This document shows positions 1 to 64,000 of a stretch of 64,000 nucleotides of DNA, piece by piece (within the stretch, counting starts at the first letter, position 1; every line of letters starts with the position of its first letter). This DNA is from Cytobacillus dafuensis (GTDB lineage Bacteria > Bacillota > Bacilli > Bacillales > Cytobacillaceae): NCBI RefSeq assembly GCF_007995155.1, contig NZ_CP042593.1, positions 3,576,001 through 3,640,000 on the forward strand, in the 5' to 3' direction. Under the pieces are notes generated by a model. The model was not told where the DNA came from. It did not search any database and saw only the letters and a list, made by a program, of their open reading frames with translations. A program made the position numbers and the translations under genes.

Positions 1-145
1 ACTTTATGAAGGAATTACCGGCTTTCAGCAGCCGCCGGCTCTCTGTAAATTCCTATGCATAAGCTACTTATCCTCTTCTTTGCTTTTTCAATATTCCTTA
101 TTTTATTACCGCTTTAAACGACTGAATTTTTAGGTTAAAAAAAAC
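1..145 (-). promoter_or_regulatory. T-box leader, 5' part (truncated by window edge)
   Basis: Read on the minus strand, positions 96-80 give AAGCAAAGAAGAGGATA followed by AGTA, and positions 37-20 give the AGAGAGCCGGCGGCTGCTG-like stem I apical region seen in T-box leaders. Specifier, T-box and terminator would lie left of the window, so the amino acid cannot be read. The B. subtilis neighbourhood suggests an ilv-leu type operon, but this is inference. Confidence 0.65.
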
Positions 146-150
146 TACTT

Positions 151-156
151 ATTATA
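151..156 (-). promoter_or_regulatory. Candidate -10 box for the T-box leader
   Basis: A perfect TATAAT on the minus strand lies about 60 bases upstream of the stem I sequence. The -35 region at the expected spacing (TTCCTT) is weak, so this is only a candidate start. Confidence 0.35.
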
Positions 157-460
157 AGAGTTCGCTAACCAAAAGGAACTGTTTATTATATTTTTGAATT
201 TTTTGTTTTCTTATATTGAGGACTATCTTACGCCCATTTTATTAAACCGTCAACACCTTATTTGTGAATTATTTGATAATTTCAACAAATCAGATTTATT
301 GTATCCGCTTTCATTGTTGATATATTAAAGATCTGAAGCCTTTAATATTTTTTTATATTTTTTTGTGAACATAGGAAATTTTGAATCAAATTCTACAGTT
401 AAAGTGTAATTTTGGGGAATAGCCATGTTAAACAATAATCATGAACAAAGCCTTGAAAAT
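157..460. other. AT-rich intergenic stretch
   Basis: About 300 bases without an open frame of note, RNA signature or clear operator. A loose dyad at 261-289 was considered and not accepted. Confidence 0.5.
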
Positions 461-486
461 AAAAAAACTCACCATAAAGGTGAGTA
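461..486 (-). terminator. Rho-independent terminator after tRNA-Arg
   Basis: CTCACC (468-473) pairs with GGTGAG (479-484) and is followed on the minus strand by a run of seven T. It closes the ysnB/tRNA transcription unit. Confidence 0.85.
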
Positions 487-521
487 GATGTTGGTAGATA
501 TGTAACAATTTGATGTGTTAA

Positions 522-598
<77 letters not shown>

Positions 599-713
599 AT
601 TAATAAATTTTTAAATTTTAAATGCTTTAAAAACTGTGATGTCACTTTCAAGGACAAGTTTTATTATATTAGACTAATAATCAAAAGTCAACATAAAATA
701 TAAAATATTTTCT

Positions 714-737
714 GAGGGAAGCTTTATTGCTTCCCTC
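714..737 (-). terminator. Terminator downstream of ysnB
   Basis: Nine-base arms GAGGGAAGC/GCTTCCCTC with a six-base loop, followed on the minus strand by an A/T-rich tail with T stretches. It ends the rph-rdgB-ysnB unit before the tRNA. Confidence 0.75.
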
Positions 738-753
738 AATAAGTATATGCCGT

Positions 754-1275
754 TTACTCTTTTTTTGGAAGTGAAAATTTCTGAGTTAATTCACTAATTT
801 CTCCTTTCTCTAATTCAAATACACGGAGATTGACCTCAGCACTTTCTATTTCCAAAATAACATATGTCTTTTCTGTTCTCCCTCTTGGCTGTTTAATGCT
901 CCCAGGATTGATGAATAATATGTTATCGATCATTTCTGCACCAAGATAATGTGAATGGCCGAAACAAACAATACTGGCATCGAGTTCCTTTGCCCGATAG
1001 CTTAAGTTCATTAATGTCGATTTCACGGAATAGAGGTGACCATGAGTAACTAACACTCTATAATCTCCAATATTTTCTACATGATCCTCTGGAAAATTTT
1101 TATCAAAATCACAATTTCCACGAACAACTGCAAATCCATTTAAGCACGGATCATTAGCTGCTAGCTCTGAATCCCCACAATGAATCATAAGATCAACTTC
1201 CATAGCATGCTTTTCCTTAATCGAAGTTAAATCCCCGCTTAGTCTATGACTGTCGCTTACAATTAAGATTTTCAT
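754..1275 (-). CDS. ysnB: YfcE/MJ0936-family metallophosphoesterase YsnB
   Basis: A 173-residue cytosolic phosphodiesterase of the calcineurin-like fold. The five metal-binding blocks are present in order: SDSH near residues 7-10, GD at 34-35, GNCD near 52-55, GHL/THGH near 76-79, and GHSH near 106-109, followed by NPGS. These place it in the YfcE/MJ0936 group, whose physiological substrate in bacilli is not established. It starts three bases after the rdgB stop, with GAGGG upstream of the ATG, so rdgB and ysnB are co-transcribed as in B. subtilis. Confidence 0.88.
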   Translation of the reverse strand: MKILIVSDSHRLSGDLTSIKEKHAMEVDLMIHCGDSELAANDPCLNGFAVVRGNCDFDKNFPEDHVENIGDYRVLVTHGHLYSVKSTLMNLSYRAKELDASIVCFGHSHYLGAEMIDNILFINPGSIKQPRGRTEKTYVILEIESAEVNLRVFELEKGEISELTQKFSLPKKE

Positions 1276-1277
1276 AC

Positions 1278-1883
1278 TTATTTTCCCTCTGAAAAGAGGA
1301 TTGGAAGCTGACTTTCTAACTTTCGTAGAGCATGAGCGCGGTGACTAATATGTGCTTTTTCTTCAGGAATTAGCTCTGCCATCGCTTTATCTTTTTCGAT
1401 AACATAAAAAATAGGATCGTAGCCGAAACCAAATGTTCCTCTTTTTTCCCGTAAAATCATCCCTTCACATGTCCCAGTGACAGTGAAGGTTTCAAGACCA
1501 GGCGCTGCAACCGCTAATGCACAGTAAAATCTTGCTTGGCGATCGTCATCAGCAACATTTTGCAATTCTCCCAGCACCTTAACCATATTGGCTTCGTCAC
1601 TTTTTTCTTCTCCTGCATACCTTGCTGAAAAAATACCTGGCCGTCCATTAAGCGCATCGATTGCTAGTCCAGAATCATCGGCAATGACGATTTTATCCAA
1701 AGCCTTCGAGATCGTTTCTGCTTTTAAAATGGCATTTTCCTCAAACGTATTCCCTGTTTCATCAACATCATGCAATTCAGGGAAATCTAATAATGTTTTG
1801 ACCTTATAGCCTAATGGTCGGAACATGTCCTCAAACTCTTTTGCTTTCCCAGCATTTTTTGTGGCAATGATTACTTCCTGCAT
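1278..1883 (-). CDS. rdgB: XTP/dITP diphosphatase (RdgB/HAM1 family, YsnA)
   Basis: A 201-residue house-cleaning nucleotide pyrophosphatase that hydrolyses XTP, dITP and ITP to the monophosphate and pyrophosphate. Visible family blocks are the N-terminal [11 protein letters not shown] segment, [13 protein letters not shown] with metal-binding acidic residues, [13 protein letters not shown] and the C-terminal [10 protein letters not shown]. Length is normal. It lies between rph and ysnB, 19 bases after rph, with GAGAGGAAGG as ribosome site. Pairing with rph is a widely conserved arrangement in Firmicutes. Confidence 0.94.
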
Positions 1884-1902
1884 TCTAAGCCTTCCTCTCC
1901 GC

Positions 1903-2655
1903 TTATTTTTTCCTAGTATTTATTTTGTTTGTGATCTCTTCGCCAAGAGCTTCTTTTTGCATTTCGAATATGGCCGCAAGTCCCTCTTGTGCAGATCTTA
2001 ATAATTCTTGAAGCTCATTGTAGGAAAAAGTAGCTTCTTCCCCTGTTCCCTGTAATTCGACAAATTCCCCATCGCCTATCATAACAACATTCATGTCTAC
2101 TAATGCTTTAGAATCTTCAACATAATTTAAATCAACAACTACTTCCTTATTTTCTAAAATCCCAACACTTGTTGCTGCTAAAAAATCCTTGATGGGATAG
2201 CTTGCTAGCTTTTTACTTTTGCTGATCTTATCTAATGCAATTGCCATAGCAACAAATGCACCTGTTATTGACGCTGTTCTAGTGCCCCCGTCAGCTTGGA
2301 TAACATCACAATCAAGCCAGATTGTCCTTTCACCAATTGCTTCAAGATCAACGACTGCACGTAGAGCACGGCCAATTAAACGCTGAATTTCCATCGTCCT
2401 TCCTGATATCTTTCCTTTGGCTGCTTCTCGAATATTTCTTTGCTCTGTTGCTCTAGGCAGCATGGAATATTCAGCAGTAATCCATCCCTTCCCTTCTCCT
2501 CGCATAAAAGGTGGCACTCGTTCATCTATGCTCGCAGTACAAATCACCTTTGTATCTCCAACACTTATTAATACGGAGCCTTCAGGATGCTTTAAATAAT
2601 TGGTTTCAATATGTATAGGTCTTAATTGTAATTGCTCTCTTCCGTCAACACGCAT
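1903..2655 (-). CDS. rph: Ribonuclease PH
   Basis: A 250-residue phosphorolytic 3'-5' exoribonuclease that trims tRNA 3' ends. The protein begins MRVDGREQ, carries [19 protein letters not shown] and the [17 protein letters not shown] phosphate/active-site block. An in-frame ATG 24 codons upstream lies inside a repeat element; the start at 2655 is preferred because GGAGGAA lies ten bases upstream and the product then begins as in other RNase PH proteins. The C-terminal tail is lysine-rich. First gene of rph-rdgB-ysnB; its 5' untranslated region is a modular repeat element. Confidence 0.94.
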
Positions 2656-2679
2656 AAAAAGATTCCTCCTATCTTCATA

Positions 2680-2984
2680 GAAAAGCGTAAGCGCCTTTGC
2701 AAAGGGACGTCGACTAAAGACCGCCACGTCCTGTGGCGAACATCGACGTCAGCACGTCCTGTGCAAGTCCGACAAGCATAAGACGGGCCGTCGAGAAGGT
2801 TGTTCTTTAACCTTCTTGGCGGACTGGCTTATGACCTCGAGGTCGACAATACCGCGACGTCCTCCCAAAAGCTTCTCTTTTGGTCGTGCGATGTGTTGCT
2901 GACGAAGCTTTCCTTGTCCTGTCGCATTGTCGACACTAGTACATCCTGTACGTCGGGGGTAGGCGTAGGCGCTGGAGCTAGACA
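2680..2984 (+). repeat. Modular repeat, copy 1 (AAAAGCG...GGCGCTGGAGCTAGAC type) with three RUCCU hairpins
   Basis: The element starts AAAAGCGTAAGCGCC and ends GGCGCTGGAGCTAGACAT. Between them are three small hairpins with RTCCT loops on the plus strand (2723-2737, 2752-2764, 2939-2951), a large hairpin at about 2777-2835 (CATAAG.../...CTTATG, with AGAAGGTT/AACCTTCT) and a CCAAAAG/CTTTTGG hairpin near 2868-2883. Related copies lie at 17336-17516 and 19430-19556. RUCCU terminal loops are the hallmark described for the Bacillaceae-1 RNA motif. It occupies the space between gerM and rph. Open frames inside it are not believed. Confidence 0.75.
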
Positions 2985-3029
2985 TATCTCTAACTCAAAA
3001 AAAGCTATACTTATACTTTAAAAAGCCAA

Positions 3030-3076
3030 TGACAACGGAAAGAGGCGGCATGATTTGCCTCCTCTTTCCATTGTCA
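3030..3076 (-). terminator. Long hairpin terminator after gerM
   Basis: GACAACGGAAAGAGGCGGC pairs with GCCTCCTCTTTCCATTGTC with few mismatches. On the minus strand the hairpin is followed by ATTGGCTTTTT. It separates gerM from the repeat element and rph. Confidence 0.75.
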
Positions 3077-3102
3077 CTATATAGTATATCAAAAAACTTT
3101 TT

Positions 3103-4179
3103 TTAAAAACTACCTGTGTTTACTTTTTCAGGTCGTGTAACTGGTTCCGACAGATTTCTACCTGTTTCGTCTACAAGCTCTGCCTTGCCAACGACTGTTA
3201 TAGCGACACTTTCAATTCCTTTTTGCTCAGTAAGTGAGAGTACAAGAGCATTTAATAGATGTTTAGAAATAATCTTCTCTTCGGAGCTGCTGCTATAAAT
3301 CGCTTCATTAAAATTTAAAGTAACTTTGCCATTTTCATCGACCTTTGGATCTTCTAAGAGCCTAACATCCGCTAGGAAATCGCTATCTAGATTTGTATCA
3401 TAACTTGGCCCCTTCACAAGCTCGTTAACTGCTGCCTGCAAGTTATTAGACTCTTTATTAGAAACACGTTTTGTCACAGGAACATAGTAATAGTCATCTT
3501 CATTGCCACCAATATAGTAGACCGTTACTGGTTTCGTATTAAGAATATCAACCACGTCTGTTGTATCAAGGTTTATTCCATTCGCCCTGCTATAGCCTTC
3601 CCCAATAGGCGATCCCTTAACAGGCATTTCCTTAAGATCATGACCGTTCATTTGAAATTTCACTTTATCTACCGAATCAAATTGTGTTAATGTCCAAGTC
3701 ACAGATTGTAGAATCCTCATTTCCTCTTCTGCTTGGTAATCCTTAAATTCCTTGGAAAAATTCACCATTGCAACTTTGTCTTTAATATCCACAGATAATG
3801 TCGTATCTGCTGGTAGGACAGCCTCAAAATCATTTGGCAGCATTCCTGTGACAGGACCATCCTTAACAAGATATTCTAGCGCTTGCTTGGCAACTGATTC
3901 TGTTTTCGGAAGAGCTAATGTTTGAGGAACTACTAACCCATCTTTACTAACTAAATAAAGCTCTGTTTGAACCGTATCAGTAACCTCCGCTTCCTCCTGA
4001 CCAGTCGTTTCCGTTTCTGTTGATTCCTCGTTAACAGATTTTTCATCTTCTGTATAGGATACTGTTTGAGGCGGATCGATTTTTTCCTTTCCGCCAGGGC
4101 CAAACAATCCACATCCAGATAATAGTACTGATGAAACAAGGACGGCAGACACTATGGTTGTTTTCTTATTTATAGACAT
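3103..4179 (-). CDS. gerM: Spore germination lipoprotein GerM
   Basis: A 358-residue lipoprotein. An N-terminal signal segment ends in the lipobox LLSGCG with Cys23 as the predicted lipidation site, followed by an acidic, Thr/Glu-rich linker to about residue 70. Two GerMN domains follow, roughly residues 75-195 and 220-345, both with the LYLVSKDG- or VYYIGGNE-type opening. In B. subtilis GerM is made in the mother cell and is needed for normal sporulation and germination. It is directly upstream of rph, as in B. subtilis, but here recQ replaces racE as its upstream neighbour. Confidence 0.92.
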   Translation of the reverse strand: MSINKKTTIVSAVLVSSVLLSGCGLFGPGGKEKIDPPQTVSYTEDEKSVNEESTETETTGQEEAEVTDTVQTELYLVSKDGLVVPQTLALPKTESVAKQALEYLVKDGPVTGMLPNDFEAVLPADTTLSVDIKDKVAMVNFSKEFKDYQAEEEMRILQSVTWTLTQFDSVDKVKFQMNGHDLKEMPVKGSPIGEGYSRANGINLDTTDVVDILNTKPVTVYYIGGNEDDYYYVPVTKRVSNKESNNLQAAVNELVKGPSYDTNLDSDFLADVRLLEDPKVDENGKVTLNFNEAIYSSSSEEKIISKHLLNALVLSLTEQKGIESVAITVVGKAELVDETGRNLSEPVTRPEKVNTGSF

Positions 4180-4320
4180 ATAATCCCTCCAAGACAGTTT
4201 GTACTACATGTATACGAGCATGTTTGTAATTTAGACCGTCTCGGAGAAAAAAAAATTAGTTTTTTTATTAGGCTAGCTTACCTAAAAATATGGCTAATAC
4301 CATTGCTTTTGAGCCTTCTT

Positions 4321-6456
4321 CTAAACGAGCTCATTTTTTGCTAGCACTGCTTTGATCGTGAAATAATCTATCTCAGGATCGATTTCATCCTTAATAGGCT
4401 TCAACTTTTCGTTCCCCACTCTGTTTACAGCTTCTAAAATGATCTTTTCTGTTTGCTCATCAAAAATTTCTTCCCAATGAATTTTATTTCCTTCTTTAAC
4501 AGCACGGATAATATGATCCTGAATGGTAACAGGTGAAAAATTGCGCTCTTTTGCAATTTCCTTCAATGATTGACCGTTAATATAATGATTATAGGTTATT
4601 AAATAGCTTGGAATATCATTTGTTTTTTCATTCTCTTCCGGTTCTTCTATTTCCGGCACTGATTCTATTTGGATATTATGATCGCTAATAAACTTCTTTA
4701 TTTCTTCAATAAAAAGTTCACCGTATTTATCATATTTTACTTGACCCACTCCTTTAATTCTTAGCATTGATGCTTGATCAACGGGATAATACCTGCTCAT
4801 TTCTTTCAATGCTGTATCAGCAAAGACAACATATGGTGGTACTTTATCTTTATCTGCTAATTTTTTTCTTAGTGATCGAAGAATAGTAAATAGATCGCTA
4901 TTTTCTTCCCTTTCAATAGCAGATGAATGTATGGTCATTTTCATATAAATTTGCTCTTGTTTCTTTAAGACTGGTAAAGCATTTTCAGTCAGTTTAACAA
5001 TTGGATATTTACTATCCGTTAATGATAGAAATCCTTCTGCAAGCAAATAATTAATGATATCTATAATCTCTTTTTCTTTATATCGTTTAAGCAAACCGTA
5101 CGTTGACAGCTTTTCAAATTTAAATTCACGTATCCTTTTATTTTGAGATCCTTTTAATACCTGTGCAGTTAACGTGATACCAAATCTTTCTCCCATTCTT
5201 TTTATACAAGAAAAAATCATAAGTGCCTCTTCTGTTATCTCGATTTGCTCACGCTTGTCCAAGCAATTACTGCATTTTCCACAGTCATCCTGTACACCGT
5301 TAGCATCAAAATATTCAATGATATACGATTGCAGACATTTTTCAGTATGGCAATAGTGAATCATTTGCTTTAATTTATTGTATTCTTGCTCCCTCTTTTG
5401 AAAATCGAGATTCGATTCCTCAATTAAAAATTTTTGAAGCTGGATATCCTGTGGGGAAAATAATAAATAGCATGAGCTTTCCTCCCCATCTCTGCCTGCA
5501 CGGCCTGCCTCTTGATAATATGCTTCAATATTGCGTGGAAGATTGTAATGAATGACAAAGCGGACATTCGACTTATCAATCCCCATACCAAATGCATTTG
5601 TTGCAATCATAATATCTGCTTCATCATAAACAAATTGATTTTGAGCATTTTTCCTTGCTTCTTCACCCATACCAGCATGATATTTAGCAACAGATTGCTG
5701 ATTCTCAATTAAATAATTGTATAGCTGGTCTGCTTCTTTCCTACTTGATGTATAAATAATCCCTGATTCTTGTGGGTGATTTTTAATATATTGCATAATA
5801 AAGTCTCTTTTATTCACACCCTTCATCACATGAAAAGCAAGATTCTCTCTTGCAAAACCGGTAATAAAGCAATCTGAATATTGAATACTTAAGAGGTTTC
5901 TTATATCATCTGCGACATCCTTTGTAGCTGTTGCAGTTAGTGCGGCTATTGTTGGGCTAGAATGTATCTTACTAAGTTTTTGAATAATTGAACGATAGCT
6001 TGGTCTGAAATCATGGCCCCATTGAGATATACAATGGGCTTCATCGAACACGATCATAGCTATCGATAAAGAATTCAACATTTCTAAAAAGCCTTCTGAT
6101 TCAAAGCGTTCAGGAGCAGCATAAACAAGTTTGAATTTACCAGAGCGAATTCCCAACATCCTTTCCTTATATTCTTTTTGATTAAGGGAACTGTTAATAT
6201 AAGTGGCTGGTATGTCGGCAGTTAGTAAAGCATCAACTTGATCTTTCATGAGAGAAATTAAAGGGGATATTATGATTGTTGTTCCAGGGAGCATTAGTGC
6301 AGGAATCTGAAAACAGAGGGATTTTCCGCCTCCGGTTGGAAGGATGCCAAGAGTATTTTTATTTTTTAATAGATTTTGGATGATTTCCTTTTGGCCAGAA
6401 CGAAATGAAGAGTAACCAAAATATTGCTTTAAAATTTTTTCTGCTTCTAATAACAA
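4321..6456 (-). CDS. recQ: ATP-dependent DNA helicase RecQ with C-terminal HTH
   Basis: A 711-residue superfamily 2 helicase acting 3'-5' in recombination and fork repair. In order: Walker A LPTGGGKS near residue 40, DEAH near 140, helicase-C motif VI QAGRAGRDG near 318, RecQ zinc site (CHTEKC, later CGKCSNC) near 375-405, RQC winged helix near 415-520, HRDC near 530-605, and a C-terminal helix-turn-helix helicase domain (GQSLKEIAKERNFSPVTI) near 630-710. It is longer than B. subtilis RecQ because of that last domain. Start is TTG, with AGGTGAT upstream. The gene is extra relative to B. subtilis gene order between gerM and racE. Confidence 0.93.
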   Translation of the reverse strand: MLLEAEKILKQYFGYSSFRSGQKEIIQNLLKNKNTLGILPTGGGKSLCFQIPALMLPGTTIIISPLISLMKDQVDALLTADIPATYINSSLNQKEYKERMLGIRSGKFKLVYAAPERFESEGFLEMLNSLSIAMIVFDEAHCISQWGHDFRPSYRSIIQKLSKIHSSPTIAALTATATKDVADDIRNLLSIQYSDCFITGFARENLAFHVMKGVNKRDFIMQYIKNHPQESGIIYTSSRKEADQLYNYLIENQQSVAKYHAGMGEEARKNAQNQFVYDEADIMIATNAFGMGIDKSNVRFVIHYNLPRNIEAYYQEAGRAGRDGEESSCYLLFSPQDIQLQKFLIEESNLDFQKREQEYNKLKQMIHYCHTEKCLQSYIIEYFDANGVQDDCGKCSNCLDKREQIEITEEALMIFSCIKRMGERFGITLTAQVLKGSQNKRIREFKFEKLSTYGLLKRYKEKEIIDIINYLLAEGFLSLTDSKYPIVKLTENALPVLKKQEQIYMKMTIHSSAIEREENSDLFTILRSLRKKLADKDKVPPYVVFADTALKEMSRYYPVDQASMLRIKGVGQVKYDKYGELFIEEIKKFISDHNIQIESVPEIEEPEENEKTNDIPSYLITYNHYINGQSLKEIAKERNFSPVTIQDHIIRAVKEGNKIHWEEIFDEQTEKIILEAVNRVGNEKLKPIKDEIDPEIDYFTIKAVLAKNELV

Positions 6457-6532
6457 ATTACATCACCTAATTCAATAAAGTTTCCTTTATTTTAACATGG
6501 ATGCAATGAACTAGAAAAAGTTTTTTCTTATA

Positions 6533-6664
6533 AGAAAAACATGGCGTTCACCAAGTCCTTTTTGGTGAATGCCTTAGTTTATCTTATGCGATCTTATTAG
6601 CAGATATTAAATTGAACACACACTTTACTTTAGTACGTTAATAAACTTAATCTTTCCTATTAGC
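6533..6664 (+). repeat. 134-bp dispersed repeat, copy A
   Basis: Starts AGAAAAACATGGCGTTCACC and ends CCTATTAGCT. A hairpin GGCGTTCACCAA/TTGGTGAATGCC fills the first 50 bases, followed by the conserved segment CTTATGCGATCTTATTAGCAG. Related copies lie at 23137-23268, 23269-23402 and 60822-60955, with a degenerate one at 48402-48468. It directly abuts the T-tract of the racE terminator. Confidence 0.85.
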
Positions 6665-6690
6665 TAAAAAAACCTTCGAAATCCGAAGGC
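6665..6690 (-). terminator. racE terminator
   Basis: CCTTCG/CGAAGG arms with a five-base loop and seven T on the minus strand, just beyond the racE stop. Confidence 0.88.
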
Positions 6691-6692
6691 TT

Positions 6693-7487
6693 TTAAATCG
6701 TTATTTTCTTTACATTATTAATTGGGATATTTAGCCACTTGGTAGCGATAGTTGAAAAAATATCCTTTGATCCAGTAGTAAAAAATTGATGGTTTGGTAT
6801 CGAATGGCTACTATTTAACATACCCTGATGATAGAGAATAGTACTTGCCTCCCGTGCAGTTTCATCTCCAGAGCTTATGATGTTTACCCGATCACCTACT
6901 ACCTTTTTGACGAGAGGCTCTAAAAGAGGATAATGCGTACAGCCTAAAATAAGTGTATCCATCCCATTATTTTTGAAAGGGTTTAATGTTTCTTTTACAA
7001 TTCTTGCAGCTAATGATCCCTCATACTCTCCGCTTTCAACAAGTGGGACAAATCTGGGACAAGCAAGACTATGGACTTTGACACGGCTATTAATTTGCTT
7101 AAGGGCCTTCTCATAGGCTCCACTTTTTATCGTCCCTATTGTTCCGATAACACCGATTGTATGATTATTTGTTTTTTTAATCGCTGCTCTAGCACCAGGT
7201 GTGATTACTCCAAGAACTGGAATAGGGAGATGGCCTCGGATTTCATCCAAAGCAACAGCTGTAGCAGTATTGCAAGCAATAATGAGCATTTTTATTTCCT
7301 TGGTTAATAGAAAATTAGATATTTCCCAGGTAAATTCTTTTACCTCATCTCCTGGCCTTGGGCCATATGGACACCGTGCTGTGTCTCCTAAATAAATGAT
7401 TTCTTCATTTGGCAGTTGACGCATTACTTCTTTTACTACAGTCAAACCACCTACACCAGAATCAATAATACCAATTGGTCTATCCAA
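6693..7487 (-). CDS. racE: Glutamate racemase
   Basis: A 264-residue cofactor-independent racemase that supplies D-glutamate for peptidoglycan. The two catalytic cysteines are in IIACNTATA (near residue 73) and [12 protein letters not shown] (near residue 185); [13 protein letters not shown] and GDTARCPYG are the other family blocks. Start is TTG with GAGGCGG upstream. It lies 11 bases downstream of the MarR-type gene, as ysmB-racE in B. subtilis. The family is called murI in other bacteria. Confidence 0.95.
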
Positions 7488-7497
7488 ACATACCGCC

Positions 7498-7956
7498 TCA
7501 TTCTTTACGCATATCTTGATGCAATCTTGTCAAATTATTTTTGAGTAACTCAACATCCTCATCTGAAAAATGAATGAGTACTTCTTTTAAATATAATTGC
7601 CGCTTTTTAATGCACTCCTCAATTATTCGCTCTCCTTCTTCTAAAAGATGGATACGAACAACCCTACGATCATTTGGATCCTTCACCCGTTTAACAAGAT
7701 TATTTTTCTCCATTCGATCAACTAGATCGGTCGTAGTACTAAAGGCAAGATACATTTTATTGGACAATTCCCCGATTGTCATATCCCCTTCTTCAAATAG
7801 CCATTGAAGGGCAATGAATTGTGGAGGAGTAATCTTGTAATTGCTTAATATCTCACGACCCTTTTGCTTAATAATGCCTGAAATATAACGCAATTCTTTT
7901 TCTATAACTGCTACATAGTCGATATCTTCATTTATTTTCACTTCATCAAGATCCAT
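7498..7956 (-). CDS. ysmB: MarR-family transcriptional regulator YsmB
   Basis: A 152-residue winged-helix regulator. The MarR DNA-binding segment is clear: [27 protein letters not shown], then the wing [25 protein letters not shown] near residues 75-105. Ligand and targets are unknown. It is followed within 11 bases by racE, so it may be co-transcribed with the racemase; the same pair occurs in B. subtilis. Confidence 0.85.
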
Positions 7957-8142
7957 TTAAGACAACTCCTATATTACTTTTTTGCAGATATTATGTATCA
8001 TCCCTATTGCATTTATTTTCACCTTTTTTCGACTAAATTTCAAGATAGAATTATGTAGGGCAGGATCTTGGCTTTATTTGTGCTAAATTAAACATAAGAT
8101 ACACTAATATTCATTGCTTTTCGTATTATCCTAAAATAATTT

Positions 8143-8173
8143 AAACCGGCATCCAAAAATGGATGGCCGGTCT
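8143..8173 (-). terminator. gerE terminator
   Basis: ACCGGCATCCA pairs with TGGATGGCCGGT (one bulge) and is followed on the minus strand by TTTAAATTATTTT. It sits just past the gerE stop. Confidence 0.75.
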
Positions 8174-8176
8174 TAA

Positions 8177-8401
8177 TTACAGTTCTAGCTCTCCCATTCG
8201 AAGGAGCTCTACAACAGCTTGTGATCGCCCCTTAACACCAAGCTTTTGCATGGCATTCGAAATATGATTCCGAACCGTTTTTTCGCTTATAAACAATTCA
8301 CCAGCGATTTCTCTTGTTGTTTTATCTTGTACTAACAGTTCGAATACTTCTCTTTCTCGTTTGGTGAGTAACGGCTTGTGAGTAAATTCGTTCTCCTTCA
8401 A
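8177..8401 (-). CDS. gerE: Late sporulation transcription factor GerE
   Basis: A 74-residue LuxR-type helix-turn-helix protein with no receiver domain. It acts in the mother cell with sigma-K and switches on or off late coat genes. The HTH is LLTKREREVFELLVQDKTTREIA...SEKTVRNHISNAMQKLGV, nearly identical to B. subtilis GerE. A longer frame begins 22 codons upstream, but the TTG at 8401 is chosen: AAGGAGGG lies nine bases upstream and the length then equals the B. subtilis protein. Confidence 0.95.
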   Translation of the reverse strand: MKENEFTHKPLLTKREREVFELLVQDKTTREIAGELFISEKTVRNHISNAMQKLGVKGRSQAVVELLRMGELEL

Positions 8402-8549
8402 GTATTGTAACCCTCCTTGCCTTTCGCCAGCTATGAACCGCGGGATGGGTATAAATTTAGTCACCATATAATATGTAAACTCAACACTTGAAGTGACAGC
8501 ATTTCCATCAAGGAGAACATTATTTTTATTATTCGATTGGATTCACTTA

Positions 8550-9017
8550 TCATTTAGTACAAGCATTTTCATCATTTTGAAGGAGAGCTTTCATTTCATC
8601 AGACCAAGGTACCCCTTTCCCCGTTTTTTTAGAAATTTGAACTATCGCTCCTCTACCTGTAAAACATATCGTTCCATCTTCTTTTTTTCCCATATAGTGT
8701 AAATCAACAGACGATCTCCCAATTGAATTGGCTTTCACATAAACAGTAATATTTTCATCAAAAAAAACTTGCTGCAAAAAATCGCATTGGAGATCGGCAA
8801 CAACAGGAATAGTTTCATTTTCTGGTTTTATCCAGTCCTGCATAAATCCTTTATGCTTAAAATACTTAATTCTAGCTAACTCAAAATATGTGAAAGGGAC
8901 AGTATTATTTACATGTCCAAACATATCTGTTTCGGAAAAACGCACCTTAATAGAATAGTAAAAATGAAATTCTCTTTCCCATGCTTCAATATCTGGAATA
9001 TAATTAATTTTCGACAT
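8550..9017 (-). CDS. ysmA: Acyl-CoA thioesterase, 4HBT hotdog family (YsmA)
   Basis: A 155-residue single-hotdog protein. The segment RFSETDMFGHVNNTVPFTYFELARIKYF near residues 27-54 matches the 4-hydroxybenzoyl-CoA thioesterase family signature, with Asp32 in the usual catalytic place. Substrate not known. It lies between gerE and sdhB as in B. subtilis. GTGGAGGTAGG precedes the ATG. A TGAATG/CATTCA dyad lies about 30 bases upstream and may be an operator. Confidence 0.85.
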   Translation of the reverse strand: MSKINYIPDIEAWEREFHFYYSIKVRFSETDMFGHVNNTVPFTYFELARIKYFKHKGFMQDWIKPENETIPVVADLQCDFLQQVFFDENITVYVKANSIGRSSVDLHYMGKKEDGTICFTGRGAIVQISKKTGKGVPWSDEMKALLQNDENACTK

Positions 9018-9047
9018 TTTCCTACCTCCACTAAATTATTGTAAAAA

Positions 9048-9061
9048 TGAATGAACATTCA
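9048..9061. promoter_or_regulatory. TGAATG-AA-CATTCA dyad upstream of ysmA
   Basis: Six-base inverted repeats separated by two bases, 31 bases upstream of ysmA. The arms equal the half-sites of the FadR operator at 21169-21186 but the spacing is shorter. A link between fatty-acyl regulation and this thioesterase would fit, but the spacing argues for caution. Confidence 0.35.
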
Positions 9062-9117
9062 CTCTTTTTATTCTAATTTATTTCGAATAGTTTGAAAAGA
9101 TATTCACTTTTTATATT

Positions 9118-9153
9118 AAAAAACCCCTTCTTCCAAATAAGGAAAAAGGGGTT
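9118..9153 (-). terminator. sdh operon terminator
   Basis: AAACCCCTT.../...AAGGGGTTT arms followed on the minus strand by six T. Located directly after the sdhB stop. Confidence 0.88.
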
Positions 9154-9158
9154 TAAGA

Positions 9159-9920
9159 TTATACGTTGTCACTTCCAAAGAAGTTTTTAAAGGACTGTAA
9201 TGTAGCTGCACGGTTTACTGCAGCAATTGAAGTTGTAATCGGAATTCCTTTCGGACATGATTGAACACAGTTTTGTGAGTTACCACAGCCTGTCATTCCA
9301 CCATCCTCCATAAAGGCATTTAAGCGCTCAGCTTTATTCATTTCACCAGTAGGATGCGCATTAAATAATCGCACTTGGTTAAAGACAGCTGGTCCCATAA
9401 AGTTCGTTTTGCTATTTACATTTGGACATGCTTCTAAGCAAACACCACATGTCATACATTTTGACAATTCATAAGCCCATTGACGCTTTGGTTCAGGCAT
9501 ACGTGGTCCTGGTCCAAGATCATACGTCCCATCAATTGGAATCCAAGCTTTTACCTTTTTCAAGGAATCAAACATACGACTTCTATCAACCTGTAAGTCG
9601 CGTACTACAGGGAAAGTACGCATAGCATCCAAGCGAATTGGCTGCTCTAGCTGATCAACAAGCGCCGAACAAGACTGTCTTGGCTTGCCATTAATAATCA
9701 TTGAGCATGCACCACAAACTTCCTCAAGACAGTTCATATCCCACGCAACTGGAGTTGTTTTTTCACCTTTAGCATTCACTGGGTTACGGCGAATTTCCAT
9801 TAATGCCGAGATCACATTCATGTTCGGACGATAAGCAATCTCGAACTCTTCCTGATAAGGGGCAGAATCAGGATTGTCTTGACGAGTTATTATAAAGCGA
9901 ACTGATTTTTTGTCACTCAT
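9159..9920 (-). CDS. sdhB: Succinate dehydrogenase iron-sulfur subunit
   Basis: A 253-residue electron-transfer subunit of complex II. It has the [2Fe-2S] ligands in CLEEVCGAC plus a downstream Cys (residues about 64-84), the [4Fe-4S] motif CMTCGVCLEAC (about 157-167) and the [3Fe-4S] region CGNSQNCVQSC (about 214-224). Two ATG codons are adjacent; the second is used here, giving the B. subtilis length and better spacing to GGGAG. Last gene of sdhCAB, 19 bases after sdhA. Confidence 0.96.
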   Translation of the reverse strand: MSDKKSVRFIITRQDNPDSAPYQEEFEIAYRPNMNVISALMEIRRNPVNAKGEKTTPVAWDMNCLEEVCGACSMIINGKPRQSCSALVDQLEQPIRLDAMRTFPVVRDLQVDRSRMFDSLKKVKAWIPIDGTYDLGPGPRMPEPKRQWAYELSKCMTCGVCLEACPNVNSKTNFMGPAVFNQVRLFNAHPTGEMNKAERLNAFMEDGGMTGCGNSQNCVQSCPKGIPITTSIAAVNRAATLQSFKNFFGSDNV

Positions 9921-9939
9921 CATTTACTCTCCCTTTCTA

Positions 9940-11691
9940 TTAGTGTTTTTTTGTATAGTCACGTTTACGTGGTTTAATTAATGATACATCGACATCTTCA
10001 TAATGGAATTCTGGCGCTGAATTGGAATCCACAAACTTAGCCATTGTTGTTTTTAAGAATTCCTCGTCATTACGATCTGGGAATTCCGGCTTGTAGTGTG
10101 CACCACGGCTTTCATTACGGTTGTATGCACCAATTGTGATAACACGTGCTAATTGAAGCATATTTTGTAATTGACGAGTAAATGTCGCACCCTGGTTGCT
10201 CCATTTTGCCGTGTCATTAATATTAATGTTTTTATAGCGTTCTAAAAGTTCAACAATTTTTTCATCTGTCTTTAATAGTCTGTCATTATGTCGAACAACT
10301 GTTACATTATCTGTCATCCATTCGCCAAGCTCTTTATGGATGACATATGCATTCTCCGTACCATCCAAAGACATGATGTTCTTCCATTTTTCTTCTTCTT
10401 GCTTCACATAGCCTTCAAATATGGAAGAAGATACATCATCCGAACGCTTTTTAAGACCCTCAATATATTCAAGAACCTTAGGACCTGCAACCATCCCGCC
10501 ATAAATGGCAGATAATAATGAGTTAGCACCAAGGCGATTTGCACCATGCTGAGAATAATCACACTCTCCTGCTGCAAATAAGCCTGGAATATTAGTCATT
10601 TGATCATAATCAACCCAAAGTCCGCCCATTGAATAGTGAACAGCAGGGAAGATTTTCATAGGAACTTTACGTGGATCATCACCCATGAACTTCTCATATA
10701 TTTCAATGATTCCACCAAGCTTAACATCTAGCTCATGAGGATCTTTATGAGAAAGATCAAGGTATACCATGTTTTCTCCGTTAATTCCTAATTTTTGATT
10801 TACACACACATCAAAAATTTCTCGAGTAGCAATATCCCTTGGAACAAGATTTCCATATGCAGGATATTTCTCCTCTAAGAAATACCAAGGCTTACCATCT
10901 TTATATGTCCAAACACGACCACCTTCACCACGTGCTGATTCACTCATAAGACGAAGCTTATCATCCCCTGGAATAGCTGTCGGGTGAATTTGGATAAATT
11001 CTCCATTTGCATAATATGCACCTTGCTGATAAACAATGGAAGCTGCTGAACCAGTATTAATAACAGAGTTTGTTGATTTTCCAAAAATAATTCCAGGTCC
11101 GCCAGTTGCCATAATAACTGCATCAGCAGAGAAGGATTTAATTTCAGAAGAGGTTAAGTTTTGCGTTACTACACCACGACAAATCCCCTCATCATCAATG
11201 ACAGCACCTAAAAATTCCCATCCTTCATACTTCGTCACTAAACCAGCAACCTCGAAACGACGAACCTGCTCATCCAAAGCATAAAGAAGCTGCTGACCAG
11301 TAGTTGCACCAGCAAATGCTGTTCTATGATGCTGAGTTCCTCCAAAGCGTCGGAAATCTAACAATCCTTCAGGTGTACGATTAAACATAACGCCCATACG
11401 GTCTAATAAATGAATGATCCCTGGTGCAGCCTCAGCCATTGCTTTAACAGGAGGCTGGTTTGCTAAAAAGTCTCCACCATAAATGGTATCGTCGAAATGG
11501 ATATATGGAGAATCCCCTTCTCCTTTTGTATTTACAGCTCCGTTAATACCACCTTGAGCACAAACAGAGTGAGAACGTTTAACCGGAACTAAAGAGAATA
11601 ACTCAACCGGAGTCCCTGATTCTGCAACTTTAATTGTTGCCATTAAGCCGGCTAAACCACCGCCGACAATAATTACCTTACCTTTAGCCAT
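9940..11691 (-). CDS. sdhA: Succinate dehydrogenase flavoprotein subunit
   Basis: A 583-residue FAD-containing subunit that oxidises succinate to fumarate at the inner face of the membrane. The dinucleotide fold GGGLAGLMA is at residues 9-17, SHSVCAQGGINGA near 41-53 carries the His that binds FAD covalently, and HPTAIPGDDKLRLMSESARGEGG near 236-258 holds the substrate-binding and catalytic His/Arg. Normal length. Middle gene of sdhCAB. Confidence 0.97.
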   Translation of the reverse strand: MAKGKVIIVGGGLAGLMATIKVAESGTPVELFSLVPVKRSHSVCAQGGINGAVNTKGEGDSPYIHFDDTIYGGDFLANQPPVKAMAEAAPGIIHLLDRMGVMFNRTPEGLLDFRRFGGTQHHRTAFAGATTGQQLLYALDEQVRRFEVAGLVTKYEGWEFLGAVIDDEGICRGVVTQNLTSSEIKSFSADAVIMATGGPGIIFGKSTNSVINTGSAASIVYQQGAYYANGEFIQIHPTAIPGDDKLRLMSESARGEGGRVWTYKDGKPWYFLEEKYPAYGNLVPRDIATREIFDVCVNQKLGINGENMVYLDLSHKDPHELDVKLGGIIEIYEKFMGDDPRKVPMKIFPAVHYSMGGLWVDYDQMTNIPGLFAAGECDYSQHGANRLGANSLLSAIYGGMVAGPKVLEYIEGLKKRSDDVSSSIFEGYVKQEEEKWKNIMSLDGTENAYVIHKELGEWMTDNVTVVRHNDRLLKTDEKIVELLERYKNININDTAKWSNQGATFTRQLQNMLQLARVITIGAYNRNESRGAHYKPEFPDRNDEEFLKTTMAKFVDSNSAPEFHYEDVDVSLIKPRKRDYTKKH

Positions 11692-11763
11692 TGTGATTCA
11701 CTCCCTAATACTTAGTAAACCTAAAGTACAACTTTTAAACCCGAACAAATTTTTAATATAATA

Positions 11764-12372
11764 TTAAATAAATGCTGTAATTGCACGAATACCTACAATA
11801 GATAGCGCAATAAAGATAGCAATCGTTACATATGTTGATATTACCTGTGAACGAGGTGAGAGTGTGATTCCCCAGCTGACACAGAAAGACCATAAACCGT
11901 TAGAGAAGTGGAAAATGGTAGAAATAACACCAGCTATATAAAACCAGAACATAAACGGATTTGAAAGAATGCTCGCCATCATGTCGAAGTTAACTTCCTC
12001 ACCGAGTGCAGCTTGTATTCGAGTTTGCCATACATGCCATGAAACAAATATAAGCGTAATAACACCAGTAATACGTTGGAGCATAAACATCCAATTTCGG
12101 AAAAATCCAAATCTACTTACATTGTTTTTAGCAGTAAAGGCAATATAAAGTCCATAGATGGCATGAAATAATAAAGGCAAGAATATAATAAAAACTTCCA
12201 AGAAAGTTCTGAATGGCAGATTTTCCATAAAACCTGCAGCCTTATTAAACGACTCCTCTCCCCCTGTTGCAAAATGATTGATTACAAGGTGCTGTACTAT
12301 AAACAAACCTACAGGTATTACACCAAGTAATGAATGCAATCTGCGATAAAAAAATTCTCGATTACCCGCCAT
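11764..12372 (-). CDS. sdhC: Succinate dehydrogenase cytochrome b558 subunit
   Basis: A 202-residue membrane anchor with five predicted transmembrane helices and several His residues in or next to helices (FIVQHLVINH, LLFHAIYG, VSWHVW, IFHFSNGLW) that serve as ligands for two hemes in the B. subtilis homologue. It anchors SdhA/SdhB and passes electrons to menaquinone. First gene of sdhCAB; a candidate catabolite-response element lies about 160 bases upstream. Confidence 0.95.
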   Translation of the reverse strand: MAGNREFFYRRLHSLLGVIPVGLFIVQHLVINHFATGGEESFNKAAGFMENLPFRTFLEVFIIFLPLLFHAIYGLYIAFTAKNNVSRFGFFRNWMFMLQRITGVITLIFVSWHVWQTRIQAALGEEVNFDMMASILSNPFMFWFYIAGVISTIFHFSNGLWSFCVSWGITLSPRSQVISTYVTIAIFIALSIVGIRAITAFI

Positions 12373-12531
12373 GATTTACCCCCCTAAATTTTTACAAGAT
12401 GCTCAAGGTTTCACTTTTAAACATTATGTATAAAAGTCGTGTTTTTCCTTAAACATCAACTCGAAAATGGCATATCATTTTCTTACAATTATGTGACATG
12501 TCCATTTTACTCTCAACATCTTAGAGCGTCA

Positions 12532-12546
12532 AGGAAACGATTACAT
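12532..12546 (-). promoter_or_regulatory. Candidate cre (CcpA) site upstream of sdhC
   Basis: The minus strand reads ATGTAATCGTTTCCT, which fits the relaxed cre consensus WTGNAANCGNWNNCW at every position. Carbon catabolite repression of the citric-acid branch would explain it. The distance to sdhC (about 160 bases) leaves its position relative to the promoter open. Confidence 0.5.
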
Positions 12547-12721
12547 AAATTGTTCAAATGAAAAAATTTTTGAAATATATTGATATTATAAAAATGGCAT
12601 GGATGACCTTGTTTTTTCTATAATTAATACAAATCTCTATTTATTTCGAAATAGTATTTTTTTCTAGTCACAAAAATAGCCTTTTTTCAAGTTTACATGT
12701 CTAAATTAGTTCCACATTGTA

Positions 12722-12727
12722 TATAAT
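12722..12727 (+). promoter_or_regulatory. yslB: yslB -10 box
   Basis: TATAAT 31 bases upstream of the yslB start codon. No convincing -35 hexamer is seen at 16-18 bases. Confidence 0.45.
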
Positions 12728-12757
12728 AGAAGAATAATAGAAAGAGAGGAATCTAGC

Positions 12758-13216
12758 TTGAGTGAAACAGCTGCAGAATTAAGACATGACGAAAAAAAAT
12801 CTGAAACCATTCCTGTATTCGGTTATGAACTTATTCGAGAAGTTCTACTAAACGAAATATTAGGTAATGATGCACCTGACATTTTGTATTGGGCAGGAAA
12901 AAGACTTGCTCGCCAATACCCCATGGAATCTATATCCCAAATGATCGAATTTTTTCAACAGGCCGCCTGGGGAAACCTTAGTATAATAAAAGAATCAAAA
13001 AACGAAATGGAATTTATGCTATTCAGTTCCTTAATAAATGACAGACTGCAAAAAAATGATCAGTGCACATTTCAGCTGGAAGCTGGGTTTATAGCACAAC
13101 AAATAGAAATGCAGAAAGAAGTAATTTGTGAAGCATATGAACAACCCCACAAAAAAAAGGGAAAAGTGCACTTCACGGTAAAATGGGATAAAAAAGACAC
13201 TCTGAATCGATCATGA
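12758..13216 (+). CDS. yslB: YslB family protein (DUF2507)
   Basis: A 152-residue cytosolic protein of the DUF2507 family, represented by B. subtilis YslB in the same place between sdhC and lysC. The family is thought to have a TRAPP/V4R-like fold; no enzymatic motif is visible and the function is not known. Start is TTG, preceded by AGAGAGGA. Unlike its neighbours it is transcribed on the plus strand, convergent with lysC and sharing a terminator with it. Confidence 0.85.
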   Translation: MSETAAELRHDEKKSETIPVFGYELIREVLLNEILGNDAPDILYWAGKRLARQYPMESISQMIEFFQQAAWGNLSIIKESKNEMEFMLFSSLINDRLQKNDQCTFQLEAGFIAQQIEMQKEVICEAYEQPHKKKGKVHFTVKWDKKDTLNRS

Positions 13217-13221
13217 AAATA

Positions 13222-13258
13222 CTGGAAAAAGGCTTTCTGTAGAAAGCCTTTTTCTTTT
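13222..13258. terminator. Bidirectional terminator yslB / lysC
   Basis: GGAAAAAGGCTTTC pairs with GAAAGCCTTTTTC, with T-runs available on both strands. It lies between the convergent yslB and lysC stops. Confidence 0.9.
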
Positions 13259-13262
13259 TAAA

Positions 13263-13757
13263 TTAGGATTCTACAGGTATACCAGATAAATTGAAAGCGT
13301 TGTGCAGCAACTGAACAGACTGAAGCATTTTTTCTTGCTCAATGACAGTTGAAACCTTTATTTCTGAAGTACTAACCATTTTAATTGGAATATTGCCTGT
13401 CGATAGTACTTCAAACATTTTTGCTGCCACCCCTGGGTTGGAGATCATCCCTGAACCAACAATAGAAACTTTCGCTAGGCCCTGCTCAGATTCAATTTGA
13501 TGATAGTTTATTCTTTGTTTACAATTTTCTAATACCTGAAGCGTCTCATTCAGATCTTCATTTTTAATCGAAAATGAAAGATTTGTTGATTGATCAGCTA
13601 TCGTACTTTGAATAATAATATCGACATTAATATGATTCTTGGCTAATTCAGAGAAAATAACAGATAGTGATGACAAGGAATTAGACAAACCTAAAACGGT
13701 TACTCTCGTTATTTCACTTTCAAATGCGATTCCACGTACAACTAAATTTTGCTCCAT
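13263..13757 (-). CDS. lysC: Aspartokinase II beta subunit (internal in-frame start)
   Basis: An in-frame ATG at residue 246 of the aspartokinase is preceded by GAGGAGGAAG with eight-base spacing, a far better ribosome site than expected inside a gene. The 164-residue product MEQNLVVRGIA... contains only the two ACT domains. B. subtilis lysC is known to make such a beta subunit from the same place, giving an alpha2-beta2 enzyme. Confidence 0.82.
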   Translation of the reverse strand: MEQNLVVRGIAFESEITRVTVLGLSNSLSSLSVIFSELAKNHINVDIIIQSTIADQSTNLSFSIKNEDLNETLQVLENCKQRINYHQIESEQGLAKVSIVGSGMISNPGVAAKMFEVLSTGNIPIKMVSTSEIKVSTVIEQEKMLQSVQLLHNAFNLSGIPVES

Positions 13758-14492
13758 ATTGACTTCCTCCTCGATGATCGTTCCTGCTTCCCTCTCACTG
13801 CTAGAACGGACCTCTAATGGGATATTATAGTTTTTTGCAAACTCAACCGCTCTTGGATGCAAAACACTTGCACCTAAATGTGCAAGCTCCAGCATTTCAT
13901 CGTATGATACGTCTAAAAGCTTCCTAGCATCTGTTATATAGCGAGGATCTGTTGTAAATACTCCTGTTACATCTGTATAAATATCACATTTATCTGCTCT
14001 CAGAACTGCAGCTAGGGCCACAGCTGTTGTATCAGATCCTCCACGTCCTAATGTAGAAATTGCCCCTTCCTTCGTAAGCCCTTGAAAACCAGCGACAATG
14101 ACAATCAAGCCTTGGCTTAGTTCACTTTCTAACCTTTCTGTATCAATATCAATAATTCTGGCATTTCCATGAACTGATTCAGTTTTTATTCCTGCTTGCC
14201 AACCTGTTAAAGAAACCGCTGGATAACCCTGTTCAGATAGAGCCATAGCTAATAATGCAATCGTTATCTGTTCTCCAGTAGTTAAGAGCATGTCCATTTC
14301 TCTTTTATTTGGGTTGGGGGAAATTTCCTTTGCTAAGCTGACTAGCTCATCAGTTGATTTCCCCATAGCAGAAACAACAACTATACAATCATTTCCTCTG
14401 TTCTTTTCTTCAATTATTCTATTAGCTACATTTCTTATTCTCTCCACATTCGCAACAGATGTCCCACCAAACTTCAATACAATTAGTCCCAC
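13263..14492 (-). CDS. lysC: Aspartokinase II (lysine-sensitive), alpha subunit
   Basis: A 409-residue kinase making aspartyl phosphate, first step to lysine, threonine and diaminopimelate for the cell wall and dipicolinate. The catalytic domain has KFGGTSVAN at residues 7-15, the SAMG segment near 43 and TLGRGGSDTTA near 147; two ACT domains (about 260-400) bind lysine. Start is GTG with GAGGGG upstream. An internal start yields the beta subunit. The 5' leader is a lysine riboswitch. Confidence 0.95.
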   Translation of the reverse strand: MGLIVLKFGGTSVANVERIRNVANRIIEEKNRGNDCIVVVSAMGKSTDELVSLAKEISPNPNKREMDMLLTTGEQITIALLAMALSEQGYPAVSLTGWQAGIKTESVHGNARIIDIDTERLESELSQGLIVIVAGFQGLTKEGAISTLGRGGSDTTAVALAAVLRADKCDIYTDVTGVFTTDPRYITDARKLLDVSYDEMLELAHLGASVLHPRAVEFAKNYNIPLEVRSSSEREAGTIIEEEVNMEQNLVVRGIAFESEITRVTVLGLSNSLSSLSVIFSELAKNHINVDIIIQSTIADQSTNLSFSIKNEDLNETLQVLENCKQRINYHQIESEQGLAKVSIVGSGMISNPGVAAKMFEVLSTGNIPIKMVSTSEIKVSTVIEQEKMLQSVQLLHNAFNLSGIPVES

Positions 14493-14595
14493 GGTTACCC
14501 CTCTTTCTATTAATTCGAGTAGTTTGTTTTGACCGTCTTGACTACAATTGCTTTAGAAAATATGCCTACGTCCTTGATTTGTTTTGGATAATGGC

Positions 14596-14630
14596 ATAAA
14601 AAAAAGCAATGAGATTCTATCCCATTGCTG
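14596..14630 (-). terminator. Lysine riboswitch expression-platform terminator
   Basis: GCAATGGGATAGAATCTCATTGC hairpin followed by eight T on the minus strand, about 110 bases upstream of lysC and just after the aptamer. It stops transcription when lysine is bound. Confidence 0.92.
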
Positions 14631-14659
14631 TGATTATAAGCGTATAAAAAATACGATTA

Positions 14660-14848
14660 TTCACAGTGTGATAGCTCTCCAAGACGAATTTGTCTTGACA
14701 ATCTTGCATTTATTCAATACAAAACCAGCAAAGAAAGTGATGAGACTTTCTCCACTTCGGCAAACATTCCCTTTCAAAGCTTTTCATTGAAGCCCATTCT
14801 TCTCCAAGCATTTACTATTGAAGTTCGCACCTCTATCTTCACTATAAG
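14660..14848 (-). promoter_or_regulatory. Lysine riboswitch (L-box) aptamer
   Basis: The minus strand contains the conserved L-box segments: GATAGAGGTGCGAACTTC, AGTAA, GGGAATGTTTGCCGAAG and the closing GAGAGCTATC that pairs with the opening GATAG to form P1. It lies upstream of lysC with a following terminator hairpin. Lysine binding should lower lysC expression. Confidence 0.94.
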
Positions 14849-14956
14849 AGACATTTCAAAAATTAAGAATTAACTCTCTTTTTGAATTCGCTTTAATGTG
14901 ATAAAGTAATATTTAATTTTCAGTTATTATAGCACATTCATTTTTTTCAAACAATA

Positions 14957-16729
14957 TTATTCCTGTAATTTTTTAATTAAATCCTCCGCTACATTCGCTG
15001 GAAGACCAATTTCTCTTAATTCTTCTAGTGATGCAGCTTTCATTTTCTTTATGGATCCAAAGGTTTTTAACAACTGCTTCTTTCGTTTTTCACCTATTCC
15101 TTGGATATCATCAAGCACAGATTGAAAGGCATTTTTTCCTCTTAGCTGTCTATGAAATGTAATCGCAAAACGGTGAACCTCATCTTGAATTCTTTGTAGC
15201 AAATAAAACTCTTGGCTATTTCTTCCAAGTTGTACAATTTCTAATGGATTTCCATACAAAAGCTGTGAAGTTCTATGTTTATCATCCTTTACAAGACCGG
15301 AAATAGGTATATCAAGGCCGAGCTCATTTTCCAGTACATCTCTAACCGTTTCTACATGACCTTTTCCTCCATCAATGATAATTAAGTCTGGCAGAGGAAG
15401 ATTTTCCTTCAAAACCCGAGAATATCTTCGGCGAACAACCTCCCGCATTGAATCATAATCATCCGGGCCTTGAACAGATTTTATTTTATACTTACGGTAC
15501 TCTCTCTTCTCTGGCTTCCCATCAATAAAGACAACCATTGCAGAAACCGGATCTGTTCCTTGAATATTGGAGTTGTCGAAAGCCTCGATTCGGTGAGGGG
15601 TATAAATCCCTAGCTGATCACCTAAATTTTCAACGGCTTTAATGGTTCTTTCCTCGTCTCTTTCAATGAGAGAGAATTTTTCTTGAAGGGCAATTTTCGC
15701 ATTTTTGCATGCAAGTTTAACTAAATCTTTTTTCTGTCCACGCTGTGGTTTAAAAACTTTAACTCCTATGAGCTCTTCAGCCATTTCAGCATTCACTGAA
15801 TCAGGAAGCAATATTTCATTCGGTTTAAAGTGATTTGCTTTTAAATAAAATTGCCCCAGATAAGTTAATATTTCTTCTTCAGGCTCTTGATAAAGTGGAA
15901 ACATCGAAACATCTCGTTCGATTAACTTTCCTTGTCTAATAAAGAATACCTGTACACACATCCAGCCTTTGTCCACTGCGAAACCAAATACATCACGATC
16001 AGTTAAGTCTGTCGTCGTTATTTTTTGTTTTTCCATTGTGGCCTCAATATGAACGATTTTGTCTCGGAACTCCTTTGCCCTTTCAAAGTCTAGCTCGTCA
16101 GCTGCAGCTATCATTTTCTCTGTGAGATCCTTTTTTATTTCTTTATAGCCGCCATTTAAAAAACGGGTAATTTCATCTGTCATTTTCTTATATTCTTGCT
16201 CGCCGACTTCCTTTACACATGGTGCAAGACATTGTCCTAGATGATAATAAAGGCAAACACGATCGGGAAGTGTTGTACATTTTCTTAATGGATAAATTTT
16301 ATCCAGGAGTTTTTTTGTTTCATTAGCAGCTGATACGTTTGGATATGGACCAAAATATTTCCCCTTATCTTTTTTTACCTTTCTAGTTGTAATGAGGCGG
16401 GGGTGTTTCTCAGCAGTTAATTTAATAAACGGATAGGTCTTATCATCCTTGAGCATTACATTATATTTCGGATCATACTTTTTGATTAAGTTCATCTCAA
16501 GGATTAATGCTTCCATATTAGAGGATGTTACAATATATTCAAAGTCTTCGATCTCATTTACAAGCCTTTGGGTTTTCCCGTCATGCGAGCCAGTAAAATA
16601 CGATCTAACACGATTTTTTAATATTTTTGCTTTCCCTACATAGATAATTGTTCCTTGGCGATCCTTCATTAAATAACAGCCAGGCTGATCAGGTAAAAGC
16701 ATTAGTTTGTTTTTAATCATTTCATTCAT
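14957..16729 (-). CDS. uvrC: UvrABC system protein C
   Basis: A 590-residue nuclease that makes both incisions in nucleotide excision repair. N-terminal GIY-YIG domain ([21 protein letters not shown] near 17-37), Cys-rich region [13 protein letters not shown] near 155-172, UVR motif near 205-235, RNase H-like domain with [11 protein letters not shown] and IIDGGKGH, and C-terminal tandem helix-hairpin-helix. Length is normal. It is downstream of trxA and its terminator. Confidence 0.97.
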
Positions 16730-16769
16730 ATTTTCACTTCCAAATTAGAAATGCTCTTTCCTTAGCAAA

Positions 16770-16803
16770 ACCCCCGGACTTCAATGGAGAAGCCGGGGGT
16801 TTA
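16770..16803 (-). terminator. trxA terminator
   Basis: AAACCCCCGGACTTC.../...GAAGCCGGGGGTTT: nearly perfect arms, T-rich tail on the minus strand, just after trxA. Confidence 0.9.
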
Positions 16804-16824
16804 ATTTACATTTAATCTTATTTA

Positions 16825-17139
16825 TTATGCATGTTTAGAAAGAAGTTCTGCAAGAGCTTCTTTCGGTTGGAAGCCGACAACTTTATCTACAACTTCACCG
16901 TCTTTAAAAACGAGTAAAGTCGGGATACTCATAACACCAAACTTACCTGCTGTTTCTTGGTTTTCATCTACATCAATCTTTACGATTTTTACTTTATCTC
17001 CTATTTCAGAGTCAAGCTCTTCTAAAACTGGAGCGATCATTTTACACGGTCCGCACCATGGAGCCCAAAAGTCTGCAAGAACGACTCCTGAACCAGTTTC
17101 AGTAGCGAAGCTTTGATCTGTAACGTTTGTAATTGCCAT
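16825..17139 (-). CDS. trxA: Thioredoxin
   Basis: A 104-residue cytosolic protein disulfide reductase. The redox-active WCGPC is at residues 28-32 in [14 protein letters not shown], and the cis-proline is in [12 protein letters not shown] near residue 75. GGAGGC precedes the ATG. It lies between etfA and uvrC as in B. subtilis and has its own terminator. Confidence 0.97.
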
Positions 17140-17285
17140 AATAAATGCCTCCTAATATTCAACTTATATACTACCGACAGTATAACATTGATTATTTACT
17201 GATGCTAACATTTTGCTTCGATACGTAATTTTCCCTTATTCAGTATTACTATTCGTATATGTAGAAAAGACTGTATGACATAAAA

Positions 17286-17310
17286 ACGAGCGGAATCAAT
17301 ACCGCCCGTC
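17286..17310 (-). terminator. Terminator downstream of etfA and a repeat
   Basis: ACGAGCGG pairs with CCGCCCGT (one mismatch), followed on the minus strand by TTTTTA. About 200 bases after the etfA stop, beyond the repeat copy. Confidence 0.7.
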
Positions 17311-17335
17311 ATTTCACAATATAAAAATCTTTTCG

Positions 17336-17516
17336 CGAGTTAGAGGAATGCCTAGCTCCACAAGGAATGCTTCGGCAGCATATGCATCGCACGACTAAAA
17401 GTGGAGCTTTTAGGAGGAGCGCCTACCCCCGACGTACAGGATGTACTAGTGTCGACAATGCGACAGGACGTGGCGGTATTTAGTTGATGTTCCCCTTTCA
17501 AGGCGCTTCCGCTTTT
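17336..17516 (-). repeat. Modular repeat, copy 3 (inverted relative to copy 1)
   Basis: Minus strand starts GAAAAGCGGAAGCGCC and ends TGGAGCTAGGCAT, the same termini as copy 1. It contains the GTCGTGCGATG module shared with copy 1, a GTAC-RTCCT-GTAC hairpin at 17434-17446 and a related one with one mismatch at 17460-17474. The end of the element directly touches the etfA stop codon, so it forms the etfA 3' untranslated region. Confidence 0.72.
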
Positions 17517-18494
17517 CTATGCATTAACTAATAATTTTCTAAACTCTTCAGTAAGCATTGGGACAACTTCAAACAAGTCTCCAACGATTCCGTAATCTGC
17601 CACTTTAAAGATATTTGCTTCAGGATCCTTGTTAATAGCAACAATTACTTTGGAGTTTGACATGCCTGCAAGGTGTTGAATTGCACCTGAAATACCGCAA
17701 GCAATATATAGATCAGGAGTAACTACCTTCCCTGTCTGACCGATTTGTAATGAGTAATCACAATAGTCTGCATCACAAGCGCCGCGGGAAGCTCCAACAG
17801 CTCCGTTAAGAACTTTTGCAAGTTCCTGTAATGGAGAAAAGCCTTCTTCACTCTTAACCCCGCGTCCTCCAGCTACTATAACCTTCGCTTCAGATAGATC
17901 CACACCCTCACTTGCCTTGCGAACTACCTCTTTAATGATTGTACGAAGATCTTTAATATCAACTGATAAAGAAGATACCTCACCAGTTCTTGATTCACCC
18001 TTTTCTAAAGGACTAATATTATTCGGACGAATAGTTGCAAAAATTAAACCATCGGTAACAATTTTCTTTTCGAATGCTTTTCCAGAATAAATAGGACGTG
18101 TGAAAACTAAGTTTCCTCCTGCTACTTCTAAAGCAGTCACATCTGAAATTAATCCAGAGTTTAATTTTGCTGCAATTTTAGGGGCAAGGTCCTTTCCTAA
18201 TGCTGTATGACCAAAGATAAGACCTTCTGGTTTTTCAGCATCAATTACAGCCATAATTGCTTGAGAGTAACCATCTGGAGTATATTGTTTTAATTTTTCA
18301 TCCTCTATTGTAACTACACGGTCAGCACCAAATTGGATCAATTCTCCACTTAAAGCGTTTACAGAATTACCGATTAAAACTCCGACAACTTCTCCGCCTT
18401 CAGCAGTTGTTTTTGCTGCAGCAATTGCTTCGAAGGAAACATTACGCAATGATCCATCACGGACTTCACCTAACACTAACACTTTTCTAGTCAT
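17517..18494 (-). CDS. etfA: Electron transfer flavoprotein subunit alpha
   Basis: A 325-residue FAD-binding subunit that accepts electrons from acyl-CoA dehydrogenases during beta-oxidation. The C-terminal half carries the FAD-binding signature (VVAGGRGVKSEEGF, QIGQTGKVVTPDLYIACGISGAIQH, NKDPEANIFKVADYGIVGDL), the N-terminal half is the NAAC-type fold. It lies downstream of etfB; the 148-base gap holds no clear terminator. Confidence 0.96.
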   Translation of the reverse strand: MTRKVLVLGEVRDGSLRNVSFEAIAAAKTTAEGGEVVGVLIGNSVNALSGELIQFGADRVVTIEDEKLKQYTPDGYSQAIMAVIDAEKPEGLIFGHTALGKDLAPKIAAKLNSGLISDVTALEVAGGNLVFTRPIYSGKAFEKKIVTDGLIFATIRPNNISPLEKGESRTGEVSSLSVDIKDLRTIIKEVVRKASEGVDLSEAKVIVAGGRGVKSEEGFSPLQELAKVLNGAVGASRGACDADYCDYSLQIGQTGKVVTPDLYIACGISGAIQHLAGMSNSKVIVAINKDPEANIFKVADYGIVGDLFEVVPMLTEEFRKLLVNA

Positions 18495-18642
18495 TATGAT
18501 TTACCTCCTGCGTTTTTCGAGAGGTTAGACGCCAAAAGTTGAATTAAAAGTAATAGAGAATAACAAAATTACCTATTCCAACAATAGCCCTACCTAATCT
18601 AAATTATTGTTTTAGTACTAATTTTTATATTTAAATTTTTAT

Positions 18643-19416
18643 TCAGACTACTTTTGCTTCAGTGTGCAGTAGATTTACAAGTTCTTTTACTTGATCTGAT
18701 AAATCACCTTCAAGAACTTTACCCGCTTCCTTTTTAGGAGGAAGGTAAATTTCAATCGTTTTTGTTTTAGCCTCTACATCGTCTTCATCCAGATCAAGAT
18801 CATCTAGCTCAAGCTCATCAAGAGGTTTTTTCTTTGCCTTCATGATTCCTGGTAATGAAGGGTAACGAGGCTCGTTCAATCCTTGCTGTGCAGTTACTAA
18901 AAGAGGAAGGGATGTTTCAATTACTTCAGAATCTCCTTCAACGTCACGAACAACTGTTACATTGCTTCCTGCAATTTCAAGCTTAGTAATCGTTGTTACA
19001 TATGGAATATTAAGCAATTCCGCAACACGTGGTCCAACTTGACCTGAGCCGCCATCAATAGCAACATTTCCTGCAATAATCAAATCTGCTTCCTTATCCT
19101 TTAAATATTCAGATAATATTTTTGCTGTTGTAAATTGGTCCCCATAGTCTAGATCATCTTCAGTATTGATCAAAACAGCTTTATCTGCTCCCATAGCTAG
19201 AGCCGTACGCAACTGTTTTTCAGTTTCTTCATTTCCGACAGAGATAACAACAACCTCTCCGCCATTTTCATCACGAACTTGGATTGCTTCTTCTATCGCA
19301 TATTCATCATAAGGATTAATGATAAATTCTGCCCCATCTTCGTTTATTTGGCCACTAGAAATAGTAATTTTTTCTTCAGTATCAAAGGTTCTTTTCATTA
19401 AAACATAGATGTTCAT
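18643..19416 (-). CDS. etfB: Electron transfer flavoprotein subunit beta
   Basis: A 257-residue AMP-binding partner of EtfA. It opens MNIYVLMKRTFDTEEKI and has the signature VATEEMGADKAVLI-like segment and VDGGSGQVGPRVAELLNIPYVT. An upstream in-frame start runs into a repeat element; the ATG at 19416 is used because AGGAGG lies seven bases upstream and the protein then matches the family start. A repeat copy begins only two bases upstream of that ribosome site. Confidence 0.95.
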   Translation of the reverse strand: MNIYVLMKRTFDTEEKITISSGQINEDGAEFIINPYDEYAIEEAIQVRDENGGEVVVISVGNEETEKQLRTALAMGADKAVLINTEDDLDYGDQFTTAKILSEYLKDKEADLIIAGNVAIDGGSGQVGPRVAELLNIPYVTTITKLEIAGSNVTVVRDVEGDSEVIETSLPLLVTAQQGLNEPRYPSLPGIMKAKKKPLDELELDDLDLDEDDVEAKTKTIEIYLPPKKEAGKVLEGDLSDQVKELVNLLHTEAKVV

Positions 19417-19429
19417 GATTTCCCTCCTA

Positions 19430-19567
19430 ATAATAAAAGCGTAAGTGCCTCGCTCAGGGGCGCCAAGCATAAGACGAGCCGGCGAGAAGGTTGCTCTTTA
19501 ACCTTCTTGTCGGATTGGCTTATGACCTCGAGTCCCTAGGCACTGTAGCTAGATAATAAAAGCGTAA
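19430..19567 (+). repeat. Modular repeat, copy 2, flanked by 15-bp direct repeats
   Basis: Starts AAAAGCGTAAGTGCC and ends AGGCACTGTAGCTAG. The interior is the GCATAAGACG.../...GGCTTATGACCTCGAG hairpin (about 19465-19530) also seen in copy 1; the RUCCU hairpins are missing. ATAATAAAAGCGTAA occurs at both ends (19430-19444 and 19553-19567). It forms the leader directly before the etfB ribosome site. Confidence 0.75.
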
Positions 19568-19697
19568 TTACAAACAAAACATTTTATCACTTCGAAAGAT
19601 TAAGATAATTTTTGTTATACGATGCTAAAGAGCTGCCTCGTATAATTCTATTATAATTGATTGCTAGTCTAATTGTTATCTAAAAATAATGAAATTT

Positions 19698-20471
19698 CTA
19701 CTTTCCTGTAAAATTTGGCTCTCTCTTTTCAATAAATGCCGTAATTCCTTCTTTACCATCTTCAGAAACAAACACATCACCGAATAGCTTTGCTTCCCTT
19801 TTAACCCCATCGTAATACTTGTCGGTTTTTGCATAGTTCAATAGCTCGATAGCAGCTTTAATAGAAACTGGACTCTTCTTTGCTATTTTCTTTGCCATTC
19901 GGTAAGCATTTTCCATTAGCTCATTCTCTGGATATGCCTTGTTTGCAAGCCCAAATTGAACGGCTTCCAATCCTGTTATCGGATCACTTGTAAATAACAT
20001 TTCAGCTGCTTTCGCCGAACCTACAAAACGAGGAAGACGCTGTGTTCCGGCAAACCCAGGAATTAATCCAAGCTGAAGCTCAGGTAAACCAAGCTTAGCA
20101 TTTTCAGCTACTAATCTAATATGACATCCCATCGCAAGCTCTAAGCCCCCACCAAGTGCAGCCCCATGAATGGCAGCAATGATTGGCTTAGGGAAAGTCT
20201 CCATTCTTTCAAAAAGCTCTTGTCCAAAAGTTGCTAGTTTAGTAAAGTCTTCTCCATTATCTATTGTAGTGAATTCTTTTATGTCGGCACCTGCTGAAAA
20301 AAATCTGCCTTCCCCATGAATTAAGATGACTCTTATTTCATCATTTGATTGAATTTCATCTAATACCAAAGATAGTTCCTTTAATAATCCTGATGAAAGA
20401 GCATTTGCCGGTGGACGCTCAATCGTAATGGTAGCCACCATATCTTGGAATGACCATTTTAATAATTCCAT
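19698..20471 (-). CDS. fadB: Enoyl-CoA hydratase (FadB/YsiB)
   Basis: A 257-residue crotonase-fold enzyme hydrating trans-2-enoyl-CoA in beta-oxidation. The oxyanion-hole segments are FSAGADIKEF near 61-70 and AIHGAALGGGLELAMGCHIRLV near 99-120; the two catalytic glutamates fall in GGGLELAMG (near 113) and LPELQLGLIPGFAGTQRLPR (near 132). It follows fadR by 23 bases, in the lcfA-fadR-fadB-etfB-etfA group known in B. subtilis. Confidence 0.92.
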   Translation of the reverse strand: MELLKWSFQDMVATITIERPPANALSSGLLKELSLVLDEIQSNDEIRVILIHGEGRFFSAGADIKEFTTIDNGEDFTKLATFGQELFERMETFPKPIIAAIHGAALGGGLELAMGCHIRLVAENAKLGLPELQLGLIPGFAGTQRLPRFVGSAKAAEMLFTSDPITGLEAVQFGLANKAYPENELMENAYRMAKKIAKKSPVSIKAAIELLNYAKTDKYYDGVKREAKLFGDVFVSEDGKEGITAFIEKREPNFTGK

Positions 20472-20494
20472 ACTCCATCCCCTTTTCTAACAGA

Positions 20495-21082
20495 TTATGA
20501 TCGTGCTGTACAACCATTAAGAAGTAATTGATGTACAGATTCTGCTAATGCGGTTAAATCATATTTTTGATCGTTCATAACCCATGTAGTAACTGTCTCA
20601 TCCATCGTACCAAAAATCATTTGTCTCGCCAATCGAATATCGAGAGTAGGTGAAAACTCTCCACTTTCTTTTCCGTCCTTTAAAATCTTTTCCACTAATG
20701 ATAAATATCCCTTTAGAACTTCATTAATTTTATGGCGAAGATCTTTATTTGACTGTCTTAACTCTAACTGCGTTACAATGGCTAGATGCCTATCTTCTGA
20801 AAGCATATTAAAATGCGTTTCAATCATCATTAATAATTTCTCCGCTGCTGTTTCTTTTCCTTCAATTTTTTCTTCTATTTTTTCAACAAAACTACCCATT
20901 TTTTCTTGAAAGAGAGAGATAAGTATATCTTCTTTATTCTTAAAATATAAATAAATAGTGCCATCAGCTACTCCTGCATGCTTTGCAATTTTTGCAACTT
21001 GCGCATGGTGGTAGCCATTTTCTGCAATGGCAATAACGGCAGCATCAATAATTTGACGGTATTTAGGTCTGTTCTTTTTCAA
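20495..21082 (-). CDS. fadR: TetR-family fatty-acid degradation regulator FadR (YsiA)
   Basis: A 195-residue repressor whose ligand in B. subtilis is long-chain acyl-CoA. N-terminal TetR helix-turn-helix IIDAAVIAIAENGYHHAQVAKIAKHAGVADGTIYLYFKNKEDIL at residues about 11-55; the C-terminal domain is helical. An exact FadR box lies upstream at 21169-21186, indicating autoregulation. Followed by fadB. Confidence 0.93.
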   Translation of the reverse strand: MKKNRPKYRQIIDAAVIAIAENGYHHAQVAKIAKHAGVADGTIYLYFKNKEDILISLFQEKMGSFVEKIEEKIEGKETAAEKLLMMIETHFNMLSEDRHLAIVTQLELRQSNKDLRHKINEVLKGYLSLVEKILKDGKESGEFSPTLDIRLARQMIFGTMDETVTTWVMNDQKYDLTALAESVHQLLLNGCTARS

Positions 21083-21168
21083 GCTTTACCTCCTCTCAAG
21101 AAATTCCTGCTATTTTTTTAAAGCTTTATACTTTTATGAATGTCAAATATTTTTTTGAACCTAAATAA

Positions 21169-21186
21169 TGAATGAATAATCATTCA
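21169..21186. promoter_or_regulatory. FadR operator
   Basis: TGAATGAATAATCATTCA matches the B. subtilis FadR consensus TGAATGAMTANTCATTCA at every position. It lies 87 bases upstream of fadR and downstream of lcfA, so it should control the fadR-fadB unit. Confidence 0.93.
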
Positions 21187-21322
21187 TATTTTTATAATAG
21201 AATTACAATTTTTCTGTGTCAACAAAATGCTTGTCTTTTGTTTGCTTAATTATGACATTTCCGAAAAGAATAGACAAGCTTAAATATTCAAAAATAAAGA
21301 ACCGAATGAGCTCGGTCTTTAA

Positions 21323-23023
21323 TTAAGCCTGCTTTTCTATATGATCATTCGCTTTCTTTTTTTCTTCATCTATTAAAGCTCTTCTCAAAATCTTACCTAC
21401 AGCTGTCTTCGGAAGTTCATCACGGAATTCATAAAGTCTTGGAACTTTGTAGGCAGCTAGATGCTTCCGTGCAAATTCATTTAATTCTTCTTGACTTGTT
21501 GTTGTACCCTCTTTTAATACGATATAGGCTTTAACTGTTTCACCGCGATACGGATCAGGAATTCCAGCTGCTACAACTTCCTGTACATTTGGATGTTCAT
21601 AAAGCACTTCTTCAATTTCACGTGGGTAAATATTATATCCCCCTGCAATAATCATATCCTTCTTCCGATCGACAACATAGAAGTAGCCATTTTCATCCAT
21701 ATAGCCAAGATCGCCTGTTAATAGCCAGCCATCTTTTAATGTTTCAGCCGTTTCCTCAGGACGATTCCAATATCCCTTCATCACTTGTGGACCCTTTACA
21801 GCAATTTCTCCAACCTCACCAGGTGGAAGATGCTCACCAGTTTCCAATGAAAGAATTGCTGAATCGGTATCTGGCCATGGTACACCAATACTTCCTTTTA
21901 CACGTGGACGATCCCATAGGAAGTTCGCATGTGTCACAGGTGATGATTCTGTTAATCCATATCCTTCCACAAGTTTTCCACCTGTTACTTCCTCGAACTT
22001 TTGCTGAACTTCGACAGGAAGTGCTGCAGAGCCACTTATACATGAATCAATAGAAGAGAGGTCGTATTTCTTTAAATCCGGATGGTTTAATAATCCTATA
22101 TAAATTGTTGGAGCTCCCGGGAATAATGTTGGTTTTTGTTTTTGAATGGTCTTAAGTGTTGTTTCTACATCGAACTTTGGCAGAAGTACCATTTTATGTG
22201 CTTCCATAACTGCTAAAATTAATACAGTTGTCATTCCATATACATGGAAGAATGGCAATATGCCTAGTACAACCTCTTGACCTGGCTTACATTTATATAA
22301 CCATGCCTTGCACATGGACGCATTTGCAACGAGGTTTCGATGTGTTAACATAACCCCTTTCGGGAAGCCTGTTGTTCCGCCTGTATACTGCAATAATGCT
22401 AAATCTTCTTCAAAATCGATTTCATATTCCTTTAACGCTCGAGTTGGCAGCTTTAATATTTCAGTCAGCAAATGGTTGTTGCCTTCATGCTTTACATTGA
22501 CAACAATTCCATATTGCTTCTTTTGAATAAAAGGGTATACGAGATTTTTCGGAAAAGGAAGAAAGTCTTTGATAGCGGTTACAATTACATTCTGTAAATC
22601 CGTCTTTGGCATCACCTTTGTTACTCTTGGGAATAATATATCCATCGTAATGATCGCTCTTGCTCCAGAATCCTTCATCTGGTATTCAAGTTCTCGTTCC
22701 ATATACAATGGATTTGTTTGTACAACGATCCCTCCCGCCATTAAAATCCCATAATAACTAATAACAGCCTGAGGGATGTTAGGCAGCATAATGGCAACTC
22801 TGTCACCTTTTTTTATTCCTAATTCCTGAAGATATCCTGCCAGTTTGATTGATGATTCATAAATATGTTGATAGGTAAATTCCTTACCCATAAAATGAAT
22901 AGAAATTCGATTAGGATTTTCTTTTGCTGCCATCCTCAGGTAATCTTGTACCGGCTGGCTTGTATATGTCAAAGTTGAGGGGATTTCATCCGGATATGTT
23001 TGAAGCCAAGGCTTATTATTCAA
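21323..23023 (-). CDS. lcfA: Long-chain fatty-acid--CoA ligase LcfA
   Basis: A 566-residue adenylate-forming enzyme that activates fatty acids to acyl-CoA for beta-oxidation. P-loop-like YTGGTTGFPKGVMLTHRNL near residues 213-231, YGLTESSPVTH near 355, GDLGYMDENGYFYVVDRKKDMI near 437-458 and the C-terminal catalytic Lys in PKTAVGKILRR. Start is TTG with GGAGGG upstream. Located upstream of fadR with the FadR box between them. Confidence 0.94.
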   Translation of the reverse strand: MNNKPWLQTYPDEIPSTLTYTSQPVQDYLRMAAKENPNRISIHFMGKEFTYQHIYESSIKLAGYLQELGIKKGDRVAIMLPNIPQAVISYYGILMAGGIVVQTNPLYMERELEYQMKDSGARAIITMDILFPRVTKVMPKTDLQNVIVTAIKDFLPFPKNLVYPFIQKKQYGIVVNVKHEGNNHLLTEILKLPTRALKEYEIDFEEDLALLQYTGGTTGFPKGVMLTHRNLVANASMCKAWLYKCKPGQEVVLGILPFFHVYGMTTVLILAVMEAHKMVLLPKFDVETTLKTIQKQKPTLFPGAPTIYIGLLNHPDLKKYDLSSIDSCISGSAALPVEVQQKFEEVTGGKLVEGYGLTESSPVTHANFLWDRPRVKGSIGVPWPDTDSAILSLETGEHLPPGEVGEIAVKGPQVMKGYWNRPEETAETLKDGWLLTGDLGYMDENGYFYVVDRKKDMIIAGGYNIYPREIEEVLYEHPNVQEVVAAGIPDPYRGETVKAYIVLKEGTTTSQEELNEFARKHLAAYKVPRLYEFRDELPKTAVGKILRRALIDEEKKKANDHIEKQA

Positions 23024-23136
23024 TTTTTATTCCCTCCTTCTAAAAATTAAGTTTTTAGAACATTCAAACTGTTCATTCCTATTATAATATAATGAAGTTT
23101 ACGTGACAATTAGAATAAGACTTTTCACACTTAATT
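23024..23136. other. Region upstream of lcfA
   Basis: Contains TCATTCC at about 23074-23080, one good FadR half-site, but the other half is not recognisable. Nothing else is supported. Confidence 0.35.
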
Positions 23137-23268
23137 AGAAAAACTTGGCGTTCGCAAAGTCATTTTTGCGAATGCCTTAGTTTTTCTTATGCGATCTTAT
23201 TAGCAGATATTTAATTGAAAACACACTTAACTTTAGTAGGTTAATAACTTAAATTTTCCTGTTAGCTT
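23137..23268 (+). repeat. 134-bp dispersed repeat, copy B (tandem with C)
   Basis: Hairpin GGCGTTCGCAAA.../...TTTGCGAATGCC followed by CTTATGCGATCTTATTAGCAG and an AT-rich tail ending GTTAGCTT. It is directly joined head-to-tail to copy C. Confidence 0.88.
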
Positions 23269-23402
23269 AGAAAAACTTGGCGTTCGCAAGTCCTTTTTGG
23301 CGAACGCCTTAGTTTTTCTTATGCGATCTTATTAGCAGATATTTAATTGAACTCACACTTTACTTTAGTACGTTAATAAACTTAAACTTTCTTATTAGCC
23401 AA
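23269..23402 (+). repeat. 134-bp dispersed repeat, copy C (tandem with B)
   Basis: Hairpin GGCGTTCGC.../...GCGAACGCC, then the same conserved middle and tail, ending CTTATTAGCC. It abuts the A/T tract of the terminator at 23401-23436. Confidence 0.88.
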
Positions 23403-23436
23403 AAAAAATCGCCATTGTGTCATGGCGATTTTTTTC
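23401..23436. terminator. Terminator after the 27-residue ORF
   Basis: AAATCGCCATTG.../...CATGGCGATTT with A-run before and T-run after, so it can act in both directions. Confidence 0.88.
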
Positions 23437-23456
23437 GAAATTATATTGATAAAACA

Positions 23457-23540
23457 TTAAACAATGAATAATAGATATATGCTGCCTATTAAGATAAATA
23501 AACCACAGAGAACAAATAATATTTTTGCTAATTTATCCAC
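23457..23540 (-). CDS. Putative 27-residue membrane protein downstream of yshE
   Basis: A short frame starting GTG, preceded by AAGGAG with nine-base spacing; the ribosome site overlaps the yshE stop. The product begins MDKLAKILF and is a single hydrophobic helix with a positive N-terminus, ending LLFIV. A strong terminator follows 20 bases later. Position, ribosome site and composition support a real small membrane protein, but no family is recognised. Confidence 0.55.
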   Translation of the reverse strand: MDKLAKILFVLCGLFILIGSIYLLFIV

Positions 23541-23553
23541 TTTTTTTCGCTCC

Positions 23554-23961
23554 TTAAGATAGCCCTGCCCCGATAACAAATGACAAACCAATAGAAATAA
23601 TCATGGATATCAATCCAACTGCTTTATTATTATTTTCAATTTCCTCATCTATTTTGAATTTTGGCGTAAGAAATTCAAAAATAAAATAGCCAATAAGTAA
23701 TAGGATGAAGCCAAAAACGCCCCAGCTTATCATCGTTAACAATGTATCATTATGCATAATGGAATGTCTGAAAATATTGGCAATCCCGAAAATCTTTCCC
23801 CCAGTTGCCATAGCTACCGCTACATTTCCTTTTTTGATTTCATCCCAGTTCCTATATTTCGTGACAAGCTCAAAAACGGCTAGAAAAACAATCATACAAA
23901 GGATTACTACACTGTAATACCCAGCAGTTCTTACAAATTCATTTTCCCAAAATTGATTCAT
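23554..23961 (-). CDS. yshE: DUF350 family membrane protein YshE
   Basis: A 135-residue protein with four predicted transmembrane segments (about residues 17-37, 47-67, 74-95 and 112-133), the DUF350 arrangement. The gene lies downstream of mutS2 as in B. subtilis. The function of this family is not established. ATG start with GGGGAGAAATG context. The downstream 27-residue ORF may be translationally coupled to it. Confidence 0.85.
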   Translation of the reverse strand: MNQFWENEFVRTAGYYSVVILCMIVFLAVFELVTKYRNWDEIKKGNVAVAMATGGKIFGIANIFRHSIMHNDTLLTMISWGVFGFILLLIGYFIFEFLTPKFKIDEEIENNNKAVGLISMIISIGLSFVIGAGLS

Positions 23962-23979
23962 GTCATTTCTCCCCGCACG

Positions 23980-26334
23980 TTATTTAAACTCAACGATTGT
24001 AACACCTGATCCACCTTCACCCGCTTCTCCAAAACGGATTTTTTTCACGGACCGATGATTACGTAAATATTCCTGAACCCCTTGTCTTAATGCACCAGTT
24101 CCTTTACCGTGAATAATTGATACACGCGGATATGCTGCAAGTAGTGCATCATCGATGTATTTTTCAACGCGAAGCAAGGCATTTTCATATCTTTCTCCGC
24201 GTAGATCCAATTCTAGATTCACATGGAAGTCCTTACCTTTCACAGTTGCCATCGGTCTTGTTTCAACAGGCTTGGGGCTTTTAATAAATTCCAGATCCTT
24301 TTCCGATACTTTCATCTTCAAGATACCTATTTGAACATGCCATTCATTATCAGAGGTTTTTTCGATCAGATGACCCTTTTGATCAAAGCTTAATACTTTT
24401 ACTTCATCACCAGGTTTTAATACACGCTCTTCCTTCCTGGTGATTGGTTTCTTTGACTTTTTAATTTTTGGGGCAGCTTCATCTAAACGCTTTTTCGCTT
24501 CAATTAATTCATGCTCTTTTATTTCTGCTGCTTTTTCTATTCGCATTTGTCTTAAATCACGTATGATTTTTTCCGCATCTGCCTTAGCTTGCTCAACAAT
24601 CGCTTCTGCCTTTTCTGCAGCTTTTTCATGAAGCGCATCTTTTTGCTCGTAAAATTCAACCATTTGCTTTTGCAAATCTTTATGAAGTTTTTCAGCACCT
24701 TTTAATAATTCATTTGCTTCTTCCCGTTCAGCCTCTGCCAATCTTTTACTCTCTTCCAATGAGGCAATCATATTCTCAACTTGATTACTGTCAGCACTAA
24801 TATAGGACCGGGCAGTATTGATAACATCATCTTGCAGACCAAGCCTCTTTGATATCTCAAATGCATTGCTTCGTCCTGGAACACCTATGAGAAGTTTATA
24901 AGTAGGACTTAATGTATCAATATTAAATTCTACACTTGCATTAATGACTCCTTCTCGATTATACCCATACGCTTTTAGTTCTGGATAATGAGTAGTAGCA
25001 ATGACTCTTGCTCCGCGTTTATAAACTTCATCTAAAATCGAAATCGCAAGTGCAGCGCCTTCTTGGGGATCTGTTCCTGCACCTAGCTCATCAAAAAGAA
25101 CAAGGCTATCGAAATTAACTTTGTTTAAAATATCTACAATATTCACCATATGTGATGAAAAAGTACTAAGACTTTGTTCAATCGATTGCTCATCACCGAT
25201 ATCAGCATAAACAGCTCCAAAAACAGCAATTTCTGATCCATCCAATGCTGGGATTTGCAGCCCAGCCTGAGCCATTAATGTACATAAACCTACCGTTTTT
25301 AATGTTACGGTTTTCCCTCCAGTATTAGGACCCGTAATGACAATCGTAGAATAGTCTTTTCCTAACGTAATATCATTGGCTACCACAATATCCTCATTGA
25401 TAAGCGGATGGCGTGCCTTAAATAAAGCGATTCTTCCTTCATTATTCACTTCTGGCTTCGAAGCCTTAATTCTCTTACTATAACGTGCTTTAGCAAACAT
25501 AAAATCAATTTCTGCAAGTACTTCGACTATTACTTCTAGCTCTTCATATTCCTCAGCAACTTTACTTGTAAGCTCGATCAAGATTCGTTCTACTTCCTGT
25601 ATTTCTTTCACACGAATTTCTTGGAGCTCATTATTTAATTGGACAATCGATTGAGGTTCAATAAATAATGTTTGACCTGAAGAGCTTTGATCATGAATAA
25701 TTCCGCCGTAATGCCCTTTATATTCTTGTTTTACAGGGATAACGAAGCGATCATTTCGAATGGTAATAATGGCATCTGACAGCATTTTCTGGGCATTTGA
25801 TGAACGAATCATGCTTTCGAGTCGTTCTCTAACCCGTGCCTCTTTTGTCCGCAATTGATTTCTAAGTGATCGGAGCGTGTCGCTTGCACTATCAAGGACT
25901 TCTCCATTATCATCAATCGCATTTTTAATAGACGATTCTAAATCTGCTAAAACAATAATCCGATCTACATAGCTTATTAAACTAGGTAATTCATCTCTCT
26001 CTTCTACAAATTCCTCGATGAATCTTTTGATTTGTCTACTCGCATGGATTGTGCTTGCTACTTGAATTAGCTCCTGAGGGCTTAGCGTTCCACCAATGAC
26101 TGATCTTTTAACATGTGGACGAATATCATAGATGCCGCCAAGTGGAACATTCCCTTTTATTCTAAGAACTTTAACCGCTTCATCCGTTTCCTCCTGCCAC
26201 TGTAAAACCTCTTCAACATTCACAGATGGCATTAAATTTTCCGCTTTCCTTTTTCCTAAGGTAGAAGAAACATGCTCGAGTAATTGCTCTTTCACTTTAT
26301 TAAATTCTAATACTTTTAGTATTCGTTCCTGCAT
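23980..26334 (-). CDS. mutS2: Endonuclease MutS2
   Basis: A 784-residue MutS paralogue. MutS-type ATPase with Walker [10 protein letters not shown] near residue 329, [15 protein letters not shown] near 410, a long charged coiled coil near 510-620, and a C-terminal Smr nuclease domain ([33 protein letters not shown]) from about 705. In B. subtilis the protein also rescues collided ribosomes. A start nine codons upstream would overlap polX; the ATG at 26334 is used because GGAGG lies ten bases upstream and [11 protein letters not shown] matches the family start. Confidence 0.93.
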
Positions 26335-26357
26335 GAGGGTATGACCTCCAATTCTGA

Positions 26358-28079
26358 TCATTTTTGCTTATTGGACAAAAATGTAATCAGTTCATCTGTA
26401 TTTAAAGCATTAAGGACAGTACTTTTCTTTATCCATCCTTTTCTGGCTGTTGAAACACCAATAGACATATGATTAAGTGTATCAATTTTATGAGCATCTG
26501 TGTTAATGACAATTTTCACACCTGCGTCCTGTGCTTGGCGAATATACTGTGGAGCTAGATCAAGTCGATTCGGATTTGCATTAAGCTCAAGGACAGTGTT
26601 CGTTTCTTTTGCCAGCTCAATTAACATATCCATGTCTACTTCATACCCATCCCTACGACCAATTAGTCTACCCGTCGGATGAGCGATAATGTCAACATGA
26701 GGATTTTTCAAGGCTGTTTTCAACCGCTGCATGATCTTTTCTTTTGGCTGTGTAAATGATGAATGAATTGAGGCAATGACAATGTCCATTTCAGCAAGCA
26801 ATTCATCATCATAATCTAATGTACCATCTGGAAGTATATCCATTTCAACTCCTGAGAGTATTATAATATCTGAGTATCGTTCATTTAAACGCTTTATTTC
26901 TTCTTTTTGCTGCCTTAATCTTTCAGGGGTAAGACCATTCGCTACTTTCAAATATTGGGAGTGGTCGGTTATGGCTAAATATTTATAACCGCGTTCACGA
27001 CAGGCTTCAACCATTTCTTCTATTGAGAAGGCCCCATCGCTCCATGAAGTATGCATATGTAAATCTCCCTTAATATCTGCAAGAGAGATTAGCTCCATAT
27101 CAGTTGTATATTCATCTACTTCCTTCCCATCCTCCCTTATTTCCGGCGGGAACAACGGAAGTCCAAAATAAGCATAAAATTCTTCTTCACTCGTAAAAGT
27201 GGTAATCTCACCCGTTTCGTTATTTTCGACTCCATATTCACTAATTTTTTCCCCGCGTTCTTTAGCAAGCTGGCGCATTCTTACATTATGATCCTTCGAT
27301 CCAGTAAAATGGTGTAGAGTAGTTGCAAATTCATGGGGTTTTACAAGACGAAAATCGACGGATAAATCATAGCTGTATTCAAGAATAACGGAAACTTTTG
27401 TGTCACCAGCAGCTATGATCTCCTTTATTCCTGGGAATGCTAGTAGTTTTTCTTTTACTAAAGAAAGCTCTTCCGTCGCAATGATAAAATCTAAATCCTT
27501 AATTGTTTCGCGCACCCTTCTTAAGCTTCCAGCTCTTGAAAACCTGTTGATTTCAATGATCTTGCCTAAATAAGATTCAATACTTTCAGCAATAGGCAGC
27601 ATATAAGCAAGTGGAAGACGTTCTGGTCTTGAACCTGCATTTTTTAGTGCGTCTAGGATTTTTTCTTCTGTTTTTTTTCCGAATCCAGGAAGTGATTGAA
27701 CTTTACCATTTAGACAGGATTCTTCTAAATCAGCAGCATTTTCAATCCTAAGCTCTTTATAAAGCTTGGCAATTTTTTTGCCGCCAAGGCCAGGTAATTG
27801 TAGAAGAGGGATTAATCCTTTCGGGACTTCTGCTTTCAGTTCATTTAATACTGTTGAACTGCTTTCCTTTATATACTCCTCAATGACGCTTGAGGTTCCC
27901 TTTCCAATACCAGGAAGCTTAGTGAAATCATCTATTTCTGTTATGCTAAGATCAATCGATTCAAGGGCTGCTGCCGCTTTTCGAAATGCTGCTATTTTAA
28001 AGGTGTTTTCCCCTTTTAGCTCCATATAGATTGCAATCGTTTCTAGTAGCCGAACCACATCTTTTTTATTTACAGACAT
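26358..28079 (-). CDS. polX: DNA polymerase X with PHP exonuclease domain
   Basis: A 573-residue repair polymerase. N-terminal helix-hairpin-helix segments ([15 protein letters not shown] near 50, [16 protein letters not shown] near 95, [13 protein letters not shown] near 130), nucleotidyltransferase core with [19 protein letters not shown] near 183-201 (metal-binding Asp pair region), and a C-terminal PHP domain with [11 protein letters not shown] near 338 and [10 protein letters not shown] near 467 giving 3'-5' exonuclease activity. It acts in base-excision type repair. Overlaps the mutS2 leader by none; closely spaced, likely co-transcribed. Confidence 0.95.
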
Positions 28080-28231
28080 CTGAACACCTGCTTTTTTTGG
28101 TCAAGTTAATTGATCTATTTATTGTTTCCTTTAAAGTTAAATAATATCTTTTGGATGTTAAGGGTATATCCTAAATTATATTTTTCTTCACTGCTTCCTA
28201 TTAAAAAGAAAACTTCTCTAACTTAGAGAAG

Positions 28232-28774
28232 TTACGATGCCATATATTCGATCCACATCTCTTTTATTTGCTGTGAGAATATTGGAGTATTTTTCACAAT
28301 ACCTTTTGCCATAAAAGAATCATTCAAGGCATTTTGAATGGAATCCACTGGCACTAGGGCAGCTATGTATAATAAAATAAACATGATAAGATATATTTCT
28401 ACAAATCCTAATATTCCACCTGCCCAAATATTCAACGTCCTTAAAATTGGCAGACTCGAAACAAAATCAAGCATGCTTCCAATTAGATGCAGAACGATTT
28501 TGACAGCAAAAAAAATCACGACAAAAGCAATGGCGCGATAATAGGCATCTTCCAAATTGGCATGATCAAAGAACATTTGAATTGTTGAATCGTCGCCAAA
28601 GCTTGGGTAAGGTACCCATAATGTTAGCTTAGGGGCAAGCTTTTCATAATACATATTCGCAACAATAAATGCAATGATGAAGCCGGTTAAATGGATTAAT
28701 TGAAGAATAAAGCCTCTTTTTAAACCAACGATAAAACCTATAATTAAAATGATGACTATTGCAAGATCTAGCAT
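28232..28774 (-). CDS. yshB: CvpA family membrane protein YshB
   Basis: A 180-residue protein with four predicted transmembrane helices, opening MLDLAIVIILIIGFIVGLKRGF, the CvpA-family signature. Role in bacilli unknown; E. coli CvpA is needed for colicin V production and membrane stress tolerance. It follows zapA by eight bases and precedes polX, as in B. subtilis. Confidence 0.86.
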   Translation of the reverse strand: MLDLAIVIILIIGFIVGLKRGFILQLIHLTGFIIAFIVANMYYEKLAPKLTLWVPYPSFGDDSTIQMFFDHANLEDAYYRAIAFVVIFFAVKIVLHLIGSMLDFVSSLPILRTLNIWAGGILGFVEIYLIMFILLYIAALVPVDSIQNALNDSFMAKGIVKNTPIFSQQIKEMWIEYMAS

Positions 28775-28781
28775 GACTTAT

Positions 28782-29042
28782 TCAGTCCTTTTCCCTTTTT
28801 AATTCATTTTCAAGCTGCTCTAATCGGTCTTTCATCTTAATATAGTCATTAACGGCATTGACTGCAGTTAATACGGCTAACTTACTGCTGTCTAGATAAG
28901 GATTCTTAGAACTGATTTCTCGCATTTTATCATCAACCATAGAGGCTACAAATCGTATATGACTACTGCTCTCAGTACCAATAATAATATATTGCTGTCC
29001 ATATATATCTACACTTGTACGGCTTTTCTGTAAATCTGACAA
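28782..29042 (-). CDS. zapA: Cell division protein ZapA
   Basis: An 86-residue FtsZ-ring stabiliser. The N-terminal head is [35 protein letters not shown] and the C-terminus is a coiled coil ([16 protein letters not shown]). An ATG five codons upstream lies inside the GGAGG ribosome site, so the TTG at 29042, eight bases after GGAGG, is chosen; this gives a protein close to the B. subtilis length. Confidence 0.9.
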
Positions 29043-29167
29043 TATGAATGCCTCCATCCTTTTGAATCCTAATCCATATCATAACACGAAATATAAAATC
29101 GTGGAAAGTAGGAGCATGTCAGAAACGCACAGAATATGTGATCATTTCACGATAAGGAGAAGATTCT

Positions 29168-30106
29168 ATGAGTAATGTTGTAATTATTAAGAAAATAAAT
29201 GAAATAAATGAGATGAAAGTATATTATCAATCCTATCTCACAGATAAAGTCCCCCCTGGCGGAATTTTTGCAGCTAAAACCCCCTGCTGTTCCATTACCG
29301 CTTATAAGTCTGGAAAAGTCTTATTTCAGGGAAGTGGCAGCATAGAGGAATCCGCCAAATGGGGTGAAAATAGCCATGTTTCCTCCTCAAAAAAGGAAAA
29401 GAAAAACCTTGGACATTTACCAGAACATATTTCTTCTCGATCTGTTATTGGGTCAGATGAAGTAGGTACTGGCGACTATTTCGGTCCAATCACAGTTGTT
29501 GCAGCTTATGTAAAAAAGGAACAAATCCCATTATTAAAGGAATTAGGTGTTAAAGATTCGAAAGATTTAAATGATGAAAAAATCATAAGTATTGCCAAAC
29601 AAATTAAGGATATTGTCCCTTATAGCCTATTAACATTACATAATGAGAAATATAATTTGCTGCAAAAATCAGGGATGTCTCAGGGTAAGATGAAATCTCT
29701 GCTACACAATAAAGCCATTGGGCATGTACTGAATAAAATTGCTCCAGAGCTCCCAGAAGCGATATTAATTGATCAATTTGCAAAAGAGGAAGTTTATTAT
29801 CAATATTTAAAAAATGAAAAAATTGTACATAAAAAGAATGTTTTTTTCAGTACAAAAGCTGAAGGCATTCACCTAGCTGTTGCAGCAGCCTCCATTCTTG
29901 CAAGATATGCCTTCGTTCGCCATTTTGATCAATTAAGCAAGGAAGTCGGATTTACCATTACGAAAGGGGCAGGGCCAAAAGTCGATGAAAATGCAGCCCG
30001 TCTCATATATGAAAAAGGAATAGATGTTCTTCCTGCATTTACGAAGCTGCATTTTGCTAATACAGAAAAGGCAAAACAAATATATATGAAAAAATATCTA
30101 AAATAA
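29168..30106 (+). CDS. rnhC: Ribonuclease HIII
   Basis: A 312-residue RNase removing RNA from RNA/DNA hybrids. The N-terminal 70 residues form the TBP-like substrate-binding domain typical of RNase HIII; the catalytic domain starts at VIGSDEVGTGDYFGP with the DEXG motif near residue 97, further acidic residues in KDSKDLND and ILIDQFA, and the tail HLAVAAASILAR. AAGGAG precedes the ATG. Divergent from zapA. It borders the molybdoenzyme island. Confidence 0.95.
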   Translation: MSNVVIIKKINEINEMKVYYQSYLTDKVPPGGIFAAKTPCCSITAYKSGKVLFQGSGSIEESAKWGENSHVSSSKKEKKNLGHLPEHISSRSVIGSDEVGTGDYFGPITVVAAYVKKEQIPLLKELGVKDSKDLNDEKIISIAKQIKDIVPYSLLTLHNEKYNLLQKSGMSQGKMKSLLHNKAIGHVLNKIAPELPEAILIDQFAKEEVYYQYLKNEKIVHKKNVFFSTKAEGIHLAVAAASILARYAFVRHFDQLSKEVGFTITKGAGPKVDENAARLIYEKGIDVLPAFTKLHFANTEKAKQIYMKKYLK

Positions 30107-30117
30107 AACTGTTCAAA

Positions 30118-30146
30118 AAAAATGCGACAAATAGTCGCATTTTTTA
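30118..30146. terminator. Bidirectional terminator rnhC / ferredoxin gene
   Basis: AAATGCGAC/GTCGCATTT arms with A-run upstream and T-run downstream, between the convergent rnhC and ferredoxin-subunit genes. It marks the left edge of the accessory island. Confidence 0.88.
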
Positions 30147-30683
30147 ATTCAAGAAATATCTTTTTCTCTTTTTTGCAGGATAAAAGACAATTGAAGGGTT
30201 TGTTAATCGGGAATCTGGAAAACCAGGTATAGTACTTACTGCTTCTCTGCTGCAGAAGTTATCTAAATTTTCCATACCTATCGCGCCTGTTGAACATGCC
30301 TCTATACAAGCAGGAAGGAAGCCTTTATCTTGACGAGGATAACACATTTGACATTTGCTAACCTTGTGCAATTCTGGATCGTACTGTGGTACACCAAATG
30401 GACAAGCCGAAATACATAAACCACAGCCTGTACATAAGTTGGAATTTATTTGTACAATCCCATCTCCTCTTTTCGTAAATGCATTCTCTGGACAAACCCG
30501 AAAGCATTCAGGACTGCTGCAATGATTACACGAAATGGAAAGATAAGTGTCATCTGTTAACTTTGAAACTTTGCGCCATTTTACTGCACTGACAGTTTGA
30601 TTTTCATTTCTACAAGCGATTTCACAAGCTTTACATCCAATGCAAAGATCAATATTAAAAACAAAGCCCATCTGTTTAACCAT
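30144..30683 (-). CDS. Four-cluster [4Fe-4S] ferredoxin subunit of cytoplasmic molybdoenzyme
   Basis: A 179-residue DmsB/NrfC-like electron-transfer subunit with four Cys groups: CIGCKACEIAC at 14-24, CNHCSSPECFRVC near 63-75, CTGCGLCISAC near 96-106 and CQMCYPRQ...ACIEAC near 123-142. No signal peptide. Its start region overlaps the stop of the molybdopterin subunit, so the two are translationally coupled. The ATG at 30683 is chosen over an upstream GTG because the product then begins MVKQMGF, like the DmsB-type protein at 38937. Confidence 0.88.
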   Translation of the reverse strand: MVKQMGFVFNIDLCIGCKACEIACRNENQTVSAVKWRKVSKLTDDTYLSISCNHCSSPECFRVCPENAFTKRGDGIVQINSNLCTGCGLCISACPFGVPQYDPELHKVSKCQMCYPRQDKGFLPACIEACSTGAIGMENLDNFCSREAVSTIPGFPDSRLTNPSIVFYPAKKRKRYFLN

Positions 30684-30684
30684 T

Positions 30685-32697
30685 TCAGTCACGCCATTTC
30701 CGAATATTTACGCTACTATCATAAAAATTTGCACTTGATTTTCCAATATTTGAATTCTCTTCATGCACAATAACCTGATTGATTGGATTTTTTCCAACTT
30801 GATTAACTAAAATAACCTTTTTCGGTAGATACCGGTTTATTTTCGCTGTAGCAGCTATTCTTCCATTTTGATTATAAACCTCAACCTTTTCCCCTTCTGA
30901 TATCCAATATTTTTCTGCAGCATACTCAGACAGTTCTACAATCGCTTCATCTTTTTCTGATGATAGCCACGATAATGTTCCATATTGTGAATGAATTCTT
31001 AATAATGACTGTGGTGTTATTAACTTGAAAGGATTACTATCCTGATCTTCAATCACATTAGTAGAAGCTTCAGAGCTCGAAGCAATTTTATTTGGAATAA
31101 CAAAATGAAAATTCATTGAAGATGATCCTTCGCTATGCTTCTCCTCATTTCTTAAATGCGGTCCATCAAGAAGCTGTTTATAGCTTTTTAAAGAATAAAG
31201 CTCCTTTATTGATGGAGTTATCTCTCGTTCAATCCAATCAATTGGCTCCAATTCATGAGGGAAATTTGAAAAATTCGGCGAACACTCATTTAATTTTTTT
31301 GTTAAATCCCTCGCAATTTGCAAATCACTCTTCGATTCAAAATATGCAGGAATTGCTTGTTCATTATAAGAAAGCCACTGATGCCAATAGCTAATAATTA
31401 AATCTGGGTCTTCAAAATGGGTCGTTGCTGGTAAAACTATATCAGATAATTCTGCGGTCCTCGTCATAAACAAATCAACCGTCACAATTAATTCAAGCTC
31501 ATGGAAAAGTAATTCCCATTTTTTAAAATCATGATCCTGTGAAAGTGGATTTCTTGAAGCAATCCATAAAAACTTAAGTGGTGGCTCAGATAGTTTTATT
31601 GCTTCTTCAGCAAATTTATTTATATTAATTTCCCTTGAAGTGTTTATATTAGAATGTTTTGGACCTTGATGATTCAATAAGTTAGCAGGAAAATCCTCTA
31701 AACCATTATGTGCATAATATACGCCTCCTTTTCCCTTTTGAAGCGTACCTGCTAATGCTGCCAATGTGTTTATAGCACTAATATTTTCCCTGCCATTTTT
31801 ATTCCGTTGAATACCAAAGCCAATCCATGTAGCACAGGGTTTGGATAATGAATATAAATGAGCAAGCTCATTTATTCCTTCAATGGATACGCCAGTTTCT
31901 TGACTAACTTCAGTAATATTCACTTCGGTACTTACGTATTGACGATATTCAATCCAGTTTGTCGTTTGATTATCTATAAATTCCTGATCATATAAAGATG
32001 AATCTATTAATATTTTAGCGATCGCATGTGCGAGCAGACCATCTGTGCCTGGGTTTACTTGAATATAAATATCTGCTTTAGCGGCAGTTTGCGTAAAAAT
32101 TGGATCAATAACGACTAGCTTTGCACCTTTTTGCCGAGCTTTGAATATAAACTTCATTTGATGAACATTCGTTACAGCTGGATTTGCTCCCCAAATAACA
32201 ATTAAATTTGCATCTACCATTTTTTCTGGCATTAAGCTAACAGTTTGTCCGAATGAAGATTTTATAGCTTGCTCTCCAGAGATTAAACAAGGATTCCCAA
32301 CGGGTTTCGTATGAGGTCCAAAACTATTAAACATTCCTTCGACGGCATAATGAAGAAGTCCGAGATTCCCAGAAAATTTATTATAGCCACAAGCAAGGTT
32401 GGAACCGTATCTTACATTCAATTCTAAAATTTTATCGATTATGATTGAATATGCCTTATCCCAAGTAATCCTTTTCCAATTTCCAGATCCTCTCGGTGAC
32501 TGCATAATAGGATATTTTAAACGATATGGATTATATACATATTGGGTAAATGCATAGCCTTTTGCACATAATCTCCCCTGATTAAACCCATGCTTCGGAT
32601 CTCCAGAAACTTTAATAATCTCCCCATTATTTACATATGAAAGCATGCTGCATGATGCGAAGCAATTTCGGGGACATGCATTACGATAGATTTCCAT
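30685..32697 (-). CDS. Cytoplasmic molybdopterin oxidoreductase (DMSO reductase family, YoaE-like)
   Basis: A 670-residue member of the Mo-bisMGD family. N-terminal [4Fe-4S] ligands are Cys8, Cys12, Cys16 and Cys44. Other family blocks are WKRITWDKAY near 74-83, NLIVIWGANPAVTNVHQMKFI, the guanylate-binding RLHSQYG-type tail region near 560-660. The position of the Mo ligand is best matched by Cys137 in GNPCLISGEQA. No twin-arginine signal is present, so it acts in the cytoplasm. It is shorter than the DmsA-like protein of the same island. Substrate unknown. Start ATG at 32697 with AGGTG upstream. Confidence 0.85.
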   Translation of the reverse strand: MEIYRNACPRNCFASCSMLSYVNNGEIIKVSGDPKHGFNQGRLCAKGYAFTQYVYNPYRLKYPIMQSPRGSGNWKRITWDKAYSIIIDKILELNVRYGSNLACGYNKFSGNLGLLHYAVEGMFNSFGPHTKPVGNPCLISGEQAIKSSFGQTVSLMPEKMVDANLIVIWGANPAVTNVHQMKFIFKARQKGAKLVVIDPIFTQTAAKADIYIQVNPGTDGLLAHAIAKILIDSSLYDQEFIDNQTTNWIEYRQYVSTEVNITEVSQETGVSIEGINELAHLYSLSKPCATWIGFGIQRNKNGRENISAINTLAALAGTLQKGKGGVYYAHNGLEDFPANLLNHQGPKHSNINTSREININKFAEEAIKLSEPPLKFLWIASRNPLSQDHDFKKWELLFHELELIVTVDLFMTRTAELSDIVLPATTHFEDPDLIISYWHQWLSYNEQAIPAYFESKSDLQIARDLTKKLNECSPNFSNFPHELEPIDWIEREITPSIKELYSLKSYKQLLDGPHLRNEEKHSEGSSSMNFHFVIPNKIASSSEASTNVIEDQDSNPFKLITPQSLLRIHSQYGTLSWLSSEKDEAIVELSEYAAEKYWISEGEKVEVYNQNGRIAATAKINRYLPKKVILVNQVGKNPINQVIVHEENSNIGKSSANFYDSSVNIRKWRD

Positions 32698-32735
32698 TTC
32701 TAACACCTACATTTGCATAAGTAGTAAATAAGTCC

Positions 32736-33947
32736 TTAAAACTTTCTAAGTTGTCTAATCTTTAATGCTGCAGTGATGTTTAGTTTTACATTCATATCAT
32801 CTAGCTTTTTATCTAATATCTCTTCAATTTTTTTTATACGATAGCGTAAAGTATTACGATGAAGAAACATGGCATCAGATGTTTTTGTTAAGTCATATTG
32901 ATTTGCAGAAAATTTTTCCAGTGTACGCATGAGCTCCCCGCCATGAAGGGAGTCGTTCTCTTCAATATCACCGAGAATATGAAAATAATATTCTTTCAGA
33001 TCTTGGAGATCATGTTTATATAAAATGCGTTCAAGACCTAAATCATTAAAATATGGAGTAGTGATATCTAATAATTGGCCAAGCTCAAATGCTACCTTAG
33101 CTTCTTGATAGCTTCGAAAAATCATTTCTGGATTTGCACATGCCCTGCCAACACCAGTAATAATTCTTGATGATAAATTAGCTTTCTCAACTTGATTTAT
33201 TATATGTTGAACAAATGTATTTATTTCTGCTCGCTTCTTTACTTGCTCACTTTCATGTAACGGATAAACCACAATTACTTCACCGCGCTTTTTCATTGCT
33301 ATCGGCTTCAAATTTCTTTCAATCAACAATTTTTCAATTGCATAAAATATAATTCCAATAAAATGCTGATCCTCAGAATAGTACTCAAAATCCCTCAACG
33401 AAAAGACAATCACGGTATGCGGGAGGTTAAAATCCCAGCCCCAAAACTGACCGTAAGAGATAATTTCATCTTTCTTCTTTATATTTCCATATAGCAGATC
33501 ATATATAAATGCTTCTTTAAAATGCTGGCGCTCTTGTTTTATTTGGAATTTCTTTCGAATCTCTAATGAGCATAGTAATGAAGCATATGAAATAATTGAG
33601 TTTAATTGTAATAACTCATCATCTGCTATTTCACCGCAAGAAATAATTAAGTAACCTTTTAATTTTCCATCCACTATTATTGCGGAACCTATTCCTAGTA
33701 ACGTATCGTTGTTAAATGTCAATTGGCATTTGTATATATTAGCTTCCTCTATCTCTATATCATCTAAGTACTCAACTAATATATTATTTTCAGGATGTGA
33801 AGATGATAGAAGAATATATAATGGATCAATCGCAATGACAGGGAATGATAGTAAATTAGCTAATTTATCACAAATTCCTTGCAGTCCATTTTCCAACCCC
33901 TCAAGCAAATGATGTAGATAATCTGGGACAAAGAGGCTTCTCTCCAC
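32736..33947 (-). CDS. PucR/CdaR-type transcriptional regulator
   Basis: A 403-residue regulator. Residues about 1-125 resemble a GAF-like sensing domain (CDKLANLLSFPVIAIDPLYILLSS), the middle a GGDEF-like CdaR segment, and the C-terminus is the PucR helix-turn-helix: LTKTSDAMFLHRNTLRYRIKKIEEIL near residues 352-377. GTG start with GGAATGGAG upstream. First gene of the minus arm of the island, 38 bases upstream of the molybdoenzyme gene, and divergent from the radical SAM operon. It likely controls one or both arms; the ligand is unknown. Confidence 0.85.
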   Translation of the reverse strand: MERSLFVPDYLHHLLEGLENGLQGICDKLANLLSFPVIAIDPLYILLSSSHPENNILVEYLDDIEIEEANIYKCQLTFNNDTLLGIGSAIIVDGKLKGYLIISCGEIADDELLQLNSIISYASLLCSLEIRKKFQIKQERQHFKEAFIYDLLYGNIKKKDEIISYGQFWGWDFNLPHTVIVFSLRDFEYYSEDQHFIGIIFYAIEKLLIERNLKPIAMKKRGEVIVVYPLHESEQVKKRAEINTFVQHIINQVEKANLSSRIITGVGRACANPEMIFRSYQEAKVAFELGQLLDITTPYFNDLGLERILYKHDLQDLKEYYFHILGDIEENDSLHGGELMRTLEKFSANQYDLTKTSDAMFLHRNTLRYRIKKIEEILDKKLDDMNVKLNITAALKIRQLRKF

Positions 33948-34062
33948 TAATCTCCATTCCTTTCTTTACCTTCGTAAAAAAATAACTTCCTATTAAATAC
34001 TATATTATTCTCTTACTAGCTTCAACGGATGTCACAAGACCGTAAAAAACTCGTTGTTCTTC

Positions 34063-34092
34063 TGTACAAAAATAGACGATCATTTTTGTACA
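34063..34092. promoter_or_regulatory. 11-bp-arm palindrome, candidate operator
   Basis: TGTACAAAAAT and ATTTTTGTACA are perfect inverted repeats separated by eight bases. No T-run follows, so it is not a terminator. Its place between the divergent arms makes it a candidate site for the neighbouring PucR-type regulator; this is inference. Confidence 0.6.
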
Positions 34093-34124
34093 TCAGGAAT
34101 ATATCATCTTTAAAATAGTTTTTC

Positions 34125-34130
34125 TATAAT
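34125..34130 (+). promoter_or_regulatory. Candidate -10 box for the plus arm
   Basis: TATAAT directly upstream of the Rex/Fnr-type site. No good -35 hexamer is seen. If this promoter is used the operator lies over the start of transcription, a repressor position. Confidence 0.35.
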
Positions 34131-34143
34131 AAAGATAGCAACA

Positions 34144-34165
34144 TTTTGTGAATTACTTCACAAAA
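34144..34165. promoter_or_regulatory. Rex/Fnr-type redox operator
   Basis: TTTTGTGAA-TTAC-TTCACAAAA: nine-base perfect arms. The inner 18 bases fit the Rex consensus TTGTGAA-N4-TTCACAA and the inner 16 fit the Bacillus Fnr consensus TGTGA-N6-TCACA. It lies 110 bases upstream of the radical SAM start codon. Confidence 0.85.
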
Positions 34166-34274
34166 AAAGTGCGCTGTCTTCATTTCAATGCGCTTGTTCA
34201 TCCTTCTAAAATAAGTTGTAACTTCATAAGGAATAGTTTTCAACAACTATTATTTTTCAAAAGGAAGTGAGGAA

Positions 34275-35597
34275 ATGATAAAGAAAATCACAAAGGATAG
34301 TTTATACGTTATTAGGAATCAATTTTTTTTAAGATATGCTCAGTTATTCACAAATATTGAGAGCAACACATTAGTAAATATTAAGGCATTTGGGCTTCCC
34401 TTAGAGCATGCACAAAACAGCATTGAAAAAACAAAGCTGCTGACTAAATTAAAGAATAGCGGAGCTCATTTTCGTAATAACAATAAAAGCATCTATATAA
34501 ATCGTTTTTCAAGTGCTTGTGAAGCATGTCAAACAGGTTCAGAAAGCTATACGACCTTTCTCTCAATGAAATGCCATCGAAATTGCTATTTTTGCTTCAA
34601 TGAAAATCAAGATAACTTTACGCATTATTTAGAGAATCAAAGAGAAGCAACGGAAGAACTAGCCTCATTAATCAATAACGGGTACAAGCTAAAGCATATT
34701 GCCTTAACTGGTGGTGAACCTCTTTTATTTCCAGATGAGACGATACACTTCTTCCAATTTGCTAAAAAAAATTCACCAGAATCGTTCACTCGTTTATATA
34801 CTGCTGGTGATCTTTTAACTGATGATATTCTGAAAAAATTGATGGAGGCTGGATTAAAGGAAATTCGATTCAGTATAAAGATGGATGATTCTTCACAAAA
34901 ACGTAAGCACATTTTAAGAAAAATTAAACTAGCAAAAAGCTATATTCCAAATGTTCTTGTAGAAATGCCAGTCATTCCTGGGACATTAGAGGAAATGAAA
35001 GAACTTCTCATTGAGTTAGATAAATTAGATATTTTCGGGATTAATTTATTGGAATTCTGTTTTCCATTAAAAAATCCCAAACCCTTTATTGAACGGGGAT
35101 TTGAACTAAAAAATCCACCTTATGAAATGTATTACAACTATTGGTACGCTGGCGGTTTAGCCATCGCTAAAAGTGAGGAGGATTGCCTGAAGCTAATAGA
35201 GTTTGCTATCGAGCAAAACTTAAAGCTTGGTGTTCATTACTGCTCACTAGAAAATAAGTTCACAGGCCAGATCTATCAACAAAACTATGACCAGAAACTG
35301 GAGAAAACATACTCTTTTTCTAATCGAGATTATTTCTTTAAAACTGCCAAAATTTTTGGAAAGGAAAAGCGAAAAGCCCTTTTCAAACTTGAGGAAAACA
35401 ACATTCCATACGAAATAAATCAACAATATGATTTCATTCAATTTCCAGTAGAAGCTATTAATCTATTACACGATATGAATGTCGAAATTGCTGTTGTATC
35501 TTGCATTGTTGAATTTGAGAACATGGAAAGATTGATTAAGGAAGTGAGTATTGATTGGACTACACCAGCATTATTTCAGTTAGAAGATGTTAGTTAA
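34275..35597 (+). CDS. Radical SAM protein associated with the DmsA-like operon
   Basis: A 440-residue protein with the radical SAM cluster motif CHRNCYFC (Cys100, Cys104, Cys107) and the SAM-binding GGEPLLF near residue 152. A Cys pair CEAC (82 and 85) just before it and a Cys in VHYCSLENK near 330 could hold an extra cluster or metal. The C-terminal 100 residues match nothing I recognise. First gene of the plus arm, 18 bases before the TorD-type chaperone. A role in maturing the molybdoenzyme is plausible from context only. Confidence 0.82.
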   Translation: MIKKITKDSLYVIRNQFFLRYAQLFTNIESNTLVNIKAFGLPLEHAQNSIEKTKLLTKLKNSGAHFRNNNKSIYINRFSSACEACQTGSESYTTFLSMKCHRNCYFCFNENQDNFTHYLENQREATEELASLINNGYKLKHIALTGGEPLLFPDETIHFFQFAKKNSPESFTRLYTAGDLLTDDILKKLMEAGLKEIRFSIKMDDSSQKRKHILRKIKLAKSYIPNVLVEMPVIPGTLEEMKELLIELDKLDIFGINLLEFCFPLKNPKPFIERGFELKNPPYEMYYNYWYAGGLAIAKSEEDCLKLIEFAIEQNLKLGVHYCSLENKFTGQIYQQNYDQKLEKTYSFSNRDYFFKTAKIFGKEKRKALFKLEENNIPYEINQQYDFIQFPVEAINLLHDMNVEIAVVSCIVEFENMERLIKEVSIDWTTPALFQLEDVS

Positions 35598-35615
35598 TTA
35601 AAAGGAGGGATATTC

Positions 35616-36350
35616 ATGATTGAGAAATTGACTTTATCTGAATTAGGTCACCTATTTTATGCCAGACAATATGCTTACGACATTCTCCGAAGATTTTTTA
35701 TAGAAGAGCCTTCAAAGGAATATTTAAAGCAATTTGTTCAGAAAAACATGATTGATTTTTTTCCATTTAAAGAGGATTCTGCTGGGATCCAAGAAGGAAT
35801 TGAAGACATCAAAGCCTATCTAGCTACTCACGATGTCGTTCATATTGGACATCATTTTGATGAATTACATTGGGACTACACAAGAATGTTCATCGGTCCA
35901 TTTACACTAAAATCACCACCATGGGAATCGTCTTATGTGAGAAAAGACAAGCTTCTATTTCAAGGAACAACGATGAATGTTCGAAGATTTTACGATAAAT
36001 ACGGAATGGCAGTTTCAGATTTTAATATTGAAGCAGATGACCATATAGGAATAGAGCTCGATTTTATATTTAAACTTAATGAACTATGTATTCAAGAAAT
36101 AGAAGGAATAGAGCAAAACGATTTTAAGCTCTTAAAACAATTACTGCAGGATCAGCAAGCTTTTTTGAACGATCATTTACTTAAGTTCACACCGGAATTT
36201 TGCAAATCAGTTAAAAAAGATGCAAATACACAGTTCTTTTCCGGTTTAGCTAAGCTTCTTCATCACTACTTACTTATTGATTCAATGGTACTCAAAAAAC
36301 TATTAAATATAGAATTTATAAAGAGGGGGCAAGTAGAATGTTTGATTTAA
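35616..36350 (+). CDS. TorD/DmsD-family molybdoenzyme chaperone
   Basis: A 244-residue helical cytosolic chaperone. The family signature is seen in HWDYTRMFIGPFTLKSPPWE near residues 90-109, followed by SSY. Such proteins bind the twin-arginine leader of a molybdoenzyme and hold it until the cofactor is loaded. The stop overlaps the start of the DmsA-like gene by 13 bases, pointing to translational coupling with its client. Confidence 0.88.
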   Translation: MIEKLTLSELGHLFYARQYAYDILRRFFIEEPSKEYLKQFVQKNMIDFFPFKEDSAGIQEGIEDIKAYLATHDVVHIGHHFDELHWDYTRMFIGPFTLKSPPWESSYVRKDKLLFQGTTMNVRRFYDKYGMAVSDFNIEADDHIGIELDFIFKLNELCIQEIEGIEQNDFKLLKQLLQDQQAFLNDHLLKFTPEFCKSVKKDANTQFFSGLAKLLHHYLLIDSMVLKKLLNIEFIKRGQVECLI

Positions 36351-38920
36351 TAAAGAAAATAAACGACTTTAAAATATCTCGTAGATCATTTATTGGATGG
36401 ACATCTGCCATAGCGGCAACAACTGCGATTCCAGTTGGACGTGGACTAATTGCTAAAGCCGAAACCAATATTGGAACAGAAGCAGCAGGTGGTGAAGGCA
36501 TTTGGAAAACGGCAGCTTGCTGGCATAACTGTGGAAGCCGCTGTCTTAATAAAGTACTTGTTAAAGACGGTGTTGTCATTCGTCAAAAAACAGATGATAC
36601 ACATGAAGACAGCCCTGACTTTCCTCAACAGCGCGGTTGCTTACGAGGACGTTCCCAACGTCATCAAGTTTTTAATGCTGACCGTTTGAAATATCCAATG
36701 AAAAGAAAGCATTGGGAGCCTGGTGGAGGAAACAAAGAGCTACGTGGGAAAGATGAATGGGTTCGTATTTCATGGGATGAGGCACTCGATCATATTGCTT
36801 CAGAAACGAAGAGAATTAAAAACAAATACGGAAATGAATCCATTTATGTATCAAGTGATGACAGTGATGATATCAGAACGGTCATGGCGACTCAAGGTGG
36901 CTACACCACAAGTGATGGAACGATTTCTTGGGGTGCATGGCTTTACACATATGACATGCTTGGTGTTGGCGAGGGCTTATATGTAAACGGAATTAATGAC
37001 CGCTTAGATTTAAGAAACTCACAATTAATCGTTCTTTGGGGAGCGAATCCTGCATGGAGCACAATGGGCAGTGTCACTTATAACTATTTACAAGCAAAAA
37101 AAGCTGGAGCTCGCTTTATTACGATTGACCCACTTTATACTGATTCAGCTAGCGTATTTGATGCTGATTGGGTGCCTATTCGTCCTGGCACAGACGATGC
37201 GCTTGCTTTAGGAATCATGTATACACTGCTCGATGAAGACAACCCAGTTACAAACCCATTAGTAAAATGGGATTTCTTAAATAAATATACGATTGGCTTT
37301 GATAAAGATCATATGCCTGAAGGTGCAGATCCAAAAGATAACTTTAAAGATTACTTATTAGGTACGTATGATGGACAGCCTAAAACACCAGAATGGGCTT
37401 CGGAAATTTGTGGTATAGAACCGAGCAAAATCCGATCTCTTGCACGCGAAATCGGTGGTACAGAAAGAGTAGCACTATTAACCGGCTGGGCTCCTGCTCG
37501 TATTAATCACGGTGAAGGCTGGGTTCAAGCATTCTCTACGCTTGGAATGATGACAGGTCATATGGGAAGCTCTGGCAATATGACAGGTGTGAGCTGTTGG
37601 GAATATGCAGGGAACATGGGTCCAAAGCTATTAAAAGGTGGCGGCAGTGGACTCCCTTCAATAGAAAATCCTGTGACGAACGTCATTAATGAAAATGAAA
37701 TTTGGGACGCCATTTTGAATGGAAAGTTTCTCCAAAAGGGTGAAGGAGAAAGAAAGGTGAATATTCAATTCATTTATCATAACTATAGTGCTCATCTCCA
37801 AACTCGGAGTAATATCCCAAGAGGGATTGAAGCTCACCGTAAAGTAGAATTTGTCGTGACAAATGCTTACGCTTTAACGACAAATGCGAAATACTCCGAT
37901 ATCGTACTCCCTGTTGCTACTCAGTGGGAAACTGAAGGATCAGTTAAGGGTGGAAACAGAGAAATATTAATTAATTGGTCAAAAATTGTTGAACCTTTAT
38001 ACGAATCAAAATCAGACCAGCAAATTGGGAAAGAACTATTGAAGAAGCTTGGTGAAGACCCTGAAAAGTATTACCCGATTTCTGAGAAACAGCAGTATTT
38101 TAATAAATTGGCTGGCAGTACGGTTGTAAAAGAAAATGGGGTTGATTATGAACCTTTATGTACAATTACAGCAAAAGATATTGAGGAATGGGGTGTTGAA
38201 GGAACTCCACAACAAGGACGAATTCCTCTTAAAGAATTTGTCGATAAAGGAATTTATCAAGTGCCTAGAAAGAAAGGCGATAATTTCAGCTTCATTGCTT
38301 ATAAAGATTTTATCGATAATCCAGAAGCAAATCCGGTATCAAGTGAAAGTGGGAAATTCGAAATTTATTGTAAGGCACTGAATGAAGCATCAAAAACTGC
38401 GTTTACTGAAATACCGCCAATTCCAAAATATGTTCCAAAAGCAGAAGGCTATGAGTCTACTTTCGAAGACTGGAATACAAAGAAAAAAGGAAAATACCCA
38501 TTCCAAGTCTTTAATCCACATTATTTAAGACGCTCCCATAGTACATTTGATAATGTACCTCAATTACGTGAAGCGTGGCCTAATCCTGTATTTATAAGCG
38601 GGAAAGATGCAAAGGAACTAGGAATTAAAGATGGCGATACAGTGTTAATGTCGAATGAACATGGAAAGGCATTACGCCCTGCTAAAGTTGTTGAAACAAT
38701 TATGCCAGGAACGATTGGCCTTCCTCATGGAGCATGGGTAGATATTGATGAAAAGACTGGAGTCGATAAAGCCGGTGCTGATAATATGCTTGTTGGTTAT
38801 ATCCCAACTGGTCTCGGTACTTCTGGCTACAATACTGCACGTTGTAATGTAGAAAAATGGAACGGTGAACCACTCGAAGAAGATGTGAATTGGGAACAAC
38901 GCATAATTAAATTTAAATAA
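36338..38920 (+). CDS. Tat-exported molybdopterin reductase, DmsA-like catalytic subunit
   Basis: An 860-residue Mo-bisMGD enzyme. A twin-arginine leader (SRRSFIG at residues 14-20, followed by a hydrophobic AIAATTAIPVG) directs export. [4Fe-4S] ligands are Cys61, Cys65, Cys69 and Cys101. Ser197 in GTISWG sits where the DmsA group has its Mo-ligand serine. Also present: LIVLWGANPAWSTMGS, GWAPARINHGEGW, and the C-terminal guanine-binding region with NPHYLRRSHSTFDNV. It should reduce a small oxide such as DMSO or TMAO outside the membrane; the substrate cannot be fixed. GAGGGGG precedes the ATG. Confidence 0.88.
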   Translation: MFDLIKKINDFKISRRSFIGWTSAIAATTAIPVGRGLIAKAETNIGTEAAGGEGIWKTAACWHNCGSRCLNKVLVKDGVVIRQKTDDTHEDSPDFPQQRGCLRGRSQRHQVFNADRLKYPMKRKHWEPGGGNKELRGKDEWVRISWDEALDHIASETKRIKNKYGNESIYVSSDDSDDIRTVMATQGGYTTSDGTISWGAWLYTYDMLGVGEGLYVNGINDRLDLRNSQLIVLWGANPAWSTMGSVTYNYLQAKKAGARFITIDPLYTDSASVFDADWVPIRPGTDDALALGIMYTLLDEDNPVTNPLVKWDFLNKYTIGFDKDHMPEGADPKDNFKDYLLGTYDGQPKTPEWASEICGIEPSKIRSLAREIGGTERVALLTGWAPARINHGEGWVQAFSTLGMMTGHMGSSGNMTGVSCWEYAGNMGPKLLKGGGSGLPSIENPVTNVINENEIWDAILNGKFLQKGEGERKVNIQFIYHNYSAHLQTRSNIPRGIEAHRKVEFVVTNAYALTTNAKYSDIVLPVATQWETEGSVKGGNREILINWSKIVEPLYESKSDQQIGKELLKKLGEDPEKYYPISEKQQYFNKLAGSTVVKENGVDYEPLCTITAKDIEEWGVEGTPQQGRIPLKEFVDKGIYQVPRKKGDNFSFIAYKDFIDNPEANPVSSESGKFEIYCKALNEASKTAFTEIPPIPKYVPKAEGYESTFEDWNTKKKGKYPFQVFNPHYLRRSHSTFDNVPQLREAWPNPVFISGKDAKELGIKDGDTVLMSNEHGKALRPAKVVETIMPGTIGLPHGAWVDIDEKTGVDKAGADNMLVGYIPTGLGTSGYNTARCNVEKWNGEPLEEDVNWEQRIIKFK

Positions 38921-38936
38921 AAGGAGGGCGTAGATT

Positions 38937-39470
38937 ATGGTTCAAATGGGTTTTTATATAGATGTTGCCAAATGTATTGGCTGTAAAACATGTACAATTG
39001 CATGCAAAGACAAAAATGATTTAGAAGTAGGAAGAAATTTTAGAAGGGTCTATGATTTTGAAGAAGGCAGTTTTCCAAAACCATCTATTTACCATCTATC
39101 AATCTCTTGTAACCATTGTAAAGATCCGAAATGTGTAAAAAACTGTCCAACTACTGCCATTCATAAACGTGCAGAAGATGGTGTAGTGGTCATTGATCAC
39201 GATAAATGTGTCGGGTGTAAATATTGTGAATGGAATTGCCCATATGGCGCACCACAGTTTTCTGAAGAACTTGGAAAAATGACGAAATGTGATACTTGTC
39301 TTGATTTACGTGAAAAAGGTGAGGATCCTGTATGTGTAAGCTCTTGTATTATGAGAGCAATTGAATTTGGTCCAATTGACGAACTCCGAGCTAAATATGG
39401 AACGATCAACGAGGTGAAAGGAATGCCAAGTGCTTCCATAACACAGCCGAACATTGTCATTCATATGTAA
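38937..39470 (+). CDS. DmsB-like [4Fe-4S] electron-transfer subunit
   Basis: A 177-residue protein with four Cys groups: CIGCKTCTIAC (13-23), CNHCKDPKCVKNC near 60-72, CVGCKYCEWNC near 93-103 and CDTCLDLREKGEDPVCVSSC near 120-139, giving four cubane clusters. It passes electrons from the membrane anchor to the DmsA-like subunit and is presumably carried out with it. AAGGAGGG precedes the ATG; 16 bases after the catalytic gene. Confidence 0.92.
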   Translation: MVQMGFYIDVAKCIGCKTCTIACKDKNDLEVGRNFRRVYDFEEGSFPKPSIYHLSISCNHCKDPKCVKNCPTTAIHKRAEDGVVVIDHDKCVGCKYCEWNCPYGAPQFSEELGKMTKCDTCLDLREKGEDPVCVSSCIMRAIEFGPIDELRAKYGTINEVKGMPSASITQPNIVIHM

Positions 39471-39541
39471 TCAATATTATGTGGGGGACTCCTCCCCCAC
39501 ATGCAAGAAAATTAGTCAATTTTAATAAGGAGGGAAATCCC

Positions 39542-40390
39542 ATGCATGAGTGGGCATTATTAATCTTTTCAATTTGTGTACAGACTGCAATTGGCGGTAT
39601 GTTCATGCTATGGTTGTATCAGCGAAATATTAGCAAAAGTGGTGATGAGACTACATTTACGATTTTGAAAACTCCTCTCATCATTATTGCAGTCCTTTCA
39701 TTAATTGGTCTTGGTGCTTCATTTTGGCACCTAGGTGCACCAAGTAATGCATTCAACACAATTAGAAATATCGGCTCTTCATGGATGAGCCGTGAAATTG
39801 TTGTAACAGGTTTATTTATTGCAGCTGCTTGTATAACCGCTGGCTTGGCTATCCTACAAAAAAAAATAAACCCGATATTGTTGCTTGTAACGGCCATTAT
39901 TGGATTTGTTGATATTTACTGCATGGCTTCAATTTATTCAAATTCTCTAATAAGTGGCTGGAACTCCATCAACACATTCACTTCCTTTTATGGAACAGCC
40001 CTTGTTTTAGGAGCAGTACTTATTGCTAGCTTTACAGTACCTGCTCTTCGGGCAAAAAATATGGATGACAATGCAAAGACTCTTTTAAAACTATCTTTTT
40101 TTACTGCTTTATTTGGAATTGCCATCCAGCTTTTAGGTGTTGCACTATTCCCTGCTGCTATGACAGATGTAAATATAATGGCTGCTACAGCAGCTACATC
40201 TTCCCTTGAACCTTATCAAGGAACAATCGCAATCAGGTGGGTGATCGAAGTCATTGGAATCGTTTTATTAGGTTATATGGCTCTATCACCAGTTAAGAAA
40301 ACTACAATTACAGTTGCGTTTGTCGCATTAATCGTAATTGGATTCGCAGAAGGCTTAAGCAGATATGTATTTTATGTACTAGGTTCATAG
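39542..40390 (+). CDS. DmsC-like membrane anchor subunit
   Basis: A 282-residue protein with about eight transmembrane helices starting MHEWALLIFSICVQTAIGGMF, the DmsC pattern. It anchors the reductase and takes electrons from menaquinol. A start 21 codons upstream runs through an untranslated GGGGGACTCC region; the ATG at 39542 is chosen because AAGGAGGGAAA lies just upstream. A short hairpin (GTGGGGGA/TCCCCCAC at 39481-39500) lies in the gap after the DmsB-like gene. Confidence 0.88.
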   Translation: MHEWALLIFSICVQTAIGGMFMLWLYQRNISKSGDETTFTILKTPLIIIAVLSLIGLGASFWHLGAPSNAFNTIRNIGSSWMSREIVVTGLFIAAACITAGLAILQKKINPILLLVTAIIGFVDIYCMASIYSNSLISGWNSINTFTSFYGTALVLGAVLIASFTVPALRAKNMDDNAKTLLKLSFFTALFGIAIQLLGVALFPAAMTDVNIMAATAATSSLEPYQGTIAIRWVIEVIGIVLLGYMALSPVKKTTITVAFVALIVIGFAEGLSRYVFYVLGS

Positions 40391-40417
40391 AAAAGACTAC
40401 ATGCTAATATTTTATTC
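40391..40417. other. Gap between dmsC-like gene and inverted-repeat element
   Basis: Short linker with no terminator; the following element separates the anchor gene from the next ferredoxin gene. Confidence 0.3.
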
Positions 40418-40666
40418 AGGCTATGTTAAAGCTCAGTGTTGATAATGCTATTTTGTTGTTGATTGGAGCGGAAGGCGCGAGATCCTTGAAAATGCATTCG
40501 CATTTCCTTCGTGCGGAGTTTATTCGGGGATGATTATTCAACGTCCTGCGGGAGAAGCGAGTCAAAGGGAGACCCCGCAGGAGCTCTCTTCGACGAGGAG
40601 GCTTCCGACCGCCCGCGATCGCTAAGTGCCTGCAGCGGAAATCAACAGGGAAGTTTAACATAGCCT
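40418..40666 (+). repeat. Element with 13-bp terminal inverted repeats, copy 1
   Basis: AGGCTATGTTAAA (40418-40430) and TTTAACATAGCCT (40654-40666) are perfect inverted repeats. Inside lie a second inverted pair (GTTGATTGGAGCGGAA/...GCGGAAATCAAC-type) and a GC-rich hairpin TCCTGCGGG/CCCCGCAGGA. It differs from copy 2 (51606-51794) by an extra segment of about 60 bases. No transposase is encoded. It interrupts the reductase operon. Confidence 0.88.
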
Positions 40667-40689
40667 TCAATTAAAAAGGAGTGGCTTTG

Positions 40690-41601
40690 ATGGGATTATT
40701 AAACAAATGGATGGAAAGTCTAGATTATGAATTCAAAATTTTACAATCATGTACACGCCATCAAAGTCCTTACTCCTCCTGTTCTAGATGTTTGGATGTC
40801 TGTTCCGATGAGGCAATTACTTTCATTGATGGGAATCCGTATATTGATAATGAAAAATGTACGGAATGTGGATATTGTATAGCTGAGTGCCCTGTTCAAG
40901 CAATTGAAGGATTTTTTCCAAAAAGAACGGTTTTTCAAAATCAATTAGTTGTGACAGACGAACATCCTCCTGCTTTAAGAGAACTGCTTGGATATTATAA
41001 AAAAGGAATTACGGCGATTATTGGTGAACAAGAGAAACTCGATGAAAATTGGCAACAAACGATATCAAAAACAAATGAGATGCTAGAAAAGCTTAACGAA
41101 GCTCCCTTCTCTATTCACTTGAAAAAAATAGAACTAAAAGAAGAGTCCTTTACACGGAGAGAAATATTTTCATTTTGGAAAAATGAAGCTCAATCAACTT
41201 TGAAGCAAATGACACCTGCTAAATGGCGTTTTAATCATGAAGAGCTAGATATAGCAAAATTATACCCAAAACATCAATTTATAGAAGTGTCAGTAAATTT
41301 GAGTAAATGCACTCTTTGTAAAGCATGCCAAAAGCTCTGCAAAAAAAATTGTTTTCAAATAAACGATACAAGTTTTACAATTTCAGCTCAAAAGTGTTCA
41401 GGCTGTATGCTTTGCCAAGATATATGTCCTGAAAAAGCTATAACGATTCAAGAAAGAATTATGTCTGCAACTGAAGTGGCTCATTCTCTTCTAATAAAAA
41501 CATGCAAGATATGTAATAATAATTATCAAACACTAGTAGATCAAAGTGAAAAATGTGTTAAGTGTAAAAAGAAGGAAGAATTTGGTGCAATATTATCTTA
41601 A
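40690..41601 (+). CDS. Multi-cluster ferredoxin-type protein with C-terminal zinc-ribbon-like tail
   Basis: A 303-residue cytosolic protein with two pairs of ferredoxin motifs: an N-terminal set (CTRHQSPYSSCSRCLDVC, CTECGYCIAEC) and a C-terminal set (CTLCKACQKLC, CSGCMLCQDIC), separated by about 130 residues without Cys. It ends with CKIC...CVKC, a zinc-ribbon or rubredoxin-like pattern. NapF-like proteins have similar cluster layout, but the identity is not certain. AAAGGAGT fits the ATG at 40690 better than the GTG at 40681. Followed after 19 bases by tatA. Confidence 0.8.
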   Translation: MGLLNKWMESLDYEFKILQSCTRHQSPYSSCSRCLDVCSDEAITFIDGNPYIDNEKCTECGYCIAECPVQAIEGFFPKRTVFQNQLVVTDEHPPALRELLGYYKKGITAIIGEQEKLDENWQQTISKTNEMLEKLNEAPFSIHLKKIELKEESFTRREIFSFWKNEAQSTLKQMTPAKWRFNHEELDIAKLYPKHQFIEVSVNLSKCTLCKACQKLCKKNCFQINDTSFTISAQKCSGCMLCQDICPEKAITIQERIMSATEVAHSLLIKTCKICNNNYQTLVDQSEKCVKCKKKEEFGAILS

Positions 41602-41620
41602 GAAATAGGATGTGATATTC

Positions 41621-41818
41621 ATGTTTTCAAACATTGGAATACCAGGTTTAATCATCATACTCGTTCTTGCGCTTATTATTTTTGGTCCTAAAAAGCTTCC
41701 TGAAATCGGGCGTGCAATGGGGCAATCATTGAAAGAGTTCAAAAACTCTACTAAGGGTATAATGGATGACATTGACGATTCTGAAGGAAAAAAAGAGCTT
41801 GAAGAGAAAAAGATTTAA
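41621..41818 (+). CDS. tatA: Twin-arginine translocase TatA/TatE protein
   Basis: A 65-residue pore-forming Tat component: short N-terminal region, one transmembrane helix ([16 protein letters not shown]), the hinge [20 protein letters not shown] and a charged amphipathic tail. No tatC is near, so it must work with a TatC encoded elsewhere. Last gene of the plus arm; it presumably serves export of the DmsA-like protein. The ATG at 41621 follows AGGA by ten bases. Confidence 0.92.
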
Positions 41819-41941
41819 TATCCAACATTAAATGATACTTTTTCACAAGAGGTATCCTCAGATAGTAAATGATTCCTGTTACTCTAAAACAGGATGGTAC
41901 TGGAGTCATTCGGGTTGATCATTACCGTTTGTCTCATATAT

Positions 41942-41992
41942 AAAATAAACTGTCTCTCAGTCAAAGATTAACTGAGAGACAGTTTATTTTTA
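41942..41992. terminator. Bidirectional terminator tatA / pheT
   Basis: AAATAAACTGTCTCTCAGT and ACTGAGAGACAGTTTATTT are perfect 19-base arms with a nine-base loop, lying between the convergent genes and touching the pheT stop. It marks the right edge of the island. Confidence 0.92.
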
Positions 41993-44404
41993 TCCTCTTA
42001 ATACCGCTCCTGCTTTTACCTTTACTGCATGTAAAACTTTATCATGAGCTTTCACAACTTCTTCATCCGTTAAAGTTCGTTCTGGATCGAAATATTTAAG
42101 AGAGAAGGCGATTGACTTCTTGCCTGCTTCCATACGATCACCTTCGTAAAGATCAAAGACATGAACTTCTTTTAATAATGCCCCGCCTGCATCAATAATG
42201 ATGCTTTCTAACTCCCCTGCTGCTTTATCCTTATCAACAACAAGTGCAATGTCACGAGTAATTGAAGGGTAGCGTGGTATAGATTGATAATGAAGTGGTT
42301 CAACTTCAGCTTCTAAAATAGCTTTCAATGAAAGTTCAAACACATATGTTTCTTTTAAATCATATTCCTTTTCAACTGTTGGGTGTGTTTGACCAACAAA
42401 ACCTATAGATGAACCTGATAAATAAATTTCAGCTGTTCTTCCAGGATGCATGCCCTCTTTTTCAGCTTGACGGAATTCAATTGCTTTTTCTAGACCTAGC
42501 TTAGCAAATAAACCTTCAAGGATTCCTTTAACTACAAAGAAATCAACAGGTTTCTTCTCACCCTGCCAAGGTTGGCTGTGCCATAAGCCTGTAATAGCAC
42601 CTCCAAGATGCTCGTGTTGTTCAGGTAATTCATCTGTTCCTTGTGAAAGGAATACATCCCCAATTTCATACATGGCTAAATTTTCATTTTGGCGGGCAGA
42701 ATTATATTTTAAGACACTTAAAAGCTGGGGAACAATACTTAATCTAAGTGTGCTATGGTCCTCACTCATTGGCATAGCTAAGCGAATTGGTTCACGATTT
42801 TCTAATGCAAATTGAGTTGCTTTTAATCCGCTTGTAAGGGAATACGTAATCGCTTGATTTAATCCTGCTCCTTCAAGGAATCTGCGGACAATGCGGCGCT
42901 TATTTTGATAAGCAGTCAGATGTCCTGGAGTTGCTGAACCAATTGGCAGAGTTGATTTTAAATTATCATAGCCAAAAAGCCTTGCTACTTCTTCGATTAA
43001 ATCCTCTTCAATTGTAATATCGCCACGGCGGGTAGGCACAGTGACAATAATTGTATTGTTATCTGTACTTGTTTCAAATTGAAGGCGTGAAAAAATATCA
43101 ACAACTTCCTTGATTTCTAATTCTAATCCAAGCACGCGATTAATTTTCTCTAATGTAACAGAGACAACAGTAGGTTCTACTTTAAGCGTATTTGCTTCAA
43201 CAGAGCCTGCTAATACTTCTCCATCAGCATATTTTGCCAATAGATGCGCAGCCCTTTCAGCTGCCGCTCTTACTCTATTTGGATCTACTCCTTTTTCAAA
43301 ACGCGCACTTGCCTCACTGCGTAGATTATGATCTTTAGACGCTTTTCTAACTGTTGCACCTTTAAAATAAGCTGATTCTAGAAGAACTGTTTTGGTATCA
43401 GATTGTACCTCAGAATCCAAACCTCCCATTACACCAGCAAGTGCAACTGGTTCTTGGCCATTTGTTATGAGAAGATGATCTGAAGTTAATTCCCTTTTCG
43501 CTTCATCTAATGTTTGGATGATTTCTCCATCTTTTGCACGGCGAACAAGAATTTGCTTTGAACCTAGACGGTCATAGTCAAATGCATGAAGCGGCTGACC
43601 GTATTCGAGCAAAATATAGTTCGTAATATCCACCACATTATTATGCGGACGAATGCCTGATGCCATTAAACGGCCTTGCATCCATAAAGGTGATGGCATA
43701 ATTTTTACATTTTTAATCATTTTTGCAATGTATAAAGGGTTATCTTCTGTTGCTTCTATATCAACACGAATGTAATCAGAAGCTTTTTCATTAGACTCAG
43801 CAAACTCTGTTTCTGGAAGCTTAACTTCTCTTCCTAAAACAGCAGCGACTTCATAAGCAACTCCAAGCATACTTAAGCAATCAGAACGATTAGGTGTTAA
43901 GCCTAATTCTAAAACTTGGTCATCGCGATGTAAAAGATCGATCGCATCTGTCCCTACTTCAGCATCTTGATGGAAAACATAAATTCCTTCAGAATACTCC
44001 TTAGCTATAAGCTTGCTTTCTATTCCAAGCTCTTGAAGAGAGCAAATCATGCCATTTGATTCTTCTCCGCGCAGCTTCGCCTTTTTGATCTTGAAGTTAC
44101 CTGGAAGAACCGCTCCTACAGTAGCAACTGCAACTTTTTGACCTTTATCAACATTCGCGGCACCACAAATAATTTGAACAGGTTCACCCTCGCCGATATC
44201 CACTAAGCATTTATTTAATTTATCCGCATTCGGATGTTGTTCTCTTTCCAGGACATGCCCAACAACAACACCACGAATACCTTCATTTAGTACTTCTACG
44301 CCTTCAACTTCAATCCCGCTCTTCGTAATTTTTTCTGCAAGCTCAGTGGGAGTAATGCCTGATAAATCTACATAATCCTGCAGCCATTTATATGATACAA
44401 ACAT
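41990..44404 (-). CDS. pheT: Phenylalanine--tRNA ligase beta subunit
   Basis: An 804-residue subunit. N-terminal tRNA-binding (EMAP-like) domain about 40-150 ([22 protein letters not shown]), B3/4 editing domain about 200-390, B5 domain about 410-475, a synthetase core and a C-terminal anticodon-binding FDX-ACB domain ([38 protein letters not shown]). Charges tRNA-Phe with PheS. AAGGAGG precedes the ATG. Co-transcribed with pheS under a T-box. Confidence 0.97.
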
Positions 44405-44439
44405 TTATAGTCCTCCTTTTTGTTCTTTTGTCTAGCTTC

Positions 44440-45477
44440 TTATTCTTGAATAGAAAATTGTTTTAAGAAACGTACATCATTTGTATAGAAGTGACGAATA
44501 TCATCTATACCGTATTTCAGCATGGCAATCCGTTCAACTCCCATTCCGAAAGCAAAGCCTGAGTATTTCTTTGAATCGAAGCCTGACATTTCTAATACAT
44601 TTGGATGAACCATTCCTGCTCCTAGAATTTCGATCCAGCCAGTTTTTTTGCATATATTACAGCCTTTTCCACCACATTTAAAGCAGGATACATCGACCTC
44701 AACTGAGGGTTCAGTGAATGGAAAAAAGCTTGGGCGCAAACGAATTTCTCGATCTTCCCCAAATAATTTCTTGGCAAACACTTCTAATGTTCCTTTTAGA
44801 TCACTCATACGAATGTTTTCATCTACTACAAGTCCCTCAATTTGCATAAACTGATGTGAATGGGTTGCATCATCATTATCACGACGGAATACTTTACCAG
44901 GGCAAATAATTTTAACTGGCCCTTTCCCTTTATGCTTCTCCATTGTTCTCGCTTGTACAGGAGAGGTTTGAGTACGAAGAAGAATCTCATCAGTAATATA
45001 GAATGAATCCTGCATATCACGAGCTGGGTGATCTTTCGGTAAATTTAATGCCTCAAAGTTATAATAGTCCTTTTCCACTTCTGGACCTTCAGCTACTGTA
45101 TAGCCCATACCAATGAATAGATCTTCAATTTCCTCGACGATACGTGTTAACGGGTGATGATTTCCAGTTTTAACTGAACGCCCTGGTAAAGTAATATCGA
45201 TTTTCTCAAGCGCAAGTTTTGCTTGAACAGCGGCTTCTTCTAAATGCTTTTGTTTCTCTTCAATGCCTGCAGCAATAGCATCTCTAACTTCATTTGCAAG
45301 TGCTCCCATTTTTGGGCGCTCCTCAGCAGATAATTTACCCATCCCTTTTAAAACTTCCGTAATCGGTCCTTTTTTCCCTAAGTACGATACACGAATATCG
45401 TTCAATTCTTTTAGATCAGATGCTTGGTTAATTTTTTCCAACGCTTCAATTTGCAATTCTTTTAAACGCTCTTGCAT
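44440..45477 (-). CDS. pheS: Phenylalanine--tRNA ligase alpha subunit
   Basis: A 345-residue class II synthetase subunit. N-terminal coiled coil for tRNA binding (to about residue 85), motif 2 region [21 protein letters not shown] near 201-221 and motif 3 [22 protein letters not shown] near 308-329; the [11 protein letters not shown] segment is the phenylalanine-binding site. First gene of pheST; regulated by the T-box leader at 45515-45815. Confidence 0.97.
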
Positions 45478-45514
45478 CTTAAAAATCCTCCTTCAATTCC
45501 TGTTTTTTTGCAAA

Positions 45515-45815
45515 ATAAAAAACCTAATCCCTATAAAGGGACGAGGTTTTGGATTCGCGGTACCACCCTTTTTAACACAAAAAGCATATATAGACAGCTT
45601 TATGTATTCGCTTCATTAAGATAACGGCTTAAGCCGGTACATCTTTACAATGATAAGCCTAGATAATATCTAACTAAAATAAGCAAATCAATGGTCCCGA
45701 TGTCAACTCTGGAGGTGAATGTTCATTTGCAATCCCATGAAAATGCTCTCAGTCTAAGGCATTCTCTCCCTGAAAAGTTCCTTGCAAGCTACTTTTCTCC
45801 GTCATTGTTTTATTA
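45515..45815 (-). promoter_or_regulatory. T-box leader of pheST (Phe, specifier TTC)
   Basis: On the minus strand the T-box core AAAGGGTGGTACCGCG is at about 45574-45559, followed by the terminator hairpin AACCTCGTCCC/GGGATTAGGTT plus T-run at 45550-45519. The stem I side reads GAACATTCACCTCC, with TTC (45719-45717) as the likely Phe specifier. Uncharged tRNA-Phe would stabilise the antiterminator. Confidence 0.93.
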
Positions 45816-45890
45816 CATATAATTTTGCTGTTAATTATAGTATATTCTTCACATTGTTTCAAACGGTTTCACAAAAATAATCGCCCATTT

Positions 45891-46643
45891 TTACTTTCTT
45901 AAGGAATATAGCAAAATTCCAGTCGCAATCGCGACATTCAATGATTCACTTTTTCCGTAAATGGGGATGTACAGATTTTCTGTTGTTTCCGCTAATACAG
46001 ACTTCCTTACACCGCTTCCTTCATTGCCAACAATTAAAGCAAATGTTTCTGAGCTTTGTATCTCCGTATATACTTTTGCGTTTTCTAAAGCAGTGCCATA
46101 CACAGGGATATTCTTTTCTTTAAGCTTTTGAATCCATTCAGCCAATTCCCCTCTAATAATAGGAAGGTGAAAATGGCTGCCTTGGGCAGAGCGGAGCACC
46201 TTTGGATTGAAAATATCAACGCTTCCTTCCCCGACTATGACTGCATCAACTCCAGCTGCGTCTGCAGTCCGAATCATTGTACCTAAGTTGCCAGGGTCCT
46301 GTACTGCATCGATCAGCAAGAAACGATGTCCTTCTACATTAGCAGCATCAAATGTCTGTTGGCGGCATACACCAATAACCCCTTGGGGAGTTTCTGTATC
46401 TGATAGGCTTTGAATAATTTCGTTCGTTACCATTGTAACTGGTATATCCCCATAATCCCAGGAAGGGGGAAGGCCAGTATTTTCTCCTACAATGATTTCG
46501 ATCATTTGCTCACTTGATAATGCCTCTTCGACAAGATGAAATCCTTCAACTAAATAGGTACCTGTCTTGTCGCGTTCCTTTTTTGTTAAAAGTTTTCTCC
46601 ATTGCTTCACTTGTGGGTTACTAGCAGAGTGAATATATTTCAC
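45891..46643 (-). CDS. ysgA: SpoU/TrmH-family RNA 2'-O-methyltransferase YsgA
   Basis: A 250-residue SPOUT methyltransferase. The N-terminal substrate-binding domain opens YIHSASNPQVKQWRKLLTKK; the catalytic knot has LIDAVQDPGNLGTMIRTADAAGVDAV near 135-160, ALIVGNEGSGVRKSV and IPIYGKSESLNVAIATGILLY near 225-245. Target rRNA or tRNA residue not known. GTG start with AAGGAGTG upstream. Same neighbours as in B. subtilis. Confidence 0.92.
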   Translation of the reverse strand: MKYIHSASNPQVKQWRKLLTKKERDKTGTYLVEGFHLVEEALSSEQMIEIIVGENTGLPPSWDYGDIPVTMVTNEIIQSLSDTETPQGVIGVCRQQTFDAANVEGHRFLLIDAVQDPGNLGTMIRTADAAGVDAVIVGEGSVDIFNPKVLRSAQGSHFHLPIIRGELAEWIQKLKEKNIPVYGTALENAKVYTEIQSSETFALIVGNEGSGVRKSVLAETTENLYIPIYGKSESLNVAIATGILLYSLRK

Positions 46644-46845
46644 ACTCTCACTCCTTCTATTTATAATAAAATGTAAATGTAAATTTTATGGTAGAGAATT
46701 GTCTGCACGCTGGACCCTGCCCCACGACTGACAAATCCCTTCAGCTTTTATATCAATTTTCTTATTATAGCCCATTTCAAATACATAATAAATCCAAAAA
46801 TAGAAAACATAATAACGAATTGAATCATTTTAAGGAGGGCAAGAA
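46644..46845. other. Divergent region ysgA / sspI
   Basis: 202 bases. CATAATA at 46784-46790 and 46808-46814 fit the sigma-G -10 pattern CATNNTA expected for an sspI promoter, but no good -35 was found. GC-rich segment 46706-46750 resembles nothing recognised. Confidence 0.35.
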
Positions 46846-47052
46846 ATGAACTTAAACTTACGAAATGCAATTATACACAATGTTTCCGGCAATACAAAGG
46901 ATGAACTGAAGGATACAATTGTTGATGCTATTCAAAACGGGGAAGAAAAAATGCTACCTGGTTTAGGGGTATTGTTTGAAGTAATCTGGAAAAATTCCTC
47001 TGAACAGGATCAGCAGGAAATGCTGCAAACGTTGGAGAGCGGATTAAAATAG
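46846..47052 (+). CDS. sspI: Small acid-soluble spore protein SspI
   Basis: A 68-residue minor SASP, matching B. subtilis SspI in opening [21 protein letters not shown] and in the [15 protein letters not shown] core. Made in the forespore. AAGGAGGGC precedes the ATG. It is a lone plus-strand gene next to ysgA, the conserved arrangement, and has its own terminator. Confidence 0.94.
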
Positions 47053-47143
47053 CGAAAGGCTTTTAACCATTTTTTAAGCAAAAGCTCATCGAAATTTTAC
47101 AGCTATTTAGTGCGCTAATAATTAAACATTCCCATTAATAAAA

Positions 47144-47183
47144 AATACCGCTTGCTATTCATAAACAAGCGGTATTTTTTATT
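47144..47183. terminator. Terminator between sspI and ysdC
   Basis: AATACCGCTTG.../...CAAGCGGTATT with A-run upstream and T-run downstream; usable by both convergent genes. Confidence 0.88.
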
Positions 47184-47247
47184 AAGTTTTACATTTACTA
47201 GCATTTTTATATTAAAATTTGAAAATGAACTTTCTTAAATAATATGA

Positions 47248-48333
47248 TCAATGAAATGTAAGCTTATTAACTGTTTCTCTATCCAAACGCTTGATAACTT
47301 CCGCAATAAGCTTAACTGCATTCTCATAATCATCTCGATGAAGCATGGCAGCATGAGAATGAATATAACGAGTTGCGATTGTGATAGACAGCGCAGGTAC
47401 ACCGTTATGTGTTAAATGAATTGCACCTGAATCTGTACCACCACCAGGAACCGCATCAAATTGATAAGGTATATTTAATTCATCTGCCGTTTCTGTTACA
47501 AAGTCGCGCAAACCTTTATGAGAAACCATTGATGCATCATAGAGAATAATTTGTGGACCTTTTCCCATTTTACTTAGTGCTTCTTTTTCCGTAACTCCTG
47601 GTGTATCTCCAGCAATTCCTACATCAACACCAAATGCAATATCTGGCTCTATTTTTTGAGCAGATGTACGAGCACCACGTAGTCCGACTTCCTCTTGCAC
47701 TGTTCCAACTCCATAAACAACATTCGGATGGTCAGTGCCTTTTAAAGCCTTTAATACATCAATGGCGATCGCACAGCCTATACGGTTATCCCATGCTTTT
47801 GCCAGCAGCATCTTTTCATTATTCATTACTGTAAATTCGAAGTATGGAACAACCATATCACCTGGTTTTACTCCCCAGCCTTGCGCTTCTTCACGGCTAG
47901 AAGCACCGATATCAATGAACATTTCCTTAATTTCAACGGGCTTTTTACGCGCTTCTGGTGAAAGAATATGAGGGGGCTTTGATCCGATAACTCCTGTGAT
48001 ATCCCCTTTACTTGTCACAATCGTTACACGTTGGGCAAGCATTACTTGAGACCACCAGCCACCAACCGTTTGAAAACGAAGAAAACCTTTTTCATCAATA
48101 TTTGTAACCATGAAGCCAACTTCGTCTAAGTGACCGGCAACCATAATTTTCGGGCCGCCTTCCTTCCCAACCTTTTTCGCGATTAAACTTCCAAGACCAT
48201 CTGTTGTTACTTCATCAGCATATTCACTTATGTATTTTTTCATCACTTCACGCGGTTCGCGCTCATTGCCAGGAATCCCTTTTGCATCGGTTAATTCCTT
48301 AAGCATCGTTAATGTTGCATCTAGTTTTGTCAT
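47248..48333 (-). CDS. ysdC: M42-family aminopeptidase YsdC
   Basis: A 361-residue metal-dependent aminopeptidase of the glutamyl aminopeptidase/tetrahedral group. Metal ligands: [10 protein letters not shown] near 67-76, [10 protein letters not shown] near 180-189, QEEVGLRGA near 214-222 and [11 protein letters not shown] near 325-335. Acts on small peptides in the cytosol; physiological role not established. GGGAG precedes the ATG. Confidence 0.93.
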
Positions 48334-48401
48334 TATTTCGACTCCCTTAATATATTTTCAATTTTATTATACAAAAGACAATCATGAATATAAAGAATTA
48401 T

Positions 48402-48468
48402 TAGAAAAACTGAGCTTTTCTTATGCGATATTATACATAAGTCTTAAACTTAAATTTCCTATTTATTC
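48402..48468 (+). repeat. Degenerate copy E of the 134-bp repeat
   Basis: AGAAAAACTGAGCTTTTCTTATGCGAT keeps the start and the conserved CTTATGCGAT but has lost the hairpin arms; the tail CTTAAACTTAAATTTCCTAT is recognisable. It also ends at an A-run. Confidence 0.6.
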
Positions 48469-48536
48469 AAAAAAAAATTTCAAGTTGAAAATTTGCTTTT
48501 TTATTTTGTACTTATAAAAGAGCAATTATTAGCTGA

Positions 48537-49445
48537 TTAAAACTGGCTTCCTTCTAATAGATAAATATTTTTCACAAACTCAGTAAATTTCTTAACATTA
48601 TTTGAAATACTAGCATCACTTTTTCTGCTGCAAAGAAATACAGGCCGGCTTATTTCAACTCCTTTTACCTTAACTCTGCCGACTTCCTTACGTTTTACAT
48701 ATTCTTCAACCCCTAATGAAGGAGCAATCATTACTCCATATCCGGCCATAACGGAACGCAGCGATTCATTCAAACCATGAAATTGTAATCCGATATTAGG
48801 AACAGGTACTCGATGAACCCTGCATAAAGAGAATAGCAATTCTCTTGTAGAACTTCCTTCTTCTCTAAATATAAACGGTTCTGCCATTAAATCCTTTAAT
48901 AGTACCTCTTTCCCATCATATTTATGCCCATGAGGGACAATAAACCAATAATCTATGTCCAATAGATGGAATTTGTTTACTTCTGGTTCGATCCACTCCT
49001 CCTTCACAACGAAGGCAATATCTGCCCTATAGTGAAGCAGCTGTTCTATTACTGAATCTGAATTACCACTAAACAGATTTACGTTTATTAATGGAAACTC
49101 TTTTTTGAATCTACCTAACCAAGTTGGTAATAAAAAATTTGCTGGGACATTCGTAGAGGAGATTTTTAATTCTGCTAATTCTCCATTTCTAAGATGAACA
49201 AGCTTCTTTTCGATATATTTTTCCATCTCAAATAATTGTTCTGCTCTCCCAAGTAGATACTCTCCTTCATTAGTTAGCTTTATCCCTCTCCCTTCTGTTT
49301 TCATTAGTTTTAACCCTATTTCCTTTTCTAAGTTTTTTATTTGAATCGTTACAGCAGGCTGGCTTATTGAAATGGCTTCAGCTGCCTTTGTAACACTTTT
49401 CATAGAGGCTACTTTTGTAAAAATTCGTAATGCATGGAGATTCAA
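48537..49445 (-). CDS. LysR-family transcriptional regulator
   Basis: A 302-residue regulator. The N-terminal winged helix (MNLHALRIFTKVASMKSVTKAAEA, SQPAVTIQIKNLEKEIG) is typical, with an effector-binding domain from about residue 90. It resembles the CysL/YwfK group by eye. It is divergent from a TauE/SafE permease gene, and probably controls it. Neither gene belongs to the conserved B. subtilis order between ysdC and ysdB. Confidence 0.88.
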   Translation of the reverse strand: MNLHALRIFTKVASMKSVTKAAEAISISQPAVTIQIKNLEKEIGLKLMKTEGRGIKLTNEGEYLLGRAEQLFEMEKYIEKKLVHLRNGELAELKISSTNVPANFLLPTWLGRFKKEFPLINVNLFSGNSDSVIEQLLHYRADIAFVVKEEWIEPEVNKFHLLDIDYWFIVPHGHKYDGKEVLLKDLMAEPFIFREEGSSTRELLFSLCRVHRVPVPNIGLQFHGLNESLRSVMAGYGVMIAPSLGVEEYVKRKEVGRVKVKGVEISRPVFLCSRKSDASISNNVKKFTEFVKNIYLLEGSQF

Positions 49446-49460
49446 AATACCACCTCATTC

Positions 49461-49475
49461 ATAAATTATTTTTAT
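49461..49475. promoter_or_regulatory. Candidate LysR box
   Basis: ATAAATTATTTTTAT in the 109-base divergent gap contains T-N11-A with a dyad ATAAA/TTTAT. In such AT-rich DNA this can arise by chance. Confidence 0.3.
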
Positions 49476-49554
49476 GTTTCGAACAAAAACATATATTAGA
49501 TTTATCAATAATCATTATATATCCTTTTATTAACAATTAAAAAGGAGCTATTTT

Positions 49555-50388
49555 ATGAAAAAGAAATCGATTATTTTATTCCTTCTTTCAGTTGGAATAT
49601 TTCTAAGTTATGTTAGTTTTTTTCCAAAGATAGAGTTCTTAAAATATCATTTGCTGATTTTAATATTAATTGGAATCGTATCATCCTTTGTAGGTACTCT
49701 AGCTGGTGGAGGAGGTCTCATTACGCTGCCTGCAATGATGTTTGTTGGTATTCCAATTCAAACAAGCATAGCCACAAATAAATTTTCGTCAGGGATTGCT
49801 GCATTTTCAAGTGTATTCTATCTCGTATTTAATAAGCACCTTAGTGCAATAGATATCATGAAAAACTTATTTGTAGCATGTATAGGAGGAACAGCAGGAG
49901 CATTATTTACAGCAAATATATCCGAACAAAATATGAATATCATTGCATTCATTTTTCTTTTTATTGCATTGGTTGTTACGGTTAAAAATAAAAAGTGGCT
50001 AGAAACCTTACAAACAAAGGAAAAAGTGCCGTCTAATAAAATTTGGCAATTACTTTTACCCTTTTTTATTGCTTGCTATGATGGAGGGTTTGGTCCTGGG
50101 TCATCAACATTTGGAATACTATATTATATAAAAAAACACCACACTTATATAAAAGCTGTTCAATTGACAAGAGTTTTAATTTTCGGAAGTTGTACAGGAG
50201 GTTTTATCATCTATTACCAAACAGGCTTTTTACAATGGCCCTATGCCATCGCAATGGCTTTCGGCTCTATTATTGGTTCTCAAATCGGTCTAATTGTTTT
50301 GCCAAAATTATCTTTGAAAATAGCAAAAACCTTATTAATTACAATTCTTTGTTTATTAATAGGGCAGATGATTTTAAAAATAATATAA
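49555..50388 (+). CDS. TauE/SafE family membrane permease
   Basis: A 277-residue protein with about eight transmembrane helices. The family hallmark GTLAGGGGLITLPAMM near residues 48-63 and GGFGPGSSTFG near 178-188 are clear. Members export sulfite, sulfoacetate or other small organosulfur anions. AAAAAGGAGC precedes the ATG. Divergent from a LysR regulator, which suggests induction by the exported compound. Confidence 0.88.
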   Translation: MKKKSIILFLLSVGIFLSYVSFFPKIEFLKYHLLILILIGIVSSFVGTLAGGGGLITLPAMMFVGIPIQTSIATNKFSSGIAAFSSVFYLVFNKHLSAIDIMKNLFVACIGGTAGALFTANISEQNMNIIAFIFLFIALVVTVKNKKWLETLQTKEKVPSNKIWQLLLPFFIACYDGGFGPGSSTFGILYYIKKHHTYIKAVQLTRVLIFGSCTGGFIIYYQTGFLQWPYAIAMAFGSIIGSQIGLIVLPKLSLKIAKTLLITILCLLIGQMILKII

Positions 50389-50403
50389 TAGCCAATACAA
50401 AAA

Positions 50404-50445
50404 CTACCACAGCTAACAATAACTGTGGTAGAGAATAATTTTATA
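50404..50445 (+). terminator. Permease terminator
   Basis: CTACCACAG/CTGTGGTAG hairpin (50404-50431) followed by an A/T-rich stretch ending in T-runs. Confidence 0.7.
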
Positions 50446-50521
50446 TTTTTTAGAAAGAAACAATTCTACTTCTTTTTCAATAAAAACCCGAAGGAGGTTC
50501 AATCTATTTTAAAGTACAGTT

Positions 50522-51013
50522 TTAATATCCTTGCTTCTGCCTCTCATAATTAACTTCATTTTTATCAATATATGCCTTTTCCATTGCTTCTGCATTAATT
50601 CCTAGTAGATCACCCAAATGAATATATGCTTGAAAAAGTTTTTTATAATCTTCCAATGATTTGCTATGTTTGAATACACTAATAAGATCATATACAAATA
50701 AAAACTGATCATTTATGCTACCTTTTCCTGCTACTTCCCCCTTAAAATTATCCTCTTTGTCAAAGCCGCACACTAGCCCAATGGAAAGAATAAAATGAAT
50801 ACCATCAACAAATTCCTCTAATATTATTTCCTGTGGGGAAGAAGGCTTTAAGCTCCAAAATTTAAAACACCTGGTTTCATTCGCCAATTCCCCTAATTCT
50901 ACTAGTAAAGCAAGCACTTTTCGTTCAAATAGATCTTCATTATGTAATTGATGCTTCGCTTCTATATGCTCGTCTAGGCCCTTTTGCATAGCAAATAATT
51001 TTTGATAATCCAT
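50522..51013 (-). CDS. All-alpha dUTP diphosphatase (dUTPase-2/MazG-like)
   Basis: A 163-residue helical NTP pyrophosphohydrolase. The metal-binding EXXE pattern is in ALLVELGELANETRCFKFW near 33-51 and EEFVDGIHFILSIGL near 66-80, as in dimeric dUTPases that convert dUTP to dUMP. Single gene between the permease and ysdB; no close partner genes. Such genes are found both in Bacillus chromosomes and in phages. Confidence 0.85.
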   Translation of the reverse strand: MDYQKLFAMQKGLDEHIEAKHQLHNEDLFERKVLALLVELGELANETRCFKFWSLKPSSPQEIILEEFVDGIHFILSIGLVCGFDKEDNFKGEVAGKGSINDQFLFVYDLISVFKHSKSLEDYKKLFQAYIHLGDLLGINAEAMEKAYIDKNEVNYERQKQGY

Positions 51014-51174
51014 TAAAACACCATCCTAATTTTTATTAACTTCACACCACTTTAGTCCAGTTATTAACTTAAATTTTTCTACTCGCCATAAAAAATTATA
51101 TCAAAAAGAAAAAAAGTTGAAACTTTTTGTTGAGTTATTCGTAATGATTAGAAAATACTTTGGAGGGTCTTGTT

Positions 51175-51591
51175 ATGGTGTGGCTGATACGTCTCCTGCT
51201 ATTTGCACTCATTATTTTTCTTATATATAGCATCATTAAATACATTTTAAACCCGAAACGCAAGCTAGAACTTGCGCATGAGCAAAAACGGTACTTTTTT
51301 TTAGATGATCAAGACAATGTACGTAAAAATTTTCTGATCACCTATAAAGGCGTCCTATTTGAAGGGGAAAAATATTTAGGAACAACCGAAAACGCTTTCG
51401 AAGTGATTTCAATATTTATTTGGCCTCATAGAGTTGCTGCTTTAAAAGGGATGGTACGCGAAGATTTACAATTTATAGAAAGAAAAATAGTTGAAAATTA
51501 TCCAAATGCTAAAATTGACTGGAAAAGCCCGATTAAAGAGTTCATGGAAAAGAGTAAGAAGCCTGAAACACCTTTTAGTGAACATAATTGA
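51175..51591 (+). CDS. ysdB: Sigma-W pathway-type protein YsdB
   Basis: A 138-residue protein with one N-terminal transmembrane helix (WLIRLLLFALIIFLIYSIIKYI) and a soluble tail. It corresponds to B. subtilis YsdB by position between ysdC and ysdA and by layout; function unknown. The ATG at 51175 is used because GGAGGG lies nine bases upstream; a TTG five codons earlier overlaps that ribosome site. Confidence 0.78.
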   Translation: MVWLIRLLLFALIIFLIYSIIKYILNPKRKLELAHEQKRYFFLDDQDNVRKNFLITYKGVLFEGEKYLGTTENAFEVISIFIWPHRVAALKGMVREDLQFIERKIVENYPNAKIDWKSPIKEFMEKSKKPETPFSEHN

Positions 51592-51605
51592 GAGTCATTA
51601 GTCAA

Positions 51606-51794
51606 AGGCTGTATTAAAGCTCAGTGTTGAAAAAGCAATTTTGTTGTTGATTGGAGCGGAAGGCGCGAGACTCCTGCGGGAGATGCGAGTCAAAGGGAGA
51701 CCCCGCAGGAGCGATAGCTACGAGGAGGCTTCCGGACCGCCCGCGGAAAGCGAGTGCCTGTAGCGGAAATCAACAGAGAAGTTTAACATAGCCT
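51606..51794 (+). repeat. Element with terminal inverted repeats, copy 2
   Basis: AGGCTGTATTAAA (51606-51618) and TTTAACATAGCCT (51782-51794) pair with two mismatches. The interior hairpin CTCCTGCGGG/CCCCGCAGGAG and inner pair GTTGATTGGAGCGGAA/GCGGAAATCAAC match copy 1. 189 bases, no coding capacity. Confidence 0.85.
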
Positions 51795-51825
51795 AATCAA
51801 ATAGAATAAACTGCTAAAACGCAAG

Positions 51826-51871
51826 AAGGGGTGTCTCTAAGCCGAAAAGTCGACTTAAGAGATGCCCCTTA
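51826..51871 (-). terminator. Terminator of the TVP38-type gene
   Basis: AAGGGGTGTCTCTAAG pairs with CTTAAGAGATGCCCCTT with one bulge; on the minus strand it follows the gene stop directly, though its T-tail is weak. Confidence 0.65.
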
Positions 51872-51880
51872 ACTTTTAAC

Positions 51881-52450
51881 TTATGCTGTTTTAAAAAATT
51901 CTTTCCACTTAATGATGGTGACTTTTTCTCTTAATATAAATACAAGAATTCCTAAAGAAAATAAAATAAGGAGAATCATAGATGGAGTAAAGCGACTAAT
52001 AAATTCACCAAACACTGTATAGAAAATGGCTAATGGAAAATTTGTTAACCACGAATTTTTCAGATAAACATGGAAGCTTCTATTTCGCTCAATTAAACAG
52101 AAGTTTAATAAGTGGTAATGAATAAATGGAATAAGCCTTAAGACCGCAACCTGGCCTACGCTCAAATTACGATACTCACCAAACCACCGTTTTTTCAATT
52201 TCGTAAGTTTCGCATGAGTTTTTGGCATTCGGCTAATGAGAAAATAAAAGAGGATACTGCTCAACATTAAGCCAATAATGGAAAATATACTTCCAAAAAT
52301 ACTCCCAAACAATATTCCCCCTGTAAGACAAACAAGTGGCACTGGAATAAATAAAAACTGTCTAAGGATATGAAATAATATAAAGGCGATCGGAGCTAAA
52401 ATGCCAGCTGTTTCAACCATCACAAACAATAATGATAACTGATCATTCAT
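51881..52450 (-). CDS. TVP38/TMEM64 (DedA-like) membrane protein
   Basis: A 189-residue protein with about five transmembrane segments. The family core is VCLTGGILFGSIFGSIFSIIGLMLSSILFYFLISR near residues 38-72, followed by LRLIPFIHYHLLNFCL. B. subtilis YtxB belongs to this family but lies elsewhere in the conserved order, so this may be a relocated or paralogous copy. Function is unknown; related proteins are lipid scramblase-like. AGAGGGTGAG precedes the ATG. Confidence 0.82.
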   Translation of the reverse strand: MNDQLSLLFVMVETAGILAPIAFILFHILRQFLFIPVPLVCLTGGILFGSIFGSIFSIIGLMLSSILFYFLISRMPKTHAKLTKLKKRWFGEYRNLSVGQVAVLRLIPFIHYHLLNFCLIERNRSFHVYLKNSWLTNFPLAIFYTVFGEFISRFTPSMILLILFSLGILVFILREKVTIIKWKEFFKTA

Positions 52451-52514
52451 TTTCTCACCCTCTATTTGCTGATTTCCATGTTGTCTCTTACAGCTTATTT
52501 AGAGGACAAGATCG

Positions 52515-52790
52515 TTATGACAAAAGATTGATGAGATATAGGAAGAGACCTATTTCTACAATTGATAAGAATGGAAGTCCATATTTAAACTGGAAATGCT
52601 TTGTTTTATGCCTAAATAATTTCATTCCAAGCGTCATTCCGACCGCTCCAAATAAGAAAGCAACAAGCCATAGAGTCCCTTCACTTATACGATATTGGTT
52701 CAATTTAGCCTTTTTCTTATCTACTTTCATTATATAAAGTCCAACGAGATTCATTATAATAAAACTGGAAATAATTAATTTTAGCACCAT
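52515..52790 (-). CDS. ysdA: DUF1294 membrane protein YsdA
   Basis: A 91-residue protein with three hydrophobic segments. DUF1294 features are YIMKVDKKKAKLNQYRISEGTLWLVAFLFGAVG and HKTKHFQFKYGLP. Same neighbours as B. subtilis YsdA (rplT upstream). An upstream start exists; the ATG at 52790 or the adjacent GTG, just after AGAGGTG, gives the B. subtilis length and is preferred. Confidence 0.85.
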   Translation of the reverse strand: MVLKLIISSFIIMNLVGLYIMKVDKKKAKLNQYRISEGTLWLVAFLFGAVGMTLGMKLFRHKTKHFQFKYGLPFLSIVEIGLFLYLINLLS

Positions 52791-52817
52791 GTCACCTCTG
52801 TGAAAATATTCTATCAC

Positions 52818-53098
52818 TCTATAAAGTGAAACTTCCATTAGTGGGGGTTTTTCGACGCACAGGACGTGCTAGTGCCGACGTTGCCACAGGACGTGGCGTT
52901 CTTAGTCGGCCTTCGTCCCCCACTGATGGTTAGTTGCGGCCCACAGGAAGTGGGTCACGCAGACGTTGCCACACGATGTGGCGCTTTTAGTCTGTGTTCA
53001 TTTTACGGGCATTTACGGGCAGTTGATCCCCCACTTACTCTTCTTTGCATACGCGAATCCTTGAAGTGGGGGTCTTACTGCCCGTTAATCTGCGATAA
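52818..53098 (-). repeat. GTGGGGG-framed repeat, copy 1, with four RUCCU/AGGAY hairpins
   Basis: A left hairpin (AGTGGGGG 52840-52847 with CCCCCACT 52917-52924) encloses hairpins 52857-52869 and 52883-52897; two more follow at 52940-52954 and 52968-52982 (last with loop ACGAT). A right nested hairpin pairs ACGGGCAGT (53015-53023) with ACTGCCCGT (53077-53085) and CCCCCACTT with AAGTGGGGG inside. The strand given is the one with RUCCU loops. Element end TTAATCTGCGATAAA is shared with copy 2. It fills the gap between rplT and ysdA. Confidence 0.8.
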
Positions 53099-53156
53099 AA
53101 TTCTACTATTAAAATGGTTAAATAAGTGGTCCATTTTTATTAAATTGTTCCTAAAT

Positions 53157-53194
53157 GAAAAGCCATCCTCAAAACTTTTGAGAATGGCTTTTCA
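53157..53194 (-). terminator. rplT operon terminator
   Basis: GAAAAGCCATCCTCAAAA pairs with TTTTGAGAATGGCTTTTC, T-rich on the minus strand side. Confidence 0.8.
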
Positions 53195-53279
53195 TTTATA
53201 TCTAGCTCCAGGTACCAACGACTTGAGGCTGCATTATTATCTGCGTTCCTCATTAGTTAAGCACCTACCGCTATTCTTA

Positions 53280-53639
53280 TTACTTGCTTAAGTTTTGTTT
53301 TGCAACAGATGCTAATTCAGCAAATGCCTTTTCGTCAGCAATTGCTAATTCAGAAAGCATTTTGCGGTTTACTTCGATGCCAGCAAGCTTTAAACCATGC
53401 ATTAAACGGCTGTAAGAAAGACCGTTCATGCGTGCTGCTGCGTTAATACGAGTAACCCAAAGTTTGCGGAAGTCGCGCTTTTTCTGACGACGATCGCGGT
53501 AAGCATACATTAATGATTTCATTACTTGTTGGTTAGCAACTTTGTATAATGTATGTTTTGAACCGAAATAACCTTTAGCTAATTTAAGAACTTTTTTACG
53601 ACGTTTGCGAGTAACTGTACCGCCTTTTACACGTGGCAT
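53280..53639 (-). CDS. rplT: 50S ribosomal protein L20
   Basis: A 119-residue ribosomal protein, highly basic N-terminus [25 protein letters not shown], then [36 protein letters not shown]. It also represses its own operon by binding the infC leader in B. subtilis. Third gene of infC-rpmI-rplT. GGAGG precedes the ATG. Confidence 0.98.
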
Positions 53640-53664
53640 ATGATTTCCCTCCTAATTTCGGATA

Positions 53665-53865
53665 TTACTTAAGATTTACTAGTAAGTTACGGATGCGTTT
53701 GTAATCGCCTGAAGAAACAAGAGTTCCTTTGCGAAGTTTACGCTTTTGTTTTTGAGATTTATTAGCGAACATATGGCTTCTGTAAGCATGTGAACGTTTA
53801 AGTTTTCCAGAACCTGTTCTTTTGAAACGCTTAGCAGCGCCGCGGTGAGTTTTCATTTTTGGCAT
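53665..53865 (-). CDS. rpmI: 50S ribosomal protein L35
   Basis: A 66-residue basic ribosomal protein opening [20 protein letters not shown]. It lies 15 bases after infC and 25 before rplT; GAGGAGG precedes the ATG. Confidence 0.98.
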
Positions 53866-53880
53866 TAGGGATTCCTCCTC

Positions 53881-54396
53881 TTACTTTTCATTTTTAGGTG
53901 CTAAGACCATGAACATGCTTCGACCATCCATTTTTGGATGTGATTCAACTGTAGCCACTTCATTACAAGCCTCGGCGAAGCGAACTAATACTCGCTGTCC
54001 GATTTCCTTATGAGTAATGGCACGTCCTTTGAATCGAATTGACGCTTTTACCTTATCTCCTTTTTCAAGGAATTTAACTGCGTTTCGAAGTTTAGTATTA
54101 AAATCATGTTCCTCAATTGTCGGACTTAGACGGACCTCTTTAACACTGATGATCTTTTGATTTTTCCGAGCTTCCTTCTCTTTCTTCTGCTGCTCGAATT
54201 TGAACTTTCCATAGTCCATGATACGGGCTACAGGAGGCTTCGCATTCGGTGCAACAAGAACTAGATCAAGATTTACTCGTGAAGCAATTTCAAGTGCTTC
54301 AATTTTTGATTTAATGCCTAATTGCTCGCCGTTTTGATCAATGAGACGAACTTCACGGGCGCGAATGCCCTCGTTTAACAACATATCTTTGCTAAT
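53881..54396 (-). CDS. infC: Translation initiation factor IF-3
   Basis: A 171-residue factor that keeps ribosomal subunits apart and checks the start codon. N-domain opens [27 protein letters not shown] and the C-domain has [25 protein letters not shown]. The start is placed at the rare ATT (54394-54396), four codons before the first ATG: GGAGGTG lies seven bases upstream of ATT, and IF-3 genes classically use a non-AUG start for autoregulation. Confidence 0.95.
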
Positions 54397-54410
54397 AGTT
54401 AGACACCTCC

Positions 54411-54690
54411 AAGGATTAATGCGAACACAATGTTTGGGTCAAGAATGACTTTTAAAAAGAAGCCAACTACACCAGACAAAATAATAAATCGCAAGTATAC
54501 ATAACATTTCTGCTAATAAAAGCAGTTTGTATTAAACCAATAAAAAAAGTGTGGATGCTAACACCCACACTTTACGGACAAAATAAACAAAAAATGTTCA
54601 CGTAAAACCTGCCAACTGCTCATTGCGTCAATCAGGTGAGAAGCGGGTGCTTCTTCTTTTCCTCAAACTGTATTCAATTACCTTAGATAC
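54411..54690 (-). promoter_or_regulatory. L20 leader with attenuator of infC-rpmI-rplT
   Basis: The minus strand shows CACCCGCTTCTCACCTGATTGACG, a conserved block of Firmicute L20 leaders, at about 54650-54620, followed by a rho-independent terminator at 54572-54541 (AGTGTGGGTG.../...CATCCACACT then T-run) well upstream of infC. L20 binding should favour the terminator. Confidence 0.85.
54541..54572 (-). terminator. Attenuator terminator in the infC leader
   Basis: AAGTGTGGGTG pairs with CATCCACACTT and is followed by seven T on the minus strand, about 145 bases before the infC start. Confidence 0.88.
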
Positions 54691-54892
54691 TATATCACAA
54701 AGGTTATATCATGTCAAACGGTCTTTTTTATCACAACGAAGAAAATTGTAACAAAAGAATAGAAATCATGCAATACATTTTTGAGATTTAAAAATTAATT
54801 ATAGTGATACTCCCGAGATAATTATGTTGTAGTTTGTTTATTTTAGTGAACTTCCAACTTTTTGTCCATGTTTACTACTTTACGCTCAAAAT
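54691..54892. other. Gap between L20 leader and thrS terminator
   Basis: About 200 AT-rich bases expected to hold the infC promoter; no hexamer pair stands out. Confidence 0.35.
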
Positions 54893-54917
54893 AGAAAAGA
54901 GAGGCAAAAGCCTCTCC
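54893..54917 (-). terminator. thrS terminator
   Basis: GAGAGGC/GCCTCTC hairpin followed on the minus strand by TTTTC; just past the thrS stop. Confidence 0.85.
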
Positions 54918-54923
54918 CATTCA

Positions 54924-56855
54924 TTAGCGTTTTACTTCTTCTTTCAATGCTGCAGTAAAGTCTGCAAAGGAAATCGTTTCGGATTTTTGCTCTCCATATT
55001 TACGGACATTGACAGCTTTTTCAGCCACTTCATTATCACCAACTACGAGCATATATGGTATTTTTTGCATTTGGGCTTCACGGATTTTATAGCCGATTTT
55101 TTCGTTACGATCATCTAGTTCAACTCGGAAGCCCTCCGCTTGAAGCTGTTCCTGAACTTGCTTCGCATAGTCATAATGTACATCTGGTGAAACAGGAATC
55201 ACTTGAACTTGAACCGGAGCAAGCCAAGTCGGGAATGCCCCCTTATACTCTTCAATTAAGAAGGCTACAAAGCGTTCCATTGTTGAAACAACACCACGGT
55301 GGATAACAACTGGTCGATGTGGCTTTCCATCTTCCCCTACATACGATAAATCAAAGCGTTCAGGTAGAAGGAAGTCTAATTGAACAGTTGAAAGCGTCTC
55401 TTCTTTACCTAAAGCGGTTTTTACTTGGACATCTAATTTCGGACCATAGAAGGCAGCTTCTCCTTCAGCCTCAAAATAGTCTAGTCCAATCTCATCCATC
55501 GCTTCTTTTAACATTGATTGTGCTTTTTCCCACATTTGATCATCGTTGAAATATTTCTCTGTATCCTGTGGATCACGATAAGACAGACGGAAAGAATAGT
55601 CGTCAATATTAAAGTCCTTATAAACCTCAAGAACCAATTGAACAACACGTATAAACTCTTCTTTGATTTGGTCTGGGCGAACGAAAATATGTGCATCATT
55701 CAATGTCATTCCACGTACACGCTGTAGACCGGATAAGGCACCTGACATTTCGTAGCGATGCATTGTTCCTAATTCTGCAATTCGAATTGGAAGTTCACGA
55801 TAACTATGAATGCCATGCTTGTAAATCATCATATGGTGAGGACAGTTCATTGGACGAAGAACAAGCTGCTCATTGTCCATGTCCATGACAGGGAACATAT
55901 CATCTTGATAGTGATCCCAGTGGCCGGAAGTTTTATAAAGATCAACACTTCCCATTACTGGTGTATAGACATGGTTATAGCCTAAACGTTCTTCCTTATC
56001 AACAATATAGCGCTCAACAATACGGCGAATCGTTGCTCCTTTTGGAAGCCACATTGGCAAGCCTTGACCTACCTTTTGGGAGTTCATGAATAAGTTCAAT
56101 TCTTTTCCAATCTTTCGGTGATCACGCTCTTTTGCTTCCTCAAGCAAGCGTAAATGCTCGGCCAAATCTTCTTTTTTGAAGAAGGCTGTTCCATAAATGC
56201 GTTGAAGCATTTTATTATCACTGTTTCCGCGCCAGTATGCACCCGCAATGCTTAATAATTTTATTTCTTTCAGTTTGCCTGTTGATGGGACGTGAACACC
56301 TCGGCAAAGGTCAAAAAATTCCCCTTGCTCATAAATTGTTACTGTTTCATCAGCAGGAATGGCTTCGATGAGCTCAAGTTTATATTCATCGCCAATTTCC
56401 TTAAAAAGCTGAATCGCCTCATCACGGCTAACTTCCTTACGAACAATATTAATATTTTCGTTAATGATTTTTTTCATTTCTTTTTCAATAAGCGGAAGAT
56501 CTTCTGGTGTTAAGGATTCCTCAAGATCAATATCATAGTAAAAACCGCCTTCAATAACAGGACCGACACCAAGCTTAACATTTTTGTATAAACGCTTAAT
56601 TGCTTGAGCCATTAAGTGAGCAGAGCTATGACGCAGAACCTCTAATGCTTCTGCACTGTCCTGTGTAATAATTTCGACAGCTCCATCTTCTTCAATTGGA
56701 CGGCGAAGATCATACATTTGACCGTTTACTTTTCCTGCAATTGCCTTCTTCTTCAAACCAGGGCTAATTGAAGCGGCAATCTCTTCTGTTGTCGTTCCTT
56801 TAGGAAACTCCTTTACAGCACCATCTGGAAACGACACTTTAATAACTTCTGACAT
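54924..56855 (-). CDS. thrS: Threonine--tRNA ligase
   Basis: A 643-residue class II synthetase. N-terminal TGS domain (about 5-63), editing domain with [14 protein letters not shown] near 75 (zinc-like HxxxH) and a catalytic core with [47 protein letters not shown] and [20 protein letters not shown]-terminal anticodon domain. A longer frame extends upstream into the leader terminator; the ATG at 56855 after GAGGAGG is used. Controlled by a T-box. Confidence 0.97.
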
Positions 56856-56877
56856 CACTTTTTCCTCCTCTATAAAA

Positions 56878-57275
56878 ATAAAAAAACCCGTCCCTAAAAA
56901 GGGACGAGTTGTTATTAACACGTGGTTCCACCCTACTTCACATTTTCCAATAAGGAAAATGACTTGTAGAAAATAACGGCTTTTTGAGCCGCCAGCTCAT
57001 ACTACTTGACGAATGATAAGCGGCGAATCTCTTCGTCAGCTGCACTCGGGCGGATCCTCACGTATTCGATACGCTCCGGTCCTCTCTCCCTTGCTTCCTT
57101 GACCTTCTTGCTTCTCTTTCGTCAAGAGGAAGGTTTTACTGAGAAGGATACAGTTATCTTCAATCAAGATTCAAAACTGGAGTTCAAAGGTGGTAAGTAT
57201 TCTAATCGTGTTAGGAAGTTTTCAGCCGAGCCTTCCCTCTCTATAAACCGTAAAAAGAATACCATTGTCCTCATC
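56878..57275 (-). promoter_or_regulatory. T-box leader of thrS (Thr, specifier ACC), interrupted by a repeat
   Basis: On the minus strand the T-box core AGGGTGGAACCACG is at about 56935-56922 and the terminator ACTCGTCCC/GGGACGGGT plus T-run at 56911-56880. The stem I side reads TACTTACCACCTTTGAACTCC; ACC at 57194-57192 is the likely Thr specifier. Between stem I and the antiterminator lies a 122-base inverted-repeat element. Confidence 0.9.
57005..57126 (+). repeat. 122-bp element with 9-bp terminal inverted repeats inside the thrS leader
   Basis: CTTGACGAA (57005-57013) and TTCGTCAAG (57118-57126) are perfect inverted ends. Internal hairpins include CGTATTCGATACG near 57060-57072. I associate the internal GCGGCGAATCTCTTCGTC segment with a repeat seen in Bacillaceae, but cannot verify that here. 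It adds about 120 bases to the leader. Confidence 0.65.
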
Positions 57276-57357
57276 ATAACTTATGCATATTACGAAAAAC
57301 TGCTTTTCATATTATGTACGTATTATAGATTGTTATTTCAGGAAAATCAAGGGGGCT

Positions 57358-58233
57358 TTATATTTTTTCATCTGCAATAAATGAAAGCTCTCTTTTATTT
57401 TTATAAAATTCATCTATTGATCCAAGAATCAGTCTTTCTTCGAAAATATTATGGATTGTTCTAATTAGCGGCTGTTCAATATCCTCTGAATATAAATAAA
57501 TAACTGCTGGTGCAATCGAAAGCAGCGGAGCAATCGTAACAGAATCAACGTATACCGGATGATTAAACAGAAGTTTCCGATCGATCATTCGTTTGAGATC
57601 TGCTCGCTTAATCTCAAAAAAATTCTCATCAAAAAAGTGAATTCCATCATCAATTAGTAAATGAATAGACCAGAGCTTCTCCTTTTGTCTAGCCAAAAAA
57701 TCTCGTAATGTTTGAATGAATATTTGGTATTCCTGTTCCATTTTATATTCATCAATTGATATTTCTACATATTTAGCCATCTGGATCATTAAAGGGCGCA
57801 TTCTGAATTTCACAAAGGAATCAAAAGAAAAGGAAATATTTTCATCAAAAAGATCGTTTATCGCTGTTTTTAAATCTCGTTCCATATCAATTTCACTTAA
57901 AAATGCCGTTAACTCTTCCCTGTTTCCTTCTAACAAAGAGTGAATAATTTCAAGTATTTGCTGCTGTTCTTCTTCATCTTTATAATAATAATGCTCTGAC
58001 AGAATTCTGCGAAACCAAACGTCTTGTTTGCTTTTTTTTATAAACTTATAAAAAACATCTTTTATTATGTTCAAATGATTTTTCATTTTCGGATTAATAT
58101 CTATTCGTACTATATGTTGATCTTCAATTTGAAGAATATTTTTATTAGCTAGTGTAGAAGAGGCAAGATAAAAATGTAAATATTCAAACATATTCATTGC
58201 ATCTTCTTTCTTCTGGAAAGTGATTTCGATCAA
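57358..58233 (-). CDS. ytxC: Sporulation protein YtxC family
   Basis: A 291-residue cytosolic protein matching the YtxC family by position between thrS and dnaI and by its opening IEITFQKKEDAMNMFEYL. No catalytic motif is recognised; role in sporulation is by family name only. The TTG at 58233 is chosen because GGGGGG lies about seven bases upstream; the longer frame would start inside that ribosome site. Confidence 0.82.
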   Translation of the reverse strand: MIEITFQKKEDAMNMFEYLHFYLASSTLANKNILQIEDQHIVRIDINPKMKNHLNIIKDVFYKFIKKSKQDVWFRRILSEHYYYKDEEEQQQILEIIHSLLEGNREELTAFLSEIDMERDLKTAINDLFDENISFSFDSFVKFRMRPLMIQMAKYVEISIDEYKMEQEYQIFIQTLRDFLARQKEKLWSIHLLIDDGIHFFDENFFEIKRADLKRMIDRKLLFNHPVYVDSVTIAPLLSIAPAVIYLYSEDIEQPLIRTIHNIFEERLILGSIDEFYKNKRELSFIADEKI

Positions 58234-58341
58234 CCAAATCCCCCCTGTTAACAAGATTCCTGTTATAAATGTATATGGGGGAGTTGGACAAAATAGACTT
58301 AAGCATCTGAAAGTACTTGTATCGATTTAGAGGATATTAGA

Positions 58342-58381
58342 AAAAAATAAAGCAAAGGTTCAACTAAGACCTTTGCTTTAC
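58342..58381 (-). terminator. dnaI terminator
   Basis: GTAAAGCAAAGGT/ACCTTTGCTTTAT arms followed by seven T on the minus strand, between dnaI and ytxC. Confidence 0.88.
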
Positions 58382-58403
58382 TTCATGTTTGTATTAACTA
58401 TTT

Positions 58404-59333
58404 TTATACCCTTCTATTTTGACCTTCAACTAAAACGGGTTCAGCTAAATACTTCATTCTTTCCATTATCCGTTTCGCCTTCATTTTTTCTTCCTCACCG
58501 CGCTGGCTATATGTTAAATGATGCTCAAGCTCCTGAAAATCAAAATTAGACGTAAAGAATGTAGGGAGACTTTCTTGCATACGGAATTGAAGAATAGGAC
58601 CTAGCACCTCATCCCTTGTCCAGCTTGACATGGTCTCGGCGCCGATATCATCAAACATTAAGACTGGAGCTTTTTTGATTCTTTCAATCTTTTCATTCAG
58701 TGTTGAATCTGCTATCGAGCTTTTCAGTTCTCTAAATAATTCAGGAACATAAACGATCATTGAAGATACTTTCTTTTTTGCGAGTTCATTAGCTATTGCC
58801 CCTAATAAATACGATTTGCCTACACCAAATTTCCCGTGAAAAAACAACCCCTTTTGCCTAGAACCTGGTGTATAGTTCATACTAAACGATGCTGCTTTTT
58901 TAACTGCATCAATTCGTTCGGCATCCTTGTAAATTGAAGCAAAAGAAGCCTCAATTATATCTCTAGGAACATACAAGCTTTGAATTAGTTTTTCATTTTT
59001 ACGTTTTTCATCTTCTACGACTTTCCGAGGGCATGTATCATAATGAATATCAATACTTCCTCTTTGAATGACAAGTTTAGGATGATATCCCTTCATAAAA
59101 TTTACACAGCCGTCGAGACTAGGACATTTATTACACTCTTTGCTCAGATTGCAATACTCATACAGTTTGACCAAACTTCTCTCAATCATGCTGTCTGTTA
59201 ATTGGTCCTCATGGCTCTTTAAGAAGGCCTTCACATCTGGATGGTTTAATGTTTGTCTTCGCTGCTGTTCATACCTCTTCTGGAAGTCCTCGTTGCCAGC
59301 CAATCTTTTTAATGTATCATTTATTCTTTCCAT
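58404..59333 (-). CDS. dnaI: Primosomal protein DnaI (helicase loader)
   Basis: A 309-residue AAA+ ATPase that loads the replicative helicase. The N-terminal domain binds helicase and has a Cys cluster CNLSKECNKCPSLDGC near residues 56-71 (zinc). The ATPase has Walker A HGKFGVGKSYL near 164-174 and Walker B VLMFDDIGAET near 222-232. AAGGAGGG precedes the ATG. 14 bases after dnaB. Confidence 0.95.
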   Translation of the reverse strand: MERINDTLKRLAGNEDFQKRYEQQRRQTLNHPDVKAFLKSHEDQLTDSMIERSLVKLYEYCNLSKECNKCPSLDGCVNFMKGYHPKLVIQRGSIDIHYDTCPRKVVEDEKRKNEKLIQSLYVPRDIIEASFASIYKDAERIDAVKKAASFSMNYTPGSRQKGLFFHGKFGVGKSYLLGAIANELAKKKVSSMIVYVPELFRELKSSIADSTLNEKIERIKKAPVLMFDDIGAETMSSWTRDEVLGPILQFRMQESLPTFFTSNFDFQELEHHLTYSQRGEEEKMKAKRIMERMKYLAEPVLVEGQNRRV

Positions 59334-59347
59334 TACTTACCCTCCTT

Positions 59348-60751
59348 TCACGTTTGTAATCTTTTTAATATTTCATTTAATTCTTTCTCTTTCAATTCAA
59401 GTTCTTGTTCATTATATTTATTTTTACGCTCTGGGGCAGGGTTATCGATTTCTTCAAACCAATCAGGAAGCATTTCTGTTCGGATCACCTTCTTGTTTCC
59501 TGCCGTTTTCGTTCTTTTCTTCTTCCCTTCAGCCCATTCCATGTACTGTTTATGCTCATTTTTTGCTAAATCGATTGCCTCTTTCGCTGTTTTAATTTTC
59601 TTCCTTGCCCAATGGCTAGCTATTTTTTCCACATATCCCTTTGTTAATTTCATATCTGATTTAAGCATAACATATTGGATAAGAACATTAACGACTCCTG
59701 GTAAAAGCTTTTGGTGAAACATAACATCTTCAATAATTTGAAGATCTGCTTTAGATGGCTCAGCCCCTCCTGAAATATCCTTAAGAACCTGTCTAGGGGA
59801 AGTAATCTCTAGAGCATGCAACAATTCTTCCTCTCTCGATAACGGCTCCTTCTTTTGAATTCGATGTGTAACTGGCTGTATGCGGTCGACAAGAGATGGG
59901 AGCTGGTCATTATGTTGAAATTGATACCAATCACGAGCTGATTTTCTCAATTCTTCAATATTAATTTCGTCATCCTCCATAATGGCACTAATGACGATAT
60001 TTTTCATTTGAATAGCATCTAATCCATATAAAAATGCAAGATTGCTAATTGCATTCCTCACTTTATTAGTCAAAGCTTTCTTCGGAATGAGAGATTCATT
60101 CAATCCTGCTTCAAGAAGTTCAAAATTAAATGTGTCTTGACTTATTTGAATGGGATCGTTTTCCTCCCTACCAATAAAACTGTTTCCGTTTGCAGCCTTC
60201 ATCGCTTGTTCTGTTTCTACATCATAAGAAATTGAATCTATATGAGTGGTCATATAGACATCTTGAAATGATTTAGTCACCTCAGAATAGTCGTCTTTAG
60301 ATTGCAAACTGTCTTCAGAAAAAAAGCGCTTCAGCCTCGCATACTGATTTTTGCCTATTTTTCTATACAAATATATATTTAACATGCCATCTAAAAAAAA
60401 TTGCTCCGGTGTTAATGGAGGAATAAGTTCATAAATAAATGACCTTGAATTATTATCCTTTTTTTCATATACCTTAAGTAGGCCAATCCCCTCAAGCTTT
60501 ATGCGCGCTTTGTAAATTTCACTTAAGCCTAAGTCCATAAAGTTCATTAGGCTATGATGGGTGTTGGAATTAGACCATAATCTATTTTCTTCCAGCTCAG
60601 ACCATAGAGTCATATACAAGCTAAAGCAAGTAGAACCGATTAAAGGCTGGTACAAAAAGGTCAGCACTTTCCGGTCATATTCATGCAGAAGTCCTCTAGC
60701 GGCTACTGCATATCTGTCAATCGGAAGCATTTCCTGCCAATGCTGAGCCAT
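59348..60751 (-). CDS. dnaB: Replication initiation and membrane attachment protein DnaB
   Basis: A 467-residue Firmicute primosome protein (not the helicase) that acts with DnaD and DnaI at oriC and attaches the origin to the membrane. The C-terminal DnaB/DnaD domain includes YGLDAIQMKNIVISAIMEDDEINIEELRKSARDWYQ near 240-275 and the late VNVLIQYVMLKS...KIASHWARKKIKTAKEAIDLA segment. Of three clustered start codons the ATG at 60751 (MAQHWQEMLPIDRY) best fits spacing from AAAGG and the B. subtilis start. Confidence 0.93.
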   Translation of the reverse strand: MAQHWQEMLPIDRYAVAARGLLHEYDRKVLTFLYQPLIGSTCFSLYMTLWSELEENRLWSNSNTHHSLMNFMDLGLSEIYKARIKLEGIGLLKVYEKKDNNSRSFIYELIPPLTPEQFFLDGMLNIYLYRKIGKNQYARLKRFFSEDSLQSKDDYSEVTKSFQDVYMTTHIDSISYDVETEQAMKAANGNSFIGREENDPIQISQDTFNFELLEAGLNESLIPKKALTNKVRNAISNLAFLYGLDAIQMKNIVISAIMEDDEINIEELRKSARDWYQFQHNDQLPSLVDRIQPVTHRIQKKEPLSREEELLHALEITSPRQVLKDISGGAEPSKADLQIIEDVMFHQKLLPGVVNVLIQYVMLKSDMKLTKGYVEKIASHWARKKIKTAKEAIDLAKNEHKQYMEWAEGKKKRTKTAGNKKVIRTEMLPDWFEEIDNPAPERKNKYNEQELELKEKELNEILKRLQT

Positions 60752-60789
60752 TGTCATCAACCTTTCATGTAAAAAATACTTATGCCACC

Positions 60790-60819
60790 AAAAAAGAGCT
60801 AAAGAAATTCTTCAGCTCA
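60790..60819 (-). terminator. nrdR terminator
   Basis: GAGCTGAAGAA/TTTAGCTC hairpin followed by six T on the minus strand, between nrdR and dnaB. Confidence 0.75.
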
Positions 60820-60821
60820 TT

Positions 60822-60955
60822 AGATAAACTTGGCATTCGCCAAGTTCTTTTTGGCGAATGCCTTAGTTTTTCTTATGCGATCTTCTTAGCGGATATTTAA
60901 TTGAAAACACACTATATTTTAGTACGTAAATAAACTTAAACTTTCCTATTAGCTA
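60822..60955 (+). repeat. 134-bp dispersed repeat, copy D
   Basis: Hairpin GGCATTCGCCAA/TTGGCGAATGCC, then the conserved CTTATGCGATCTTCTTAGCGG and tail ending CCTATTAGCT. It begins at the edge of the nrdR terminator and runs straight into a left end of the modular repeat. Confidence 0.88.
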
Positions 60956-60976
60956 AGAAAAGCGTAAGCGCCTTGC
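60956..60976 (+). repeat. Solo left end of the modular repeat
   Basis: AGAAAAGCGTAAGCGCCTTGC equals the left end of copy 1 at 2679-2699 but nothing of the interior follows; nrdR coding begins at once. Confidence 0.6.
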
Positions 60977-60979
60977 TCA

Positions 60980-61441
60980 TTATTCCTTTTCTTTCTTCAT
61001 TAATTCCTTTAATTCTTCTATAAAAACATTTATATCTTTAAACTGTCTATACACAGATGCAAATCGCACATAGGCAACATCGTCGATTTTCACAAGTCTA
61101 TCCATAACCATTTCACCAACAGATTCACTTTGAATTTCAGAAACACCATTGCTGCGCAGTTCTTTCTCAACACTATAAGTGATTTCTTCTAGCTCTTTTA
61201 GTGCAACAGGACGTTTTTCACATGCTTTAATAAGACCACGCAAAATCTTTTCACGGCTGAATTCCTCTCTTGTTCCCTCTTTCTTTACAACAATAAGTGG
61301 AATTTCCTCGACTTTTTCAAAAGTCGTGAAACGATATCCACACGCCTCACATTCCCTTCTTCGGCGAATAGACCTATACTCATCAACCGGACGGGAATCT
61401 AGAACACGTGTGTTATTATTTTGACATGATGGACATTTCAT
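60980..61441 (-). CDS. nrdR: Transcriptional repressor NrdR
   Basis: A 153-residue repressor of ribonucleotide reductase genes. N-terminal zinc ribbon with CPSC at residues 3-6 and CEAC at 31-34, followed by an ATP-cone domain ([33 protein letters not shown] near 48-80) that senses ATP/dATP. Same position upstream of dnaB as in B. subtilis. GGAGC precedes the ATG. Confidence 0.96.
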
Positions 61442-61575
61442 TCAATCAGCTCCGGATTCTATTCGATCAAAAATTGAGATACCTTTATTGTACTATTTAA
61501 TTGAAAAAAGCCCAATACTTAAAGGAAAACAATTCACAGCTTTTTTGAAGAATTGACTAGTGGTGTTAAATTAGA

Positions 61576-61795
61576 GGATAAAATGAAACTTCAATCAGTG
61601 GGGGTTTTCCTTCATCCCCCACTGATTGTTAGTTGAACCAATCACGCTCAAAACGCCACGTCCTGTGGCTTTCGCCTGACTAGGACATCCTGTCCGTCGT
61701 CCGGCTTTTACGGGCTGTTGATCCCCCACTTAGAAATTTATTCTTAACTCAACTTCTTGAAGTGGGGGTCTTACAGCCCGTTAATCTGCGATAAA
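61576..61795 (+). repeat. GTGGGGG-framed repeat, copy 2, with two RUCCU hairpins
   Basis: Left hairpin ATCAGTGGGGG (61594-61604)/CCCCCACTGAT (61616-61626) is perfect. Hairpins with RTCCT loops lie at 61655-61669 and 61683-61695. Right nested hairpin pairs ACGGGCTGT (61710-61718) with ACAGCCCGT (61773-61781), enclosing CCCCCACTT/AAGTGGGGG. The last 15 bases TTAATCTGCGATAAA equal copy 1. Its inner hairpins are in the opposite orientation to those of copy 1. Confidence 0.8.
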
Positions 61796-61884
61796 GTCAG
61801 ACGATTTGTTTTTTTAAGATTAAGTATTACTTTTCTCGAATTTGAGATATGTCTAGCACCTTGTGCTATTTTTAATTGATAACA

Positions 61885-61916
61885 AAATAAAAAGAGGTGT
61901 ATCGATACACCTCTGA
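61885..61916 (-). terminator. speD terminator
   Basis: AGAGGTGTATC/GATACACCTCT is a perfect 22-base palindrome-type stem followed by TTTTTATTTT on the minus strand. Confidence 0.9.
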
Positions 61917-61935
61917 ATTTTTACTCTTTGTCAAA

Positions 61936-62310
61936 TTATAAAGCATTTGCTTGTTTAACTTGAACTGGACCCATACCTCGTGGAATTTCAATATTCTCAC
62001 ACGTTTCTGCACCTAACGCTTCTGCAATAAAATTTGCAGCAATGCTAGGGTCAAGATCACCACACGTATATACATCAATGCTGGCATAACCATGCTCAGG
62101 AAAGCTGTGAATAGTTAAATGTGACTCCGAGATAATGACAACTCCACTTACACCTTGAGGTGCAAATTTATGGAAAGCAACCTCTCGAACTTCAGCTCCA
62201 GACTTTAAAGCAGCATCCACAAAAGTACGCTCAATAAAATTCATATCATTTAACTTTTCAAAATCGCATCCCCATAGTTCTGAGATTACGTGACGACCCA
62301 TCGTTTCCAT
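61936..62310 (-). CDS. speD: S-adenosylmethionine decarboxylase proenzyme
   Basis: A 124-residue pyruvoyl enzyme making decarboxylated SAM for spermidine synthesis. The self-cleavage site is in [15 protein letters not shown] near residues 60-74; cleavage at the Glu-Ser bond turns Ser into the pyruvoyl group. Catalytic Cys is in VYTCGD. The ATG at 62310 ([14 protein letters not shown]) is chosen over a TTG two codons upstream because it is ten bases from GGGGG. The ribosome site can be masked by an upstream complementary segment. Confidence 0.93.
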
Positions 62311-62317
62311 ATTCAAA

Positions 62318-62377
62318 TTTCCCCCTTTAAGAATAATAATGAAATTCTTAATTTCCAGATAACTACCACGGGGGAAA
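62318..62377 (-). promoter_or_regulatory. Putative ribosome-site-masking hairpin in the speD leader
   Basis: On the minus strand TTTCCCCC (62377-62370) is complementary over eight bases to GGGGGAAA (62325-62318), which contains the speD ribosome site. Pairing would block translation. No known riboswitch was recognised here. Confidence 0.5.
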
Positions 62378-62575
62378 GTTAGTCCAAAGAGGTCCTAACC
62401 CTTTAAGTAGCTACTATAAACAAAATTAAAGAAGTTCACGAGGACTAGTATACTTTGTTTAATTTCTTTTTGCAATATGATTTCTTAAAAATTGTGAAAG
62501 GACTCGAGTGAGTCCTGCTGTATAAGGCTAAAAATAAATCAAAAAACTATATAGAAATGCAGAATAACACAATAA
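62378..62575. other. speD upstream region
   Basis: AT-rich space before the gapB terminator. GTTAG/CTAAC (62402-62376 region on the minus strand) can form a small stem just before the CCCCC segment. No clear promoter hexamers. Confidence 0.35.
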
Positions 62576-62602
62576 GGCCTGCCATTAATTAACTGGCAGG
62601 CC
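62576..62602 (-). terminator. gapB terminator
   Basis: GGCCTGCCA/TGGCAGGCC arms with a nine-base loop; the minus-strand tail is TTATTGTGTTATT. Confidence 0.82.
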
Positions 62603-62629
62603 ATCATAAGCTTGTCTAGGTATTTCTAA

Positions 62630-63661
62630 TTAACCTACATTTACCGCAGTAGATTTATGAAGCTCCTGTGCTACATATTTTGTTAGGTCAACAACACGGC
62701 AAGAGTAGCCCCACTCATTATCATACCAAGCTAAAACCTTTACTTTATTTGATCCTATTACCATTGTTGATAATCCATCGATAATAGCTGAATGCTCATT
62801 TGTATTGAAGTCAATTGAAACTAAAGGCTCATCAGTAATATCTAAAACGCCATGTAATGCACCTTTAGAAGCTTGTTCAAATGCCTCGTTAATCTGTTCA
62901 ATCGTTACATCAGATTTTAAATCTACAACTAAATCAACAAGGGACACATTTGGCGTAGGTACACGTAAAGCCATCCCATGTAGCTTTCCTTTTAAATGAG
63001 GAAGTACTAATGTTAATGCTTTCGCAGCCCCTGTTGAAGTTGGAATAATGGATTGAGCACATGCACGAGCACGACGCAAATCCTTATGTGGGTTATCAAT
63101 ATTATTTTGGTCATTTGTATAAGCATGAACTGTCGTCATTAATCCATTCTCAATCCCAAACTGCTCATCTAAAACTTTAGCTACAGGTGCTAAGCAGTTA
63201 GTCGTACAAGATGCATTTGAAATGATATCATGTTCCTGGATATTTAATGCGTTTTCATTCACTCCCATAACAATCGTTACATCTTCATTCTTTCCAGGTG
63301 CAGTAAGGATAACCTTTTTCGCACCAGCTTCTAAATGAAGAGCTGCTTTATCACGAGAGTTGAATTTACCAGTTGCTTCAATCACAATATCAATATTTAA
63401 TTCTTTCCAAGGAAGCTCCTGAGGATTACGGTTGCTCAATAATTGAACACGCTTTCCATTTACAACAATCGCTCCATCTTCAGGAACAACCTCTGCTTCA
63501 AATCGTCCATGATTTGTATCATATTTTATTAAGTGTGCCAAAGTTTCAGCAGGGTAGCTTGCATTAATGGCAACCACATCAAGTTTATCATCAAGAATGG
63601 CCTTTCTAAATACCATTCGTCCAATTCTTCCAAAACCGTTAATTGCAATTTTCGCCTTCAT
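62630..63661 (-). CDS. gapB: NADP-dependent glyceraldehyde-3-phosphate dehydrogenase GapB
   Basis: A 343-residue gluconeogenic GAPDH. Nucleotide fold INGFGRIGRMVFR at 7-19; catalytic Cys in ASCTTNCLAP near 153-162. After the second beta strand it reads INASYPAETLAHLIKYD, lacking the Asp that NAD-specific GapA uses to bind ribose, which fits NADP preference. Promoter region has two CcpN-like sites, so expression is expected only on gluconeogenic carbon. Downstream of coaE, upstream of speD. Confidence 0.95.
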   Translation of the reverse strand: MKAKIAINGFGRIGRMVFRKAILDDKLDVVAINASYPAETLAHLIKYDTNHGRFEAEVVPEDGAIVVNGKRVQLLSNRNPQELPWKELNIDIVIEATGKFNSRDKAALHLEAGAKKVILTAPGKNEDVTIVMGVNENALNIQEHDIISNASCTTNCLAPVAKVLDEQFGIENGLMTTVHAYTNDQNNIDNPHKDLRRARACAQSIIPTSTGAAKALTLVLPHLKGKLHGMALRVPTPNVSLVDLVVDLKSDVTIEQINEAFEQASKGALHGVLDITDEPLVSIDFNTNEHSAIIDGLSTMVIGSNKVKVLAWYDNEWGYSCRVVDLTKYVAQELHKSTAVNVG

Positions 63662-63681
63662 TTTACGGCTCCTTCCGCATA

Positions 63682-63692
63682 AGTGTTATACT
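63682..63692 (+). promoter_or_regulatory. Second CcpN-like site of gapB
   Basis: AGTGTTATACT on the plus strand fits the CcpN consensus TRTGHYATAYW at ten of eleven positions. It lies between the promoter and the gapB start. Confidence 0.6.
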
Positions 63693-63714
63693 TTTATTGT
63701 TATCCGATGCAATT

Positions 63715-63725
63715 AGTATAACATA
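63715..63725 (-). promoter_or_regulatory. CcpN operator overlapping the gapB -10 box
   Basis: Minus strand TATGTTATACT matches TRTGHYATAYW exactly. Its last six bases TATACT form the probable -10 box, with ATTACA about 17 bases upstream as -35. Confidence 0.8.
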
Positions 63726-63820
63726 TTAATGGACATTTGTAATGATTAAAATATGGATTTTTAATGTTTTATAATTCAGACATATTATTAACCTTATTAA
63801 TGTATATTATTTAAAATCAC

Positions 63821-63856
63821 ATTGAAAAAGAGCCCTTTATAGGCCCTTTTTCAATG
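63821..63856. terminator. coaE terminator
   Basis: ATTGAAAAAGAGCCC and GGGCCTTTTTCAAT-type arms form a hairpin with T-runs on both strands, overlapping the coaE stop. Confidence 0.85.
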
Positions 63857-64000
63857 CATTCCATTTATTTAATATCTCCATTAATTGCTGTTCGGTTTCT
63901 TTGATTGTTCCGTTATTATCAATAACTGCATCTGCTAACTGGATCTTATCCTTTAACAGCATTTGTGAGTTAATTCTCGCGAGTGCTTCCTCCTTCGAAA
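63837..64000 (-). CDS. coaE: Dephospho-CoA kinase, C-terminal part (runs off the window)
   Basis: 54 codons plus two bases of a minus-strand gene ending at 63837. The visible part, SKEEALARINSQMLLKDKIQ followed by LADAVIDNNGTIKETEQQL, matches the conserved lid and C-terminal helix of dephospho-CoA kinase (last step of CoA synthesis). Upstream position relative to gapB is as in B. subtilis. The P-loop lies outside the window. Confidence 0.85.
   Translation of the reverse strand, partial: SKEEALARINSQMLLKDKIQLADAVIDNNGTIKETEQQLMEILNKWNALKKGL

Follow-up and report, generated by a model that had tools for sequence, protein, structure and literature searches.

What are the small hairpins that recur in the gap separating rph (RNase PH) from a gerM-like gene of Cytobacillus dafuensis, and what accounts for their spread? 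We analyzed a 64,000-nt stretch of contig NZ_CP042593.1, which is called the window here; positions are those of the window unless the genome is named. The first-pass annotation had listed eleven hairpins in four intergenic elements, sharing AC/GT inner pairs and an RTCCT or AGGAY loop, and had assigned them to the Bacillaceae-1 RNA family. The window was scanned for RTCCT loops on stems of at least four pairs, with G-T allowed. Eight of the eleven hairpins were as described, with a stem of at least four pairs, inner AC/GT pairs and a loop of RTCCT or AGGAY (loops starting at 2728, 2756, 2943, 17438, 52861, 52888, 61660 and 61687). The other three deviated: the stem at 17460 is broken (GCGAC/GTGGC), and the loops at 52940 and 52968 are AGGAA and ACGAT, respectively. 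The scan listed four further RTCCT sites with stems of at least four pairs (5148, 8846, 48891 and 55563), all without the AC/GT inner pairs. The family assignment was confirmed by a covariance-model search with RF01690, the Bacillaceae-1 model, which gave four window matches above the gathering score of 35 bits, at 63.6, 39, 63.3 and 74.5 bits. Matches to microRNA families at 3011-3090 were discarded, as they scored far under their gathering scores. The window also contains a lysine riboswitch (14664-14843), a T-box (45534-45814) and an L20 leader (54537-54664).

The hairpins lie in elements that we assigned to two classes. Class I is called PATE-like, PATEs being palindrome-associated transposable elements. 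The features in the window are as follows.

2679..2984, plus strand: class II composite element, bounded by the left motif AGAAAAGCGTAAGCGCC and the right motif GGCGCTGGAGCTAGACA
2698..2765, plus strand: RF01690 unit with two RTCCT hairpins, 63.6 bits
2842..2951, plus strand: second RF01690-like unit of the element at 2679..2984, recognized by sequence, with no Rfam match at the gathering score
2864..2920, plus strand: 52-nt stretch followed by GTCCT, inserted in a hairpin loop; GTCCT stands at 2859-2863 and again at 2916-2920
17433..17499, minus strand: RF01690 unit in a class II element in the etfA/trxA gap, 39 bits
52821..53094, minus strand: class I PATE-like element with two RF01690 units, in the gap between rplT and a DUF1294 gene
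52856..52921, minus strand: RF01690 unit in the tip loop of the right-end hairpin of the element at 52821-53094, 63.3 bits
52940..53006, minus strand: RF01690 unit between the left-end and right-end hairpins of the same element, 74.5 bits
61578..61790, minus strand: class I PATE-like element in the nrdR/speD gap, its right-end hairpin loop without a unit
61649..61699, plus strand: RF01690-like unit in the orientation opposite to its element at 61578-61790, with hairpins 61660 and 61687, below the gathering score

The ends of the class II element between rph and the gerM-like gene were inferred from presence/absence pairs, and an AT-rich stretch of about 40 bp to the right of 2984 is probably also part of it. 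At the orthologous place in C. citreus, a short unrelated stretch stands instead of the unit at 2698-2765, while the class II element is otherwise recognizable (event 3578694). In the unit at 2842-2951, the loop of the first hairpin is interrupted. The target pentamers of the two class I elements lie at 53095-53099 (TTTAT, minus strand) and 61791-61795.

The outer stem pairs had been described as changing together, and the larger collections bore this out. Among distinct 15-mers around C[AG]TCCTG, 30 of 537 had all four outer pairs in Watson-Crick form; the same 15-mer count around scrambled cores gave 2/195, 1/187 and 4/397. The stem pairs of 25 cluster representatives were Watson-Crick in 240 of 270 scored cells, compared with a shuffle mean of 172.7 and a maximum of 188 in 2000 shuffles; this test leans somewhat towards structure because the sequences were gathered by a profile seeded with Infernal hits and the shuffle ignores kinship. 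The mismatched pairs of these representatives comprised 8 G-U and 10 A-C, indicating that neither strand has the wobble excess expected of RNA. Among 166 unique sequences, stem 1 had 47 A-C against 14 G-U pairs, with 26 of the 47 at one pair position; if anything, this surplus favors the opposite (AGGAY) strand. Stem 2 had 14 of each. The terminal loops of the same sequences were mostly RUCCU: loop 1 was GTCCT in 121, ATCCT in 8 and of other sequence in 37 (ATCGT in 25 of these). Folded as RNA on either strand, the loop-filled hairpin gave z values of -7.1 and -6.0, and the window unit gave -2.5 (5 of 200 shuffles equally good). The terminal hairpins of class I, folded as DNA on typed representative ends, reached -24 and -17.5 kcal/mol (z -7.5 and -6.9).

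We then counted copies. RF01690 is matched at least 150 times in the genome; all 150 that were scored, among 658 candidates, matched, and 121 of them are co-oriented with replication when the halves are split at 2.5 Mb. C. citreus, the closest named relative found (97% identity over a 470-aa query protein that we take to be DnaB), has 141. Under stricter filters, 34 of 36 genomes of the genus were matched, with 2 to at least 69 matches each, and two had none. In total, 61 genomes were searched, of which 47 had an RF01690 match and 14 did not. One of the genomes carries a head-to-tail RF01690 array with a 312-bp period and 14 consecutive equal scores (G017:C4:356465-360587).

The carriers were read in 80 stretches around RF01690 matches plus the window, 1.59 Mb altogether. 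In this sample, 131 of the 150 matches lay inside class I elements and none was on the opposite strand of its element, although the weaker window unit at 61649-61699 does sit reversed. Of the 19 matches outside class I, 14 had class II end motifs within 330 bp, 3 had only a class I end motif at that distance, and 2 had neither. The 126 class I copies with both ends are 103-276 bp long, with one of 408 bp, and their lengths change in steps of about 60 nt. All are essentially intergenic, with 0 of 126 mostly within an open frame longer than 600 nt. A whole-genome pattern search allowing up to 3 mismatches found 184 left ends and 218 right ends; reversed control patterns of these ends gave no match in the genome. 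Across the genus, 31 of the 36 genomes have left ends, as does a single genome beyond these (G057), and elements related to class I are readable at Anoxybacillus and Niallia loci. In this genome, RF01690 hairpins are thus not free-standing genes but parts of short mobile DNA repeats.

Other repeats were noted as well. A third hairpin-rich family, intergenic too, occurs at 6527-6672, 23130-23407 and 60816-60961, and its double copy at 23130-23407 is missing from C. citreus (event 3599143). C. citreus also lacks both window copies (40411-40670 and 51606-51794) of a G+C-rich element with ends like AGGCTATGTTAAA/TTTAACATAGCCT. Conversely, a tandem stretch of about 365 bp with a 20-bp unit like TGTATATCCGCCACTTCGAC stands in C. 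citreus near G061:C12:919578-919944 (event 3788243) and is nearly missing here.

The ends of class I elements were precise. In the 126 copies, near-random flank is followed on the left by TTTAT and then CGCAGATTAACGGGC[A/T]GTAAGAC, and AAGTTTCACTTTAT on the right is followed by near-random flank; in short, the signature is TTTAT-CGCAGATTAAC on the left and AAGTTTCACTTTAT on the right. The element sits 3' of a TTTAT-like pentamer and has TTTAT as its own right end, and TTTAT stood on both sides in 91 of the 126 copies. The left pentamer deviated in 31 copies; in these, the right one was TTTAT in 28 and equal to the left one in 1. The right TTTAT is kept while the left one varies, indicating that the left pentamer is the host target and the right one is the element's own, with no target duplication. 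Each end has a hairpin near it, and the two ends are not inverted repeats of each other. A TAA stands at the foot of both hairpins and might pair with the TTA of TTTAT; the Anoxybacillus relative has it at the right end only.

Comparison with C. citreus gave five exact pairs of filled and empty class I sites. The comparison flagged 47 differences, and those with one side nearly empty were examined; three class I cases were used together with the two in the window, and cit 3823005 was excluded from the set as unclean. The window elements at 52821-53094 and 61578-61790 are absent from C. citreus, where each empty site is a single ATAAA, as are the elements at genome positions 3778555-3778822 and 3847235-3847500. 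A fifth site (3754003) is filled in C. citreus and empty here, where it reads CTTAT. At 3778555, the empty site reads TTTAGT/TTGAGGG and the filled site reads TTTAGT/CGCAG...CACTTTAT/TTGAGGG. The left TTTAGT is unchanged and the right pentamer is TTTAT; therefore, the right TTTAT arrived with the element. The ends of class II elements and of the loop inserts described below are less well defined than those of class I.

The orientation of class I was assessed relative to the replication fork. Overall, 101 of the 126 copies point with the fork, compared with 73% of genes (p = 0.09), and this excess is weak. The gene counts are approximate because the 1.59-Mb sample was chosen around RF01690 matches, long open frames stood for genes and 2.45 Mb was used as the terminus; the gene and GC-skew optimum lies at 2.35 Mb, and the count of 101 was unchanged for 2.3, 2.45 and 2.6 Mb. 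Three copies had no flanking gene, and the gap counts use the remaining 123. Copies flanked on both sides by genes that run against the fork still follow it in 13 of 14 cases (p = 0.002), and those in convergent or divergent gaps do so in 42 of 46 (p = 5e-9); that is, 55 of 60 copies are fork-oriented in gaps where gene direction cannot explain it. Between genes running with the fork, only 44 of 63 copies follow it, suggesting that another factor acts too. In a set chosen independently of RF01690, the first 100 exact left ends listed genome-wide, 79 follow the fork. Class II is fork-biased when read as its reverse complement (41 of 60 left motifs and 26 of 33 right motifs; among left motifs in convergent or divergent gaps, 15 of 19). 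The third repeat family, read in the same way, has 27 of its 28 sampled right ends pointing with the fork; its left motif is a palindrome and was left out of the orientation count.

Next, we located the units within their carriers. Parsing of the right-end hairpin succeeded in 117 of the 126 class I copies (9 were unparsable), and its tip loop measured 66-69 nt in 64, 6-13 nt in 50 and 41-42 nt in 3. The long loop of 66-69 nt is one RF01690-type unit, and 61 of these 64 are among the 150 scored matches. A second unit may sit between the end hairpins, and units are present or absent as blocks. Within class II, the comparison with C. citreus gave two more gains or losses of a unit besides that at 2698-2765. 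Units were also seen in other families: G045 has them in class-II-like chains, G050 has them among short AAAGGAACTTTCGC repeats, and G043 has one inside a repeat whose ends are inverted. In G043, which is an unrelated genome, the unit lies at two places between the arms CAGATTTT and AAAATCTG, which we take to be an IS605-type right end. At three places of the same genome it interrupts a tnpB-like gene, with junctions that are not exact; an uninterrupted relative of this gene matches OrfB_IS605.

The loops of the units are themselves filled in places. In two Cytobacillus data sets, with identical sequences listed once, 16 RF01690-type loops contain an insert of 51-56 nt. Eleven of these are of type A, with left pentamers GTCCT in 9, ATCCT in 1 and TTCCT in 1 and right pentamers GTCCT in 9 and ATCCT in 2. 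The type B inserts read GGAC-ATCCT-[insert]-GTCCT-GTCC, with ATCCT on the left and GTCCT on the right in 5 of 5. Type B gives a hint of the left/right logic of TTTAT in class I, with the host ATCCT kept on the left and the insert ending in GTCCT; the right pentamers of type A indicate that this rule is not strict. Each insert type may derive from one event and have been copied with its carrier.

From these results, we consider it likely that the RUCCU/AGGAY hairpins are structured DNA modules, carried as cargo by PATE-like non-autonomous elements that spread by single-strand transposition of the IS200/IS605 type. The transposase would be a Y1 (HUH) enzyme like those of IS200/IS605, supplied in trans; no such partner of the elements was found in the present genome. 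It would bind the terminal hairpins on the single-stranded lagging-strand template, cut after TTTAT and paste the element behind another TTTAT. The RF01690 unit would ride along as cargo in the hairpins, and we propose that its stems stay paired because the strand must fold as DNA. The unit most likely entered its carriers, or is exchanged among them, at hairpin tips, as SMR-A repeats do. An RNA role, which the unit may have in addition, is not needed to account for its spread. In a bolder version, which we hold only tentatively and regard as rather unlikely, the RTCCT loop would be the cleavage and insertion site of an HUH-type single-stranded DNA enzyme. Bacillaceae-1 would then be a DNA hairpin of about 60 nt that is itself mobile and multiplies loop-in-loop: units would fill the palindrome tips of PATE-like elements, and other hairpins would fill the RTCCT loops of the units.

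The first-pass annotation regarded the family as a non-coding RNA, as did Weinberg et al. (2010), and RF01690 could be a genuine RNA that mobile elements have multiplied, with RUCCU loops acting in the transcript. The strong stem covariation and the compact RNA fold of the hairpins agree with this, and Table 1, the part of PMC2864571 relevant here, marks Bacillaceae-1 'Y', certainly RNA. However, the RUCCU strand has no G-U excess at cluster level, the units are dispensable blocks in their carriers and missing from two genomes of the genus, and the orientation follows replication where genes cannot explain it. The annotation's family membership was upheld, but transposition largely explains the distribution: copy number runs from 0 to at least 150 per genome, elements are present in one species and absent from the other, TTTAT is used without duplication and the fork orientation is seen where genes cannot explain it. 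We therefore consider an RNA of this kind unlikely.

As a candidate enzyme, the genome offers one Y1_Tnp match, a REP-associated-like (RAYT-like) protein at 52.9 bits, under the NCBIfam cut-off of 80. It belongs to the right enzyme superfamily and is present in this genome, but the 3.3-kb locus around its gene contains no class I end. In addition, Y1_Tnp went unmatched in 11 of the 31 genomes of the genus that carry class I (one of these 11 has 93 left-end matches), and across the 61 genomes, in tables judged by eye, the presence of Y1 does not track the numbers of RF01690 or class I. That this protein mobilizes class I is accordingly quite improbable. No cognate transposase for class I was found in the genome, and PF07282 of TnpB had 0 matches in it. 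The one IS200 type whose ends were read (L093, L095 and L098) was rejected as a partner, these ends being unrelated to class I. Searches with class I gave no match in phage records and two partial matches in plasmid records (48% and 57% of the query), with no annotated transposase in the 6-kb stretches read. The enzyme of the transposition that we favor may have been lost, be plasmid-borne or belong to another HUH family.

We also doubt strongly that the host keeps the elements as terminators or as stabilizers of mRNA 3' ends. Their stable hairpins, their avoidance of long open frames and the 77 of 123 copies in gaps between co-directional genes would fit such a role; against it, divergent gaps hold 27 of 123 copies, those between genes running against the fork are antisense to these genes in 13 of 14 cases, and copies are present or absent between close species.

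The idea that the opposite (AGGAY) strand acts as a CsrA-binding sponge is already in print for Bacillaceae-1; the portion of PMC4333381 concerned describes a motif match for the reverse complement. CsrA was matched in all 47 genomes with RF01690, and the A-C surplus in stem 1 corresponds to G-U on that strand. However, CsrA was also matched in 12 of the 14 genomes without RF01690 (59 of 61 overall), and this presence check is thus uninformative on the sponge idea. Furthermore, one csrA gene stands here against at least 150 copies, and the cluster representatives show no strand excess, which leaves a sponge very improbable. In one genome (G038:C5:414517-419182), two RF01690 matches lie upstream of three CsrA-family matches, no more than about 1.5 kb from the first of them; on that strand they would show RUCCU, not AGGAY. 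Finally, an ordinary cut-and-paste miniature transposon with a 5-bp TTTAT duplication, for which the 91 copies with TTTAT on both sides might speak, is scarcely credible and already contradicted by pentamers that do not covary, by the right TTTAT that came with the element at 3778555 and by ends that are not mutual inverted repeats.

If the hairpins are parts of jumping repeats that insert in step with replication, the label "small RNA" is doubtful here. A family catalogued among sRNAs, and annotated automatically wherever it scores, would be part of mobile DNA in this genus, and covariation, the usual proof of RNA, would then reflect selection on a folded DNA strand. The system is otherwise clear for a transposition system, with a fixed target, precise ends, about 200 copies in one genome and no enzyme in sight. 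The likeness to Bacillaceae-1 itself is a match to the sequence and structure model of RF01690 above the gathering score; the known description is a non-coding RNA, whereas here it would be a mobile DNA module. At the level of titles and opening lines of abstracts, the literature searched on Bacillaceae-1/RF01690 gave no mobile-element reading.

Among established systems, REP/REPIN sequences with their RAYT proteins, as covered by extracts of PMC3733652 on GTAG and CGTC REPs, are likewise intergenic hairpins in high copy, and GTAG REPs are tied to Y1 enzymes. Class I elements differ from these in being larger and multi-hairpin with defined TTTAT ends; no GTAG foot was seen in them, and the RAYT-like gene is unflanked. 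An identity with the CGTC-tagged REPs, as outlined in the same extracts, was rejected since the architecture differs. The IS200/IS605 group, including IS608 and ISDra2, is also comparable. As far as passages of PMC7290912 and PMC6006769 describe them, its members have terminal hairpins, do not duplicate the tetra- or pentanucleotide 3' of which they insert (PMC7290912) and use the lagging-strand template, which is documented for IS608 and ISDra2 (PMC6006769). A strand preference is not universal: a passage of PMC7290912 reports none in Halanaerobium, with 10 of 22 copies on the leading strand. Class I is unlike IS200/IS605 in that the element has no gene and a matching tnpA was not found.

A further parallel is archaeal. 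The PATEs of Haloquadratum walsbyi, in the section of PMC3119063 devoted to them, share with class I the near-terminal palindromes, many copies, a length too short for a transposase, and the lack of terminal inverted repeats and of target duplication. Class I is unlike them in being bacterial, in its measured fork orientation, in that no related transposase was found and in carrying a named RNA family. The cargo also has a counterpart: the SMR-A repeats of Haloquadratum, in the same section, are small, make no target duplication and sit within the near-terminal palindromes of PATEs and IS605-type elements. The RF01690 unit likewise lies in near-terminal palindromes, in 64 of 117 right-end hairpins of class I and at the two presumed IS605-type places in G043. 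The SMR-A repeats described there differ in having about 110 bp and inverted terminal repeats, compared with about 58-67 nt for the RF01690 unit, and we claim no sequence kinship. Class I and its RF01690 unit would thus form a bacterial parallel to the archaeal pairs of PATE and SMR.
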